DNA from: Serratia sp. FDAARGOS_506
GTDB taxonomy: Bacteria > Pseudomonadota > Gammaproteobacteria > Enterobacterales > Enterobacteriaceae
Length of the DNA stretch: 64,000 bases
Direction of reading: 5' to 3'
Assembly: GCF_003812745.1 (NCBI RefSeq)
Contig: NZ_CP033831.1
Span: 1,178,001-1,242,000 of the forward strand
This document shows, one piece after another, positions 1-64,000 of this stretch (positions within the stretch are counted from its first letter, which is position 1; each line of letters opens with the position of its first letter). The position numbers were made by a program, and so were the translations under genes. The notes beneath the pieces were generated by a model. It worked only from the letters and a program-made list of their open reading frames with translations, searched no databases and was not told where the DNA came from.

Positions 1-327
1 CTGTTTCAAGCCATGGCCACTGATATAGTCGCTGCGTTCCGGCTCGCGCAGCCGCGCATCCGGCTGCGCAATGCGCTGCTGCAACACGCGCTGCGCCGGC
101 AGCGCAATGCGTAAGGAAATATGTCGCGGCAATTGGACGCGCCATTGCCGCAGCGCCCGGATCAAGAATTCGGAAGGTTCCAAACAGCCGTCGCGTAAAA
201 CGGCCTGCGGCAGCGCCTGCTGCCACCAGTGCCGCAGCTGCCAGCCGTTGCGGCGACGTTGGGCCGCCACCGCCCGCACGCAGTCGATTTGTATATCCAG
301 CCCCACCTGCCATGCTTGAGGGAACAT
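1..327 (-). CDS. hofM: PilM/HofM-like pilus assembly protein, N-terminal part
   Basis: Partial gene: the first 109 codons are present and the rest lies beyond the left edge. The reading starts at an ATG (complement of 325-327) with MFPQAWQVGLDIQ and runs open to base 1. The pattern 'W.VGLDIQ' followed by a short basic and Trp-rich stretch resembles HofM, the PilM-like ATPase-fold protein of the hofMNOP cluster that lies next to and divergent from mrcA in E. coli. HofM is linked to DNA uptake and use as a nutrient. Position supports the call more than sequence does, since HofM proteins diverge quickly. Confidence 0.65.
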   Translation of the reverse strand, partial: MFPQAWQVGLDIQIDCVRAVAAQRRRNGWQLRHWWQQALPQAVLRDGCLEPSEFLIRALRQWRVQLPRHISLRIALPAQRVLQQRIAQPDARLREPERSDYISGHGLKQ

Positions 328-448
328 GTTTCGCAAGCCTCCATAACATCCGATGATAAAAGAACATATCCATGTCGCAGGCTTGCCTTTATACTACCGC
401 GCGGTTGTTTATAAACTGCCCAAATGACTTAGAAATGGGAAATCTCAG

Positions 449-3007
449 GTGAAGTTCGTAAAGTATTTACTAATCCTTGCAGTATGTTGCATCGTGCTGG
501 GAGCAGCCTCGATTTTCGGCTTGTACAAATATGTCGAGCCGCAGCTGCCCGACGTCGCAACGCTGAAAGACGTGCGGCTGCAAATACCGATGCAGGTTTA
601 CAGCGCCGATGGCGAACTGATCGCCCAGTACGGCGAGAAGCGCCGCATTCCGCTGAAACTGGATCAAATTCCGCCGGTGATGGTGCACGCATTCATCGCC
701 ACCGAAGACAGCCGCTTCTATGATCACCACGGCGTCGATCCGGTCGGTATCTTCCGCGCCGCCTCCATCGCGTTGGTCTCCGGCCACGCTTCGCAGGGGG
801 CCAGTACCATTACCCAACAGCTGGCGCGTAACTTCTTCTTAAGCCCGGAACGCACCTTGATGCGTAAAATCAAGGAAGCCTTCCTGGCGGTGCGCATCGA
901 GCAGATGCTCACCAAGGATGAAATCCTTGAGCTGTATCTGAACAAGATCTATCTGGGTTACCGCGCCTACGGCGTGGGCGCCGCCGCGCAGGTCTATTTC
1001 GGTAAAGACGTCAGCCAGCTGACTCTGAGCGAAATGGCGACCATCGCCGGCCTGCCGAAAGCGCCGTCCACCTTCAACCCGCTCTATTCGCACGATCGCG
1101 CCGTTGCCCGCCGCAACGTGGTGCTGTCGCGCATGCTGGACGAACACTACATCACGCAGGCGCAGTACGATCAGGCGCGCTCTGAAGATCTGGTCGCCAA
1201 CTACCATGCGCCGGAAATCAGCTTCTCCGCGCCGTATCTCTCCGAGATGGTGCGTCAGGAGATGATCAAGCGCTACGGTGAGAATGCCTATACCGACGGC
1301 TATAAGGTTTACACCACCGTCACCAAACGGCTGCAGCTGGCGGCGCAGGAGTCGGTACGCAACAACGTGCTGGCCTATGACATGCGCCACGGCTACCGTG
1401 GCCCGTCCAACGTGTTGTGGAAAGTTGGCGAAGCGGCCTGGGATCGCAAACAGATCGTCGATTCGCTGAAAAACCTGCCGAACTACGGCCCGCTGGCGCC
1501 GGCGGTGATCACCGCCGCCAACCCGCAGGAAGCGACGGCGATGCTGGCCGACGGCAGCAACATTGCTCTGCCGATGGCGACCATGCGCTGGGCGCGCCCA
1601 TACCGTTCGGACACTCAGCAAGGCCCAACGCCGAAACGCGTCACCGACGTGGTGCAGGCCGGCCAGCAGGTGTGGGTGCGCAAAGTGAACGAGGCCTGGT
1701 GGCTGTCGCAGGTGCCGGACGTCAACTCGGCGCTGGTCTCGATCAACCCGAACGACGGTGCGGTAAAGGCGCTGGTCGGCGGCTTCGATTTCAACCAGAG
1801 CAAGTTCAACCGCGTCACGCAGGCTCTTCGTCAGGTGGGGTCGAACATCAAACCATTCTTGTACACCGCCGCGATGGATAAAGGCCTGACGCTGGCCACT
1901 ATTCTGAATGACTTGCCGATTACCCGTTGGGATGCCGGCGCCGGCACCGACTGGCGGCCGAAGAACTCGCCGCCGACCTACGACGGCCCGATTCGCCTGC
2001 GGCAGGGGCTGGGGCAATCGAAGAACGTGGTGATGGTGCGCGCAATGCGTGCGATGGGCGTCGACTACGCGGCGGAATATCTGCAGCGCTTCGGCTTCCC
2101 GGCGCAAAACATCGTGCATACCGAATCGCTGGCGCTGGGTTCCGCCTCCTTCACCCCGATGCAGCTGGTGCGCGGCTACGCGGTGCTGGCGAACGGCGGT
2201 TACCTGGTTGACCCGTACTTCATCACCAAGATTGAAGACGACAACGGCAATACGGTGTTCGAAGCCAAGCCGAAAGTGGTGTGCAGCAGCTGCAACCTGC
2301 CGGTGATCTACGGCGATACCCACCGTTCGGCGGTGCTGTCCGACGACAACATCGAAAACGTCGCCACCTCGCAGGAAGGCGGCAACAGCACGGTGCCAAT
2401 GCCGCAGCTGGAGCAGGTTACCCCGGCTCAGGTGCAGCAGGACGGCGACCAACAGTATGCGCCGCACGTGATCAGCACGCCGCTGGCCTTCCTGATCCAC
2501 GACGCGCTGAACAGCAACATCTTCGGCGAACCGGGTTGGATGGGCACAGCCTGGCGCGCCGGGCGCGATCTGAAACGCCATGATATCGGCGGCAAAACCG
2601 GTACCACCAACAGTTCAAAAGACGCCTGGTTCTCCGGCTATGGCCCGGATACCGTGACGTCGGTGTGGATCGGTTTCGACGATCATCGTCGTGACCTGGG
2701 CCGTTCGACGGTATCCGGCGCCATCCCGGATCAGATTTCCGGCGGTGAAGGCGGTGCCAAGAGCGCCCAACCGGCATGGGACGACTTCATGAAGATTGCG
2801 CTGGAAGGCATCCCGGAGCAGAAAGTCACGCCGCCGCCGGGCATCATCAGCGTCACCATCGACAAGAGCAGCGGCAAGCTCTCTGGCGGTGGCGGCGGCA
2901 GTCGTTCCGAGTACTTTATCGAAGGGACGCAGCCGACGGACTACCCATCGCGCGATACCGGTACCACGTTGACCGATCCGGGCGGTGAAAGCCACGAGCT
3001 GTTCTGA
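449..3007 (+). CDS. mrcA: Penicillin-binding protein 1A (bifunctional transglycosylase/transpeptidase)
   Basis: Class A PBP that polymerises and cross-links peptidoglycan in the inner membrane and periplasm. The 852-residue product matches the usual length (about 850). A cytoplasmic stub and one membrane helix (residues 1-27) precede the glycosyltransferase domain, with the catalytic Glu near residue 86 in ATEDSRFYDHHGVD and the later EILELYLNKIYLG motif. The transpeptidase has SxxK at Ser465 (GSNIKPF), SxN (QSKNV) and KTG near Lys716 (GGKTGTTN). The start is a GTG at 449; the next in-frame ATG would remove the membrane anchor. It is divergent from hofM as in E. coli and is closed by a strong terminator. 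Confidence 0.97.
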   Translation: MKFVKYLLILAVCCIVLGAASIFGLYKYVEPQLPDVATLKDVRLQIPMQVYSADGELIAQYGEKRRIPLKLDQIPPVMVHAFIATEDSRFYDHHGVDPVGIFRAASIALVSGHASQGASTITQQLARNFFLSPERTLMRKIKEAFLAVRIEQMLTKDEILELYLNKIYLGYRAYGVGAAAQVYFGKDVSQLTLSEMATIAGLPKAPSTFNPLYSHDRAVARRNVVLSRMLDEHYITQAQYDQARSEDLVANYHAPEISFSAPYLSEMVRQEMIKRYGENAYTDGYKVYTTVTKRLQLAAQESVRNNVLAYDMRHGYRGPSNVLWKVGEAAWDRKQIVDSLKNLPNYGPLAPAVITAANPQEATAMLADGSNIALPMATMRWARPYRSDTQQGPTPKRVTDVVQAGQQVWVRKVNEAWWLSQVPDVNSALVSINPNDGAVKALVGGFDFNQSKFNRVTQALRQVGSNIKPFLYTAAMDKGLTLATILNDLPITRWDAGAGTDWRPKNSPPTYDGPIRLRQGLGQSKNVVMVRAMRAMGVDYAAEYLQRFGFPAQNIVHTESLALGSASFTPMQLVRGYAVLANGGYLVDPYFITKIEDDNGNTVFEAKPKVVCSSCNLPVIYGDTHRSAVLSDDNIENVATSQEGGNSTVPMPQLEQVTPAQVQQDGDQQYAPHVISTPLAFLIHDALNSNIFGEPGWMGTAWRAGRDLKRHDIGGKTGTTNSSKDAWFSGYGPDTVTSVWIGFDDHRRDLGRSTVSGAIPDQISGGEGGAKSAQPAWDDFMKIALEGIPEQKVTPPPGIISVTIDKSSGKLSGGGGGSRSEYFIEGTQPTDYPSRDTGTTLTDPGGESHELF

Positions 3008-3010
3008 TCG

Positions 3011-3041
3011 AAAAGGGCCAGAGAAATCTGGCCCTTTTTTT
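3011..3041. terminator. Bidirectional rho-independent terminator between mrcA and nudE
   Basis: AAAAGGGCCAGA, a short loop, then TCTGGCCCTTTTTTT. The stem GGGCCAGA/TCTGGCCC has an A-run before it and a T-run after it, so it can stop both mrcA and the convergent nudE. Confidence 0.9.
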
Positions 3042-3059
3042 GTTCGGCGCGAAGCGTTA

Positions 3060-3614
3060 TCAGCGCGAAGCGCGCAAAAACGCTTCGGAGAGGAACAGCG
3101 CGCTGACGTTGCGCGCCTCACGAAAATCCGGTTCCGCCAGCAGCGCCATCATGTCGGCGATCGGCCAACGCACCTGCGGCAGGGGCTCCGGCTCGTCCCC
3201 TTCCAGGCTCTGCGGATAGAGATCGTGCGCCAGCACGATATTCATTTTGCTGGAAAAGTAAGAAGGCGCCATCGTCAGCTTGCTGAGAAAATCAAAGCGC
3301 TTCGCGCCGTAACCCACCTCTTCCATCAGCTCGCGGTTGGCTGCCTCCAGCACCCCCTCACCGGGATCGATCAGCCCTTTCGGGAACCCCAACTCATAGG
3401 ATTCGGTGCCCACCGCATATTCGCGGATCAGCAGCAGGTCATCGCCAATCACCGGCACGATCATCACCGCCTCGCGATCCGAAGGCCTCATGCGCTCATA
3501 TACCCGCCGAACACCGTTGCTGAATTCCAAATCGACCGACTCGACGTTGAACAAACGCGAACGCGCGACGGTTTCCACTTTCAGAATTTTAGGTTTTTGC
3601 AGGTGTTTATCCAT
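3060..3614 (-). CDS. nudE: ADP compounds hydrolase NudE (Nudix)
   Basis: Nudix hydrolase of 184 residues acting on ADP-ribose, Ap3A and NADH-type compounds and releasing AMP. The Nudix box is complete: GLIDPGEGVLEAANRELMEEVGYG contains the GX5EX7REUXEEXG pattern (around residues 88-112). The C-terminal half (SSKMNIVLAHDLYPQSLEGDEPEP) is typical of NudE. I start at the ATG at 3614 (MDKHLQKPKIL), which has a GAGG ribosome site just upstream; an in-frame extension to 3653 has no such support. It converges on mrcA, as in E. coli. Confidence 0.95.
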   Translation of the reverse strand: MDKHLQKPKILKVETVARSRLFNVESVDLEFSNGVRRVYERMRPSDREAVMIVPVIGDDLLLIREYAVGTESYELGFPKGLIDPGEGVLEAANRELMEEVGYGAKRFDFLSKLTMAPSYFSSKMNIVLAHDLYPQSLEGDEPEPLPQVRWPIADMMALLAEPDFREARNVSALFLSEAFLRASR

Positions 3615-4059
3615 GATTGCCTCAAAGAGGTTACCCAGGCGCGGACGGGGCAACCGAAATAATGATTGGCGTAACGCACGGCTCGTTGGCGCTCAAACGC
3701 TGACCAAATTCGATCTTGATCACATTGTGCGTTAAGGGCAAGCTCCGCCGCAACGAGCATGAACAGTAATTTACTTTCTTTTAACAAGCGTAGCCAGCGG
3801 CGGGCGATTTTCCGTACTGATTCAGCAAACGGCGTGCATGAAAATAGGATAATGCCGATATCGACGGCAGAGGCCGGTTGCTAGTATCACGCAGGCAAGA
3901 ATCAGTGATAAAATGGCCTTGCGTCATGAAGGAATGAGATCCAGAGCGAGAATCTGTTTGTTCCCTCATTAGTTCTGGGTGCCTCCTGGCGGTTTACTCC
4001 GTATAATATTCAGCTTTTCATCAGGTTGGCGAAATTCACGGGTGTGAGATGGGGATTGC
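3615..4059. promoter_or_regulatory. Divergent nudE/igaA intergenic region with probable igaA promoter
   Basis: 445 bases without a credible gene. A perfect -10 hexamer TATAAT lies at 4002-4007, about 50 bases before the igaA ATG; no good -35 is visible at 16-18 bases upstream, so activator help or another start is possible. The nudE promoter should lie at the left end but I see no clear match. Small open frames here have no ribosome sites and look like chance. Confidence 0.5.
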
Positions 4060-6195
4060 ATGAGCACAATAGTGTTGATATTGGCCTTAGTGCTTGTCTG
4101 CCTGATTGCGGCCGGTCTATACCTGTGGTTCAAGGCCCGCAACCCGTCGGCGCTGGCGCACGCACTGCCGTTTATCAAGCCTGCCCACCGCAAGCTGACC
4201 GACGAAGAGCGTGCCGCGGTCGAGTTCTATCTCAATCAACAAAACAAGCTAAGCAACAAACTGTTGCCCGGCGGCGGTGCTACGCTGCCCCCAGCCAAAC
4301 TGGCGCTCACCCCGCAAAGCGATAACGTTTATCCCGTCACGCACGCCATCACTCGCTACGGGCTGGCCAGCGACGATCCCAATAAATGGCGCTATTACCT
4401 CGATGCCGAAGAGGTTCACCTGCCGCCGTTTTGGGAACCCTATATCACCGCCGACAACCATGTGGAAGTGATCCGCACTCAGACACTGCCACTGGTGATT
4501 TCGCTTAACGGGCACTCGCTGAAAGATCATATTCACGATCGGCCGCAAGCGCCGGTGGTGACCGCCGCGCCAACTAAAAACGCCTCTATCCGCAAGGAAG
4601 AGAGCGAGCATGTCGAGCTGGTCAATATTCGTAAAGAAACGCCGGAAGAGCATGCGCTGAACCGGCCGAACGGCATTCGTGAAGCCGTCATCATCTCCGC
4701 CGCGTTGCTGCTGCTGTTCTTCAGCCTGATAAGCCCGGTGCTGGTGATCCCGTGGATGATTTTCGTGGCGGTACTGATGATCGCCTGGGGATGCTGGAAC
4801 CTGTTCCGCCGTCCGGCGTCACGCGAGCTGAAAGAGATCCATTGCCTACGCGGCACGCCGAAGCGCTGGGGCCTGTTCGGCGAATCCGGCCAGGGGCAGA
4901 TCAGCAACATTTCACTCGGCATCATCGATCTTATCTACCCGCCGCATTGGCAGCCGTACCTGACGCAGGACCTGGGCAAAACCACCGATGTGGACGTCTA
5001 CCTCAATCGGCAGGTGGTGCGCCAGGGGCGCTTCCTCTCGCTGCATGACGAAGTGAAAAACTTCCCGCTGCAGCAGTGGGGCCGCAACGCGGTGCTGGTC
5101 GCCAGCTCGGCGCTGGTGCTGCTGTTACTGCTGATCTATATCCCGCTCAACCTGCCGCTGACTCTCAGCATGGCCTGGCTGCAGGGTGCACAAAAAGTGG
5201 AAGTGACCAGCGTGCAGGCGCTGGAAGCCACGCCGCTACGCATCGGCGACACGCTGAAAGTGCGCGGCAGCGGCATGTGCTATGTCCCGCCGCCGGCTAA
5301 CGGTGGCGGCGCCGCCAATTTCGCGCCGTTCGACTGCTCCGGCATTTACTGGAACAACGCCGCCCCGCTGCCACAGCCGGAATCTGAAGTCATAGACAAA
5401 GCGACGGCCCTGTTGACCACGGTCAACAGCCAGCTGCATCCGAGCGGCACCGATCAGAAGGTCAACCCGCAGCTGGCCAGCGCCATCGAGAAATCCGGCA
5501 TGATCCTGCTGGACGACTTCTCTGATATCGTGTTGAAAACGCAGGATTTGTGCCAGGCAGAAAACGACTGCGTGCGGTTGAAAAACGCCTTGGTCAACCT
5601 GGGTAACGCCAAAAACTGGAGCAGCCTGGTGAAACGCGCCAGGTCCGGCGCGCTGCAAGGCGTCAACGTCCTGCTGCGCCCGGTGAGCGCCGAGTCGCTG
5701 GAAAGCCTGACCCAAGTCGCCACGTCGTCGTTCATCTTCAATGAGACGCGACTGGCCGCCGCCGCGCTCAATAGTCCGCCGCCGGGAGGGTTCCTGATCC
5801 GCAGCGACGAAGGCCGCCAATTGGTCAGCCACCCGCAACCGCCGGCGCCGCAGAGCGAATATAATGCCCTCGATCAGTGGAATGAGCTGCAACGTCTTTC
5901 CACTCTGCTGCTGCATACTCCGTTCCAGGCGCAGGGCGTGATCACCAGCCTCAGCGTCGATGCCAACGGCACTCGCCACGTGGCGCTGCACAGCGAACCG
6001 GATATGATCACCCTGTGGCGCTACCTCGGCACCAGCCTGCTGCTGCTGGCGGTGGTCGTCAGCCTGGGCTATAACGCCTGGCGGCTGGTGCAGCGTCGGC
6101 GCATCAATCAGCACCGCGTCGCCGATATCCAGCGTTACTATGACAGCTGCTTCAATCCGCAGCTCAATCCGATGTCGATGCGGCCGATGGCCTGA
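4060..6195 (+). CDS. igaA: Intracellular growth attenuator protein IgaA (Rcs phosphorelay inhibitor)
   Basis: Inner-membrane protein that holds the RcsCDB envelope-stress phosphorelay off until RcsF relieves it; it is essential in wild-type Salmonella and called UmoB in Proteus and Serratia relatives. The product is 711 residues (family about 710). It has an N-terminal helix (residues 2-24, STIVLILALVLVCLIAAGLYLW), a cytoplasmic domain, a paired-helix segment near residues 207-245, a further helix near 343-363, a large periplasmic domain with Cys pairs, and a last helix near 650-670. Located between nudE and yrfG exactly as in E. coli. A short CAGGGC/GCCCTG hairpin follows at 6205-6220. Confidence 0.95.
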   Translation: MSTIVLILALVLVCLIAAGLYLWFKARNPSALAHALPFIKPAHRKLTDEERAAVEFYLNQQNKLSNKLLPGGGATLPPAKLALTPQSDNVYPVTHAITRYGLASDDPNKWRYYLDAEEVHLPPFWEPYITADNHVEVIRTQTLPLVISLNGHSLKDHIHDRPQAPVVTAAPTKNASIRKEESEHVELVNIRKETPEEHALNRPNGIREAVIISAALLLLFFSLISPVLVIPWMIFVAVLMIAWGCWNLFRRPASRELKEIHCLRGTPKRWGLFGESGQGQISNISLGIIDLIYPPHWQPYLTQDLGKTTDVDVYLNRQVVRQGRFLSLHDEVKNFPLQQWGRNAVLVASSALVLLLLLIYIPLNLPLTLSMAWLQGAQKVEVTSVQALEATPLRIGDTLKVRGSGMCYVPPPANGGGAANFAPFDCSGIYWNNAAPLPQPESEVIDKATALLTTVNSQLHPSGTDQKVNPQLASAIEKSGMILLDDFSDIVLKTQDLCQAENDCVRLKNALVNLGNAKNWSSLVKRARSGALQGVNVLLRPVSAESLESLTQVATSSFIFNETRLAAAALNSPPPGGFLIRSDEGRQLVSHPQPPAPQSEYNALDQWNELQRLSTLLLHTPFQAQGVITSLSVDANGTRHVALHSEPDMITLWRYLGTSLLLLAVVVSLGYNAWRLVQRRRINQHRVADIQRYYDSCFNPQLNPMSMRPMA

Positions 6196-6259
6196 ACCTG
6201 ACATCAGGGCCTCCGCCCTGTCATCTGCTTATGCTACGCTAACGCTATTATTCTCATCT

Positions 6260-6280
6260 GCGGACCGCCCGTCGGTCCGC
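6260..6280. other. Hairpin in the yrfG leader
   Basis: Perfect 8-bp stem GCGGACCG-CCCGT-CGGTCCGC ending 13 bases before the yrfG start and just before its weak GTGGAG ribosome site. There is no T-run directly after it except four or five Ts leading into the start codon, so it could be an attenuating or RNA-stabilising stem rather than a true terminator. Confidence 0.5.
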
Positions 6281-6293
6281 CCGTGGAGTTTTT

Positions 6294-6974
6294 ATGGTTC
6301 CCGAGTTTGACTGGCCGCAGATCGATACCGTGTTGCTGGATATGGACGGCACCTTGCTGGATTTGGAGTTCGACAGCCATTTTTGGCTCAGCCTGGTGCC
6401 GCAGGCCCTGAGCGAAAGGCGCGCCATTCCGTTTGACGAAGCCCGTAATATCATTGAGCGGGAATATCAGGCGGTGCAGCACACCATGAACTGGTACTGC
6501 TTCGATTACTGGAGCGAGCGGTTGGATCTGGATATCTACCGTATGACCAGCGAAGTGGGCAGCCGCGCCCGGCTGCGCGAAGACACCGAGCCGTTTTTAC
6601 GGGCGCTGCGCGACGCCGGTCTGCAAACCATTTTGCTGACCAACGCCCATCCGCACAGCCTGGCGGTGAAAATCGAGCATACCGGTCTGGATCGGCACCT
6701 TGATTTATTGTTTTCTACCCACACATTTGGTTATCCGAAAGAAGATCAGCGTCTGTGGCAAGCGGTGCAGCAGCACACCGGATTCAATCCGCAGCGCACG
6801 CTGTTCGTCGACGACGGCGAGCCGATCCTCGACGCGGCGCGCACTTTCGGCATTCGTTACTGCCTGGGCGTGCAAAATCCGGACTCCAGCACGGCGGAGA
6901 AAAGCTTCCAGCGCCATCCGTCGATGCGCGACTATCGCCTGCTGATACCGGCGCTGGCCAAGGGGGAAGCATGA
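6294..6974 (+). CDS. yrfG: GMP/IMP nucleotidase YrfG (HAD superfamily)
   Basis: HAD-like phosphatase of 226 residues that dephosphorylates purine nucleotides (GMP, IMP). Motif I is DMDGTLLDLEFD with nucleophile Asp16 and acid Asp18, motif II is ILLTNAHP, motif III is around GYPKEDQ, and motif IV is FVDDGEPIL. It begins the yrfG-hslR-hslO run; its stop overlaps the hslR start by four bases (ATGA at 6971-6974), which suggests translational coupling. Confidence 0.93.
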   Translation: MVPEFDWPQIDTVLLDMDGTLLDLEFDSHFWLSLVPQALSERRAIPFDEARNIIEREYQAVQHTMNWYCFDYWSERLDLDIYRMTSEVGSRARLREDTEPFLRALRDAGLQTILLTNAHPHSLAVKIEHTGLDRHLDLLFSTHTFGYPKEDQRLWQAVQQHTGFNPQRTLFVDDGEPILDAARTFGIRYCLGVQNPDSSTAEKSFQRHPSMRDYRLLIPALAKGEA

Positions 6975-7378
6975 AGGAAAAAGCGACGCGCGACGACGCG
7001 GTCAGATTGGATAAGTGGCTGTGGGCCGCGCGCTTCTATAAGACCCGCGCGCTGGCGCGCGAAATGATCGACGGCGGCAAGGTGCATTACAACGGCCAGC
7101 GCGGCAAGCCGAGCAAGATTGTCGAACTCAACGCCGAGCTCAAGCTGCGGCAGGGCAACGAAGAACGCACGGTGATCGTGCTGGCGCTGACCAGCCAACG
7201 CCGCGGCGCCGGCGAGGCGCAGCAAATGTATCAGGAAACCGAAGCCAGCATCGCCAACCGCGAAAAAATGGCGCTGGCACGCAAGATGAACGCGTTGACC
7301 ATGCCGCATCCGGACCGTCGTCCGGACAAAAAGGAGCGGCGCGACCTGATGAAATTTAAATTTGGTGAGCCGGAATAA
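6971..7378 (+). CDS. hslR: Ribosome-associated heat shock protein Hsp15
   Basis: Small RNA-binding protein (135 residues) with an S4 domain near the N-terminus (VRLDKWLWAARFYKTRALA, residues about 10-28, and GGKVHYNGQ). Hsp15 binds stalled 50S subunits that still carry a nascent chain and helps recycle them. The start ATG at 6971 overlaps the yrfG stop codon. The C-terminal tail is rich in Lys and Arg, as in the family. hslO follows 26 bases later with its own GAGA ribosome site, so these three probably form one transcript. Confidence 0.95.
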   Translation: MKEKATRDDAVRLDKWLWAARFYKTRALAREMIDGGKVHYNGQRGKPSKIVELNAELKLRQGNEERTVIVLALTSQRRGAGEAQQMYQETEASIANREKMALARKMNALTMPHPDRRPDKKERRDLMKFKFGEPE

Positions 7379-7404
7379 CCCCCTCACCGCAATGAGAGAA
7401 GATT

Positions 7405-8283
7405 ATGTCCAACCATGACCAATTGCACCGTTACCTGTTTGAAAACTACGCGGTGCGCGGCGAGCTGGTTACCGTCAGCGAAACCTATCAGCAGATCCTG
7501 AACAACCACGACTACCCGGCGCCGGTGCAAAAGCTGCTGGGCGAGCTGCTGGTCGCCACCAGTCTGCTGACCGCGACCCTGAAGTTCGACGGCGACATCA
7601 CCGTGCAGCTGCAAGGCGACGGCCCACTGAAGCTGGCGGTGATCAACGGCAACAACCGCCAGGAGATGCGCGGCGTTGCGCGCACCCAGGCGCCTATCGC
7701 CGACGACAGCACCTTGCATCAGATGATCGGCAACGGCGTCATGGTCATCACCATTTCGCCGACGGAAGGCGAGCGCTATCAGGGCGTGGTCGGCCTGGAA
7801 GGTGAAACCTTGGCCGAATGCCTGGAAGCCTACTTCCGCCAGTCTGAGCAGCTGCCAACCCGCCTGTTCATCCGTACCGGCGAAGCGGAAGGCAAGTCCG
7901 CGGCGGCCGGTATGCTGCTGCAGGTGCTGCCGGCGCAAGACGGCAACCTTGATGATTTCGATCATCTGGTGCAACTGACCAACACGGTAAAAAGCGAAGA
8001 GCTGTTCGGCCTACCGGCCAACGAAGTGCTGTACCGCCTGTACCACCAGGAAGAGGTCACCCTGTACGAACCGCAGGATGTGCAGTTCCGTTGCACCTGT
8101 TCGCGCCAGCGTTGCGCCGACGCGCTGCTGACCCTGCCGACCGACGAAGTGGCGGACATGCTGGAGCAGGACGGCAATATCGACATGCACTGCGACTACT
8201 GTGGCAGCCACTATGTCTTTGACCCGGTTGATGTTGCCGCTTTGTATGCGGGTAACACCGGCGAAAGCGACCAGTTGCACTAA
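7405..8283 (+). CDS. hslO: Redox-regulated holdase chaperone Hsp33
   Basis: Cytosolic chaperone activated by oxidation. The 292-residue product carries the zinc-binding switch: Cys230 and Cys232 (CTC) and Cys263 and Cys266 (CDYC), the CxC-X30-CxxC arrangement whose disulfides open the substrate site under oxidative and heat stress. The N-terminal region (residues 1-180) is the substrate-binding domain. It follows hslR in the usual order. A weak hairpin (arms 8296-8304 and 8322-8330, CGGCGGGCG/CGCCCGCCG) follows and may terminate the group. Confidence 0.96.
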
Positions 8284-8477
8284 GTCATACCCCCTCGGCG
8301 GGCGCGCCCGGCGCTCGCCAACGCCCGCCGTTTGCACGTTTGCTTTTTTCCGTGTGCTATCTCTCAGATCGTAACGAAATACCGCCTAAAACGTTAAATA
8401 TTTGATACCCATCGCGGTTACGCACCGTTAGATCCCTACAATTGCCGCCAGAAATTCTGTGACCAAGGAGTAGTAAC

Positions 8478-10097
8478 ATGCGCGTTAAAGGTATAACCCC
8501 TCAGGATCTGGCCGCTTACGGCATTCACGACGTCAGCGAAATCGTTCACAACCCGAGCTATGAACTGCTGTTTAAGGAAGAAACAGACCCATCTCTGGAA
8601 GGTTTTGAGCGTGGGGTAGTCACCAAGCTGGGTGCCGTCGCCGTCGATACCGGCATCTTCACCGGCCGCTCGCCGAAAGACAAATACATCGTCCGCGACG
8701 ACATCACCCGCGATACCGTGTGGTGGGCCGATCAGGGCAAAGGCAAAAACGACAACAAACCCCTCAGCCCGGAAGTGTGGGCCGATCTGAAACACCTGGT
8801 CACCGAGCAATTGTCCGGCAAGCGCCTGTTCGTGGTGGATACCTTCTGCGGCGCCAACGCTGACTCGCGCCTGAAAGTGCGCTTCATCACCGAGGTGGCC
8901 TGGCAGGCGCACTTCGTGAAAAACATGTTCATCCGCCCGAGCGACGAAGAGCTGGCCGACTTCGAGCCGGACTTCGTGGTGATGAACGGCGCCAAATGCA
9001 CCAACCCGAACTGGCAGCAGCAAGGCCTGAACTCGGAGAACTTCGTCGCCTTCAACCTGACCGAGCGCATGCAGCTGATCGGCGGCACCTGGTACGGCGG
9101 CGAAATGAAGAAAGGCATGTTCTCGATGATGAACTACCTGCTGCCGCTGAAAGGCATCGCCTCGATGCACTGCTCGGCCAACGTGGGCGAGAAAGGCGAC
9201 GTGGCGGTATTCTTCGGCCTGTCCGGTACCGGCAAGACCACTCTCTCCACCGACCCGAAACGTCAACTGATCGGCGATGACGAGCACGGCTGGGATGACG
9301 ACGGCGTATTCAACTTCGAAGGCGGCTGCTACGCCAAGACCATCAAGCTGTCTGAAGAAGCCGAGCCGGACATCTATCACGCCATCAAACGCGACGCGCT
9401 GCTGGAAAACGTCACCGTGCTGGCCGACGGCAGCATCGACTTCAACGACGGTTCGAAAACCGAGAACACCCGCGTTTCTTACCCGATCTATCATATCCAG
9501 AACATCGTCAAGCCGGTGTCCAAGGCGGGTCACGCCACCAAGGTGATCTTCCTGACCGCCGATGCCTTCGGCGTACTGCCGCCGGTATCGCGTTTGACCG
9601 CCAACCAGACTCAGTACCACTTCCTGTCTGGCTTCACCGCCAAGCTGGCCGGCACCGAGCGCGGCGTAACCGAACCGACGCCAACCTTCTCCGCCTGCTT
9701 CGGCGCTGCTTTCCTGTCGCTGCACCCGACGCAATACGCCGAAGTGCTGGTGAAACGCATGCAGGCCGCCGGCGCCCAGGCTTATCTGGTCAACACCGGC
9801 TGGAACGGCACCGGCAAACGCATCTCGATCAAAGATACGCGCGGCATCATCGACGCCATCCTGAGCGGTGAAATCGACAAGGCGGAAACCGTTACTCTGC
9901 CAATCTTCGATCTGGCAATGCCGACCGCGCTGCCGGGCGTGAACCCGGAGATCCTCGATCCGCGCAATACCTACGCCAGCCTCGAGCAGTGGCAGGAAAA
10001 AGCGCAGGATCTGGCCGAGCGCTTCATCACCAACTTCGACAAGTACACCGACACGCCTGCGGGCGCCGCGCTGGTCAGCGCCGGCCCTAAGCTGTAA
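8478..10097 (+). CDS. pckA: Phosphoenolpyruvate carboxykinase (ATP)
   Basis: Converts oxaloacetate and ATP to phosphoenolpyruvate, CO2 and ADP, the first committed step of gluconeogenesis. The 539-residue product has the kinase P-loop [11 protein letters not shown] near residues 247-257 and the following metal-binding stretch ([13 protein letters not shown]) of the ATP-dependent family. The ribosome site AAGGAG precedes the ATG at 8478. About 195 bases separate it from hslO, enough for its own promoter, which is catabolite-controlled in relatives; I do not see a convincing CRP site. A terminator follows at 10122. Confidence 0.97.
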
Positions 10098-10121
10098 TTC
10101 GGTAGCATTACCTCTTCAGCT

Positions 10122-10147
10122 AAGGCGCGGATCCCGCGCCTTTTTTT
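10122..10147 (+). terminator. Rho-independent terminator after pckA
   Basis: AAGGCGCGG-ATC-CCGCGCCTT followed by TTTTTT. A GC-rich 8-9 bp stem with a clear T-tract, 24 bases after the pckA stop. Confidence 0.9.
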
Positions 10148-10190
10148 ATTTTCTGTGATTGCTTTTTAACCAGCAAGGCGGGAAAATAAG

Positions 10191-10206
10191 TCAATGCAAT
10201 CATTGA
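10191..10206. promoter_or_regulatory. Palindrome before the antitoxin gene, probable autoregulatory operator
   Basis: TCAATG-CAAT-CATTGA: 6-bp arms around a 4-base spacer, ending 17 bases before the antitoxin ATG. Ribbon-helix-helix antitoxins of the FitA/VapB type bind short inverted repeats at their own promoters, so this is the natural candidate. No binding evidence is available. Confidence 0.5.
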
Positions 10207-10223
10207 TAGCACAGGAGGTTTCA

Positions 10224-10487
10224 ATGGCTACTATCACCGTCAGAAATCTGGACGACGAAATCAAAGAGCTGCTGCGTATCTCAGCGGCGAAAAACGGCCA
10301 TTCCATGGAAGAGGAAGCGCGCATGATCCTGAAACAGGCGCTGGTGAAAAAGCCGCCGCGCTATGGATTGGGTACCTGGATGCATCAGCACTTCGCCGAA
10401 TTCGGCGGCGTCGAGCTGGAGATCCCACCGCGTGACGCCGTGCCACCACGCATCGTCACCTTTGATGATGAAGATGACAACGCATGA
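10224..10487 (+). CDS. FitA/VapB-type ribbon-helix-helix antitoxin
   Basis: 87-residue antitoxin. The N-terminus MATITVRNLDDEIKELLRISAAKNGHSMEEEARMIL is a ribbon-helix-helix DNA-binding fold of the FitA type, and the acidic C-terminal half (ending FDDEDDNA) would wrap the toxin. I start at the ATG at 10224 because AGGAGG lies seven bases before it; the longer open frame from 10194 would run through that site. The last codons overlap the toxin start (ATGA, 10484-10487), the normal coupling of such pairs. The pair sits between pckA and envZ, where E. coli K-12 has none, so it is likely an insertion. Confidence 0.88.
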   Translation: MATITVRNLDDEIKELLRISAAKNGHSMEEEARMILKQALVKKPPRYGLGTWMHQHFAEFGGVELEIPPRDAVPPRIVTFDDEDDNA

Positions 10488-10963
10488 TTATTCTCGACAC
10501 CAACGTCATTGCAGAAACGCTGCGCCCCAGTCCGTACTACAACGTCATTAACTGGTTAAATGAAAAGGACAATGACGAGCTCTATCTGAGCGCCATTGTC
10601 CTGGCCGAACTGTTCAGCGGCGTCGCCTGCATGCCTGACGGCAAGCGCCAGCGGGATCTCAAGCTCAAATTGGCGGACGCGATTGAATTGAAGTTCGAGG
10701 GGCAGATATTGCCGTTTGATGGGCTGTGCGCGATGCAATACGCGGAATTGACGGCAAGGAATCGGCTTCTGGGTAAAGCGATGAGCGTGCCGGATGCCCA
10801 AATCGCCGCCACCTGCCTGCATTACGGTGCCGCCCTGGCCACCCGCAATACCAAAGACTTCCTCCACTGCGGCATCGAGTTAATCGATCCGTGGCAGGCG
10901 CCGACCGGCCGTCGGTTGCATGAGGATGCGGCGGAATACTACGTGATGAGCAGGAAGTCCTGA
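10484..10963 (+). CDS. FitB/VapC-type PIN-domain toxin
   Basis: PIN-domain ribonuclease of 159 residues. The acidic active-site residues are in place: Asp5 (MIILDTN), Glu42 (VLAELFSG), Asp104 (SVPDAQIAA) and Asp125 (NTKDF). This is the FitB layout, including the IPDAQIAA-like segment. VapC/FitB toxins cut RNA (often tRNA or rRNA) and are blocked by the co-encoded antitoxin. The C-terminal tail after residue 138 (TGRRLHEDAAEYYVMSRKS) is longer than in many relatives. The target cannot be told from sequence. Confidence 0.88.
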   Translation: MIILDTNVIAETLRPSPYYNVINWLNEKDNDELYLSAIVLAELFSGVACMPDGKRQRDLKLKLADAIELKFEGQILPFDGLCAMQYAELTARNRLLGKAMSVPDAQIAATCLHYGAALATRNTKDFLHCGIELIDPWQAPTGRRLHEDAAEYYVMSRKS

Positions 10964-10965
10964 CG

Positions 10966-10985
10966 GGGCCGCAACGACGCGGCCC
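10966..10985. terminator. Hairpin between the toxin gene and envZ
   Basis: Perfect 7-bp stem GGGCCGC-AACGAC-GCGGCCC lying between two convergent genes. It lacks a T-run on either strand, so it is only a possible terminator. Confidence 0.45.
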
Positions 10986-10997
10986 GCGCCAAGAGCG

Positions 10998-13084
<2,087 letters not shown>

Positions 13085-13342
13085 GGTATTACTCCCAAAG
13101 GCTTTATTGCCTGACTCGAATATTGTTAGAAAACCTTGCCATTTGAGACAGCGTTTAATGGTATGTATTCTAGACGAAATTGTTACAAAGCTTATTCTTT
13201 TCCCCATTTATCAACAATTTTCATCGAATGTCGACGGGGGTTCGTCAAAATTTCGCCCTTTATCGGCGCAATGTGGGGCGGCGGCCCAATTTTGCGCAAT
13301 TTCGCCACCGCCGAACCGCACGGTGGCGTTTATGATGGCGAG

Positions 13343-13648
13343 TCAGGAAGTTTGCAAGAAACGCGCCAGCTGCCGACGCAGCTGGCGGTTCTCTTGCTGC
13401 AGCGCATCAACTCGATCGAGCAGTGTCAGCGCCATGGCGATCCCCGGCCAATCCAGATCCAGCTCGGCCCGCAGCCTGCGCGCGCGCTGAAGATGGCTCA
13501 GCGCCGGGTAATCGAACTCCCAGCTCGGCTGCGCCGGCTCCAGCGGCACGATCACACCCAGGCCGACGATCTCGACCAGTTCATCCTCTGAAATCTCCAC
13601 CCTCTGACACAGTTCCACCACGGTGAATGTGATCTCTTTTTTCATCAT
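13343..13648 (-). CDS. cbpM: Chaperone modulator CbpM
   Basis: Small protein (101 residues) that binds the J-domain of CbpA and blocks its use of DnaK. The sequence has the MerR-like N-terminal part (VELCQRVEISEDELVEIVGLGV) and the conserved LDLDWPGIAMALTLLDRVDALQQEN segment leading to a coiled coil. I start at the ATG at 13648, eight bases after a GGAG site; the upstream ATG at 13663 would overlap the cbpA end. cbpA ends five bases before this gene, so the two are co-transcribed, as in E. coli, although there the pair lies elsewhere on the chromosome. Confidence 0.93.
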   Translation of the reverse strand: MMKKEITFTVVELCQRVEISEDELVEIVGLGVIVPLEPAQPSWEFDYPALSHLQRARRLRAELDLDWPGIAMALTLLDRVDALQQENRQLRRQLARFLQTS

Positions 13649-13653
13649 GTGCT

Positions 13654-14619
13654 TTACTCCCATTCCGCGCGCGGGTTGAACGCCGCCTGTTCAGCCAGCT
13701 CTCGCCACAGGGCGCTGGCCTTCTCGTTCGGCTTCGGCGGCATCACCACCTTGAGGATGACATACAGATCGCCGGGCTCTTTCTTGCCCGCCAGCCCCTT
13801 GCCCTTGACCCGCAGCCGTTTGCCGCTCTGGCTGCCGGCCGGCACGGTCAACGCGATTTTGCCGGTCAGCGTCGGCACCTCGATGCTGGCCCCCAGCGCC
13901 GCTTCCCACGGGGCGAGCGGCGCCACGATGCTCAGGTTGTGGCCGTCAATCTCGAACAGCGGATGCGGCGCGAGGCGGATGACCAGATACAGGTCGCCGT
14001 TCTGGCCACCGCCCACGCCGGCAACGCCCTGCCCCTTGAGGCGAATGCGCTCGCCGTCGCCCACGCCAGCCGGGATTTTCACGTTCAGCGTTTTGCTGGC
14101 TTCGCTCACCTGCCGCCCCAGCTCGTCGTACACCGGCAGCTTGTAGGAAATCTCGCGGCTTTGGCCATGCAGCGTTTCCTCGAGGAACAGCGGCACCTCC
14201 ATCTCCAGATCCTGGCCGCGGAAACCATGCCCGCCGTGCGAGTGCGAAGCGGAACGGTGCCCGCCCGCCGCGCGCCCGCCGAACATGCTTTCGAAGAAAT
14301 CGGAGAAGTCTTGCGCGTCGGCGCCGCCGCCGCCGTGCCATGAAGCGCTCTGCTGATAGCCGCCGCGATCGCCGCGCGCCTGGCGGCCAAAGTTCGGATC
14401 GTTACGGTGCAGCCGGATCTGATCGTACTCGGCGCGGCGCTCTTCGTCCTTCAGCACCTCATAGGCTTCGGCAAGCTCCTTGAATTTGCTCTCGGCATCT
14501 TCTTCGGTGCTCACGTCAGGGTGATATTTACGCGCCAGCCGGCGGTAGGCCGTTTTGATGGTTTTCAGATCGGCGTTGGGCTCGACGCCCATCGTTGCGT
14601 AGTAATCTTTAAATTCCAT
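13654..14619 (-). CDS. cbpA: Curved DNA-binding protein CbpA (DnaJ family co-chaperone)
   Basis: Class B J-protein of 321 residues. The J-domain occupies residues 1-70 with HPD at about 37-39 (RKYHPDVS); a Gly/His-rich linker follows (near 80-125, with [12 protein letters not shown]); then two substrate-binding beta domains with the LPVYDELG and [10 protein letters not shown] stretches. It acts with DnaK and also binds curved DNA in starving cells. Slightly longer than E. coli CbpA because of the linker. The 230 bases upstream are shared with divergent greB. Confidence 0.95.
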
Positions 14620-14849
14620 GCGGTAATACCTTCAATGTGTTGGGTTGTGCGCCAAAATTCCTTGTCTCTCTCGCCAGATATCCTCCTTTCGTCACATTCC
14701 TTTTCCGCTATCGCTAAGCATACTCCCGATTGTTAAAAGCTGCGCAAACTGAATAAAAACCGTGCGACAACGCGCAGGCCCGCGCGCCATTTCTAAAGCC
14801 TCTCGCATTCACGTACACTGTGGCGGTGGCCCCTTAAAGATAAATCACG

Positions 14850-15323
14850 ATGAGAACTCAACTGATAACCCGTGAAGGGTATGACAAGCTCAAACAAGAG
14901 CTGGATTACCTCTGGCGCGAAGAACGCCCCGAGGTGACCAAGAAAGTGACCTGGGCCGCCAGCCTGGGCGACAGAAGCGAAAACGCCGACTACCAGTACA
15001 ACAAGAAGCGACTGCGCGAGATCGACCGCCGCGTCCGCTATCTGACCAAATGCCTGGAGCAGTTGAAAATCGTCGATTACTCACCGCAGCAGGAAGGCAA
15101 AGTGTTCTTCGGCGCCTGGGTGGAAGTAGAGAACGAAGACGGCGAGACCAAACGCTTTCGCATCGTCGGTTACGACGAGATCTTCGGCCGCAAGGATTAC
15201 ATCTCCATCGACGCGCCGATGGCGCGCGCCCTGCTGAAAAAAGAGGTCGGGGACGTCGCCACCGTCAATACGCCGCTGGGCGAGGCGCAGTGGTACGTGA
15301 ACGAGATAGACTACCCGAAGTAA
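14850..15323 (+). CDS. greB: Transcription elongation factor GreB
   Basis: Cleavage factor (157 residues) that rescues backtracked RNA polymerase by stimulating cleavage of the 3' end of the transcript. The N-terminal coiled coil carries the acidic tip ([16 protein letters not shown], Asp and Glu near residues 41-44) and the C-terminal FKBP-like domain ends [14 protein letters not shown]. It lies next to tex as in E. coli, but is separated from ompR here by cbpAM. Confidence 0.97.
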
Positions 15324-15480
15324 GCTTTCAGCTTTTTCCGAACCGCCGCCAACGCCGCCGCCTGCGCTGTTCTCCACGCCGCGGCCGCGCGGCGGCGGCC
15401 CGCTCCGCTGGCATTTTCCGCGATCAATCCGTATAACTGTCCCCTGTTTATTCACCGTTCTCAATACAGATACCAGACCT

Positions 15481-17814
15481 ATGAATGACCCACTGAGCCG
15501 CATTATTGCAACAGAACTGCAGGCCCGGCCGGAGCAAGTCGACTCCGCCATCCGTCTGCTGGATGAAGGTAATACCGTGCCCTTTATTGCACGCTATCGT
15601 AAGGAAGTCACCGGGGGCCTGGACGACACCCAACTGCGCCAGCTGGAAACCCGCCTGGGTTATCTGCGTGAACTGGAAGATCGTCGCCAGACTATCCTGA
15701 AGTCGATCGATGAACAGGGCAAACTGACCGAACAACTGGCGGGGGCGATCAACGCCACGCTGAGCAAAACCGAACTCGAAGACCTCTACCTGCCGTACAA
15801 ACCGAAGCGCCGCACCCGCGGCCAGATCGCCATCGAGGCCGGTCTGGAACCGCTGGCGGACGCGCTGTGGCAGGATCCGCAACAGCAGCCGGAACAGCTG
15901 GCTGAACGCTACGTCGATGCCGACAAGGGCGTGGCGGACGTCAAAGCCGCCCTCGACGGCGCGCGCTATATCCTGATGGAGCGCTTCGCCGAAGACGCCA
16001 CGCTGCTGGCCAAGGTGCGCGACTACCTGTGGAAAAACGCCCATCTGGTGTCCAAAGTGGTCGAGGGCAAGGAAGAAGAAGGCGCCAAGTTCCGCGACTA
16101 TTTCGATCACCACGAACCGATTTCCCAGGTGCCTTCGCACCGCGCGCTGGCGATGTTCCGCGGCCGCAACGAAGGCGTGCTGCAGCTGGCGCTGAACGCC
16201 GATCCGCAGTTTGAGGAAGCGCCGCGCGAAAGCCAGGCGGAGCTGATCATCATCAATCACCTTAACCTGCGCCTGAACAACGCCCCGGCCGACGCCTGGC
16301 GCAAGGCGGTGGTCAACTGGACCTGGCGCATCAAGGTGCTGCTGCACTTGGAAACCGAGCTGATGGGCACGGTGCGCGAACGCGCGGAAGACGAAGCGAT
16401 CAACGTTTTCGCCCGCAACATGCATGATCTGCTGATGGCCGCGCCGGCCGGCATGCGCGCCACCATGGGCCTCGATCCGGGCCTGCGCACCGGGGTGAAA
16501 GTCGCCGTGGTCGACGCGACCGGCAAGCTGGTGGCCACCGACACCGTCTACCCGCATACCGGGCAAGCGGCCAAAGCCGCGGCCATCGTCGCGGCACTGT
16601 GCATCAAACACAACGTGGAGCTGGTGGCTATCGGCAACGGCACCGCATCGCGTGAAACCGAGCGTTTCTATCTCGACCTGCAAAAGCAGTTCGGCGAAGT
16701 CCGGGCGCAGAAAGTGATCGTCAGCGAAGCGGGGGCGTCGGTGTATTCCGCTTCCGAACTGGCGGCGCAGGAGTTTCCGGATCTCGACGTGTCGCTGCGC
16801 GGCGCGGTGTCCATCGCTCGTCGCCTGCAAGATCCGCTGGCGGAGCTGGTGAAGATCGACCCGAAATCCATCGGCGTCGGCCAGTATCAGCACGACGTCA
16901 GCCAGAGCCAACTGGCGAAGAAGCTGGACTCGGTGGTGGAAGACTGCGTGAACGCCGTCGGCGTCGACCTGAACACCGCGTCGGTGCCGTTGCTGACCCG
17001 CGTGGCCGGCCTGACGCGAATGATGGCGCAAAATATCGTCAACTGGCGCGACGAGAACGGCCGCTTCAGCAACCGTGAACAGCTGCTGAAGGTCAGCCGT
17101 CTGGGGCCGAAAGCCTTCGAACAGTGCGCCGGCTTCCTGCGCATCAACCACGGCGACAACCCGCTGGACGCCTCCACCGTTCACCCGGAAGCCTACCCGG
17201 TGGTTCAGCGCATTCTGGCCGCTACCGAACAGGCGCTGCAGGATCTGATGGGCAACGCCTCGGCGGTGCGCAGCCTGAAAGCGGTCGATTTCACCGACGA
17301 CAAGTTCGGCGTGCCGACGGTCACCGACATCCTGAAAGAGCTGGAGAAACCAGGCCGCGATCCGCGTCCGGAGTTCAAAACTGCGACCTTTGCCGAAGGG
17401 GTGGAAACCCTCAACGACCTGCAGGTGGGCATGATCCTGGAAGGATCGGTGACCAACGTCACCAACTTCGGTGCCTTCGTGGATATCGGCGTGCACCAGG
17501 ACGGCCTGGTACACATCTCCTCGCTGGCGGACAAGTTCGTTGAAGATCCGCACACCGTGGTGAAGGCCGGTGACATCGTCAAAGTGAAGGTGATGGAAGT
17601 CGATCTGCAGCGTAAACGTATCGCGCTGAGCATGCGCCTGGATGAGCAGCCGGGCGAAGGTTCACCGCGCCGCGGCGGCAACGCGCCTGCGCAGACGCGC
17701 GACAACGCCAGCCGTTCGGCGGGCGCCAACAAGGCCAAACCACGCAGCGCAGCGCCGGCCGGCAACAGCGCCATGGGTGATGCGCTGGCGGCGGCGTTCG
17801 GTAAGAAACGCTAA
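15481..17814 (+). CDS. tex: Transcription accessory protein Tex (YhgF)
   Basis: Nucleic-acid-binding protein of 777 residues with the standard order: N-terminal helix-turn-helix-like region, YqgF RNase H-like domain (from about 325, [17 protein letters not shown]), helix-hairpin-helix segment (about 490-560, [22 protein letters not shown]-like), and an S1 RNA-binding domain (about 650-720, [20 protein letters not shown]). The last 55 residues are a basic, low-complexity tail. Tex affects transcript stability and toxin expression in other bacteria. 157 bases separate it from greB. Confidence 0.96.
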
Positions 17815-17826
17815 GTCAGAACCGAT

Positions 17827-17848
17827 AGGGCGGAGCCTGCTCCGCCCT
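17827..17848 (+). terminator. Hairpin after tex
   Basis: Perfect 9-bp stem AGGGCGGAG-CCTG-CTCCGCCCT, 12 bases after the tex stop. The T-tract is weak (TTGCT), so it may be a partial terminator. Confidence 0.7.
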
Positions 17849-18420
17849 TGCTGATGAATAAAACTTGCGGCATTGTTTGACCCGTCTCAATAAACCTTCA
17901 TCTTTTTATTTCCGCCCCGTTTGTGACCTGGTTCTCATAAATCACCTGATTCACTTCACGCTGCGCCGAATTATTAACACCGCGATTAACAATGCATTTT
18001 CATTTCACACATTATGGGTGAAACACAAATAGTTACCGCTCGCATTCAGCGTAAAGAATGTTATTAATATTCTTCGCCTCGCTAACCCAAACGAAAGAAT
18101 ACGCTATCGCGTTTGCAATCAGGAAAAATTCACCGCAATAATGCAACCGATTTAACGCGTCATTCTCATTTGCTGCACGCCCGTGCCGGTGGTAAAACAA
18201 CGGCTATAGCAGCCCTGTCGCGTAACAGCGACAAGGTGATAATAATTGGTTACCAATACCCCTACTTTTTCTATTGAATGTGATAATGGTTCTCACTATT
18301 ATTGCGTTCCGTATTATTGCATGACCTTATGGATGAATAACGCCGACGGTGCGGAGTTTTCGCCGGCTACGTCCAAGAATCATCAGTCCGAATACCATCG
18401 GTTCCCGAAAGGTTAATCAC
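17849..18420 (+). promoter_or_regulatory. Long feoABC upstream region
   Basis: About 570 bases with no credible gene, AT-rich compared with the flanks. It contains an FNR-like site TTGA-CCCGTC-TCAA at 17877-17890 (two changes from the ten conserved bases of TTGAT-N4-ATCAA), a small hairpin TGTCGC/GCGACA at 18216-18233, and the Fur box described separately. FNR and Fur control of feo is known in E. coli; the FNR-like site is unusually far (about 530 bases) from feoA. Confidence 0.5.
18282..18300. promoter_or_regulatory. Fur box upstream of feoA
   Basis: GATAATGGTTCTCACTATT matches 14 of 19 positions of the Fur consensus (GATAAT repeats). It lies 120 bases before feoA, so Fe-Fur would repress ferrous iron uptake when iron is plentiful. 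Confidence 0.8.
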
Positions 18421-18645
18421 ATGCATCTTCAACCGAAACACACTTATAAGATCGCCGGCTTTTCCAGCGAAATTGCGCCGGCCTATCGCCAGAAACTGTT
18501 ATCACTCGGCATGTTGCCTGGCTCTTCGTTCGAAGTGGTGCGCGTCGCACCGCTGGGCGATCCGATAGAAATTAAAACCCGCCGCGTCAGCCTGGTGCTG
18601 CGCAGGAAGGATCTGGCGCTGCTGCAGCTCGACGGCCACTCCTGA
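18421..18645 (+). CDS. feoA: Ferrous iron transport protein A
   Basis: 74-residue cytosolic SH3-like protein that works with FeoB. The core [31 protein letters not shown] is diagnostic. I start at [11 protein letters not shown] (18421); the longer open frame upstream has no ribosome site. First gene of feoABC, 72 bases before feoB. Confidence 0.96.
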
Positions 18646-18717
18646 GCCGGCACGCCATCCGTTTGCCGTCGCGCCCTTGCGCCGGCGCTGTTCTCCTTGA
18701 AGACGACACGCTGAATT

Positions 18718-21033
18718 ATGAAAAAACTCACCATCGGCTTAATCGGTAACCCGAACTCCGGCAAAACCACGCTGTTCAACCAGCTGACCGGCGCACGCCA
18801 ACGGGTCGGCAACTGGGCGGGCGTGACGGTCGAACGCAAAGAAGGCCATTTCACCACCCCGCAGTCCGACGTGCGGCTGGTCGATTTGCCCGGCACCTAT
18901 TCCCTGACCACCATTTCAGAGCAAACCTCGCTCGATGAGCAGATCGCCTGCCACTATATTTTGAGCGGCGACGCCGATCTGCTGATCAACGTGGTCGACG
19001 CCTCCAACCTGGAGCGCAACCTCTATCTGACGCTGCAGCTGCTGGAGCTGGGCATTCCCTGTATCGTGGCCCTGAACATGCTCGACATCGCCAAAAGTCA
19101 GCATATCGATATCGACGTCGCCGCGCTCTCGGCGCGCCTCGGCTGCCCGGTGGTGCCGATGGTCTCCACCCGCGCCGATGGCATCGGCGTGCTGAAACAG
19201 ATGATCGACAATCATCGCATCAACGAACAGCAGGCGCTGGTGAACTACCCGCCGCTGTTGCTGAAAGAGGTCGCCACGCTGAGCGACGCCATGCCGCAAA
19301 CGCTGCCGGCGGTGCAGCGCCGCTGGCTGGCGCTGCAGATGCTGGAAGGCGACATTTACAGCCACCGGCTGGCCGGCCCCGCCGTCGCGCTGTTGCCTGC
19401 GGCGACCCAAGCGTTGCAACAGCAGCAGCAAGAAGACCCGGCGCTGGTGATCGCCGACGCGCGCTACCAGTCTATCGCCGCGCTGTGCGACGCGGTCAGC
19501 AACTCGCAGCAGGCGATGCCCAATCGCCTGACCGAGATGCTGGATAAAGTGATCCTCAACCGCTGGCTGGGCGTGCCGATCTTCCTGCTGGTGATGTACC
19601 TGATGTTCCTGCTGGCGATCAACATCGGCGGCGCACTGCAGCCGATCTTCGATATCGGCTCGGCGGCGATCTTCATTCAGGGCATTCAGTGGCTCGGCTA
19701 CACCCTCCACTTCCCCGACTGGCTGACCGTCTTCCTGGCGCAGGGCGTCGGCGGCGGCATCAACACCGTGCTGCCGCTGGTGCCGCAGATCGGCATGATG
19801 TACCTGTTCCTGTCCTTCCTGGAAGATTCCGGCTACATGGCGCGCGCGGCGTTCGTGATGGATCGCCTGATGCAGGCGCTCGGGCTGCCGGGCAAATCCT
19901 TCGTGCCGCTGATCGTCGGCTTTGGCTGCAACGTGCCGTCCATCATGGGCGCCCGAACGCTGGACGCCCAGCGCGAGCGCCTGATCACCATCATGATGGC
20001 GCCGTTCATGTCGTGCGGAGCCCGTCTGGCGATCTTTGCGGTGTTCGCCGCCGCCTTCTTCGGCCAGGACGGCGCCGGGGTGGTGTTCTCGCTGTACATG
20101 CTCGGCATTGCGGTGGCGATCCTGACCGGTCTGGTGCTCAAATACACCATCATGCGTGGCGAAGCCTCGCCATTCGTGATGGAGCTGCCGGTCTACCACG
20201 TGCCGCACCTGAAAAGCCTGCTGCTGCAAACCTGGCAGCGGCTGAAAGGCTTCGTGCTGCGCGCCGGTAAGGTGATCGTGGTGGCCAGCATGTTCATCGG
20301 CGGCCTTAACAGCTTCTCGTTCAGCGGCAAGACGGTCGACAATATCAACGACTCCGCGCTGGCCTCGGTCTCCAAGGTGCTGACGCCGCTGCTGCAGCCG
20401 ATGGGTGTCCACAGCGATAACTGGCAGGCCACCGTCGGTCTGGTGACTGGCGCGATGGCGAAAGAAGTGGTGGTCGGCACGCTCAATACGCTGTACACCG
20501 CCGAGCACATCAACAAAGAGGCGTTCGACGCCGCCAACTTCAACCTGCTCGATGAGCTGGGCGGCGCGCTGAACGAAACCTGGGACGGCCTGAAAAACAC
20601 CTTCAGCCTGAGCGTACTCTCCAATCCGATCGAAGCCAGCAAAGGCGACGGCGAGATGGGCGTCGGCTCGATGGGCGTGATGAGCAGCAAATTCGGCTCC
20701 GGCATCTCCGCCTACAGCTACCTGATCTTCGTGCTGCTGTATGTGCCTTGCGTCTCGGTGATGGGCGCCATCGCCCGTGAGTCAAGCCGCGGCTGGATGA
20801 CCTTCTCCATTCTGTGGGGGCTGAACGTGGCCTACTCGCTGGCGACGCTGTTCTATCAGGTAGCCACCTTCAACCAACACCCGCAGTACAGCCTGACGGC
20901 GATCCTGGTGGTAGTGGTGGTGAATCTGCTGGTGCTGTTCGGCCTGCGCCGGGCGCGCAGCCGCGTTACGGTGCGCCTGGGCAACGCGACGCCGGCGGCC
21001 TGCTGTCAGGACGCCAAAGGGAGCTGTCACTGA
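18718..21033 (+). CDS. feoB: Ferrous iron permease FeoB
   Basis: Inner-membrane Fe(II) transporter of 771 residues with an N-terminal G domain: G1 GNPNSGKTTLFNQLTG (10-25), G3 DLPGTYSL, G4 NMLD (near 120), followed by a GDI-like helical region and then two gate motifs with several membrane spans (from about residue 280). The C-terminal end has paired Cys residues (ACCQDAKGSC). Its TGA overlaps the feoC start (TGATG), indicating coupled translation. Confidence 0.97.
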   Translation: MKKLTIGLIGNPNSGKTTLFNQLTGARQRVGNWAGVTVERKEGHFTTPQSDVRLVDLPGTYSLTTISEQTSLDEQIACHYILSGDADLLINVVDASNLERNLYLTLQLLELGIPCIVALNMLDIAKSQHIDIDVAALSARLGCPVVPMVSTRADGIGVLKQMIDNHRINEQQALVNYPPLLLKEVATLSDAMPQTLPAVQRRWLALQMLEGDIYSHRLAGPAVALLPAATQALQQQQQEDPALVIADARYQSIAALCDAVSNSQQAMPNRLTEMLDKVILNRWLGVPIFLLVMYLMFLLAINIGGALQPIFDIGSAAIFIQGIQWLGYTLHFPDWLTVFLAQGVGGGINTVLPLVPQIGMMYLFLSFLEDSGYMARAAFVMDRLMQALGLPGKSFVPLIVGFGCNVPSIMGARTLDAQRERLITIMMAPFMSCGARLAIFAVFAAAFFGQDGAGVVFSLYMLGIAVAILTGLVLKYTIMRGEASPFVMELPVYHVPHLKSLLLQTWQRLKGFVLRAGKVIVVASMFIGGLNSFSFSGKTVDNINDSALASVSKVLTPLLQPMGVHSDNWQATVGLVTGAMAKEVVVGTLNTLYTAEHINKEAFDAANFNLLDELGGALNETWDGLKNTFSLSVLSNPIEASKGDGEMGVGSMGVMSSKFGSGISAYSYLIFVLLYVPCVSVMGAIARESSRGWMTFSILWGLNVAYSLATLFYQVATFNQHPQYSLTAILVVVVVNLLVLFGLRRARSRVTVRLGNATPAACCQDAKGSCH

Positions 21034-21272
21034 TGGCCGGGCTGCTGCAGGTGCGCGATGCGTTGGCGCTGCTCGGCAGCGCCCAGGCGCAGCAGCTCAG
21101 CCAATCGCTGGCGACGCCGCTGCCGCTGGTGCAGGCGATGCTGGACCGTTTGGCGGCGATGGGAAAGGTGGAGCGCATCGAACAGGATGACGGCGCCTGT
21201 CTGAGCGGCAGTTGCAAAAGCTGCCCGCAGGGTCAGGGGTGCAGCACAGTGTTCTACCGGCTGAAGGCCTAA
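21033..21272 (+). CDS. feoC: FeoC, [Fe-S]-dependent regulator of the Feo system
   Basis: 79-residue winged-helix protein with the Cys cluster CLSGSCKSCPQGQGC (near residues 56-70), which binds an oxygen-sensitive iron-sulfur cluster. FeoC protects FeoB from FtsH proteolysis in Salmonella. Start ATG at 21033 overlaps the feoB stop. A terminator follows directly. Confidence 0.93.
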   Translation: MAGLLQVRDALALLGSAQAQQLSQSLATPLPLVQAMLDRLAAMGKVERIEQDDGACLSGSCKSCPQGQGCSTVFYRLKA

Positions 21273-21277
21273 CGATC

Positions 21278-21303
21278 AGGGGCGCCGCTGCGGGCGCCCC
21301 TTT
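21278..21303. terminator. Terminator between feoC and the DUF1471 gene
   Basis: AGGGGCGCC-loop-GGCGCCCCT followed by TT. Strong 9-bp stem between two convergent genes; short T-run. Confidence 0.8.
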
Positions 21304-21315
21304 GCCATTCAAGGC

Positions 21316-21600
21316 TTATTGCTTATCTTTGTAAACTTCAGCGATGGCGCTGAATTTGCCATGCTCACGGCCTGCCAGGATCACGTAGTATTGACCACCC
21401 TTTTCGTCCGCCAGTTTGGACAGCTCTTCCTTGGCATCCATCGGCGACGTAGTCTGCGCCGTGGTGGTCACGGTGCCGATCTTCTCATATTTACCCGGGT
21501 TCTTATCCAGATCTTCCTTGGTCAGCAGGGTTGCCGCCATGGAGCCGAAAGACACCGAACCCAGCACTGCCGCTGCAATAATCATCTTCAATGATTTCAT
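21316..21600 (-). CDS. DUF1471 (YhcN/BhsA-like) periplasmic protein
   Basis: 94-residue small exported protein. Residues 1-22 form a signal peptide (MKSLKMIIAAAVLGSVSFGSMA, cut after SMA), leaving a mature DUF1471 domain of about 70 residues with the usual KIGTVTT start and the Tyr/Val-rich centre (GGQYYVILAG). E. coli has many paralogues (BhsA, YhcN, McbA), tied to stress and biofilm; which one this corresponds to cannot be said. The 270 bases to bioH (21601-21870) hold its promoter and nothing else I can recognise. Confidence 0.88.
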   Translation of the reverse strand: MKSLKMIIAAAVLGSVSFGSMAATLLTKEDLDKNPGKYEKIGTVTTTAQTTSPMDAKEELSKLADEKGGQYYVILAGREHGKFSAIAEVYKDKQ

Positions 21601-21870
21601 GACACTAACCTCTCAATGGATAATTTATCTGTTATGAAAGCCGTCCAGAATCCATGCGTAGTACCGCAGGCTGCCGCGACATCCTCAGGCCTCGTTGCTT
21701 TCCCTGACGGGGCCTGTTTCCCAGAGACGAAACGCCAAAATGAAAATCGCCGCACGCGGTCTTTTCATTTTTCAGCCAACGCATTGACTCACTAAGTATT
21801 GAACAGCTTTGTCTTTTATCCACCCGGCGGCGTTTTTTTTCGCGCTCTATCGTGCGTTTTCCCGCCGCAT

Positions 21871-22641
21871 TCAATGTGCTGCAATAAACGCTTCGATCAT
21901 CGTCACAAATTCGTCGGGATGAGAGATAAACGGCGCATGAGCGGCTTTGGCCACGACCTGCGACGTAGAATTCGGCCAAGCGGCGTCGAGCAGCTCGGCG
22001 ACCTTGCGTGGCACCAGCCCGTCCAGATAGCCGTAGATCCGCAGCAGCGGCAGCTCCAGCGCGGCCAAAGGCGTACGCAGATCGGCGGTGCGCAGGATCT
22101 CCAGCCCACCGTTCAACACCTCGACGCTCGGCGTCGGCTGGTTGAGCACCACCGCTTTCAGCTGACGCGCATCCTGACGCGCGCTCTCGGTACCCAGCGT
22201 CTGCAACGCCAGAAAACGCTCGACGGTGCGCTGGAAATCCAGGCTCAGCTGATGCTGGAAACCGCTTAACACGTCCGGACGGATACCCGGCCACTCATCG
22301 CGGGCGGCAAAGCACGGCGAAGAGGCCACGGTGATAAGCCCCTTGAGCCGCTCAGGCTGCATCAGCGCCGCCTGGCTGGCCACCAGCCCACCGAGCGACC
22401 AGCCAAGCCACCAGGCCTGCTGTGGGGCGGCCGCCAGCACGATTTCCGTCATCTGCTCCAGCGACAGTGCGCCGAATCCCTGGCTGCGGCCATAACCCGG
22501 CAGATCGACCAGGTGCAGGCGAAAATGCGGCGCCAGTCGCGCCTGAATGCAACTCCACACTTCGGCGTTCAAGCCCCAACCGTGCAGCAGCACAAGATCG
22601 CGTTCGCCTTCACCTATTGTTTGCCAGTACAGCGCTGTCAT
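21871..22641 (-). CDS. bioH: Pimeloyl-[acyl-carrier protein] methyl ester esterase BioH
   Basis: Alpha/beta hydrolase (256 residues) that removes the methyl group from pimeloyl-ACP ester to finish the biotin pimelate chain. The nucleophile elbow is GWSLGG with Ser82, the acid is Asp207 (YGYLDGLVP) and the base is the His in [12 protein letters not shown]. Divergent from gntX with only 40 bases between, as in E. coli. Confidence 0.96.
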
Positions 22642-22681
22642 TGGTTATTGTCCTTTCATGATCACCCGTCTCGGAGGCTCT

Positions 22682-23365
22682 ATGCTATCAATCCGCAGCC
22701 GCTGTTGGCTATGCCGACAGCCGTTGAGCCTGATACGTCATGGCATCTGCAGCTGCTGCCTGCGCCATCTGCCGGTAAGCCCACCGTGTTGCCCACGCTG
22801 CGGCTTGCCCGCCGGGGCGACGCAAACGCCCTGCGGCCGCTGCCTGCAACGGCCGCCGCCCTGGCAACGATTGGTGTTCGTCGGCGACTACGTGGCCCCG
22901 CTCAGCCGGCTGGTAAAAAGGTTCAAGTTCCATCGCGCGCCCGAACTGGCGCCAACGCTGGCGCGCCTGATGCTGTTGCGCTGGCAGCAGGCACGCAGAG
23001 AGCAGTATCTGAACAGACCCGACCTGATTTTAGCGGTACCCTTGCATGCAACGCGCTGCTGGCGCCGCGGCTATAATCAGAGCGACCTGCTGGCCCGGCC
23101 GTTGGCGCGCTGGCTGGGCTGCGTCTATCGGCCCGCCGCCTTGCGCCGAGTGCGCAAAACCGCCCTGCAACAGAGGCTGAGCGCCGGGGCGCGCAGACGC
23201 AATCTGCAGCGTGCATTCGTCTGCACGGCATCGGTCGCCGGCCGGCATATCGCCCTGGTGGATGACGTGGTGACCACCGGCAGCACCGTTACGGAGATCG
23301 CGGCGCTGCTGCGGCGGCAAGGCGCCGCCTCGGTGCAGATATGGTGCGTTTGCCGCACGTTGTAG
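22682..23365 (+). CDS. gntX: ComF-like DNA utilisation protein GntX
   Basis: 227-residue phosphoribosyltransferase-fold protein of the ComF family, needed in E. coli to use DNA as a nutrient. The N-terminus has a Cys-rich zinc-ribbon (CWLC, CSCC, CCPRCGLP, CGRC) and the C-terminus the PRPP-binding motif ALVDDVVTTGST. I start at MLSIRSRCWLC (22682), preceded by GGAGG; longer frames upstream run into the divergent bioH promoter. Confidence 0.94.
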   Translation: MLSIRSRCWLCRQPLSLIRHGICSCCLRHLPVSPPCCPRCGLPAGATQTPCGRCLQRPPPWQRLVFVGDYVAPLSRLVKRFKFHRAPELAPTLARLMLLRWQQARREQYLNRPDLILAVPLHATRCWRRGYNQSDLLARPLARWLGCVYRPAALRRVRKTALQQRLSAGARRRNLQRAFVCTASVAGRHIALVDDVVTTGSTVTEIAALLRRQGAASVQIWCVCRTL

Positions 23366-23423
23366 TGCTACGGCAATGGGCGTATTATAACCGACTATAG
23401 AAGTCAACTATTGAGCTAATGCT

Positions 23424-23999
23424 ATGATCCGTATAACAGATGCTGCACAGGAACACTTTGCCAAACTGCTGGCAAATCAAGAAGAAGGCACCCAAATCCG
23501 CGTATTCGTGATCAACCCGGGCACGCCGACGGCCGAATGCGGTGTCTCTTATTGCCCGCCGGACGCGGTAGAAGCGACGGATACCGAACTGAAGTTCGAC
23601 AAACTGTCCGCCTATGTCGATGAGCTGAGCGCGCCGTACCTGGAAGACGCCGAAATCGACTTCGTGACCGATCAGCTGGGTTCTCAGCTGACGCTGAAAG
23701 CGCCGAACGCCAAGATGCGCAAGGTCGATGACGACGCGCCGTTGATGGAACGCGTGGAATACGTGCTGCAGTCGCAGATCAACCCACAGCTGGCGGGCCA
23801 CGGCGGCCGCGTGACGCTGATGGAGATCACCGACGACAACATGGCTATCCTGCAGTTCGGCGGCGGTTGCAACGGCTGCTCGATGGTCGACGTTACGCTG
23901 AAAGAAGGCATCGAGAAAGAGCTGCTGCAGAAGTTCCCGGAACTGAAGGGCGTGCGTGATTTGACCGAGCATCAGCGCGGCGAGCACTCTTACTACTGA
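23424..23999 (+). CDS. nfuA: Fe-S biogenesis protein NfuA
   Basis: 191-residue iron-sulfur carrier. Residues 1-95 form a degenerate A-type domain and residues 105-185 an NFU domain whose CxxC (Cys149, Cys152; [11 protein letters not shown]) holds a [4Fe-4S] cluster passed to targets under oxidative stress or low iron. It follows gntX by 58 bases with a possible own promoter (TATTATAAC at about 23382). An ERIC repeat sits just downstream. Confidence 0.97.
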
Positions 24000-24014
24000 T
24001 TCCCCTTCTTACTT

Positions 24015-24106
24015 GAAGTTGCAGCGTTGTTGGCTGCGTAAATCCCCAGTCACTTACTTAAGTAAGCTCCTGGGGATTTACGCACTTGCCGCCTAGCTGC
24101 AACTCC
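24015..24106. repeat. ERIC-type palindromic repeat
   Basis: Large imperfect palindrome. The centre TACTTAAGTA is flanked by AAATCCCCAG...CTGGGGATTT and the ends are GAAGTTGCAGC (24015-24025) and GCTGCAACTCC (24096-24106). The core matches the ERIC primers closely (AAGTAAGTGACTGGGG and TAAGCTCCTGGGGATT). Such elements fold in RNA and lie in transcribed gaps; this one separates convergent nfuA and malQ. Confidence 0.85.
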
Positions 24107-24181
24107 AATTAATTCGGGTATCCATTATTTGGATAGGGCTACGGTCTTCATCCTTTGTCTTAATACAACGACACGCCATCG

Positions 24182-26272
24182 TCACCCCACCGACACCTTG
24201 CGCCGCCGTTTGTCCAAATCCTTCAGCAGCCGGTTTATCTGCGGGTCAGCAAACATCTCTTCCAGCGTCTGGGTCAGCTTGCGTCGCCAATTAGGGTACT
24301 GGTCACTGGTGCCGGGAATGTTGACCGGATCGGCCATGTCCAGCCAGTCTTCCGGTTGCAGGCCGAGCAAGGCGCTGGCGCTGTCGGCGACATAACGCTG
24401 CAGGCCGCGGTTGAGCAGCGGGCTCATGCCGAGCAGCGCCGCCTTCTTGCCCACCTTCTGCGGCACGCAGCCATAGCGATGCAGTCCATCCAGCAGCCCC
24501 TGTTTGGCGCGTTCCCGATCGGCGAACAGCTCCTGCAGAATCTCCGCGTCCGGATACAGGCCCAGCCGGTTGCCGAGCGTCAAATCACCGCTCTGCCAGT
24601 AACCGCGCAGCGTCGGCAGATCGTGGGTAGTGATGGTCGCCATCGCCTGCACCGGGTACGCCTGCGGCGCGCGGAAATGGTGTTCAGCGTCGCTTTCGAA
24701 ATACAGCACTTTGTATGAGTAAACGCCGCTGTCGCGCAGCTTGCCGACGATCTCCACCGGCACCGTGCCAAGATCCTCGCCGATCACCATGCAGCGGTGG
24801 CGCTGGCTTTCCAGCGCCAGCACCGCCAGCAGATCGTCCACCGGGTATTTGACGTAGGCGCCGCGATCGGCAGTTTCGCCATAAGGGATCCACCACAGCC
24901 GCAGTAGCACCATGACATGATCGATGCGCAGCGCGCCGCAGTGGGTCATGTTGGCGCGCAAAAGATCGATGAATGGCTGATAACCGCGCGCCGCCATTAC
25001 GTGCGGATCCATCGGCGGCAGGCCCCAGTTTTGCCCCAGCGGCCCCAGGATGTCCGGCGGTGCTCCGACCGATGCTTTCAAGCAGTAAAGCTCGCGGTCA
25101 CACCAGGTTTCCGCCCCGCCTTCCGCCACTCCAACCGCCAGATCGCGATACAGGCCAATCGGCATCTGTTGCTGCTGACTCTGCTCAAAACACTGTGCAA
25201 ACTGCGTGACCGCCAGCCACTGCAGCCACAGGTAAAAGCGAACCCTGTCCTGATGTTCGTCGCAGAACTGCCGCACCGCTTCGCTTTGCCCATGCCGATA
25301 GCGCTCGGGCCAGGCAGGCCAACCCCACTGGCTGGCATCGTTGGCCGCCAGATGAGCGTGCAGCGCATCGAACGCCGCCTGCTGATACAGGCTGTCGCCG
25401 CCCTCAGCCACGAACTGTTCGAACGCCTGACGCTGCGTATCGTTCGGTTTGCGCGCCTCAAACAGCGGGAACGCCAGCTTCAGCGCCGCCAGCTTCAGCT
25501 GCATCACGGCGGTGTAATCCACCCACTCCGCAGCGCGCGCCTTGGCCAGCTGCTTCTGCGTCGCCGGCTTCTGCCACCAGCGCTGCGCCGCGTCGCTGCG
25601 CTGGAAATCCTCCACTGCGTTGACATCGATATACGCCAGATTCAGCCAGCGGCGCGACGAGGGGCTGTAGGGGCTGGCGCTCTCCGGGTTGGCCGGATAC
25701 AGCGCATGAATCGGATTGAGGCCGACGAAGGCGCCGCCGCGTTCCCCCACCTGCTCCACCATCAGGCGCAGATCGCCGAAATCGCCGATGCCCCAGTTGC
25801 GATCGGAGCGCAGCGTATACAGCTGAACGCAGGCGCCCCACAGTTTCTTGCCGGTCAACAAGGCGTCCGGCTCGAAGCAGCGCCTTGGCGCGACGATCAC
25901 GCGGCATGACCACTGCTGCGCGCCTTGGCTTAGCGTCAATTGGTGGTAACCGGCCGGCAGATCGCCCGGCAGCGTCAGGGTCTTGCGCGCGCCGACGCGC
26001 CCCTGCAGACATTCGCCGTCTTCACGCTGCAGCGCCCACAGGTACTCGCCTTCGCCCGTCGGGGTCAGCGCCAGCGGCGCGCCCTGATAGAACACCTTGA
26101 CCGCCGGTAACGGTAACGCTGCGTCTTCCTGCGCGGCATCGGCCCGGTTCATGGCCGCCAGCAGCTTGCGCTTGGTCTCCGGTTCAATCGCCTGCCGCTT
26201 GCCGTGGGCATTGATGAAATCGGCAGCGATCCCTGCCTGCGCCGCCGCCTGATCGATACGCTTACGATCCAT
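24182..26272 (-). CDS. malQ: 4-alpha-glucanotransferase (amylomaltase)
   Basis: Transfers glucan chains between maltodextrins, releasing glucose, in the cytosol. 696 residues, GH77 family, with an N-terminal accessory domain and the catalytic stretches LRIDHVMVL (nucleophile Asp) and GEDLGTVP (acid/base Glu). Second gene of malPQ, nine bases after malP, so transcribed from the MalT-dependent promoter before malP. Confidence 0.96.
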   Translation of the reverse strand: MDRKRIDQAAAQAGIAADFINAHGKRQAIEPETKRKLLAAMNRADAAQEDAALPLPAVKVFYQGAPLALTPTGEGEYLWALQREDGECLQGRVGARKTLTLPGDLPAGYHQLTLSQGAQQWSCRVIVAPRRCFEPDALLTGKKLWGACVQLYTLRSDRNWGIGDFGDLRLMVEQVGERGGAFVGLNPIHALYPANPESASPYSPSSRRWLNLAYIDVNAVEDFQRSDAAQRWWQKPATQKQLAKARAAEWVDYTAVMQLKLAALKLAFPLFEARKPNDTQRQAFEQFVAEGGDSLYQQAAFDALHAHLAANDASQWGWPAWPERYRHGQSEAVRQFCDEHQDRVRFYLWLQWLAVTQFAQCFEQSQQQQMPIGLYRDLAVGVAEGGAETWCDRELYCLKASVGAPPDILGPLGQNWGLPPMDPHVMAARGYQPFIDLLRANMTHCGALRIDHVMVLLRLWWIPYGETADRGAYVKYPVDDLLAVLALESQRHRCMVIGEDLGTVPVEIVGKLRDSGVYSYKVLYFESDAEHHFRAPQAYPVQAMATITTHDLPTLRGYWQSGDLTLGNRLGLYPDAEILQELFADRERAKQGLLDGLHRYGCVPQKVGKKAALLGMSPLLNRGLQRYVADSASALLGLQPEDWLDMADPVNIPGTSDQYPNWRRKLTQTLEEMFADPQINRLLKDLDKRRRKVSVG

Positions 26273-26281
26273 TCGCTCTCC

Positions 26282-28687
26282 TTAACGTTTGGCTTGCCAG
26301 ATGCGCTGCTGGTAATCGCGAATCGAGCGATCCGAGCTGAACATGCCGACGCGCGCGGTGTTAAGGATAGTCCGCCGCGTCCATTCATCCCGATCGCGGT
26401 ACAGTTCATCGACCCGGCGCTGCGCCTGGCAGTACGAGGCGAAGTCCGCCAGCACCAGATAGGGATCGCCGCCCTCCAGCAGGCTGTGCAGCATCATGTC
26501 GAACGCGTGCTTGTCGCCGTGGCTGAACATGCCGCTCGCCAGCTCGTCCAGAATCGCCTTCAGGTGCTTGTCTTTCTTGCGATAGCTAAGCGGATCATAG
26601 CCCTTCGCCAGTATCGCCTTCACCTGCTCCACGGTATTGCCGAAGATAAAGATATTGTCTTCGCCCACCTGCTCGGCGATTTCGACGTTGGCGCCGTCCA
26701 GCGTGCCGACCGTCAGCGCGCCGTTCAGCGCCAGCTTCATGTTGCCGGTACCGGAGGCCTCTTTACCGGCGGTGGAGATCTGCTCGGAGATATCCGCCGC
26801 CGGGATCATCAGTTCAGCCACCGACACGCGGTAGTCGGGAATGAACGCCACTTTCAGGCGATCTTTCACCAACGGATCGTTATTGATCTTCTCGGCCGCC
26901 TGGTTGATCGCGTAAATGATGTTCTTCGCCAGGTAGTAGCCCGGCGCCGCCTTGGCGCCGAACAGGAAGACGCGCGGCACGATGTCCAGATTCGGGTTGT
27001 CGCGCAGCTGGCGATACAGCGACAGGATGTGCAGCAGGTTAAGGTGCTGGCGTTTGTACTCGTGCAGACGCTTGATCTGCACGTCGAAAATAGCATCCGG
27101 GTCGAGCGTCAACCCCATCACGCCGTGCACGTAATGGGCCAGCGCCACCTTGTTGTCGCGTTTGATCTGCTGATAACGCTGGCGGAACGCCGCGTCGTCG
27201 GCGAATTTCTCCAGCCCGCGCAGCGCGTCGAGATCGCTCGCCCACTCCACTTTCAGCGTCTCGTCGATCAGGCCCGACAGCGCCGGATTGCACTGTTTCA
27301 GCCAGCGGCGCGGCGTGATGCCGTTGGTGACGTTATGGAATTTGTTTGGCCACAACTGGTGATATTCCGGGAACAGATCTTTCACCACCAGGTCCGAGTG
27401 CAGCTGCGCCACGCCGTTGACCGCAAAGCCGCTTACCACGCACAGATTGGCCATGCGCACCTGCTTGTTGTGGTGCACCGCCAGTTTGGCCCACACCGCC
27501 TCATCGCCCGGCCAGTGCTTATCCACCAATTTTTTAAACCTGGCGTTGATCTGTTTGATGATGGAGAAATGGCGCGGCAGCAGGCTGCGCACCAGTTTTT
27601 CATCCCAGCACTCCAGCGCTTCCGGCATCAGGGTGTGGTTGGTATAGGCGAAGGTGTTGCTGGTGATCGCCCAGGCCGCCTCCCACTCCAGCTGGTACTC
27701 GTCCAGCAGAATGCGCAGCATTTCCGGAATGGCGATGGTCGGATGGGTGTCGTTCAGCTGGATCACTTCATACTTCGGCAGCTCTTCAATCTTGCGGCCG
27801 GCCTGATGGTGCTTGCGCAAAATATCCGCCACCGAGCAGGCACACTGGAAATACTGCTGCATCAGGCGCAGGCGCTTGCCGGCCTGATGGTTGTCGTTCG
27901 GGTAAAGCACCTTGGTCAGCTTGTCGGCTTCTACGCCCTGTTTCTCCGCCTGCAAGAATTTGCCGTCGTTGAAATCGCTCAGGTTGAACGGATGCTGATG
28001 GGTCGCCTGCCACAGGCGCAACGGCTGCGCCACGCCGTTGCGATATCCCAGCACCGGCAGATCCCAGGCTTCGCCGCGCAGGATGAAGGCCGGGCGCCAC
28101 AGTTCGCGGCCGTCGGCCTGCTTTTCCAGCTTGCCGCCGATGCCCACGTCCACTGCCAGCGCGGCGTTGTGGCGGAACCATGGGTAGCTTTCGCGCTGCC
28201 AGTTATCCGGTGCCTCTTGCTGTTGCCCATCGAGGAACGACTGACGGAACAGCCCGTACTGGTAGTTCAGCCCATAGCCGGTAGCCGGTTGTTCCACCGT
28301 CGCCATCGAGTCGAGGAAACAGGCCGCCAAGCGCCCCAGCCCGCCGTTGCCCAGCGCCGGATCGGTTTCCTGCTCCAGCAGATCCGCCAGCTTGACGTTC
28401 TGCTCCGCCAGCGCCTGCTCGACGGTGTCGTACCAGCCCAGGTTGATCAGGTTGTTCGCCGTCAGCCGGCCGATCAGAAACTCCATCGAGATGTAGTTCA
28501 CGTGGCGCAGCGGTTTGGCGCTTTTGCGCGGCGCCGGCTGCGCGGCCAACTGCTCGGCCAGCGCCGCACTGACGGCTTCCCACCATTGATGCTGCGTCAT
28601 CTGCTGTGCGGAACTGAGGCCGAATCGTTGCCACTGGCGGGCAAGCGCCGCCAGAAAAGCATCCTTCTTGAGCGTAGGCTGTGACAT
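26282..28687 (-). CDS. malP: Maltodextrin phosphorylase
   Basis: GT35 phosphorylase (801 residues) that releases glucose 1-phosphate from maltodextrins. The pyridoxal phosphate lysine is in [17 protein letters not shown]. It is a close paralogue of glgP 7 kb away, but its place (malQ downstream, divergent malT, MalT boxes upstream) fixes the identity. First gene of malPQ. Confidence 0.95.
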
Positions 28688-28767
28688 AAGGAAAACTCTC
28701 TATCCAGTAAGTGGGTCAAATTGCCGCTATCGTGCCGGTGAGAAAGCCTGACGGCATCATCCCGCCT

Positions 28768-28788
28768 GGGGATTAGCTGGGGAGGAGG
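28768..28788. promoter_or_regulatory. MalT boxes in the malP-malT gap
   Basis: Two direct repeats: GGGGATTAGC (28768-28777) and GGGGAGGAGG (28779-28788), with a weaker GGGGCGTAG at 28792-28800. The known MalT box is GGGGA(T/G)GAGG; the second copy is a perfect match. They lie 80-100 bases upstream of malP. The rest of the 460-base gap (28688-29147) should hold the malT promoter; TGTGA at 28992 is at best a CRP half-site. Confidence 0.75.
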
Positions 28789-29147
28789 ATTGGGGCGTAG
28801 CTGGAATTGTGATCTCAGGCACTGTTTGACTCCCTTGCAACGATGCAAAAAAGCCCGCCAACGCGTGCGGCGAGCACTGAGAACGTTAACCATGACGTTA
28901 GCACAAGTATTCGCACTGCTGAAGTTTTGTCCATGGCCGGAAATGCGATCCGCCAGCGCATCACCGCGCGCCGGCAACAAACGTAAAAAAGTGTGATCGA
29001 TAGCAACTTAACTCCAAGCCGATGCGGAAGCTTGTTGCAATACGTTTAGGGTTGGCAGAAGTTAGGGGGAGCTATTAATTACGAACCATAAAATAATTAG
29101 CGCCACTCCAATCCCGGCGGGAACCGCGATTTATACCCTGGAATACT

Positions 29148-31862
29148 ATGCTGATCCCATCAAAACTGAGCCGCCCGGTACGGCTGCAAAATACCGTGAT
29201 CCGCGATCGCCTGCTGGCCAAACTGGCCAGCGCGGGCAACTATCGCCTGACACTGGTCAATTGCCCGGCGGGATACGGGAAAACCACGCTGATCGCCCAA
29301 TGGGCGGCCGGCAAGGCCGATCTGGGCTGGTATTCTCTGGATGAGAGCGACAACCAACCGGAGCGCTTCGCCAGCTACCTGATCGCCGCGCTGCAGCAGG
29401 CCAGCGGCGGCCGCTGCGTCAAGAGCGAGGCGCTGAGCCAGAAGCATCAGTACGCCAGCCTGTCGGCGCTGTTCGCCCAGCTGTTTATCGAGCTGGCCGA
29501 CTGGCACCAGCCGCTGTACCTGGTGATCGACGACTATCACCTGATCACCAACGACGCTATCCACGAAGCCATGCGCTTTTTCCTGCGCCATCAGCCGGAA
29601 AACCTGACGCTGATCCTGCTCTCGCGCACCCTGCCGCCGCTCGGCATCGCCAATCTGCGCGTGCGCGATCAGCTGCTGGAAATGGGCACGCAGCAGCTGG
29701 CGTTTACCCATCAGGAAGCCAAACAGTTCTTCGACTGCCGCCTGGCGGCGCCGATGGAACAGCAGGACAGCAGCCGCCTGTGCGACGAAGTCGAAGGCTG
29801 GGCCACCGCGCTGCAGCTGATCGCGCTGTCGGCCCGCCAGTCCGCCTCATCGGCCCAGCTGTCGGCCAAGCGCCTGGCGGGGCTGAATGCCAGCCACCTG
29901 TCCGACTACCTGGTGGACGAAGTACTGGATCACGTCGATGCCGATGCGCGCGCCTTCCTGCTGCGCTGTTCGGTGCTGCGCTCGATGAACGACGCGCTGA
30001 TCGTGCGGCTGACCGGCGAAGACAACGGCCAGCAACGGCTGGAGGAGCTGGAGCGCCAGGGGCTGTTTATCCACCGCATGGACGACACCGGCGAATGGTT
30101 CAACTTCCATCCGCTGTTCGCCTCTTTCCTGCGCCAGCGTTGCCAGTGGGAGCTGGCGCTGGAACTGCCGGGGTTGCACCGCGCCGCCGCCGAGGGCTGG
30201 CTGGCGCTGGGGTATCCGGCGGAGGCCATTCACCATGCGCTGGCGGCCAGCGACGTCAGCATGCTGCGCGATATCCTGCTGCAACACGCCTGGTCGCTGT
30301 TCCACCACAGCGAACTGGCCTTGCTGGAAGAGTGCCTCAACGCGCTGCCCTATGAGCGCCTGATCCAGAATCCCAAGCTGGCGCTGCTGCAGGCCTGGCT
30401 GGCGCAGAGCCAGCACCGCTACGGCGAGGTCAACACCCTGCTGGAGCGTGCCGAACGCACCATGCGCGAACAGAAAATCGAGATAGACCAAACGCTGCAC
30501 GCCGAGTTCGACGCCCTGCGTGCCCAGGTGGCGATCAACGCCGGCAAGCCGGAAGAGGCCGAACGGCTGGCGACCGAAGCGTTGAAATTCCTGCCGCTGT
30601 CCAGTTACTACAGCCGCATCGTCGCCACCTCGGTGACCGGCGAAGTGCACCACTGCAAAGGCGAACTGGCGCGCGCGCTGCCGATGATGCAGCAAACCGA
30701 GCAGATGGCGCGTCGCCATCAGGCCAACCATTACGCGCTCTGGGCACTGTTGCAGCAGAGCGAAATCCTCATCGCCCAGGGCTTCCTGCAGGCCGCTTAC
30801 GAAACCCAGGACAAGGCGTTCGAACTGATCCGCGAGCAGCACCTGGAACAGCTGCCGATGCACGAGTTCCTGCTGCGCATTCGCGCGCAGATCTTGTGGT
30901 CGTGGTCGCGGCTGGACGAGGCGGAAGACGCGGCGCGCACCGGGCTGAAAATCCTGGCGAACTACCAGCCGCAGCAACAGCTGCAGTGCATCGCCATGCT
31001 GGCCAAATGCTCGCTGGCGCGCGGCGATCTGGACAATGCCAATACCCACCTGCAGCGCTGTGAAACCCTGCTGCACGGCGCCCACTACCATCGCGACTGG
31101 CTGACCAACACCGACAAGTCACGGGTGATCCACTGGCAGATGACCGGCGACACCGCCGCCGCCGCCCAGTGGCTGCGCCACACCGAAAAACCCGGCATGG
31201 CGGACAACCACTTCACGCAGGGCCAGTGGCGCAACATTGCGCGGGTGCAGATCCTGCTCGGCCAGTATGATGAGGCCGGCGTGGTGCTGGATGAGCTGAA
31301 CGAAAACGCCCGCCGGCTGCGGCTGGTGAGCGATCTCAACCGTAACCTGCTGCTCAGCAACCAGCTGTACTGGCTGCAAGAGCGCAAGGGCGAAGCGCAG
31401 CAGGCGCTGATCGAAGCGCTGTCGCTGGCTAACCGCACCGGTTTCATCAGCCACTTCGTCATCGAGGGCGAAGCGATGGCGCAGCAGCTGCGCCAGCTGA
31501 TCCAGCTCAACACGCTGCCGGAGCTGGAACAACATCGCGCCCAGCGCATCCTGCGCGACATCAACCAGCATCATCGGCACAAGTTCGCGCATTTTGACGA
31601 GAACTTCGTCGATAAGCTGCTGACCCATCCGCAGGTGCCGGAGCTGATCCGCACCAGTCCGCTCACCCAGCGCGAATGGCAGGTGCTGGGGCTGATCTAT
31701 TCCGGCTACAGTAATGACCAGATCGCCGGCGAGCTGGACGTAGCGGCCACCACCATCAAGACGCACATCCGCAATCTGTATCAGAAGCTCGGCGTGGCCC
31801 ATCGCCAGGAGGCGGTGCAGCAGGCGCAGCAGCTGTTGAAGATGATGGGGTACGGCGCTTAA
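29148..31862 (+). CDS. malT: Maltose regulon transcriptional activator MalT
   Basis: STAND-class ATPase activator (904 residues) switched on by maltotriose and ATP. The N-terminal NOD module has the Walker A motif [15 protein letters not shown] (about residues 37-51) and Walker B LVIDDYH; a winged-helix linker, a TPR-like superhelical sensor (about 440-800) and a C-terminal LuxR-type DNA-binding domain ([22 protein letters not shown], then [14 protein letters not shown]) follow. It activates the malPQ promoter lying directly upstream on the other strand. Confidence 0.97.
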
Positions 31863-31944
31863 AAACCCTGATATCCCTCTGGTCTTAAACGCCGCAGAGT
31901 TGGTTACAATAGCGGCGTCCCCCAATTACGAGGCAGTCAGCAGT

Positions 31945-32271
31945 ATGGAACAGTTCGAAGCGATCAACGTTGAGCAGGCGTACACCCGCTGGAAAGAGGG
32001 CAGCGCCGCCCTGGTCGACATCCGCGATCCGCAAAGTTTTGAAGCCGGGCATACGCCGGGCGCCTTCCACCTCACCAACGCCACCCTGTCGGCCTTTATG
32101 CAGCAAAACGACTTCGAGCGGCCGGTGATGGTGATGTGCTACCACGGCAATAGCAGCCGCAGCGCGGCGCAGTACCTGCTGCACCAGGGGTTCGACGCGG
32201 TCTACAGCATCGACGGCGGTTTCGAGGCCTGGGCCCGCCAGTATCCGCAAGACGTGGAAACCTCTGCCTGA
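31945..32271 (+). CDS. glpE: Thiosulfate sulfurtransferase GlpE
   Basis: Single-domain rhodanese of 108 residues, with the catalytic Cys65 in the loop CYHGNSSRS. It moves sulfur from thiosulfate to cyanide or thioredoxin; its link to glycerol metabolism is only by operon. The start ATG at 31945 is preceded by a weak GAGG. A -10 like TACAAT lies just upstream (about 31904). Confidence 0.95.
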
Positions 32272-32280
32272 TTCCCGCCA

Positions 32281-32315
32281 CCCGCCGTGCGTCGGCGGGC
32301 TTCCCTTCATTTTTG
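32281..32315 (+). terminator. Terminator after glpE
   Basis: Perfect 7-bp stem CCCGCCG-TGCGT-CGGCGGG (32281-32299), then CTTCCCTTCATTTTT. It lies ten bases after the glpE stop and before a separate glpG promoter. Confidence 0.7.
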
Positions 32316-32347
32316 TGCGCGTTTTCGCGGGTTTTTCGCAGATCCGT

Positions 32348-32378
32348 TTGCCAGCGCTCAGGATTTCAACGTTATAAT
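32348..32378 (+). promoter_or_regulatory. Probable glpG promoter
   Basis: TTGCCA (32348-32353), a 19-base spacer and a perfect TATAAT (32373-32378), about 65 bases before the glpG ATG. Together with the preceding terminator this suggests glpGR can be expressed apart from glpE. Confidence 0.55.
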
Positions 32379-32441
32379 CGGCCGTCAGGGTCGCCGCCGA
32401 GCAAGCCGCGGCCAAAATCATTCACTTACGACGGAAGAGCA

Positions 32442-33278
32442 ATGGTTAGAGTAATCGCCATATCCAACCCGCGCCTGGCGCTGGCCTTTGTCGACTATAT
32501 GGCGACCCAGGGCATTCGGCTTGAGCTGCGCAACAGCGGCGAGGCGGCGGAAATCTGGCTGGCCGACGACGGTCACCTCGAGCAGGTGCAACACGAGCTG
32601 CAGCAGTTTTTGGTCGATCCACTCAACCGCCGTTATCAGGCCGCCAGTTGGCAGACCGGCCATACCGACGCCGGGCTGCACTATCAGAGCGAATCCTATC
32701 TGCACACCCTGCGCAGCAAGGCCGGGCCGCTGACGCTCGGCGTGATGGTGCTGTGCATCGCGGTCTACATCCTGATGCAAGTGCTGGGCGACGATGCCGT
32801 GATGTACTGGCTCTCCTGGCCGCAGGACAGCAGCCAATACACGCAGCTGTGGCGCTGGGTCAGCCATGCGTTCCTGCATTTCTCCCTGCTGCATATCCTG
32901 TTTAACCTGATGTGGTGGTGGTATCTCGGCGGCCAGATGGAAAAACGCCTCGGTGCCGGCAAGCTGTTCGTGCTGGCGGTGGTGTCGGCCTTCTTCAGCG
33001 GCTGGGCGCAATCGCTGTTCAGCGGCGCGCTGTTCGGCGGGCTGTCGGGTGTGGTCTATGCGCTGATGGGCTATGTGTGGCTGACGGGTGAACGGGCGCC
33101 GGAGCGTGGCCTGATGCTGCCGCGCGGGCTGATGGTGTTCTCGGTGCTGTGGCTGGTGGCCGGATATTTCGATATTTTAGGAATGTCGATCGCCAACGCG
33201 GCACACGTAGCCGGTTTAGTGTTAGGGTTATTGATGGCATTTTGGGATACGCGTCATCGCGCACACAACGAACAATAA
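32442..33278 (+). CDS. glpG: Rhomboid intramembrane serine protease GlpG
   Basis: Inner-membrane protease of 278 residues that cuts within or near transmembrane segments. A cytoplasmic N-terminal domain (1-90) precedes six membrane helices. The catalytic dyad is Ser202 ([10 protein letters not shown]) and His255 ([11 protein letters not shown]), the positions expected from E. coli Ser201 and His254. Followed 50 bases later by glpR. Confidence 0.97.
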
Positions 33279-33328
33279 CAGCCGGGAGCTGTGCCCAGCG
33301 GGCATAGCGGGCGTTTTAGGGGATTATC

Positions 33329-34087
33329 GTGAAGCAAACACAGCGTCATGACGCAATTATCGAGCTGGTGCGCCTGCAGGGTTACGTCAGCACGGAAGAG
33401 CTGGTCGAACATTTTGACGTCAGCCCGCAAACGATTCGCCGCGATTTGAATGACCTGGCCGACCAGAACAAGATCCAGCGTCACCACGGCGGCGCGGCGC
33501 TGCCTTCCAGCTCGGTCAACGCTGCCTATAACGATCGCAAGGTGATGTGGTCGGAAGAGAAAGCCCGCATCGCGCAGCGCGTCGCCAGCCAGATCCCGGA
33601 CGGCGCCACGCTGTTCATCGATATCGGCACCACGCCGGAAGCGGTGGCCCACGCGCTGATGAACCATAAGAACCTGCGCGTGGTCACCAACAACCTCAAC
33701 GTCGCTACCCTGCTGACCGCCAAGGAAGACTTCCGCCTGATCCTGGCCGGCGGCGAAGTGCGCACCCGCGACGGCGGCATCATGGGCGAAGCCACCCTGG
33801 ACTTCATCTCCCAATTCCGCCTCGATTACGGCATTCTCGGCATCAGCGGCATCGATATGGATGGCTCGCTGCTCGAATTCGACTATCACGAAGTGCGTAC
33901 CAAACGCGCGATTATCGAAAATTCCCGCTGCGTGATGCTGGTCACCGACCACTCCAAATTCGGTCGCAACGCCATGGTCAACCTGGGAAACATGAACCTG
34001 ATCGACTACCTGTTTACCGACCAGTTGCCGCCGCCGAGCGTGATGAAAATCATCGAGCAGTACGACGTGCAGCTGGAGCTGTGCTGA
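33329..34087 (+). CDS. glpR: Glycerol-3-phosphate regulon repressor GlpR
   Basis: DeoR-family repressor of 252 residues released by glycerol 3-phosphate. The N-terminal helix-turn-helix is EELVEHFDVSPQTIRRDLNDLADQ (about 20-43); the C-terminal sugar-phosphate sensor starts with LFIDIGTTPEAVA. It lies directly upstream of glpD in the same orientation, with its operators in the gap between them. Confidence 0.96.
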   Translation: MKQTQRHDAIIELVRLQGYVSTEELVEHFDVSPQTIRRDLNDLADQNKIQRHHGGAALPSSSVNAAYNDRKVMWSEEKARIAQRVASQIPDGATLFIDIGTTPEAVAHALMNHKNLRVVTNNLNVATLLTAKEDFRLILAGGEVRTRDGGIMGEATLDFISQFRLDYGILGISGIDMDGSLLEFDYHEVRTKRAIIENSRCVMLVTDHSKFGRNAMVNLGNMNLIDYLFTDQLPPPSVMKIIEQYDVQLELC

Positions 34088-34103
34088 TCCGGTCTTAACC
34101 TTG

Positions 34104-34127
34104 CGGGGCGCGCCGCCGCCCCGTTTT
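34104..34127 (+). terminator. Terminator after glpR
   Basis: CGGGGCG (34104-34110) pairs with CGCCCCG (34117-34123), followed by TTTT. It separates glpR from the glpD promoter. Confidence 0.75.
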
Positions 34128-34187
34128 CCTCCCCCGATTCCCCTATCGACAGCCGTTTGCGCGCCCGCGCCATATCCATACCATTTA

Positions 34188-34318
34188 TGTGACTATTATC
34201 ACCAAACTGTTACCTCTATCACGCCTAAATGTTTTTGTTTGGTTAACTCTTGGCTTGCTTGTTGGTTTTTGATTACAATCATGAGCGAAAACGAACATGA
34301 AAGAGCTATTTCGAACAT
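34188..34318 (+). promoter_or_regulatory. glpD control region: CRP site, promoter, GlpR operators
   Basis: A CRP site TGTGACTATTATCACC (34188-34203) matches nine of ten conserved bases. Then TTGGCT (34250-34255), an 18-base gap and TACAAT (34274-34279) form a promoter. Two GlpR-like operators follow: ATGAGCGAAAACGAACAT (34281-34298) and AAGAGCTATTTCGAACAT (34301-34318), close to the known ATGTTCGATAACGAACAT. They cover the start of transcription, so glpD is predicted to be repressed by GlpR and activated by cAMP-CRP. Confidence 0.85.
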
Positions 34319-34333
34319 CTGGAGGAAGATGAC

Positions 34334-35842
34334 GTGGAAACCAAAGACTTGATCGTTATCGGTGGCGGCATCAACGGTGCCGGCATCGCGGCGGATGCTG
34401 CCGGGCGCGGGCTGTCGGTACTGCTACTGGAAGCGCAAGACTTGGCCTGTGCTACGTCTTCCGCCAGTTCCAAACTGATCCACGGTGGCCTGCGCTACCT
34501 GGAACACTACGAATTCCGTCTGGTGAGCGAAGCGCTGGCCGAGCGTGAAGTGCTGCTGAAGCTGGCGCCGCACATCGCGTTCCCGATGCGTTTCCGCCTG
34601 CCGCACCAGCCGCACCTGCGCCCAGCCTGGATGATCCGCATCGGCCTGTTCCTGTACGATCACCTGGGCAAACGCACCAGCCTGCCGGGCAGCAAGGGTT
34701 TGCGCTTTGGACCAGAGTCGGTGCTGAAGCCTGAACTGAAGCGCGGTTTCGAATATTCCGACTGCTGGGTCGACGATGCTCGCCTGGTGGTACTGAACGC
34801 GCAGGAAGTGGAAAAACGCGGCGGCGAAGTGCGCACCCGCACCAAAGTGACCCGCGCCTGGCGCGAAAACGGCATGTGGATGGTGGAAGCGGTCGATATC
34901 GACAGCGGCAAAACCTTCACCTGGCGCGCCAAAGGCCTGGTGAACGCCACCGGCCCGTGGGTGAAAAACTTCTTCGACGACGGCCTGAAGCTGAAATCGC
35001 CTTACGGCATCCGCCTGATCAAAGGCAGCCACATCGTGGTGCCACGCGTGCACGATCAGCCGCAGTCTTACATTCTGCAGAATGAAGACCACCGCATCGT
35101 GTTCGTGATCCCGTGGAACGACGAGTTCTCCATCATCGGCACCACCGACGTGGAGTACAAAGGCGATCCGAAGGACGTGAAGATCGACGAGAACGAAATC
35201 GCTTATCTGCTGAAAGTGTACAACGATCACTTCAAGAAGCAGCTGGGCCGCGACGACATCGTCTGGACTTACTCCGGCGTGCGTCCGCTGTGCGACGACG
35301 AATCCGATTCGCCGCAGGCGATCACCCGCGATTACACGCTGGACGTGCACGACGAGCAAGGCAAGGCGCCGCTGCTGTCGGTCTTCGGCGGCAAGCTGAC
35401 CACCTACCGCAAGCTGGCCGAGCACGCGATGGAAAAACTGGCCCACTACTACCCAGGCTGCGGCCCGGCGTGGACCAAAAACGCCACCCTGCCGGGCGGT
35501 GACATCGACGGCGACCGCGACAGCTACGCAGCCAAACTGCGCCGTGCACACGGCTGGCTGCCGGAAGCCCTGGCGCGCCGCTATGCCCGCACCTACGGCA
35601 GCCAGAGCGAACTGATCCTGGCCGGCGCCAACGGCCTCGCCGATCTGGGCGAAGATTTCGGCCACGGTCTGTATGAAGCCGAACTGCGCTACCTGACCGA
35701 CAAAGAGTGGGTTGTAGAGCTGGACGACGCCATCTGGCGCCGCACCAAGCTGGGCATGTGGCTGGACGACGCGCAGCAGGCGCGAGTCAAAGCCTGGCTG
35801 GCGGAACACGCGAAAACGAAAGCGCTGTCTCTGGCTTCCTGA
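34334..35842 (+). CDS. glpD: Aerobic glycerol-3-phosphate dehydrogenase
   Basis: Membrane-bound FAD enzyme (502 residues) that oxidises glycerol 3-phosphate to dihydroxyacetone phosphate and passes electrons to quinone. The FAD-binding GGGINGAGIAADAAGRGLSV opens the protein (residues 9-28); SSKLIHGGLRYLE and VFGGKLTTYRKLAE are further family motifs. Start ATG at 34334 follows GGAGGAAG. A strong terminator follows. Confidence 0.97.
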   Translation: METKDLIVIGGGINGAGIAADAAGRGLSVLLLEAQDLACATSSASSKLIHGGLRYLEHYEFRLVSEALAEREVLLKLAPHIAFPMRFRLPHQPHLRPAWMIRIGLFLYDHLGKRTSLPGSKGLRFGPESVLKPELKRGFEYSDCWVDDARLVVLNAQEVEKRGGEVRTRTKVTRAWRENGMWMVEAVDIDSGKTFTWRAKGLVNATGPWVKNFFDDGLKLKSPYGIRLIKGSHIVVPRVHDQPQSYILQNEDHRIVFVIPWNDEFSIIGTTDVEYKGDPKDVKIDENEIAYLLKVYNDHFKKQLGRDDIVWTYSGVRPLCDDESDSPQAITRDYTLDVHDEQGKAPLLSVFGGKLTTYRKLAEHAMEKLAHYYPGCGPAWTKNATLPGGDIDGDRDSYAAKLRRAHGWLPEALARRYARTYGSQSELILAGANGLADLGEDFGHGLYEAELRYLTDKEWVVELDDAIWRRTKLGMWLDDAQQARVKAWLAEHAKTKALSLAS

Positions 35843-35856
35843 GCCGCAGCGTAACG

Positions 35857-35886
35857 AAAAAAGGGCCGGTTATCCGGCCCTTTTTT
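35857..35886. terminator. Bidirectional terminator between glpD and glgP
   Basis: AAAAAAGGGCCGG-TTAT-CCGGCCCTTTTTT. Strong GC stem with A-run and T-run on the two sides, serving both convergent genes. Confidence 0.93.
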
Positions 35887-35903
35887 ACTCTTTCTCTTCC
35901 GCC

Positions 35904-38351
35904 TTACAACTTCACCGGCTGAATGTGCCAGATTTCGTCCGCGTATTCCTGAATGGTGCGATCGGAGGAGAAGTAGCCCATGTTGGCGATATTCAGCACC
36001 GCGCGCCGCGTCCACTCGTCCTGATTGAGATACACCTCGTCCACCTTGTCCTGCGTATCCACGTAGCTGCGGTAATCCGCCAGCAGCTGATAGTGATCGC
36101 CGAGGTTGACCAACGAGTCGAACAGATTGCTGTAGCGCTTGGGTTCATCCGGGCTGAAGACGCCGGTGGCGATCTGCGTGAGTGCTTGATGCAGCTCGGG
36201 ATCCTGCTCATAATACTGATGCGGGTTGTAGCCGTTGCGGCGCAGCTCCTCCACCTGTTCGGCGGTATTGCCGAAGATAAAGATATTCTCCTCCCCCACG
36301 TGCTCACGCATCTCGACGTTGGCGCCGTCCAGCGTCCCGATGGTTAATGCGCCATTCAGCGCAAACTTCATGTTGCTGGTGCCTGAAGCTTCGGTGCCCG
36401 CCAACGAGATCTGCTCGGAAAGATCCGCCGCCGGGATGATGATCTGCGCCAGGCTGACGCCATAGTTCGGAATGAACACCACCTTCAGTTGGGTATGCAC
36501 ACGCGGATCGTTGTTGATCACTTTGGCCACGTCGTTGATCAAACGGATGATCTGCTTGGCGGCGTAGTAGGCGGACGCCGCCTTACCGGCGAAGATCACC
36601 ACCCGCGGCACGCGCTCGATATCCGGATCGGCTAACAGGCGGTTATACAGCGTGATGACGTGCAACACGTTGAGCAGCTGCCGTTTGTACTCGTGGATGC
36701 GTTTGATCTGCACGTCGAACAGCGCGTCCGGGTTGACCACCACGTTGAGCGTTTTGGCGATGTACAGCGCCAACCGCTCTTTGTTCTGCCGCTTGGCGCG
36801 CTGCACCGCCTGCAGGAAGCTTGGATAATCGACGTTAGCCTTGATTTCGCTCAGCTGGCTGAGATCGGTGCGCCAGGTCTGGCCGATGCAATCGTCCAGC
36901 ACCGCCGCCAACGGCGGATTGGCCAGCGCCAGCCAACGGCGCGGCGTCACTCCGTTGGTTTTGTTGCAGAAACGGTTAGGGAACAATCGGGCGAAGTCGG
37001 CGAACAGCGACTGCACCATCAACTCGGAATGCAGGGCGGAAACGCCGTTGACCTTATGGCTGGCCACCACCGCCAGCCATGCCATGCGCACCCGGCGGCC
37101 GTTGGTTTCGTCAATGATCGAGACCCGCGCCAGTAGGTCGTTGTCCCCCGGCGCCACTTCCTGAACCATCTTGAGGAAGTGATCGTTGATCTCGAAAATC
37201 AGCTGCAGATGACGCGGCAAGATACGGCCTATCATGTCAACCGGCCAGGTCTCCAGCGCCTCGCTCATCAGCGTGTGGTTGGTGTAGGAGAACACCTGCT
37301 CCACCACCTCCCAGGCGTCTAGCCATTTGAATTTGTGCTCGTCGATCAGCCGGTGCATCAGCTCCGGAATCGACAGCACCGGGTGGGTGTCGTTGAGGTG
37401 AATGGCGATCTTGTCCGCCAGGTTGTCGAAGGTTTTATGCATCAGCCAGTGGCGGTTGAGGATATCCTGCACCGTGGCCGACACCAGGAAATACTCCTGC
37501 CGCAGCCGCAGCTCGCGCCCGGATGAGGTCGAGTCGTCCGGATACAGCACGCGCGACACGTTCTCCGAATGGTTTTTATCCTCCACCGCGGCGAAATAAT
37601 CGCCCTGGTTGAACTTGCCGAGGTTGATCTCGTTACTGGCCTGCGCGCTCCACAGCCGCAGGGTGTTGGTGGCGTCGGTGTCGAAACCGGGGATCACCTG
37701 ATCGTAGGCGATGGCCACGATCTCTTCGGTCTCCAGCCAGCGCGCCTTGGCGCCCTCCTGCTGCACGCGGCCGCCGAAGCGCACCTTATAGCGGGTGTTG
37801 TGGCGTGGAAACTCCCATGGATTACCGTACTCCAGCCAATAGTCCGGCGACTCCATCTGCTGGCCGTTGACGATGTTCTGCTTGAACATGCCGTACTCGT
37901 AGCGAATACCGTAGCCGCGCCCCGGCAGCGCCAGCGTCGCCAGAGAATCGAGGAAACAGGCCGCCAGGCGGCCCAGGCCGCCGTTGCCGAGGCCGGGGTC
38001 GTTCTCTTCTTCCAGCAGTTCCGCCAGGCTCAGCCCCATCTCGTTCAGCGCGTTGTCGATATCCTGATAGATGCCCATCGACAGCAGCGCGTTCGACAGG
38101 GTACGGCCGATAAGAAACTCCATCGACAGGTAATACACCTGCCGCACGTCCTGCGACAGCTGGGCGCGGTTGGAGCGCAGCCAACGCTCCACCATGCGAT
38201 CGCGCACCGCGAACAGCACGGCGTTCAGCCAGTCGTGCCGGTTGGCGATGGCCGGATCCTTGCCGACGATAAACATCAGCTTATAGGCGATGGAGTGTTT
38301 CAGCGCTTCCACACTGACCGTAGGTGAGGTGTAACTAAACGGTGAAGTCAT
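35904..38351 (-). CDS. glgP: Glycogen phosphorylase
   Basis: GT35 phosphorylase (815 residues, same length as E. coli GlgP) that shortens glycogen outer chains to glucose 1-phosphate. The pyridoxal phosphate lysine is in [18 protein letters not shown] start at [15 protein letters not shown] (38351), the conserved N-terminus; a longer frame to 38441 runs back into the gap. Last gene of glgBXCAP, 145 bases after glgA. Confidence 0.96.
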
Positions 38352-38496
38352 GGCTTTTTGATCCCTTGTAGGGAGCCCAGCCATTCGCCGTGGAATAGCT
38401 GGCCCCGCTGAACATGGGCACAGCACGCCGTGCCCCGACAATCAACCCAAACAAACGGCTGCCCGCCGCGCGCCAACCCGAGACGCGAAACGCGGG

Positions 38497-39927
38497 CTAC
38501 AAACGTTGATAAAGCGACAGATACTCTTTCGCCGCTACCGGCCAGCCGAAGTCCACGCTCATGGCGTGGCGCTGAACGTGGCGCCAGTGTTTCGGTCGGC
38601 TCCACAGCACCATGGCACGGCGGATGGCGTTGCCCAGCGCGACGGCATCGCAATCGTCGAACACGAAGCCGCTGGCGGTGCCATCAGCCAGGTTTTCCAG
38701 CGCGCAATCCACTACCGTATCCGCCAGCCCGCCAGTGCGACGCACCAGCGGCAGCGTGCCGTATTTCAGGCCGTAGAGCTGCGTCAGGCCACAGGGCTCG
38801 AAGCGGCTCGGCACCAGAATCACGTCGGCGCCGCCGATGATGCGGTGGGAGAAGGATTCGTGATAACCGATCTGCACCCCAACCTGCTCGGGATAATCGG
38901 CGGCGGCGGCCAAAAACGCCTGTTGCAACACCGCGTCGCCGGCCCCCAGCAGCGCCAGTTGGCCACCCTGCGCCAGCAACTCAGGCAACGCCTGCAGCAC
39001 CAGATCCAACCCTTTTTGGCTGGTCAATCGGCTCACCACCGCGAACACCGGCAGCGATTCATCCACCTTCAGCCCCATGGTCTTTTGCAGATGCAGCTTG
39101 TTTTTGACCTTGCTTTTCAGATCGTCGGCGTCATAGCGGGCGCTCAGCCGCGGGTCGTGGGCAGGATCCCAAATCTTGTCGTCCACCCCGTTGAGAATGC
39201 CGCTCAGCCTGCCCTGCCGCTGCCGCTCCTGCAGCAGCCCCTCCATGCCGTAGCCGAACTCCGGCCGGGTGATCTCGCGCGCATAGGTCGGGCTGACGGC
39301 GGACACGTGGTCGGCATAAAACAGCCCGGCCTTGAGGAACGACATCTGGCCATAGAACTCCAGGCCGTAGACATCGTAAAACGACGCCGGCAGCCACAGT
39401 TCGGTCACGTGATGAGCGGAGAACAGCCCTTGATAGGCCAGGTTGTGTACGGTGAACACCGAGCGCGCCGGGTGGCCGTTGGCGGCCAAATAGGCGCAGG
39501 TCAGGCCGGCGTGCCAGTCATGGGCGTGCACCAGCTGCGGTCGCCAGTAGCGATCCAGCCCCTTGGCCAGCTCGCAGGCCATCCAGCCCAGCAACGCAAA
39601 ACGGCGGTGGTTGTCGGGGTAGGCGTACATGGATTGATCGTGGTACGGGCTGCCTGGCCGGTCGTACAGCCAGGGCGCGTCAATCAGGTAGATACCCACA
39701 CCGTGATAGGTGCCGTAGCGCAGGCCGACCCGGCCGGCGAACGAGTCGATTTCCGCCACCAGCGAAGTGTCGGGGATGCCGTTGCGTACGTCAGGGAAAG
39801 CGGGCAATAACACCCGAACATCGGCGCCCTCGGCGATTTGCGCCGCCGGCAGCGCGCCAACCACGTCTGCGAGTCCGCCCGTTTTCAGCAGGGGGAACAT
39901 TTCAGAACATACGTGTAAGACCTGCAT
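38497..39927 (-). CDS. glgA: Glycogen synthase (ADP-glucose)
   Basis: GT5 glucosyltransferase of 476 residues that extends alpha-1,4 glucan from ADP-glucose. The N-terminal KTGGLADV motif (here [15 protein letters not shown], residues 14-28) binds ADP-glucose; the C-terminal [17 protein letters not shown] carries the acceptor-side Glu. Start at [11 protein letters not shown] (39927). Follows glgC by 139 bases. Confidence 0.96.
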
Positions 39928-40066
39928 TATCACTCCTGAAAGTCGGCCCTAAGAAGGCCTCTGGATAAGAAATAAAGCAGGCTTGCCGCTGTTATGCGTG
40001 CCGCGTTGCGCAAGCCATCGAACCGTTCATCGGGCGGCAGGCTATCGTTCTGCCGCCCACGTTAAC

Positions 40067-41344
40067 TCACAATTTTGACAACATTTCGCGCGTCACCAGC
40101 ACGATGCCGCCTTCCGAGCGATAAAAGCGCTTGCTGTCTTCATCGGCGTTTTCCCCGATCACCATGCCCTCCGGAATGTGGCAGGCGCGGTCGATGATGC
40201 AGCGCCGCAGGCGGCAGGAACGGCCGACGTTCACGTCCGGCAACAATACGGTAGAGTCGATGGTGCAGAACGAGTTCACTCGCACGCGCGGGAACAGCAC
40301 CGAATGCACCACCACCGAGCCTGAGACGATACAACCGCCGGACACCAGCGAGTTCATGGTCATACCGTGGCTGCCGGAGCGATCCTGCACGAACTTGGCC
40401 GGCGGCAGCGGCTCCATGTGGGTGCGGATCGGCCAGGCGCGGTCATACATGTCCAGCTCCGGCGTCACCGACGCCAGATCGAGGTTGGCGCGCCAGTAGG
40501 CGTCCAGCGTGCCCACGTCGCGCCAGTACGGCGGCAGATCGGGGTTGGAGGTCACGCAGGACAAGGTAAACGGATGCGCCCACGCCGCCTGCTGCGCGGT
40601 GATTTTCGGGATCAGATCCTTGCCGAAATCGTGACTGGAGCCGGGGGTCGACATATCCTCTTCCAGCAGTTGGAACAGGTAGGCGGCATTAAAAATATAG
40701 ATGCCCATGCTGGCCAGTGACATATCCGGATTGCCTGGCATCGCCGGCGGGTTAGCGGGTTTCTCCAGAAACTCGATGATGCGGTCGCGTTCATCCACCT
40801 TCATGACGCCGAATTCGCCGGCTTCGCTGCGCGGCACCGGCAGGCAGGCCACGGTGCATTGGGCCCCCTTCTCGACGTGGTCGATCAGCATGCGCGAGTA
40901 ATCCATCTTGTAAATGTGATCGCCCGCCAGGATCACCACGTATTCGGCTTCGTAGCGGCGGATGATGTCCAGGTTCTGGTAGACCGCGTCGGCGGTGCCT
41001 TTGTACCAATGCTCGGTGCTGAGGCGCTGCTGGGCCGGCAGCAGATCGACGAACTCGTTCATCTCTTCGTTAAGGAACGACCAGCCGCGCTGAATGTGCT
41101 GCACCAGCGTGTGCGACTGGTATTGGGTGATGACGCCGATGCGGCGAATGCCGGAGTTCAGGCAGTTCGACAGGGCGAAATCGATGATGCGGAATTTGCC
41201 GCCAAAGTGGACGGCGGGCTTGGCGCGGGTGGAAGTCAAATCTTTCAGGCGCGAGCCGCGGCCGCCGGCCAGGATCAGCGCTACGGATTTAATCGGCAGC
41301 TGGCGCGCCAACATCAGGGGGTCTTTATTTTCAAACCTAACCAT
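40067..41344 (-). CDS. glgC: Glucose-1-phosphate adenylyltransferase
   Basis: Makes ADP-glucose, the committed step of glycogen synthesis, and is allosterically activated by fructose 1,6-bisphosphate. 425 residues. The nucleotide-binding [15 protein letters not shown] (about 23-37), the ITQYQSHTL segment and the substrate-binding [12 protein letters not shown] are present; the C-terminal half is a left-handed beta-helix. 15 bases after glgX, so in one operon. Confidence 0.97.
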
Positions 41345-41359
41345 AGCGGACTCCTTTTA

Positions 41360-43342
41360 TTATTTCCGTACCAGAACGCAAAGCGAGCGTGCGGCCTGGT
41401 GCCAGGCGGGTAACACCGCCCGTGAGTCTTCCTGAATGAACGGGGGAACAACCTGCCAATCGCCTTCCGGCAATCTCATCTCCACCGTTTGCGGCGTGGC
41501 GTTGACCAGCAGCAGCCAGCGCTGCGACAGCAGGATCTGCATGAGCAGCTCGCCTTGCTCCCACTGCTGCGCGTCGAGCGGCTGCCCTTGCGCATTCAGC
41601 CACTGCACGCTGCCGTCGTCCTGCTGCCACCAGCGGTCCTGCCGCAGCGCGGGGATCTGGCGGCGCAACGCGATCAGCGCCGCGACGTAATCGGTCAGCG
41701 CATCATCCGCCGTGGCCCAATCGAGCCAGGTGGTGGCGTTGTCCTGACAATAGGCATTGTTGTTCCCCTGCTGGCTGTGTCCCTGTTCATCGCCGGCCAG
41801 CAGCATCGGCGTTCCCTGGGACAGCAACAGCGTGGCGAGCATCGCCCGCTGGCTGGCCCTGCGGCGTTGCACAATGGCGTCGTCGGCGACCAAGCCTTCA
41901 ACGCCGTGGTTGTTGCTGAAATTGCGATCGCTGCCGTCACGGTTGCCTTCGCCGTTCGGCTGGTTGTGTTTCTCGTTGAAGCTGACCACGTCTTGCAGGG
42001 TAAAACCGTCATGGGCGGTCAGCATGTTGACGGTGGCGTAAGGAGCCCTTCCGCGCTGGTTGTACAGATCGCTGGAGGCGGCAAAACGCCGGGCGAACTG
42101 GCCGAGCGATACGCCGCTCTGCAGCCAGAAACGGCGCATGTCGTCGCGGTAATGGTCGTTCCATTCGGCGAAGCGGCCGGGAAACGCCCCCACCTGATAG
42201 CCGCCGGGGCCAACGTCCCAGGGTTCGGCGATCAGCTTGCAGCGCGACAGCACATCGTCCGCCAGCATCGCCTGGAACAGCGGCGCATCGCGATCGAACC
42301 CCGGCGTGCGGCCGAGCACGCTGCCCAGATCGAAGCGAAAGCCGTCGACATGGCACTCCCGCACCCAAAAACGCAGGCAATCCATCACCCAGGCTACGCC
42401 CTGCGGCTGATCGAGCCGCAGGGTGTTACCGCAGCCGGTATCGTTGACGTAGTCCCCCTCCGGCGTCAGCCAGTAGTAGCTCTGGTTATCGATGCCGCTC
42501 AGCGACAGCATCGGCCCGTCCATATCCAGCTCAGCGCTGTGGTTGAACACCACGTCGAGGATCACCTCGATGCCGGCTTGGTGCAGCGCCTTGACCGCGT
42601 CACGAAATTCGTTCAGCGGCGTGCCGTCGGTGCTCAGGCTGGCGTAGCGGTTGTCCGGCGCATAGGGCGCCAGCACGTTATAGCCCCAGTAGTTGATCAG
42701 CCCCAGCCGCTGCAGCCGCGGTTCGGAGGTATGTTGCTGCACCGGCAGCAGTTCCAGCGCGGTGATGCCGAGGCGTTTGAAATGGGCGATCATCACCGGA
42801 TGCCCGAGCGCGGCGAAGCTGCCGCGCAGCGACGGCGGGATCTTCGGGTGCAGCAACGTCAGGCCGCGCACGTGCGCCTCATAAATCACCGTCTGTCCCC
42901 AGGGCGTGGCGGGAGGACGATCGTCCTGCCAGTCGTAGCATTCGTCCACCACCACGCATTTCGGCATCAGCTCGGCGCTGTCATGCGGATCCGGTTGGTC
43001 ATATCCGCCGTGCAGGTGCGGGTGGTCCGCCACCGGCCCTTCCACCGCACGCGCGGCCGGATCGAGCGCCAGTTTGTTGGGGTTGAAGCGCTGTCCGTTC
43101 GCCGGGTCGAACGGGCCGTAGACCCGGTAACCGTAACGTTGCCCCGGCTTGCCGCCCGGCAGATAGCCATGCCAGATATCGCCGCTGCGCGCCGGCAGCG
43201 GCAGGCGCACTTCGCGCTGCTGGCCATCGAACAGACACAGCTCCACCCGCTCGGCGTGCGCCGAGTACAGGGTAAAATTGATGCCTTCGCCGTCATAATG
43301 CGCGCCCAGCGGCGCAGCGAGGCCGGCTGTCAGCTCCGTCAT
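41360..43342 (-). CDS. glgX: Glycogen debranching enzyme GlgX
   Basis: GH13 isoamylase-type enzyme (660 residues) that removes the short branches left by GlgP. A CBM48-like N-terminal domain is followed by the catalytic barrel with [20 protein letters not shown] (nucleophile Asp), LIAEPWDVG (acid Glu) and [10 protein letters not shown]. Its start overlaps the glgB stop by four bases. Confidence 0.96.
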
Positions 43343-45525
43343 GACGCCTCCCGCAGCAGATAAATGGTCGCCAGCGGCGGCAGCGTCACGCTGATGGAAA
43401 AGTCGCGGCCGTGGCTGCCGACCGCTTCGGAAGAGACCCGCCCCTGATTACCGGCGTTGCTGCCGTGATAGTGGTGCGAATCGGTATTGAGGATCTCGCG
43501 ATAGTCACCGGCGCGCGAGAGGCCAATGCGGTAGCGATAGCGCGGCACCGGGGTAAAGTTGCTGATGGCGATCAGTTCATTGCCCTGGGAATCGTAGCGC
43601 GCGAAGGCGAACACCGAGTTGTCGTGATCGTCGACCACCAGCCATTCGAAGCCGTCCGGGCGGTAGTCGCGCTCGTACAACGGCGCCTGCTGCCGGTAAC
43701 AATGGTTCAGATCGCGCACCAACCGCTGCACGCCGTTGTGCCAGTTATCCAACCCCTCCAGCAAATGCCAGTCGAGGCTGGTATCAAAATTCCACTCGCG
43801 CCCCTGCGCGAACTCGCAGCCCATGAACAGCAGCTTTTTGCCCGGATGCGCCCACATAAACCCATAATAGGCGCGCAGGTTGGCGAACTTTTGCCAGGCG
43901 TCGCCCGGCATGCGGTCGAGGATCGATTTTTTGCCGTGCACCACTTCATCGTGCGAGATCGGCAACACGAAGTTCTCGGTATAGGCATACAGCATGCCGA
44001 AGGTCATCTGGTTGTGGTGATACTTGCGGTGCACCGGATCGCACTTCATGTAATTGAGCGTGTCGTGCATCCAGCCGAGGTTCCATTTGTAGTGAAACCC
44101 CAGGCCGTTGGCGTCCGGCGGCAGGGTGACGCCGGGGTAGTCGGTGGACTCCTCCGCCAGCGTCACCGCGCCCGGCTGCGCCTGGCCGATAGTCTGGTTG
44201 GTATAACGCAGGAAGGCGATCGCCTCCAGGTTCTCGTTGCCGCCGTAGTAATTCGGCACCCACTCGCCGTCGGCGCGGCTGTAGTCGCGATAGATCATCG
44301 ACGCCACCGCATCGACCCGCAGCGCGTCGATGCCGAAGCGCTCCAGCCAATACAGCGCGTTGCCCGCCAGGTAGTTGCGCACCTCGTGGCGGCCGTAGTT
44401 GTAGATCAGCGTATTCCAGTCCTGATGGAAGCCCTCGCGCGGATCGGCGTACTCGTACAGCGCAGTACCGTCGAAGTTCGCCAGGCCGTAAGCGTCGCTC
44501 GGGAAGTGCCCCGGCACCCAGTCGAGGATCACGTTGATGCCCGCCTCATGCGCCGCCGCCACGAACGCCCTGAAATCGGCCGGCGTGCCAAAGCGCCGGG
44601 TCGGCGCATACAGCCCCAGCGGCTGGTAGCCCCAGCTGCCGTCGAACGGATGCTCATTGATCGGCAACAGCTCGATATGGGTGAATCCCATGTCCTTCAC
44701 ATAGTCGATAAGCTGCACCGCCAGTTCGCCGTAGCTGAGCCAGAAGTGATTATCGGTGTGGCGACGCCATGAGCCGAGATGCACCTCGTAGATGGCGATC
44801 GGCTGGTCAAAATCGTTGGCGCGACGCCGCGCCTGCGTCGACGGCACCACCTCCGGCAGCGGCGCCACCAGCGAGGCGGTGTCCGGGCGCATCTGCGCCT
44901 CGAAGGCGTAAGGATCGGCTTTCAGCTGGGTGTTGCCGTAGCAATCGACGATTTCATATTTGTACAGCTGGCCGGCCCGCACGCCGGGCAGGAACAGCTC
45001 CCAGATGCCGTTTTCACGCCGCAGACGCATCGGATGGCGGCGGCCGTCCCAGAAGTTGAACTCCCCTACCACCGAGACGCGCTGGGCGTTAGGCGCCCAA
45101 ACGGCAAAGCTGACGCCGTCGACGCCATCCAGCGTCGTAAGATGAGCGCCCAGCCGTTCATAGGGGCGCAGGTGCGTGCCCTCGGCCAGCAGCCAGCTGT
45201 CGATATCCTGCAGCAGCGGGCCGAACCGATAGGGATCGTCGACGATCTGTTGATGATCGTGCCAGCTGACCTGCAGCTGATAGCGGAAAGGATTTTTTCG
45301 CCGCGGCACCACGGCGCTGAAGAAGCCGCGTGGATCGTCGCAGTTCAGTTGCGCCAATCGCCGGCCGGTTTGCTGCTCCACCAGCCAAACTTCGGTGGCA
45401 TCCGGCAGCAGTGCACGCACCTGCAGACCGTTATCGGTCGCATGCATGCCAAGCAGAGCAAAGGGGTCGGCGTAATGGCCGGAGATGATCTGATCAATCA
45501 CGTCACGATCGGGAAGTACAGGCAT
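43339..45525 (-). CDS. glgB: 1,4-alpha-glucan branching enzyme
   Basis: GH13 enzyme (728 residues, the E. coli length) that introduces alpha-1,6 branches into glycogen. Two N-terminal CBM48-type domains precede the barrel; the catalytic segments are [10 protein letters not shown] (nucleophile Asp), [11 protein letters not shown] (acid Glu) and [13 protein letters not shown] start at [13 protein letters not shown] (45525); the open frame to 45603 lacks support. First gene of the glg operon, so the operon promoter lies upstream of 45525. Confidence 0.96.
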
Positions 45526-45968
45526 AGTCTTCTTCCTTAGATTAACAGCATGATCTAAGCACGGCTTGTTGGTTATTCCTTGGCCGTTTTGGTCATCATG
45601 CAATGCATTCGGACTCTAAAGCGTGATTGCGGTCGGTTATTGACCAATCTTTACTCTGCCGACCTGAATTTCGCTCTTTATGCTTATTTTTTGAAATATT
45701 TCAGTCATGGTGAAAAATTGTTCGCCAATGCGTTAAGCATAGCCAATGTCTGTTAAAAACTGCTCAGCATTGCTCAGGAAAATTCTTCATTAAGAAAACT
45801 GCCAGCCCGGCAGCGTCTGCATGCCGCGGCCGACGAGGAGATATGCGGGGTAGAACCCTGTGAAACGAAGCTTGCGGTGACGTTGCCCGGTGCGGTGCGC
45901 AGCGAACAAAAAAGCGGAAAATAAGGCTTTAGGGGGCTGAAAGCAGCCAGCCCCCAGGAAATGCGAGT
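45526..45968. promoter_or_regulatory. glgB-asd intergenic region with asd terminator
   Basis: 443 bases without a credible gene. Near asd, GGGGGCTG (45932-45939) and CAGCCCCC (45948-45955) form a stem that, on the minus strand, is followed within a few bases by an AT-rich stretch, so it probably terminates asd. The glg operon promoter should lie in the AT-rich part at 45550-45730 (including the palindrome GAAATATTTC near 45693), but I find no convincing CRP or sigma-70 site. Confidence 0.5.
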
Positions 45969-47072
45969 TTACAGCAGGATACGCAGCATGCGGCGCAGCG
46001 GCTCGGCCGCGCCCCACAGCAGCTGGTCGCCCACGGTGAACGCCGACAGGTACTCCGGCCCCATATTCAGCTTGCGCAGACGGCCGACCGGCGTATTCAG
46101 CGTACCGGTCACCGCCGCCGGCGTCAGTTCACGCATGGTCAGCTCGCGGTCGTTCGGGATCACGCGCACCCAGTCGTTGTGCGTCGCCAGCATCTGCTCG
46201 ATTTCCGGCAGCGACACGTCTTTTTTCAGTTTCAGGGTGAACGCCTGGCTGTGGCAACGCAGCGCACCAACGCGCACGCACAGGCCATCGACCGGGATCA
46301 CGCTGCCGGTATTCAGAATCTTGTTGGTTTCCGCCTGGCCTTTCCACTCTTCGCGGCTCTGGCCGTTGTCGAGCTGCTTGTCGATCCACGGGATCAGGCT
46401 GCCGGCCAACGGTACGCCGAAGTTATCGGTCGGCAGTTTGCCGCTGCGAGTGGCCTCTGTCACCTTACGCTCGATATCCAGAATGGCAGAAGCCGGGTCC
46501 TGCAGCTCTTTCGCCACGTCGGCGTGCAGCATGCCCATCTGGGTCAGCAGTTCGCGCATGTGGCGTGCGCCGCCGCCGGAGGCCGCCTGGTAGGTAGCGA
46601 CCGACGCCCACTCCACCAGATCGTTGGCGAACAGGCCGCCGAGCGACATCAGCATCAGGCTGACGGTGCAGTTGCCGCCGACGAAGGTTTTGATGCCTTT
46701 GTCCAGACCCTGCTGAATCACCGCGTGGTTGACCGGATCCAGGATAATGATGGCGTCGTCCTGCATGCGCAGCGAAGAAGCTGCGTCGATCCAGTACCCC
46801 TGCCAGCCGCTGGCGCGCAGCTTAGGATAAACTTCGTTGGTATAATCGCCGCCCTGACAGGTAATAATGATATCGAGCGCGCTCAGCGCGTCGATGTCAT
46901 ACGCATCCTGCAGCGTACCCTGCTGGCCGCCGAAGGCCGGCGCGGCGGAACCGTGCTGCGAGGTGGAGAAAAAGACCGGGCGAATGGCGTCGAAATCGCG
47001 CTCTTCCGTCATGCGTTGCATGAGAACCGAGCCGACCATTCCGCGCCAACCGATGAAACCAACGTTTTTCAT
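45969..47072 (-). CDS. asd: Aspartate-semialdehyde dehydrogenase
   Basis: Reduces aspartyl phosphate to the semialdehyde for lysine, diaminopimelate, methionine and threonine. 367 residues. The NADP-binding N-terminus is [18 protein letters not shown] (3-20); the active-site Cys lies in [16 protein letters not shown] (near residue 135); [13 protein letters not shown] follows. Located between glg and the gnt genes as in E. coli. Confidence 0.97.
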
Positions 47073-47264
47073 AATATCTGTGTCCCGCCCGGATAAGGGC
47101 TATGTAGGTGATAACGAGTTGTGTGCAATATCTCCTCACCTTACAAAATGTCGGCGCGGGCGCAAAGTGAATTTATTCGATGGCTGAGGATTTCTCAGCA
47201 ATCCTTCTTATAGGCAAGGACGCGGCCGGAAAGGCCGAGGCGTTTTCCCGATCACGAGGTCACC

Positions 47265-47858
47265 ATGACAGAGATGATTTCCGCTACGGTATTGCTGTTT
47301 TTAATTATGGATCCGCTGGGCAATCTGCCGATTTTCATGTCGGTGCTCAAGCACCTGGAGCCGCGCAGGCGCCGAGTGGTACTGATCCGCGAGTTGTTGA
47401 TCGCCCTGCTGCTGATGCTGATCTTCCTGTTCGCCGGCGAGAAAATTCTGGCGTTCCTCAACCTGCGCACCGAAACCGTCTCCATTTCCGGCGGCATCAT
47501 TCTGTTCCTGATCGCCATCAAGATGATTTTCCCGTCTCAGGAGGGCAACAGCTCGGGGCTGTCCGCCGGTGAAGAACCCTTCCTGGTGCCGCTGGCGATC
47601 CCACTGGTAGCCGGGCCGTCGATTCTGGCGGCGCTGATGCTGCTGTCGCACCAATACCCGCACCAGCTGCCCCATCTGGTGGCGGCGCTGCTGATCGCCT
47701 GGGGTCTCTCTGCGGCCATTTTACTGATGTCGAACCTGTTCCTGCGCCTGCTGGGCAGCAAAGGCGTCAGCGCGCTGGAGCGGTTGATGGGGTTGATTCT
47801 GGTGATGCTGTCGACCCAGATGTTCCTGGACGGCGTGCGGGCTTACATGAAGCTGTAG
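47265..47858 (+). CDS. yhgN: MarC-family inner-membrane protein YhgN
   Basis: Six-helix membrane protein of 197 residues. The opening MTEMISATVLLFLIMDPLGNLPIFMSVLK and the later PLVAGPSILAALMLL are typical of the MarC/UPF0056 family, whose function is unknown. The start ATG at 47265 has a GAGG site before it. Its 190-base upstream gap is shared with divergent asd. Confidence 0.93.
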   Translation: MTEMISATVLLFLIMDPLGNLPIFMSVLKHLEPRRRRVVLIRELLIALLLMLIFLFAGEKILAFLNLRTETVSISGGIILFLIAIKMIFPSQEGNSSGLSAGEEPFLVPLAIPLVAGPSILAALMLLSHQYPHQLPHLVAALLIAWGLSAAILLMSNLFLRLLGSKGVSALERLMGLILVMLSTQMFLDGVRAYMKL

Positions 47859-47888
47859 GCGCCTCGCGGCGCCGACAACGGCCTGTGC

Positions 47889-48416
47889 TTAGCGGGCGGT
47901 AACGCGGCGAATATAGGCGAGCGTATCGGCGACCACGCCGTCAAGCGGCTGGTTGATGTCGATCGCTTGCACATCCGGCTCCTGCTCACCCGGCTCTTCC
48001 AGCGTGGCGAACTGTGAAACCAGCATCTGCGGTTTGAAGAAGTGGCCCTTGCGCTGTTTCAGGCGATCCTCAATTACCGTCTTGTCCCCTTTCAGGTAGA
48101 GGAAATGCAGGTTGCTATTGCCTTCACGCAGGCGGTCGCGATAGCTTTTTTTCAGCGCCGAGCACACCAGCAGCGACACCGGATTGGTGCGTTGCATGGC
48201 GAAGATGGCGTCGTTGAGCGCAGCCAGCCAAGGCGCGCGATCGTTATCGTCCAGCGCATGCCCGGCGGCCATCTTGTTGATGTTGGCGCGCGGGTGCAGG
48301 TAATCGCCGTCCAGCATGGCGGCATCGGCTTCACGGGCGACGGCGCTGGCCACGGCAGATTTGCCGCTGCCGGACACCCCCATCAGGATAAATACGTGAT
48401 TCTGCGGATTACTCAT
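47889..48416 (-). CDS. gntK: Gluconokinase
   Basis: Phosphorylates gluconate to 6-phosphogluconate for the Entner-Doudoroff and pentose phosphate routes. 175 residues, P-loop kinase with GVSGSGKSAVASAVA (residues 13-27) and the gluconokinase DGDYLHPRANI motif. It lies 101 bases downstream of gntT on the same strand, probably in the same GntR-controlled unit. Confidence 0.96.
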   Translation of the reverse strand: MSNPQNHVFILMGVSGSGKSAVASAVAREADAAMLDGDYLHPRANINKMAAGHALDDNDRAPWLAALNDAIFAMQRTNPVSLLVCSALKKSYRDRLREGNSNLHFLYLKGDKTVIEDRLKQRKGHFFKPQMLVSQFATLEEPGEQEPDVQAIDINQPLDGVVADTLAYIRRVTAR

Positions 48417-48517
48417 TGTGTCATGCCCTTATGGGTACTGGCGCAAGCGCGCCAAATGCGTCCCAACTGATAAAGATAACCTGAAACGCCGACGCCCCGC
48501 AGGGCGCCGGATAAAGA

Positions 48518-49834
48518 TTATACGACCGTCGCCAGCAACAGGCAGCCCACCAGGCCGCACACCGAGATGATGGTTTCCAGCACCGACCAGGATTTGATGG
48601 TTTCCATGATGCTCAGGTTGAAGTACTCCTTGAACAGCCAGAAGCCCGGATCGTTGACGTGCGAGAAGATAACGCTGCCGGAACCGACCGCAATCACCAT
48701 CAGCTCTGGACTGACGCCGGTGGTGGCGATCAGCGGTGCCACGATGCCGCCGGCGGTGATCGCCGCCACGGTGGCGGAACCCAGCGCCAGACGCAGCGCA
48801 GCGGCGATTGACCAGGCCATCAGAATCGGCGAGACGTTGCTGCCTTCCATCAGGCCGGCGATGTACTGCTCGACGCCGCTGTCCACCAGCACCTGCTTGA
48901 AGGCGCCGCCGCCGCCGATGATCAACAGCATCATGGCGATGATTTTAATCGAGTCGGTGATGGTGCCCATCACTTCATCCATGGTGCGGCCGCGGTTCAG
49001 GCCGAAGGTGAAGATAGCGATCAGCACGGCGATCAGGGTCGCCATCACCGGGTCGCCGAAGAACTCGGCGAAGCGCAGCAAACTGTGGCCCTTCGGCAGC
49101 ACCATTTCAGCCACCGCGCGCAGCGCCATCAGGATCACCGGCACCAGCGACGTGGCGACGCTGACGCCAAAGCTCGGCATCTCTGCATCGGTAAAGGTTT
49201 TCGGGTTGTACAGGCCTTCCGGCACCGGCTTGTCGATGCCTTTCAGGAAGCGGGCATAAACCGGGCCGGCCAGGATCACCGTCGGGATCGCCAGCAGCGT
49301 GCCGTACAACAGGGTTTTACCCATGTCGGCATGAAAGATGGTGGCGATGGCCGTCGGGCCCGGGTGCGGCGGCAGGAAGCCGTGGGTCACCGACAGCGCG
49401 GCGGCCATCGGCACGCCGACGTACAGCAGCGGGATGCGCGCGGAGGCGGCGATGGTGAACACCAGCGGCAGCAGCAGCACGAAGCCTACTTCGTAGAACA
49501 GCGCGAAGCCGACGGTGAAGCCGGTCAGCACCACCGCCCATTGAATGTGTTTTCTGCCGAACTTGTCGATCAGCGTGGTGGCGATGCGCTGCGCGCCGCC
49601 GCAGTCCGCCAGCAGTTTGCCGAGCATGGCGCCGAAGCCCATGATCAGCGCCAGACTGCCCAGCGTGCCGCCCACGCCGGCCTTGATGGAGCCGATGACT
49701 TTATCGACCGGCATACCCTGCGCAATCCCGACCGCCAGAGCAACCAGAACCAGAGAGATAAAGCCGTTCAGCTTGAAGCGGATCATCAGCAGCAGCAGCA
49801 GCGCTACGCCGCCTGCAACAATCACTAATGGCAT
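48518..49834 (-). CDS. gntT: High-affinity gluconate permease GntT
   Basis: Gnt-family H+ symporter of 438 residues with about 12-14 membrane spans. It opens MPLVIVAGGVALLLLLMIRFK and carries GFLPPHPGPTAIATIF and GSGSVIFSHVNDPGFWLFKEYF, which match GntT most closely among the paralogues. I start at the ATG at 49834; the frame to 50002 covers the leader with the GntR operators. In E. coli the permease next to gntK is the low-affinity GntU; here it is GntT. Confidence 0.93.
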   Translation of the reverse strand: MPLVIVAGGVALLLLLMIRFKLNGFISLVLVALAVGIAQGMPVDKVIGSIKAGVGGTLGSLALIMGFGAMLGKLLADCGGAQRIATTLIDKFGRKHIQWAVVLTGFTVGFALFYEVGFVLLLPLVFTIAASARIPLLYVGVPMAAALSVTHGFLPPHPGPTAIATIFHADMGKTLLYGTLLAIPTVILAGPVYARFLKGIDKPVPEGLYNPKTFTDAEMPSFGVSVATSLVPVILMALRAVAEMVLPKGHSLLRFAEFFGDPVMATLIAVLIAIFTFGLNRGRTMDEVMGTITDSIKIIAMMLLIIGGGGAFKQVLVDSGVEQYIAGLMEGSNVSPILMAWSIAAALRLALGSATVAAITAGGIVAPLIATTGVSPELMVIAVGSGSVIFSHVNDPGFWLFKEYFNLSIMETIKSWSVLETIISVCGLVGCLLLATVV

Positions 49835-49986
49835 AATTTTTCTCCAACCTTTTATCGCGACTCTCTTTACGATAGGCGTAAAGCGTGCGGTTGTTTTATT
49901 TTTAGGCTCTTTCCCGGTGTTTAAGAAGAGCTGTAGGTGTTGTTGAGTCAGAGGTTCAGTCTTGCAGCAAGATGACCGCACACTCG

Positions 49987-50016
49987 TTGTTACCGGTATC
50001 ATGATACCGGTAACAG
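49987..50016. promoter_or_regulatory. Double GntR operator upstream of gntT
   Basis: Two GntR-like operators, TTGTTACCGGTATCAT (49987-50002) and ATGATACCGGTAACAG (50001-50016), share two bases and together make a perfect 26-bp palindrome (49989-50014, arms GTTACCGGTATCA). Each is 14 of 16 to ATGTTACCGGTAACAT. They lie about 155 bases before gntT. Confidence 0.82.
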
Positions 50017-50113
50017 AATAAGCACCGGAACCGGGTAAGCGGCTAAAATTCGCGTTATGGGACAGAGATCAAACTTATGCCGGCAACGAGCGGCGGGCTT
50101 ACAGGCGGGATAA

Positions 50114-50137
50114 AAAGCGCGCCTCAGGACGCGCTTT
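50114..50137 (-). terminator. Terminator after gntR
   Basis: AAAGCGCG (50114-50121) pairs with CGCGCTTT (50130-50137); on the minus strand the stem ends in TTTTTA. It sits about 40 bases past the gntR stop. Confidence 0.75.
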
Positions 50138-50174
50138 AAAAAGAAAGACTGTTAAAACAAAACGTTAAAATCCC

Positions 50175-51170
50175 TCAGATGCTGCCTCCGGGGATCACGG
50201 TGAAACCGACGTCCACCATGCGCGGGCAAACCGTTTCACCACGCAACCGGGCCAACAAGCGCTCGGCGCCGATCTGTCCCATGCGTTCGCGCGGCGTCAG
50301 CACACTGGCCAGCTTCGGCACCATCACCTGACCGATATCATGGCCGTGGAAACCGGCGATCGCCATGTCCTGCGGGATCGACAATCCTTGCCGCTGGCAC
50401 TCGAAGGCCGCGCCGATCGCCAGGTCGTCGTTGGTGCAGAAGATACTGTCGATCTGCGGGTAGTCACGCTGCGCCTGACGCAGCAGTTCGCCGCCGGCGG
50501 AATAGGAGGAAGAGCGCGCGGTCATGATGCTGTACGGTTCCAGGCCGGATTCGCGCATCGCCTGCTCATACCCCTGCTGCTTGATGATGGTTCGCTCATC
50601 CTGACGAGCGCCGAAATAGACCACGTGGCGATGGCCATGCGCGATGATCTGTTGGGTCATCTGGCGCGCCGCCTCGAAGTTGTTGAAGCCCACCGCCAGA
50701 TCGATGCACGGCGAGACACAGTCCATCAGCTCCACCACCGGAATGCCCGCCACCTCGATCATTTTCAGGGTGCGCGGCGTGTGATGCCGTTCGGACAGGA
50801 TCAGGCCGTCGATATTGTAAGAAAGCAGCGAGGTCAGACGCTCTTCTTCACGCTCCGGCAGGTAGCCATAGTGCGCCAGCATGGTCTGGTAGTTGTGCGC
50901 GTCGGTGACACTTTCGATGCCACGCAGCACTTCGGCGAACACCTGGTTGGTCAGCGACGGCAACAGCACGCCAATCGCCCGGCTGGTGGCGTTGGAGAGG
51001 ATGTCCGGCGCGCGGTTGGGGATGTAGCCCAGCTCATCCAGCGCGACGGCGATTTTTTGCTGCAGGGCGGCAGAAACCTGGTCGGGATTGCGCAGATAAC
51101 GGCTCACCGTCATCTTGGTCACGCCCACCTTGTCCGCCACATCCTGGAGTACCGGCCGTTTTTTCTTCAT
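50175..51170 (-). CDS. gntR: Gluconate utilisation repressor GntR
   Basis: LacI/GalR-family repressor of 331 residues (same as E. coli). The N-terminal helix-turn-helix is LQDVADKVGVTKMTVSRYLRNP (about 8-29), followed by a periplasmic-binding-like sensor for gluconate. I start at MKKKRPVLQDV (51170). It would bind the double operator upstream of gntT, which lies on its other side. The 224 bases to yhfZ hold both divergent promoters. Confidence 0.96.
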   Translation of the reverse strand: MKKKRPVLQDVADKVGVTKMTVSRYLRNPDQVSAALQQKIAVALDELGYIPNRAPDILSNATSRAIGVLLPSLTNQVFAEVLRGIESVTDAHNYQTMLAHYGYLPEREEERLTSLLSYNIDGLILSERHHTPRTLKMIEVAGIPVVELMDCVSPCIDLAVGFNNFEAARQMTQQIIAHGHRHVVYFGARQDERTIIKQQGYEQAMRESGLEPYSIMTARSSSYSAGGELLRQAQRDYPQIDSIFCTNDDLAIGAAFECQRQGLSIPQDMAIAGFHGHDIGQVMVPKLASVLTPRERMGQIGAERLLARLRGETVCPRMVDVGFTVIPGGSI

Positions 51171-51368
51171 TATCAATGAACTGACTAACCGTGAATGGGC
51201 AGTCATTTTAGCAAAAAAAACGGCGGGCCGATATTGTCGGTTATGCGACGACCAACAGAACTCACAGTTTCTCCGCGCCAAGCGGAAACAGATAACCGGT
51301 ACGTGCACTTCATCACACATTCGCTGTAATTTTTGGATCTCGCTACGCTTTTGGTGTATCTCTGAGAT

Positions 51369-51392
51369 AAATCTTCACTTAAATGAATATTT
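51369..51392. promoter_or_regulatory. Predicted operator upstream of yhfZ (copy 1)
   Basis: AAATCTTCA-CTTAAA-TGAATATTT: inverted repeat, 8 of 9 positions paired, 6-base spacer. The same architecture and the same 15-base core AAATGAATATTTAAA recur before yhfX. It ends two bases before the yhfZ start, so binding there would block its translation start or promoter. YhfZ itself is the obvious candidate ligand-responsive binder (inference). Confidence 0.65.
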
Positions 51393-51394
51393 AA

Positions 51395-52306
51395 ATGAGC
51401 CGCAGTCAATTTATAAAAAAAGAAGGGTTATCGCTGAGCTGTCTAGCGATGTACTTGCTGGGATGCCAATCGGGGGATCGGTTAAAGACGATTGGCGAAC
51501 TGGCCCGCGACAACGCCCTATCCATCGGCTTGATGCAGGCGGCGCTCAAGACGCTGGAAAGCGCAGGCTGCATAACCGTACAACGCAGCGGGCGCAACGG
51601 CAGCTTCTTAACCCATGTGGACTATAGATCGCTGCTGGATTACGCCAACATTTCCCGCGTTGTTTGCGCCATGCCGCTGCCCTATACCCGCGAGTATGAA
51701 GGGCTCGCCAGCGGATTGAAGCGCGAGTTTTCCGACGTGCCGTTCTACTTCGCGCATATGCGGGGCGCGGATATTCGCGTGGAATGTTTGCGCAATGGTA
51801 TTTATGACCTGGCGGTCGTCTCGCGCCTGGCCGCTGAAGAATATGCAAGCAAGCCGGAAAACGGGGTGAAGATCGCGGCGACGCTTGGGGAACATTCCTG
51901 GGTATCGCATCAGATCATTCGCCGCCGCGGAGATCACGGCGCAGTGGGTAGAGTCGGCGTGGACTGCCGTTCTATGGACCAAAAGCTGCTGACGGATATG
52001 GTCTATGACCCGGCGACGGTCGCACGGGTGGAAGTGCCTTACCACGACTGCCTGAGCCGGCTCGAAAACGGCACCATCGATGCCGTCGTCTGGAACGTCG
52101 AGAACCGCCAGGTGTTGGCTCGATACGGGCTGGAAGCCGTGCCTCTGGAAGGAGATCAGCGCGTCGTGCTGGCGACGGAGGCCACTATTTTAATCCGCAG
52201 CGATGACCGGAGCACCGGGAAACTGCTGGATACTTTTGTCGATACGCACCGGGTTCGCCAGCACCAGCGCGCCGTGGTGTCAGAAGAGATTGAGCCCAGC
52301 TACTGA
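51395..52306 (+). CDS. yhfZ: YhfZ family transcriptional regulator
   Basis: 303-residue protein with an N-terminal winged-helix segment (about 25-70: DRLKTIGELARDNALSIGLMQAALKTLESAGCITVQ) and a C-terminal domain that resembles a small-molecule binding fold (VCAMPLPYTREYEGLASGL; ATEATILIRSDD). It matches E. coli YhfZ along its length, including the end EEIEPSY. The start at 51395 has no good ribosome site, but E. coli YhfZ begins the same way (MSR...FIKKEG). First gene of the yhf operon and its likely regulator. Confidence 0.88.
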   Translation: MSRSQFIKKEGLSLSCLAMYLLGCQSGDRLKTIGELARDNALSIGLMQAALKTLESAGCITVQRSGRNGSFLTHVDYRSLLDYANISRVVCAMPLPYTREYEGLASGLKREFSDVPFYFAHMRGADIRVECLRNGIYDLAVVSRLAAEEYASKPENGVKIAATLGEHSWVSHQIIRRRGDHGAVGRVGVDCRSMDQKLLTDMVYDPATVARVEVPYHDCLSRLENGTIDAVVWNVENRQVLARYGLEAVPLEGDQRVVLATEATILIRSDDRSTGKLLDTFVDTHRVRQHQRAVVSEEIEPSY

Positions 52307-52316
52307 AGGAGACGTT

Positions 52317-52667
52317 GTGGAAGAGAAGATGAGGCTGCTTTGCCAGACCGGAGTGATAGATGAAGACATTTTCATCGGCATGCTGCAAGTCATTGAAGAT
52401 CTGGAAACGCACTGGGGGCGCCCGCTACCCGAGGAACAGGGGTGGATGGCCATCGCGCACATGGCTAACGCGCTGATGCGTTCACGGCGTGGCGAAATCA
52501 TCGAACCGCTGGGCGAAGACTTTCTGCAGGAGATCGCCGCATCGGGGGAACTGACTTACCTACGGCGGCTAAATGATGCGCTGCTGGGAAAGTTCAGCGT
52601 ACGGCTGCATCCCAATGAAGAAGGCTATCTACTGGCCAACCTGTTTGGCTTGCGCCCCGAACAATAG
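52317..52667 (+). CDS. yhfY: YhfY, PRD-domain protein
   Basis: 116 residues, essentially one PTS regulation domain (LETHWGRPLPEEQGWMAIAHMANALMRSRRGE). The start is a GTG at 52317 with AAGGAGA six bases upstream, ten bases after the yhfZ stop. PRDs sense sugar transport through phosphorylation of conserved His; His46 and His49-like residues (AIAHMANAL) may serve. How it acts with YhfZ is unknown. Confidence 0.83.
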   Translation: MEEKMRLLCQTGVIDEDIFIGMLQVIEDLETHWGRPLPEEQGWMAIAHMANALMRSRRGEIIEPLGEDFLQEIAASGELTYLRRLNDALLGKFSVRLHPNEEGYLLANLFGLRPEQ

Positions 52668-52685
52668 CTTTGATTTTTTCACAAA

Positions 52686-52709
52686 AAATATTCAAAAAAA
52701 TGAATATTT
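52686..52709. promoter_or_regulatory. Predicted operator upstream of yhfX (copy 2)
   Basis: AAATATTCA-AAAAAA-TGAATATTT: perfect 9-bp inverted repeat with a 6-base spacer, in the 105-base gap between yhfY and yhfX. It shares arms, spacing and a 15-base identical core with the copy before yhfZ. It suggests an internal promoter for yhfX onward. Confidence 0.7.
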
Positions 52710-52772
52710 AAAAAACGATCGGTTCGGTGTTTCAAAAACCGCTGTATTCTGTATCAAGGAGTCGCCAACCTT

Positions 52773-53936
52773 ATGTTTTTAGATGCGCTACGCAAACAAA
52801 ATCAGCCGCTGATTGACACTTCGCTCGAGCTGCTGCGCCAGCACAAGCTCACGCCGGATACCTGGGTGATCGATGTGGATATGGTGAAAGAGAATGCGCG
52901 CCGCATTCTGCAAACAGCGGAAAAATATCGCGTGACGCCGTATGTGATGAGCAAGCAGTTCGGACGCAATCCCTGGCTGACCCAACAAATTATCGCCTTG
53001 GGATTCAGCGGAGCGGTAGCGGTGGATTTTCGCGAAGCACGATGCCTCGCCAATAGCGGCGTGCCGCTTCGCCATCTGGGGCATCTGGTGCAAATCCCGG
53101 ACGGGGAAATCGAAAGCGCGCTGCGATGCAGGCCGGAAGTCATCACGGTCTTCTCATTTGATAAAGCGCACAGGATCGCCGAATGCGCCCGGCGTCTCGG
53201 CATGCGGCAACGCCTGCTGCTGAAGGTATGCCAGCCAGGCGATATCGTCTACCCCGGCCAAGAAGGTGGCTTTCATCCTGACGAACTGCTTGACGTCGCC
53301 ACCCGCATCGCCGCGCTTGGCGGCGTGGAAATCGCCGGCGTCACGCATTTTCCCTGTGTCCTGGCGTCGCCCACGAATGGTGAAAACCTCACCACGCCGA
53401 ACTTTACAACGCTGGTCAACGCGGCGAAAACGCTGCGCGCGGCGGGCTTTCCTATCGAACAGATTAACGCCCCGTCGGCCAATAGCTGCGACACCATCCC
53501 TGTGCTTGCCCGCGGCGGCGCGACGCATATCGAACCTGGCCACGCGTTTACCGGCACCATTCCGGCCAACGAATGCGGCGAGCAACCGGAACGCATCGCC
53601 ATGCTTTATCTGTCGGAAGTGTCTCATAACGCAGGACCGAACAGCCTGTGCTTCGGCGGCGGCTATTATCGCCGCGGCCGCCTGCGGAATGCGCTGGTTA
53701 TCGCAGGGGATGTCCCTCGCGAGACGCGGACGCTGCCGTTCAAATCGGACAATATCGATTACTACTTGGGGCTGGAGGGCAATTTCGCGGTTGGCAGCCC
53801 GGTCATCATGTGTTTTCGCACACAGATCTTCGTCACCCGCAGCGACGTAGCGCTTATCCAGGGCATCAGCACGGGCCGGCCAACGATAGCCGGGCTCTAC
53901 GACAGTTTGGGCAATCCTATCGTCTCGCGGCAATAG
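52773..53936 (+). CDS. yhfX: YhfX, fold-type III PLP-dependent protein
   Basis: 387-residue alanine racemase-like protein. The probable pyridoxal phosphate lysine is Lys61 ([12 protein letters not shown]), replacing the K.NAYGHG motif of racemases; further conserved stretches are LVQIP, LTHFP-like [20 protein letters not shown] and YDSLGN at the end. It is close to E. coli YhfX. Whether it is a racemase, aldolase or decarboxylase is not known. AAGGAG lies before the ATG at 52773. Confidence 0.88.
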
Positions 53937-53985
53937 CCAAACGGCGCTAGCGTCTCAGCCGCCAATATCTGGGGGGGAATACAGC

Positions 53986-55224
53986 ATGAACAAATTTGTA
54001 GTCCTGGTGATCGACAGCTTTGGCGTCGGCGCCATGGAAGATGTGCCGCAAGTCAGGCCGAACGACGCAGGTGCCAACACCTGCGGCCATATTCTGCAGC
54101 AATGCCCCGATCTCCGTCTGCCCGCAATGGAAAAATTGGGCTTGATCAACGCGCTGGGATACCGGGCCAACGTGATGGAGCCCAATCCGCAGGCAAACGT
54201 CGGCAAAGCGGTGCTGCAGCATGAAGGTGCCGACTCTTTCATGGGGCACCAGGAAATCATGGGAACTCAACCTAAGCAGCCCCTCAGAATGCCGTTTGGC
54301 GAAATCATGGATGAAACAGCTGACGCCCTGCGGAAAGCGGGCTACCGGGTGCAGCGGCTACCGGTGACGGCGAATACCGCATACCTTTGGGTCAACGACG
54401 CCGTGGCCGTCGGCGATAACCTTGAAACCGACCCTGGCTTGGTCTACAACGTGACCGCCAACCTGAACCTGATTGATTACGACACGGTCAGAAAAATCGG
54501 CGCGATCGTTCGGCAATGCGCGCGCGTGAGCCGCGTCATCGTCTTCGGCGGAGAAAGCACCAACAACGAAGCCATCGCCGCAGCGGCGCAAAGCCGGCAA
54601 GACATGTACGCCGGCATCGATGCCCCGCTCTCGGGCGTCTACCGACAAGGCTTCCGGGTGGTTCATTTGGGATACGGCGTCGATGACGCCGTACAGGTTC
54701 CCGCCTGTCTAAAACGTCAAGACGTCCCCACATCCCTGATAGGGAAAGTGGCGGATATCGTCGCCAATCCCGGCGGTGACAACTTCGGCGGGATTGTCGA
54801 CTCCGCGCACATCATGGCGCTTACCCTCAGCGAAACTCAACGGCCGGGCCGCCGCTTCATCTGCACCAACATACAGGAAACCGACTTGGCCGGGCATGCG
54901 CAGGATGTGGCGCGGTATGCGGAGCGCCTGCAACTGGTGGACGAATATCTGGTACATCTCCTGTCGCTGCTGGATGAGGACGACGTGTTGGTGGTCATGG
55001 CCGACCATGGCAACGATCCGACTATCGGGCATTCGCAGCACACACGCGAGTGCGTGCCTCTGCTGGTCTGGCGCCCGGGCGTCACCGGTATCCGGCTGGG
55101 TGTGAGAGCCACCCTGTCCGACGTGGGCGCCTCCGTTTGCGAAGCCTTCGACGCTCCCGCACCGCAGAACGGCGTCTCTTTTTTCTCATTACTGCAGGGG
55201 AACTCACATGACCGATCGGATTGA
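53986..55224 (+). CDS. yhfW: YhfW, phosphopentomutase-like protein
   Basis: 412-residue member of the alkaline phosphatase/iPGM/DeoB superfamily. Metal ligands are visible: Asp10 ([10 protein letters not shown]), and DHGNDPT and HTRE near residues 345-362. The phosphoacceptor position is Ser84 ([13 protein letters not shown]) where DeoB has Thr. Residues 90-220 form the cap. The family moves phosphate within pentose phosphates; the substrate in this pathway is unknown. Overlaps php by 17 bases. Confidence 0.88.
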
Positions 55225-56101
55225 ATGGCTCAACGCCAGCGGCTACACCTATGCGCATGAACATCTGCACATCGATCTTTCGCCGTTTAAGCATAACGAA
55301 GACTGCCGCCTCGACGACTATGCTCTGCTGCACGATGAAATGAAGGCGTTAATGGCGCGGGGAGTCCGCAACATCGTCGAAGTCACAAATCGCCATATGG
55401 GGAGGGATGTCCACTTTATCGCGCGCCTGATGCGCGATACGGGCATCAACGTGCTGCTGTCCACCGGCTATTACCAGCAGGATTTCTATCCCGAACACGT
55501 CGCCACCCGAGATGCGCAAACGCTGGCCGCCGAAATGATTGCCGAAATTGAATGCGGCATCGACGGCAGCGGCCTGCGCGCCGGCGTGATTGCCGAAATC
55601 GGCAGCAGCGAGGGCCGCATTACGCCCGACGAATCAAAAATGTTCCACGCCGCCGCCCTGGCTTACCACGCCACGGGCCGGCCAATCTCCACGCATACCA
55701 GCTTCAGCACCATGGGGCCAGAGCAGCTCGCTCTGCTGCAATCTTACGGCGTGCCGGCCGATCGGGTGGTGATTGGCCACTGCGACCTGAAAGACAACCT
55801 GGAAACCATCCTGCACCTGATCGATCAGGGAGCGTGGGTACAGTTCGATACCATCGGCAAAAACAGCTACTACCCGGATGAAAAACGCGTGGCGATGCTG
55901 ACCGCGCTATCGCAACGCGGCCTGCTCGATCGGGTGATGCTGTCGATGGATATCACGCGCCGTTCGCATCTGCGCGGCAACGGCGGGCCCGGGTTCAGCT
56001 ACCTGCTGGACAGCTTCGTTCCGCTGTTGCTGGAGGCGGGGATCGGTCAGCAAGCCGTGACTTCAATGCTGCAACACAATCCAAATCGGTTCTTCAAATA
56101 A
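55208..56101 (+). CDS. php: Phosphotriesterase homology protein Php
   Basis: 297-residue amidohydrolase-superfamily enzyme. The metal site is laid out as in PTE/Php: HxH (HEHLHID near 18-24), Glu in IAEIGSSEG (in place of a carboxylated Lys), His in [10 protein letters not shown], His in VIGHCDLKD and Asp in [10 protein letters not shown]. coli Php lacks phosphotriesterase activity and its substrate is unknown. The start ATG at 55208 lies inside the end of yhfW, showing tight coupling. Confidence 0.9.
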
Positions 56102-56114
56102 TAAGGTGATAGCC

Positions 56115-56468
56115 ATGAAAAAAATCGGAATTGCAGGTTTACAGCGGGAGCAGATCAAACAGACCATCGAGACCGCTGCCCCAGGTGCTTTTGAAGTCAG
56201 CATCTTAAACGACATGGAGGCCGCCGCTCGAGTCAAAAACGGCGAGCTGGACTATTTCATCGGCGCCTGCAATACCGGCGCCGGCGCGGCGTTGTCGATC
56301 GCGATTGCTATCATCGGCTTCAATAAATGCTGCACGATCGCCAAACCGGGCATTCGCGCAAAAGAAGAGCAAATCACGAAGTGGGTGGCGGAAGGAAAAG
56401 TCGCTTTTGGCCTTTCCGTCGAACATGTCGAGCATGCGATCCCGCTGCTGGTTCGGCAACTGTCATAA
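56115..56468 (+). CDS. yhfU: YhfU, DUF2620 protein
   Basis: 117-residue protein resembling a small nucleotide- or cofactor-binding subunit (MKKIGIAGLQREQIKQT; LDYFIGACNTGAGAALSIAI). Function unknown. AAGGTG precedes the ATG at 56115; an in-frame ATG nine bases earlier is possible. Always found next to yhfT in this operon type, so it may be a partner of that membrane protein. Confidence 0.85.
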   Translation: MKKIGIAGLQREQIKQTIETAAPGAFEVSILNDMEAAARVKNGELDYFIGACNTGAGAALSIAIAIIGFNKCCTIAKPGIRAKEEQITKWVAEGKVAFGLSVEHVEHAIPLLVRQLS

Positions 56469-56478
56469 GGAGGCGAAG

Positions 56479-57789
56479 ATGGACCATATCCTCTCCGTCA
56501 TCTTGGTATCCCTGTTGACGGGCATGACGGCACTTTTATCTCACCGTTCGGCGGCGGTTTTTCATGACGGCATTCGCCCTATCCTTCCGCAACTGGTGGA
56601 AGGGAATATGAACCGTAGGGAAGCCGGCAGCATCGCTTTTGGCCTCAGTATAGGGTTCGTGGCCTCCGTCGGCATTTCATTTACGTTGTCCACCGGCTTG
56701 CTGAACAGCTGGCTGCTGTTTCTGCCTACCGACATCATCGGCGTACTGGCCGTCAACGTGTGGCTGGCATTCATTCTCGGTGCAATCTGGGGCATTTTGG
56801 TCTTCACCAGCCTGCAGCCCATCAACCAACTCCTGACCTCGCTGCCGGTAGACATCATTGGTGCGCTGGGGGAACTGAGCAATCCGGTTGTGTCGGCCTT
56901 CGCTCTCTTTCCCCTGGTCGCCATTTTCTACCAGTTCGGCTGGAAACAAAGCGTGATTGCAGCCCTGCTGGTGTTGCTGTCGCGCCTGATCGTCGTGCGT
57001 TATTTCCCGCATTTGTTCCCGGAGTCGATCGAAATCTTCGTCGGTATGGTTTTGTTGTTGGGCATCGCGATTTTCCGCGATCTGAAAGATCGGCGGACCT
57101 CCCCAACGGGTGAAGAGGCTTCGATCCCGTCGATGTTCGAGGAGCGCACGCAGCGCATCATCAACAACCTGCCGCTTATTGCCGTAACCGGCGCGCTGAT
57201 TTCCGCCGTCGCCAGCATGAAAATCTTCGGCGGCTCCGAGGTCTCGATTTATACGCTGGCGAAAGCCTACGCGCCCGGCATCTCGCCCGAAGAGTCAGAA
57301 GCCCTCCTGCACCAGGCGGCGCTTGCCGAATTCATGCGCGGGCTTGGATTCATTCCGCTGATCGCCACTACCGCGCTGGCGACCGGGGTATATGCAGTGG
57401 CCGGCTTCACGTTCGTCTTTGTCGTCGGTTACCTTTCGCCCTCGCCCTGGCTGGCCGCGCCGGCGGGAGCGGTCGTTATCACGCTGGAAATCCTGCTGCT
57501 GCGCTATATCGGCAAATGGCTGGGCCGATATCCTTCGGTGCGCAATGCATCCGACAATATCCGCAACGCGATGAACATGTTAATGGAGTTCGCCTTGTTG
57601 ATCGGCTCGATTTTCGCGGCCATCAAAATGGCCGGGTACACGGGGTTCAGCATGGCGGCGGCGCTCTACTTCCTCAACGAAGCGCTCGGCCGTCCGATAC
57701 TGAAAATCGCCGCGCCGGTGGTGGCGGTAATTATCACCGGTATTCTGCTCAATATTTTCGGCTGGATCGGCCTGTTTGTTCCGCAGTGA
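56479..57789 (+). CDS. yhfT: YhfT family membrane transporter-like protein
   Basis: 436-residue, very hydrophobic protein with about 11-12 predicted helices and few charged residues, e.g. ILSVILVSLLTGMTALL at the start and VVAVIITGILLNIFGWIGL at the end. It matches E. coli YhfT. The most likely role is uptake or export of the pathway's substrate. AAGGAGG lies before the ATG at 56479, ten bases after yhfU. Confidence 0.86.
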   Translation: MDHILSVILVSLLTGMTALLSHRSAAVFHDGIRPILPQLVEGNMNRREAGSIAFGLSIGFVASVGISFTLSTGLLNSWLLFLPTDIIGVLAVNVWLAFILGAIWGILVFTSLQPINQLLTSLPVDIIGALGELSNPVVSAFALFPLVAIFYQFGWKQSVIAALLVLLSRLIVVRYFPHLFPESIEIFVGMVLLLGIAIFRDLKDRRTSPTGEEASIPSMFEERTQRIINNLPLIAVTGALISAVASMKIFGGSEVSIYTLAKAYAPGISPEESEALLHQAALAEFMRGLGFIPLIATTALATGVYAVAGFTFVFVVGYLSPSPWLAAPAGAVVITLEILLLRYIGKWLGRYPSVRNASDNIRNAMNMLMEFALLIGSIFAAIKMAGYTGFSMAAALYFLNEALGRPILKIAAPVVAVIITGILLNIFGWIGLFVPQ

Positions 57790-57839
57790 TCAAACCGGCA
57801 CCATGACTGAAACAACATTATGTCAGGAAGGGAATAATG

Positions 57840-58694
57840 ATGGCTACATTCGTTCTGCACATAAGAAGAGCCGTTACCGGGCTCGCCCTGATTTGCCTGC
57901 AAAACGCGCTGGCGCATGCCGAGTCCATCGCGCCCAACAGCGATACCCGCGAACGTTGGCGGGTGGACTATGCGGATATCGGCTATCCGAACGTAGGCTT
58001 TTCTCCCTATATCAAAGGCTGGATCAACGGTTATCTTACGCCTGCGGACTATCCGGACGGCGCGGCGATCCTGCCACCCCCACCGGTTGAAGACAGCGCG
58101 GCCTGGAAAGCCGACGTGGAAATCTTTTACCAGCTTCGCAAACTGCGCGATACGCCTCGGGGCCGGGTGGCGGTGGAGGATGCCAATCTGTCCTTCGATG
58201 CCATCGGTCGGGCTTTCTCCGACGCGTTGGGCACGGAGATTTCGCGCAAGCACACGCCGCATACCCATCTTTTGCTGAGCCGGCTGCTCACGGACGCCGG
58301 CTATGCTTCCAACGGCGCGAAAAAGGCCTACGCCCGCATTCGCCCCTACTCCGCGCTACGGGTGGACAGCTGTACCCCTAAAGAACACAACGCGCTCAGC
58401 AACGATGGCGGCTCCTATCCCTCCGGGCATGCCGTAACCGGTTTCGTATGGGCGATGACGCTGACGGCGATGGAGCCGCAACGCGCGACGGAACTCATGC
58501 ACAAAGGTTATGAGTTTGGCCGCAGCCGGCTGATTTGCGGCGTCCACTGGGCCAGCGATGTCGAAGCCGGCCGCGTATTGGCGGCCGGTGCCTTTGCCCG
58601 ATTGCAAGCCAGCGCGGAATATCAGCAGCAATTTCGGGAAGCAAAACGAGAGATAGATCGGCTGCTACTGCAGCAGCAAACGCAAGAGCGGTAA
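57840..58694 (+). CDS. Secreted class A nonspecific acid phosphatase
   Basis: 284-residue PAP2-type phosphatase. Residues 1-26 form a signal peptide (cut near AHA/ES). The three-part signature is complete: K-x6-RP (KAYARIRP context), GSYPSGH and SRLICGVHWASD (SR-x5-H-x3-D). Such PhoC/PhoN enzymes release phosphate from many organic phosphates in the periplasm. It lies 50 bases after yhfT on the same strand with its own GGAAGGGA site; an ATG three bases earlier (57837) is equally possible. E. coli has yhfS in this place instead. Confidence 0.92.
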   Translation: MATFVLHIRRAVTGLALICLQNALAHAESIAPNSDTRERWRVDYADIGYPNVGFSPYIKGWINGYLTPADYPDGAAILPPPPVEDSAAWKADVEIFYQLRKLRDTPRGRVAVEDANLSFDAIGRAFSDALGTEISRKHTPHTHLLLSRLLTDAGYASNGAKKAYARIRPYSALRVDSCTPKEHNALSNDGGSYPSGHAVTGFVWAMTLTAMEPQRATELMHKGYEFGRSRLICGVHWASDVEAGRVLAAGAFARLQASAEYQQQFREAKREIDRLLLQQQTQER

Positions 58695-58708
58695 CCCTGG
58701 CCCGCGTC

Positions 58709-58741
58709 GATTCCCCCGCCGTGCGTAAGCGCGGGGGAATC
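58709..58741. terminator. Hairpin between the phosphatase and the unknown gene
   Basis: Perfect 11-bp stem GATTCCCCCGC (58709-58719) with GCGGGGGAATC (58731-58741). No T-run on either side. It marks the end of the yhf transcript. Confidence 0.6.
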
Positions 58742-58770
58742 ATGCCATGCGCGGCGACTACTGAAGAGCC

Positions 58771-59658
58771 TTAGGGGTTAAACGGTGTGTCATATCCTGC
58801 GAACTCATAGACATACTGCAAAATCGCCGTGCCGTTTTCATCCGCCCGGTTTTCATGATCGACTAACAAGGCGGTAATGCCCTCCGCGCCACGCAAATGG
58901 GCGCCGCCGAGTAAACCCGACATAGTGATTTCCACCGCATCCGGCACGCCAGACGGCGGCGTCAACACGGGATGGCATTCAGACCAACGAATAGTGGTGC
59001 CCAAATAATCATTCAGGGTTTTGCCTCTCTCCGCCAGCAAACGCACCATGCCCTCGTACTTATCGACAAAATGATCTTTAGCGACATAGTCCTGTTTATC
59101 CGGATCGAGAACATCGTCAAAACTATTAATGCCGTGTTTGCCGGTAAAGGTCCCTTGCCAGGTATTTACATCCGTGACATGCACTTCGCCCTTGCCAGGC
59201 AGATTCATGACCTTATCCCGCACGCCGTTAGCCCAATTTGACACTGGCACATCTGAATAATATTTAGGAAGATGGTTTTCATCATAGTGCGTGTAATAAC
59301 CCAGATCCCAAAAATCCTGTTCGCTGAGCTGATAACCGATAAAACCGAGATAGTTCATCGTCGCGTATTGCATTTGCTTGAACATCTGCGGATCCGTTGA
59401 ACCCTGAGTATAATATTTGCCAATACCCAAACGCTCGAAATATTCTCTTATCGAGACATTGCTTTTGGTTGTCGTTCCATCCTGAGCCCGAATAACCCGG
59501 CCGGGATACTCTACATCCTGATAAGATGTCGCGGTTGGGTTATTATAATTTTCCGCATAGTATTGCGCTTTTTGCGGGTCGATAGTGCTTTCGAAAGTGA
59601 GTATCGCATTTAAGAAATCATCATAAGTACCGTTACGTTCATTTTTAAATTTCATCAT
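58771..59658 (-). CDS. Unrecognised protein in an AT-rich insert
   Basis: 295 residues; I do not recognise a family. No signal peptide, no membrane helix. It is rich in Tyr, Asn and Asp, with an N-terminal stretch FLNAILTFESTIDPQKAQYY and a glycine-rich C-terminal part (SGLLGGAHLRGAEGITALL). The ATG at 59658 has AGAGGAAAAA before it; ATG 59655 is also possible, and the longer frame to 59697 starts at TTG. Base composition is clearly poorer in GC than its neighbours, which with the 570-base AT-rich gap behind it suggests recent transfer. Confidence 0.75.
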   Translation of the reverse strand: MMKFKNERNGTYDDFLNAILTFESTIDPQKAQYYAENYNNPTATSYQDVEYPGRVIRAQDGTTTKSNVSIREYFERLGIGKYYTQGSTDPQMFKQMQYATMNYLGFIGYQLSEQDFWDLGYYTHYDENHLPKYYSDVPVSNWANGVRDKVMNLPGKGEVHVTDVNTWQGTFTGKHGINSFDDVLDPDKQDYVAKDHFVDKYEGMVRLLAERGKTLNDYLGTTIRWSECHPVLTPPSGVPDAVEITMSGLLGGAHLRGAEGITALLVDHENRADENGTAILQYVYEFAGYDTPFNP

Positions 59659-60232
59659 TTTTTCCTCTATCTCCAGGTATGAAACTGTTTTCTGCAAAAG
59701 TCATTCAGGACATAGAAAGCCCATACGCCTTAGAGCGTACATCACCAAGACGGCATAGTTGAAAAACGAAAATAAACTGACGAATGAATTAATAATATAT
59801 TTAGCACGCAACCTAATTAACGACCATCGTCTAATCAACAAATAATAATCACCATAAAATCAGTTTTCGGAGCATTATCTTTACATATTTCAATCAGTAA
59901 ATATTATTACCCTACCAGTTCACATGTACTCAACCTGAAATTAACGTTATGCAAACATTGGCAATTATATTACGTTTGCAATTAACACGTTATGAAGAAA
60001 TAATTAACCCCTATAATAATTCAAAAATCTTCATTTAATTGATTAATAAACAGTCAGGCTGTAAATATTATCATCTATGATGTAAAACACGATAAATTTA
60101 ATCATGTTCACACTTATGCAGCATGTATAAAAATCATACAGAGAAATGGGGATTAAATTTCTTGGTCAACAGGAGACAAACTTTTTTAAACCTGGCGAGA
60201 TGGGAACGCAAAAAAGCAGAAGGGAATAGCCG
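59659..60232. other. AT-rich gap upstream of the unknown gene
   Basis: About 570 bases, clearly AT-rich (many ATTAAT, AATTAA runs), with no open frame worth naming and no ribosome sites. It should hold the promoter of the 58771-59658 gene. AT content is far above the rest of the window, in line with H-NS-silenced acquired DNA (inference). Confidence 0.6.
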
Positions 60233-60300
60233 GGCCATAATGCGAAAACCAACCAGTGCTCCAGACTAAGTCTGAAGCACCTGATTGGTCATATTATGCC
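60233..60300. repeat. 68-bp imperfect palindrome
   Basis: GGCCATAAT (60233-60241) faces ATTATGCC (60293-60300), and nested inside are ACCAACCAGTGCT/AGCACCTGATTGGT and CAGAC-TAA-GTCTG in the centre. It lies at the right edge of the AT-rich insert, 46 bases before the yhhW 3' end. It could be a MITE-like repeat or a terminator for yhhW. I cannot assign it to a named family. Confidence 0.65.
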
Positions 60301-60345
60301 ACTCACCGAATCAGCGGCCGTGAACCCTTGATATTTACCGCTTAA

Positions 60346-61041
60346 TCACACCGGCGGCAGATCGAACAGCAGGATTTCGCTCTCTTCGTCGGCCTGAATC
60401 GTCAACGTCGATTCATCCCACACCGCGAATGCGTCGCTGATGCCGGCGGCCTGGCCGTTGACGGAGACCTTGCCGCGCACCACCTGGATCCAAATGCGAC
60501 GGCCGGCGGCGATCGGGCACTCACCCTGCTCGCCTTTATTCAGCGCCCAACGCGACAGCGTCATGTCCTGGAACACCTTCAGCGAGCCATCGCGCGCATC
60601 CGGCGACAGCACCAACTGGCGGCCCTGCGGCGCGTCGAACATGCGCTGCTCGTAGCGCGGCTCCAGCCCGACCTGATCAGGAATGATCCAAATCTGGTAC
60701 AGGTGCAGCGGACGATCCTGATTGGCGTTGTACTCGGAGTGACGTACCCCGGTGCCCGCACTCATGATCTGGAATTCGCCGGCCTGGATCTGCTCCTTGT
60801 TACCCATGCTGTCCTGGTGTTCCACCGTACCGCTCAGCACATAGGTCAGGATTTCCATGTCTTTATGCGGGTGGGTGCCGAAGCCCTGTCCCGCGTCGAT
60901 CACGTCTTCGTTGATCACCCGCAGCGCCGAGAATCCCATAAAGTTCGGATCGTAGTAGTCGGCAAAAGAGAAGGTGTGCCAGCTATCCAGCCAGCCATGA
61001 TTGGCGTGGCCGCGGTCTTCCGCTTTACGTACATAAATCAT
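60346..61041 (-). CDS. yhhW: Pirin-family quercetin 2,3-dioxygenase YhhW
   Basis: 231-residue bicupin. The metal site is in the first cupin: HPHKDMEILTYVLSGTVEHQD gives His57, His59 and the later Glu/His pair. E. coli YhhW cleaves quercetin in vitro; its natural role is unknown. The ATG at 61041 follows GAGGAGAG; six bases further upstream only a TTG is in frame. In E. coli yhhX follows on the other side of ryhB, but it is absent here. Confidence 0.94.
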   Translation of the reverse strand: MIYVRKAEDRGHANHGWLDSWHTFSFADYYDPNFMGFSALRVINEDVIDAGQGFGTHPHKDMEILTYVLSGTVEHQDSMGNKEQIQAGEFQIMSAGTGVRHSEYNANQDRPLHLYQIWIIPDQVGLEPRYEQRMFDAPQGRQLVLSPDARDGSLKVFQDMTLSRWALNKGEQGECPIAAGRRIWIQVVRGKVSVNGQAAGISDAFAVWDESTLTIQADEESEILLFDLPPV

Positions 61042-61192
61042 ATTCAACTCTCCTCAATGTTTTTTTACAGTCTAGTCCTGCGGGCAGAATAAGAAAGCGT
61101 AAAAAACTCATGCCTCTGTTCAAAAATTTCGATGGAATGAAACGGCGGATGGGCAACGGATTTGTTGAAGGCGGAAGCGGTTGAAAAAGGGC

Positions 61193-61304
61193 AAAAAAAA
61201 GCCAGCACCCGAGCTGGCTAAGTAAACACTGGAAGCAATGTGAGCAATGTCGTGCCTTCGCAGCGAGAGTATCAAGGGTTGATGCCCTCCCCGGAACGCA
61301 TCGC
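61193..61304 (-). ncRNA. ryhB: RyhB, iron-responsive small RNA
   Basis: Read on the minus strand, 61193-61250 ends CACGACATTGCTCACATTGC...TTCCAGTGTTTAC...TTAGCCAGC-loop-GCTGGCTTTTTTTT. This is the conserved RyhB core (pairing region and Hfq-binding Rho-independent terminator); the only gene neighbours are yhhW and yhhY, as in E. coli. A strong Fur box overlaps the promoter. The 5' part, about 50 bases between GCGATG and CACGAC, is longer than in E. coli (about 34), so the RNA should be near 105-112 nt. The exact start is a guess from the Fur box position. Confidence 0.94.
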
Positions 61305-61320
61305 AATAATAATCATTATC
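61302..61320. promoter_or_regulatory. Fur box at the ryhB promoter
   Basis: CGCAATAATAATCATTATC matches 15 of 19 positions of the Fur consensus, with ATAATCATTATC perfect in the centre. It lies just upstream of the predicted ryhB start, so iron starvation would induce the RNA. Effects on divergent yhhY are possible but not shown. Confidence 0.88.
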
Positions 61321-61429
61321 ATTCGCACCTGTAAAGCGTTTTTTTTGACCCGTTCAAATAATATTGACTCAAGGCAGTAAACGGATAAATTCAGAGGTTA
61401 TTCAACCGGTAAGCAACAGGAGCAGCGAG

Positions 61430-61945
61430 ATGAGCGAGATCGTGATACGCCACGTGGAAACTACGGATGCACAAGCTCTGCATCATCTTTATTCTCAGAC
61501 GCCCGTCTATCGCGATACGCTGCAGCTTCCTCTACCGTCCGTCGAATCCTGGCAGAAACGCCTCGCCAATCCCGAACCGGGTACGCATAGCCTGGCGGCC
61601 TTCATCGACGGGCAGCTTGCCGGCCAGTTGACCGTAATGCTGAATCAGCGCGTGCGCCGCCGCCACGTGGCCACCTTCGGCATCGGCGTCGACCCGCGCT
61701 ACCACGGCAAAGGCGTCGGCAGCCGCCTGATGCAGGCGATGATTGATCTGTGCGACAACTGGGCGGCTATCGAGCGCATCGAGCTGACGGTGTTCACCGA
61801 CAACCCGGCGGCCATTGCGCTGTACCGCAAATTCGGTTTCGAGATAGAGGGCACCAGCCGCGCCTATGCCATGCGCGACGGGGTACTGGTCGACGCCTAC
61901 CATATGGCGCGTTTGCGCTCCGGGCAGCCGCACGGCGATGCGTAA
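61430..61945 (+). CDS. yhhY: GNAT-family N-acetyltransferase YhhY
   Basis: 171-residue acetyltransferase. The acetyl-CoA loop is DPRYHGKGVGSRLM (Q/RxxGxG/A), and the ending FGFEIEGTSRAYAMRDG is typical of the GNAT fold. E. coli YhhY acetylates some amino acids. I start at MSEIVIRHVE (61430), preceded by AGGAG; the longer frame lacks a site. It overlaps the next gene by eight bases. Confidence 0.92.
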   Translation: MSEIVIRHVETTDAQALHHLYSQTPVYRDTLQLPLPSVESWQKRLANPEPGTHSLAAFIDGQLAGQLTVMLNQRVRRRHVATFGIGVDPRYHGKGVGSRLMQAMIDLCDNWAAIERIELTVFTDNPAAIALYRKFGFEIEGTSRAYAMRDGVLVDAYHMARLRSGQPHGDA

Positions 61946-63119
61946 TCTTCCCCACCCGCAGGGGCCGCTGCGCCGGCCCCTGAACATCAACCGCCGAACC
62001 TTTTTACAAGCGCTGGCCGGCCTGACCGCCGCCGCCGGCATATTCTCTCCTCTCACCCCAGTAGGTGCCGCTATGCCAACTTTCGCCGCCGGGCGCCCAG
62101 GCGCCCGCAACCTGATTACCGATGTGCCGGGCCTTAAGGTCGGCGTGGCGCAGGACAGCCGGGTGCGTACCGGCGTGACGGTTATCCTGCCGGACAGCCC
62201 GGCGATCGCCGCCGTGGACGTGCGCGGCGGCGGTCCCGCCACCCGGGAAACCGACGCGCTGGGTGAAGACAATTTGGTACAGACCATCGATGCGCTGACG
62301 TTCAGCGGCGGCTCGGTTTACGGTCTGGCGGCGGCGGACGGCGTCGCGGCCTGGCTGGGGCAACAAGGTAAAGGCTACGCGCTGCGCCCGGCACCCGGTG
62401 TGCCGGTCTCCCCTATAGTGCCCACCGCCTGCCTGTACGATCTGGCCAACGGCGGCGACAAAAACTGGCAGCTCACACCGCCGTATCGCCAGTTGGGCAT
62501 CGATGCGGCCGGCAAGGCCGGGATGGACTTTCCGCTGGGCACCGTCGGCGCCGGCTATGGCGCCATGACCGGCATGGGTAAGCTGAAAGGCGGCCTCGGC
62601 TCGGCGTCTATCATTGCCGCCAACGGTGCTACCGTCGGCGCACTGGTGGCAGTCAACAGTTTGGGTGCGGTGGTAGCGCCCGGCACCCGCGCCTTCTGGG
62701 CAGCCCCCTATGAAATTGACGGTGAGTTCGGCAACGGCGGCGCGGCGGCGCTGACGCAACTGCGCGCGCAGGGCGAAGATTGGATGGAACAAGAGCCGCA
62801 GGGCGGCAGAAAGAACACTACCCTGGCCTGCGTCGCCACCGACCTGGCGCTGACGCGAGTGGAGTTGAAACGGGTGGCCATTATGGCGCAAGACGGCATG
62901 GCGCGCGCTATCCGCCCGCTGCACAGCCCGTTTGACGGCGACGTAGTGTTCGCTCTGTCCACCGGGCAGCGGGAGGTGCAGGGCAGCCGCGAACTGGCAG
63001 TGCTGCAAATCGGCGCGCTGGCGGCGGATACCCTGGCCCGGGCGATCGCCCGCGGAGTGCATGCCGCCACGCCGTGGCCGGGTAGCCAGGTCGCAACCTG
63101 GCAAACGCTCGGCGGCTAA
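61938..63119 (+). CDS. P1 family peptidase (DmpA/NylC-like) with Tat signal
   Basis: 393-residue Ntn-hydrolase-like enzyme. The N-terminus has a twin-arginine signal (NRRTFLQALAGLTAAAGIFS, residues 18-37). The conserved P1 stretches GGSVYGLAAADGV and LGTVGAGYGAMTG lead to the self-cleavage site Asn293-Thr294 (GGRKNTTLACVATDL), which would free Thr294 as the nucleophile. Family members cut N-terminal beta- or D-amino acids and nylon oligomers; the substrate here is unknown. Its start lies inside the end of yhhY, so the two are translated together. The terminator that would follow is split by an inserted element. Confidence 0.9.
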   Translation: MRNLPHPQGPLRRPLNINRRTFLQALAGLTAAAGIFSPLTPVGAAMPTFAAGRPGARNLITDVPGLKVGVAQDSRVRTGVTVILPDSPAIAAVDVRGGGPATRETDALGEDNLVQTIDALTFSGGSVYGLAAADGVAAWLGQQGKGYALRPAPGVPVSPIVPTACLYDLANGGDKNWQLTPPYRQLGIDAAGKAGMDFPLGTVGAGYGAMTGMGKLKGGLGSASIIAANGATVGALVAVNSLGAVVAPGTRAFWAAPYEIDGEFGNGGAAALTQLRAQGEDWMEQEPQGGRKNTTLACVATDLALTRVELKRVAIMAQDGMARAIRPLHSPFDGDVVFALSTGQREVQGSRELAVLQIGALAADTLARAIARGVHAATPWPGSQVATWQTLGG

Positions 63120-63139
63120 CACGCCGCCATCAAAAAAGG

Positions 63140-63936
63140 GGCGCTGGCGCCTAATGCTGGTCAGTTAGCGTTTTTCTGAACGTATTTGTGCAGTTTTCGG
63201 TCGATAAAAGCGAGATGTCCCATGTGGCTCCTGCACCTCGACCGAGCCAGGGGCCGAAGGCGCGGCCCCTGGCAACCCGCGCCTTTGCCCTATCAGACGA
63301 TTGGCTTTGCCAACTTTACTCAGCCCATCCCTGGGCCTCGCCCCTTCGGGGCCGCTGCAAGCAGCGTTCAAATCTGCTCCAGGCAGATTTGTCCTCTCTC
63401 CGCCATAGCGCATTGAGGCCGGTTGCGACAGGCGTCCCTGCCTGTCTCACCTGAAACCGCCGTCCATGGCGGTTTCTCCTAATGCGCTATGCCTGCGTTC
63501 GGCGTCTTCAAGGGCGCCTTACACTTGTGCTCATCTCCAACTTCTCTTCTCTGCCATAACCTCATAAAGGACGGGTTGCCCGGTAGCCACCAGCTCGGGT
63601 GTTGACCTTTGGCGCGCATCACCGGCTGCCGAGCAAGACGGCATTGTCAGGGGCAACCGGCCAGGGAAGGCCGGTTGAGGCGAGACTAACAGGGACGTTT
63701 GTCGTAGCCGACCCGCCCGACAATGCAGACGCGGCGAGGGTATCCGCACAGCGGACAGACGGTGTTAAGCGAAGGCGCGGGTGGAGGGGCCGCGCCTTCG
63801 GCCCCTCCAATTGCCATTCATTGTAGTAACAGAGAAATTCTGGGCATTTACGGCAATTCATCCTGCACGCCACGTACAGAGACTGGATAAAAAAATGCCA
63901 GTCAGGCTTAAGTGACCAGCATTAGGCGCTGGCGCC
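63140..63936. mobile_element. Non-autonomous structured element with 12-bp target duplication
   Basis: The element runs 63152-63924 (773 bp). Its ends are TAATGCTGGTCAGTTA and, on the other strand, TAATGCTGGTCACTTA (15 of 16 identical). The flanking GGCGCTGGCGCC is repeated exactly on both sides (63140-63151 and 63925-63936), a 12-bp target duplication. Ends and duplication length resemble IS4-type elements, but no open frame over about 85 codons exists inside. Joining the flanks restores a perfect terminator stem AAGGGGCGC...GCGCCCCTT. The interior is a chain of strong stem-loops described under findings. Confidence 0.85.
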
Positions 63937-63962
63937 CCTTAATCTTTGTTAACCCCCGCAGC

Positions 63963-64000
63963 TTAAATGCCGGCGGTTTCACGAATATAACGGCGCGCTT
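63963..64000 (-). CDS. C-terminal end of an unidentified gene
   Basis: The last 11 codons of a minus-strand frame (ARRYIRETAGI, then TAA at 63963-63965), continuing past the window. The position, just beyond the split bidirectional terminator and convergent with the P1 peptidase, fits a real gene end. Too short to name. Confidence 0.4.
   Translation of the reverse strand, partial: ARRYIRETAGI

Follow-up and report, generated by a model that had tools for sequence, protein, structure and literature searches.

Locus and anatomy of the element

The window analysed here is a stretch of 64,000 nt from Serratia sp. FDAARGOS_506 (NZ_CP033831.1, positions 1,178,001-1,242,000), and all element coordinates given below are window positions. 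At 63152-63924 lies a 773-bp element that is a composite of three nested parts: a shell, an inner module and an optional 78-bp module. An exact 12-bp direct repeat, GGCGCTGGCGCC, brackets the element at 63140-63151 and 63925-63936, with terminal inverted repeats inside it. Elsewhere in the window, an RyhB sRNA gene occupies 61193-61259 on the minus strand (Rfam RF00057, 86.8 bits, cut-off 55). The features of the element and its borders are as follows:

63140-63151: 12-bp target duplication, left copy; it belongs to an interrupted terminator-like hairpin, AAAAAAGGGGCGCTGGCGCCCCTTAATC
63152-63181 (+): left terminal inverted repeat (TAATGCTGGTCAGTTA...), resembling the ends of IS4-family insertion sequences (ISs) of the same genus
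63246-63273: outer hairpin H1, with a stem of 11 bp, at the left edge of the inner module; an exact 22-bp inverted copy of H10
63316-63393 (-): optional 78-bp module, with a sub-threshold match to AaHKsRNA22 (RF02902) and four minus-strand hairpins, two of them with GGA loops (CTGGA, AGGGAT)
63404-63491 (-): left arm, TwoAYGGAY-like; closing stem CATAGCGCATT/AATGCGCTATG, which encloses a pair of hairpins whose hexaloops are AUGGAC and AGGGAC
63492-63640: centre between the arms, of lower conservation; genes can occupy the equivalent place in arm pairs of other genera
63641-63726 (+): right arm, TwoAYGGAY-like; closing stem GCATTGTC/GACAATGC, which encloses a pair of hairpins whose hexaloops are AGGGAA and AGGGAC
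63782-63809: outer hairpin H10, at the right edge of the inner module
63895-63924 (-): right terminal inverted repeat, which forms a terminator-like hairpin followed by a T-run, oriented for transcription arriving from the right (63923-63894, minus strand)
63925-63936: right copy of the target duplication, plus the remainder of the interrupted terminator-like hairpin

The original prediction described this locus as a mobile element without a protein gene, built from ten hairpins and two longer-range stems, and its anatomy holds in every part. The ten hairpins (63247-63272, 63301-63313, 63323-63336, 63340-63352, 63353-63366, 63369-63391, 63427-63446, 63453-63476, 63654-63677 and 63783-63808) are all present with perfect stems of 5-10 bp; for the one at 63353-63366, the sequence match gives a 6-bp stem closing a 2-base loop, and the fold a 5-bp stem closing a 4-base loop. 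Both long-range stems, 63404-63414/63481-63491 and 63641-63648/63719-63726, are exact. To this description we add an eleventh hairpin at 63684-63703 (GACTAAC AGGGAC GTTTGTC, one mismatch), which lies inside the second closed group, and the mirror arrangement of the two closed groups, referred to here as arms. At the outer edges, the 22-bp hairpins at 63249-63270 and 63785-63806 repeat one another exactly in inverted orientation.

The claim that such structure exceeds chance is borne out by two comparisons. Six perfect hairpins (stem ≥6, loop 3-8) occur in the element compared with 1.06 ± 0.99 in 200 dinucleotide shuffles, none of which reached six, and the whole element folds with z = -10.99 under RNA energies and z = -10.03 under DNA energies, with 0 of 20 shuffles folding equally well in each case. 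One terminator-like site was found in the element (63923-63894, minus strand), the shuffle mean being 1.0. Six ORFs of 72-88 aa lie inside the element, none with a Pfam or NCBIfam match, and the best kept of them is open in 19 of 36 other copies; with no family match and no frame generally kept open among copies, we reject a protein-coding element, in line with the prediction. A sigma70-type search returned no sigma70-like promoter in the element, centre included, and no Rfam family reached its gathering score within it.

An IS4-type shell found in terminator-like hairpins

Mobility had been predicted, and a search for further copies agrees with it. In its own genome, the element gave 40 BLAST matches, comprising six near-full copies, a further long copy that lacks the 78-bp part, a single left-hand piece, six short forms and fragments, while some part of it was matched in 29 of the 30 genus genomes (own included). 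We fetched 60 genus loci, in 51 of which both ends could be set; 34 of these two-ended copies carry a target duplication of 10-14 bp (≥75% match) and 17 carry none by this rule. When the empty sites of the 34 duplicated copies were rebuilt, they had by eye the look of rho-independent terminators, with A- and T-runs, and 31 of the 34 folded at -12 kcal/mol or better compared with 32% of 282 flank windows. Together, the copies and their duplications point to an element that moves, or has moved, within the genus.

The NCBIfam model transpos_IS4_1 matched over its cut-off in 2 of the 30 genus genomes, with no match to this IS4-family transposase model in the element's own genome. We inspected 13 IS4-family IS copies in the genus (5 of G002 and 8 of G025; L184, L185, L190, L192, L193, L195, L196 and L198-L203), all of which show 9-12 bp duplications and sit, by eye, at terminator-like hairpins. 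The G025 ISs have TAATGC ends like those of the element, and the G002 ISs have TAACACC ends. Because ends, duplications and terminator-like sites are shared with the IS4-family ISs of the genus, the shell is, judged by its sequence, a MITE of IS4 type, combining shared ends and a duplication of about one helical turn with the lack of a transposase. An IS4-family transposase would thus move the shell, inserting it into the top of terminator hairpins. The likeness to IS4-family ISs and MITEs extends to the ends, the duplication length and the choice of terminator-like palindromes as targets; unlike them, the window element bears a structured passenger, in which no likeness to the IS was noticed.

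That passenger is absent from the short forms. The six in the element's own genome keep only about 1-119 and 648-773 of the element, the shell (ends plus sub-terminal parts) amounting to ~235 bp in short copies. Judging by eye from the flanks, short forms in this genome occupy sites where other species carry the long form (L162/L121/L132; L013/L124; L018/L116/L122/L123), and the hairpin loop that remains in short forms occurs in either orientation. Since short forms differ in loop orientation and share sites with long forms, the inner module was probably lost (or gained) more than once, and the pattern suggests repeated loss. The long genus copies fetched are 620-850 bp in total length, which leaves no room for a gene between the arms in this genus. 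Because both strands of this DNA carry long open frames, gene orientation around the copies is uninformative.

Matches to plasmid records (170) and phage records (6) never span more than 80% of the element, and we reject a plasmid or phage element; the 30 plasmid matches listed and all 6 phage matches cover only about 165-251 of it.

The inner module is related to TwoAYGGAY RNAs

The inner module (63246-63809) comprises two arms, both reading outward, between the outer hairpins. In a 901-base Rfam search run in E-value mode, RF01731 (TwoAYGGAY) matched the left arm on the minus strand (34.1 bits, E 0.002) and the right arm on the plus strand (32.1 bits, E 0.006), both scores being below the RF01731 gathering score of 43. 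Across the genus, RF01731 was matched at E ≤ 0.01 in 14 of 30 genomes and over the cut-off in 0 of 30. In another genus of the same family (G126), arms over the cut-off are laid out outward between outer hairpins, as in the window.

We also built an arm model from 19 genus arms only, without Rfam, and searched 125,338 bases of other-genus loci with it. The model found 15 places at E ≤ 0.05, 13 of which coincide in part, and in strand, with RF01731 places (L089 and L183 represent a single place within overlapping loci, and the register of L089/L183 and of L090 is shifted by one hairpin). Of the two matches without an RF01731 overlap, L097 683-734 (+) pairs outward with an RF01731 place, and L181 792-850 has no explanation. 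The inner module also occurs free of the shell: relatives with 75-80% DNA identity and without matching ends are present in two other genera, G273 (L269-L272) and G205 (L273-L276), those of G205 being right arms only. No constant-length duplication was seen by eye around the inner module or arm pairs, whose outer limits are fuzzy. We noticed that a block like GTGTTGACCTTTAGCGCGCATC ahead of the right arm is strikingly conserved in the shell-free relatives (L269-L276), and it might serve as a signal, for instance as a promoter of a different type.

The arms thus resemble TwoAYGGAY in having two GGA-loop hairpins in a closed structure, in their homology to members and in matching on their outward strands, and arms over the gathering score occur in 9 of 119 family genomes, out of 12 with any RF01731 match. 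Unlike that family, the window arms score below the cut-off, have loops AUGGAC, AGGGAC and AGGGAA rather than AYGGAY alone, and form an inverted pair inside a mobile element. To our knowledge, no function has been demonstrated for the Rfam family TwoAYGGAY.

Compensating changes and constant loops

The original prediction proposed covariation among copies as its test, and compensating changes occur in the stems of the left and the right arm alike. In the genus alignment of 19 rows (17 distinct), both sides changed in 5 of 16 pairs of the two hairpins, and 96.3% of cells are paired compared with at most 45.9% when slid, the double changes being mostly one split between left and right arms. When arms from six genera were aligned (25 arm rows), both sides changed in 13 of 16 pairs, double-change cells numbered 98 compared with 27.7 ± 5.1 in shuffles, and 96.0% of cells were paired compared with 68.3% shuffled and at most 46.0% slid, with the caveat that cell counts are not independent because the copies are related. 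Together with the further copies, these changes support the predicted structured RNA or folded DNA.

The only invariant columns in the 25 rows are A.GGA.G, in both loops, and a C precedes the loop in 24 of 25 rows each. On this alignment, loop letters tolerate less change from genus to genus than stem letters do; the invariance is partly selected because the Rfam model behind the rows from G126, G206 and G214 already expects GGA loops and the search expression for the G273 and G205 right arms required GGA in the first loop; pentaloop rows were left out (A-GGA-C in G273 left arms, two G126 arms and one G193 arm). Within the genus, 71 distinct arms keep ANGGAX intact in 139 of 142 loops (39/39, 37/39, 32/32 and 31/32), and changes fall on A, G, G or A in 3 of 568 cells versus 12 of 284 for N and X.

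Mean column identity over 38 long copies is 0.958 and 0.980 in the arm cores, 0.841 and 0.850 in the transposon ends, 0.900 and 0.952 in the outer hairpins, 0.836 in the centre, 0.801 and 0.789 in the sub-terminal parts and 0.951 in the 78-bp module where present (occupancy 0.47); the closing stem of the left arm reaches only about 0.79. Selection on the ends only would predict the reverse pattern, and therefore a simple MITE without a passenger is disfavoured by arm conservation and covariation.

Loops of the CsrA type

The high-affinity CsrA/RsmE site is an ANGGAX hexaloop placed directly on a stem, with N and X variable, and a closing C-G pair is described for RsmZ stem-loops (excerpts of PMC4005645). 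TwoAYGGAY has previously been proposed as CsrA-binding, without mobile context, in the available part of PMC4333381. In the window, reading each arm outward gives the loops AUGGAC and AGGGAC (left arm) and AGGGAA and AGGGAC (right arm), each seated on a C-G pair, so that the ANGGAX hexaloops on stems which mark a CsrA/RsmA-binding RNA are present. The 78-bp module contributes AGGGAU, whose A-U can pair, and a weaker CUGGA. Among strong hairpins (stem ≥7, loop 4-8), loops of ANGGA type on either strand occur in 3 of 6 within the element versus 0 of 60 elsewhere in the 64-kb window. The genome itself has one CsrA gene match. Taken loop by loop, the sequence argues strongly for CsrA binding by the arms.

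Whether these loops would be accessible depends on the transcript. By equilibrium folding, transcripts that begin in the centre and run out of the element keep all four arm loops 0.99-1.00 unpaired. In a whole-element transcript, the arms pair with each other: the plus strand then hides R2 fully and R1 half, and the minus strand hides L2. Like Csr/Rsm RNAs (CsrB, RsmZ), the arms offer several ANGGAX hairpin loops per RNA, in pairs; unlike them, the window element yielded no sigma70-like promoter, and its copies are mobile and occupy many loci. CsrB, CsrC, RsmY and RsmZ gave no Rfam match in the element.

Arm pairs and their cargo in other genomes

RF01731 matches are present in 38 of 148 order-wide genomes (29 over cut-off), and in 20 of 24 genomes of Psychromonas (g19). 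We typed 197 RF01731 places among the best matches listed and counted neighbours within 6.5 kb. Among the matches listed, the 62 arm neighbours comprise 20 outward, 42 same-way and 0 inward; with one further outward pair, the count becomes 21 outward and 0 inward of 63. Arms also form tandem arrays, with spacings of ~577 bp in L084 and 427-612 bp in L182.

A gap of at least 600 bp separates the arms in 14 outward pairs, and in 9 of the 14 (L085, L098, L165-L170 and L242, mostly Psychromonas, with one in G145) an ORF inside matches PADLOC. The cargo comprises PDC-S49/KAP; Ppl-like proteins twice (weak PHP and SMC Pfam matches); an NsnA-like GmrSD_N beside a weak SIR2-like protein; PDC-S31 three times, two of them also matching Pfam DUF2971; PDC-M01AB; and PDC-M11AB with SLATT. 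No PADLOC match was found in pairs L164, L171, L243 (Bro-N), L244 and L285. Of the 26 cargo ORFs with 100 aa or more, 12 match PADLOC, as does 1 of 10 neighbouring genes outside the arms (a DEAD-box helicase); this is a lead and not proof, because many PADLOC models are themselves candidates.

At the Psychromonas cargo locus, the genes are ones that we take, from their sequence, to be nrdD and nrdG. The gap before nrdG holds a Ppl-like cassette in G167; in G105 it holds arms that bracket PDC-S31 cargo, and other genomes (e.g., L228-L231) have little or nothing between nrdD and nrdG. The gap before nrdG is a small cargo hotspot (L167, L168, L212-L232).

Interpretation and rival explanations

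We favour, with a probability of roughly 0.58, a composite non-autonomous element in which an IS4-type MITE carries an independent, conserved RNA module with outward paired CsrA sites. Because stems covary, A.GGA.G is invariant in both loops and the arms outconserve the transposon ends, the passenger most likely acts as an RNA that binds CsrA. The inner module would ride as a separate passenger inside the MITE shell. Each arm would be a closed two-hairpin RNA of the TwoAYGGAY kind, inverted in orientation and reading outward, and each arm hairpin would show an A-N-G-G-A-X hexaloop directly on a C-G pair, that is, a high-affinity CsrA/RsmA site; the optional 78-bp insert may add another such loop. 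Since the arms are paired outward, a transcript starting inside the element or in cargo, and then leaving, would gain a paired CsrA-binding tail in either direction. CsrA dimers could clamp two loops and alter the fate of the transcript, and many copies may titrate CsrA. From the evidence above we infer that the arms are a functional RNA, and we infer likewise their transcription, CsrA binding and an effect on the host.

Several observations count against the favoured reading. The arms are dispensable for the shell, as the short copies without arms indicate; no sigma70-like promoter was found in the element, and a whole-element transcript folds the arms onto each other; and the inverted layout is equally expected of DNA-level ends. 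The last point leads to the main rival, in which the arms would be the DNA ends of a second mobile element: sub-terminal inverted repeats that fold, single-stranded or as a cruciform, and are read by an unnamed enzyme, with the GGA loops as protein contacts in DNA. This account explains the geometry as well as the RNA reading does. Among the neighbours counted, arms are outward or tandem and never inward, as the ends of an element would be, and the two outer hairpins (63249-63270 and 63785-63806) are identical in inverted orientation; elsewhere genes sit between arms, and the Psychromonas stretch before nrdG has arm-bracketed cargo in some genomes and nothing in others; DNA energies, too, fold both arms as branched local structure. 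Yet it leaves unexplained why the loop letters that vary freely are those that the CsrA site, too, leaves free (N and X); by eye, neither the inner module nor the arm pairs showed a flanking duplication of constant length; the search, which covered IS4, found no enzyme; and arms also occur alone or in tandem. We therefore regard DNA ends as a rather unlikely account of the arms.

Two further accounts seem less probable again. The hairpins might be generic RNA stabilisers or terminators at gene 3' ends, a role reported for ERIC and proposed for YPAL, with GGA loops as a by-product of shared ancestry. The element does sit in terminator-like hairpins, its right end is itself terminator-like, and ERIC and YPAL, hairpin-forming enterobacterial repeats, are described as affecting mRNA stability (in the available part of PMC2229807), but generic stem-loops need no constant loop letters while their stems change with compensation, which makes this explanation improbable. 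The least probable, in our view, is that the element has no function and is a terminator-seeking MITE that has accumulated nested palindromic insertions; here the shell as an ordinary IS4-type MITE, the 78-bp module as an insert that probably also occurs in ERIC-like repeats and the short forms without an inner module are set against arm cores that outconserve the transposon ends in the 38 long copies and against compensating changes across genera.

A wider and distinctly more tentative reading, which we think is doubtful, goes further: outward CsrA-binding arm pairs could be a general gamma-proteobacterial mobile-element device that brackets accessory (often anti-phage) genes, so that every leaving transcript would be handed to host CsrA. 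The pair would then be a swappable cassette, and the window would hold its cargo-free form in a terminator-seeking IS4-type MITE.

The proposal that TwoAYGGAY binds CsrA is already known, while mobility, outward pairing and gene bracketing of TwoAYGGAY were not found in the available portions of the open-access literature searched; TwoAYGGAY or CsrA sites on a MITE were likewise not found in those portions. As a mobile inverted-pair module, TwoAYGGAY would tie an Rfam family to accessory-gene cassettes and transposons. Because its loops agree one by one with the solved CsrA/RsmE site, it can be tested directly whether mobile DNA carries decoys or tags for a global regulator of the host; if true, this would explain why some enterobacterial intergenic repeats retain GGA loops.

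The 78-bp module and ERIC-like repeats

The 78-bp module matches RF02902 (AaHKsRNA22) over its full length (1-101) with 38.4 bits, below the gathering score of 39.8. It lies in the left half of the window element, is absent from some copies and is inverted in the right half of others. The module, or part of it, is matched in 670 of 5426 E. coli genomes and in 170 plasmid records, 168 of which are from Salmonella. Among family genomes, 36 of 119 (own included) match the element, and most of the matches listed cover about 165-250 only.

ERIC carries inserts of about the size of this module. Using what we take to be the ERIC-PCR primer sequences, we found both primers, in opposite sense and with ≤7 mismatches, close by at 12 of 19 loci, at least one of which (L037) is without the module. 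The module probably lies inside ERIC-like repeats, resembling ERIC (IRU/RU-1) with an internal insertion; unlike in ERIC, the window module sits in an IS4-type MITE beside TwoAYGGAY-type arms. In 29 distinct module copies, GGA is kept in the first hairpin loop in 28 and in the last in 25. We also observed that the E. coli K-12 rrnB T1-T2 spacer (L256) resembles the module over its first hairpins, with CGGGAG and AGGA loops that are possible CsrA sites downstream of 5S rRNA.
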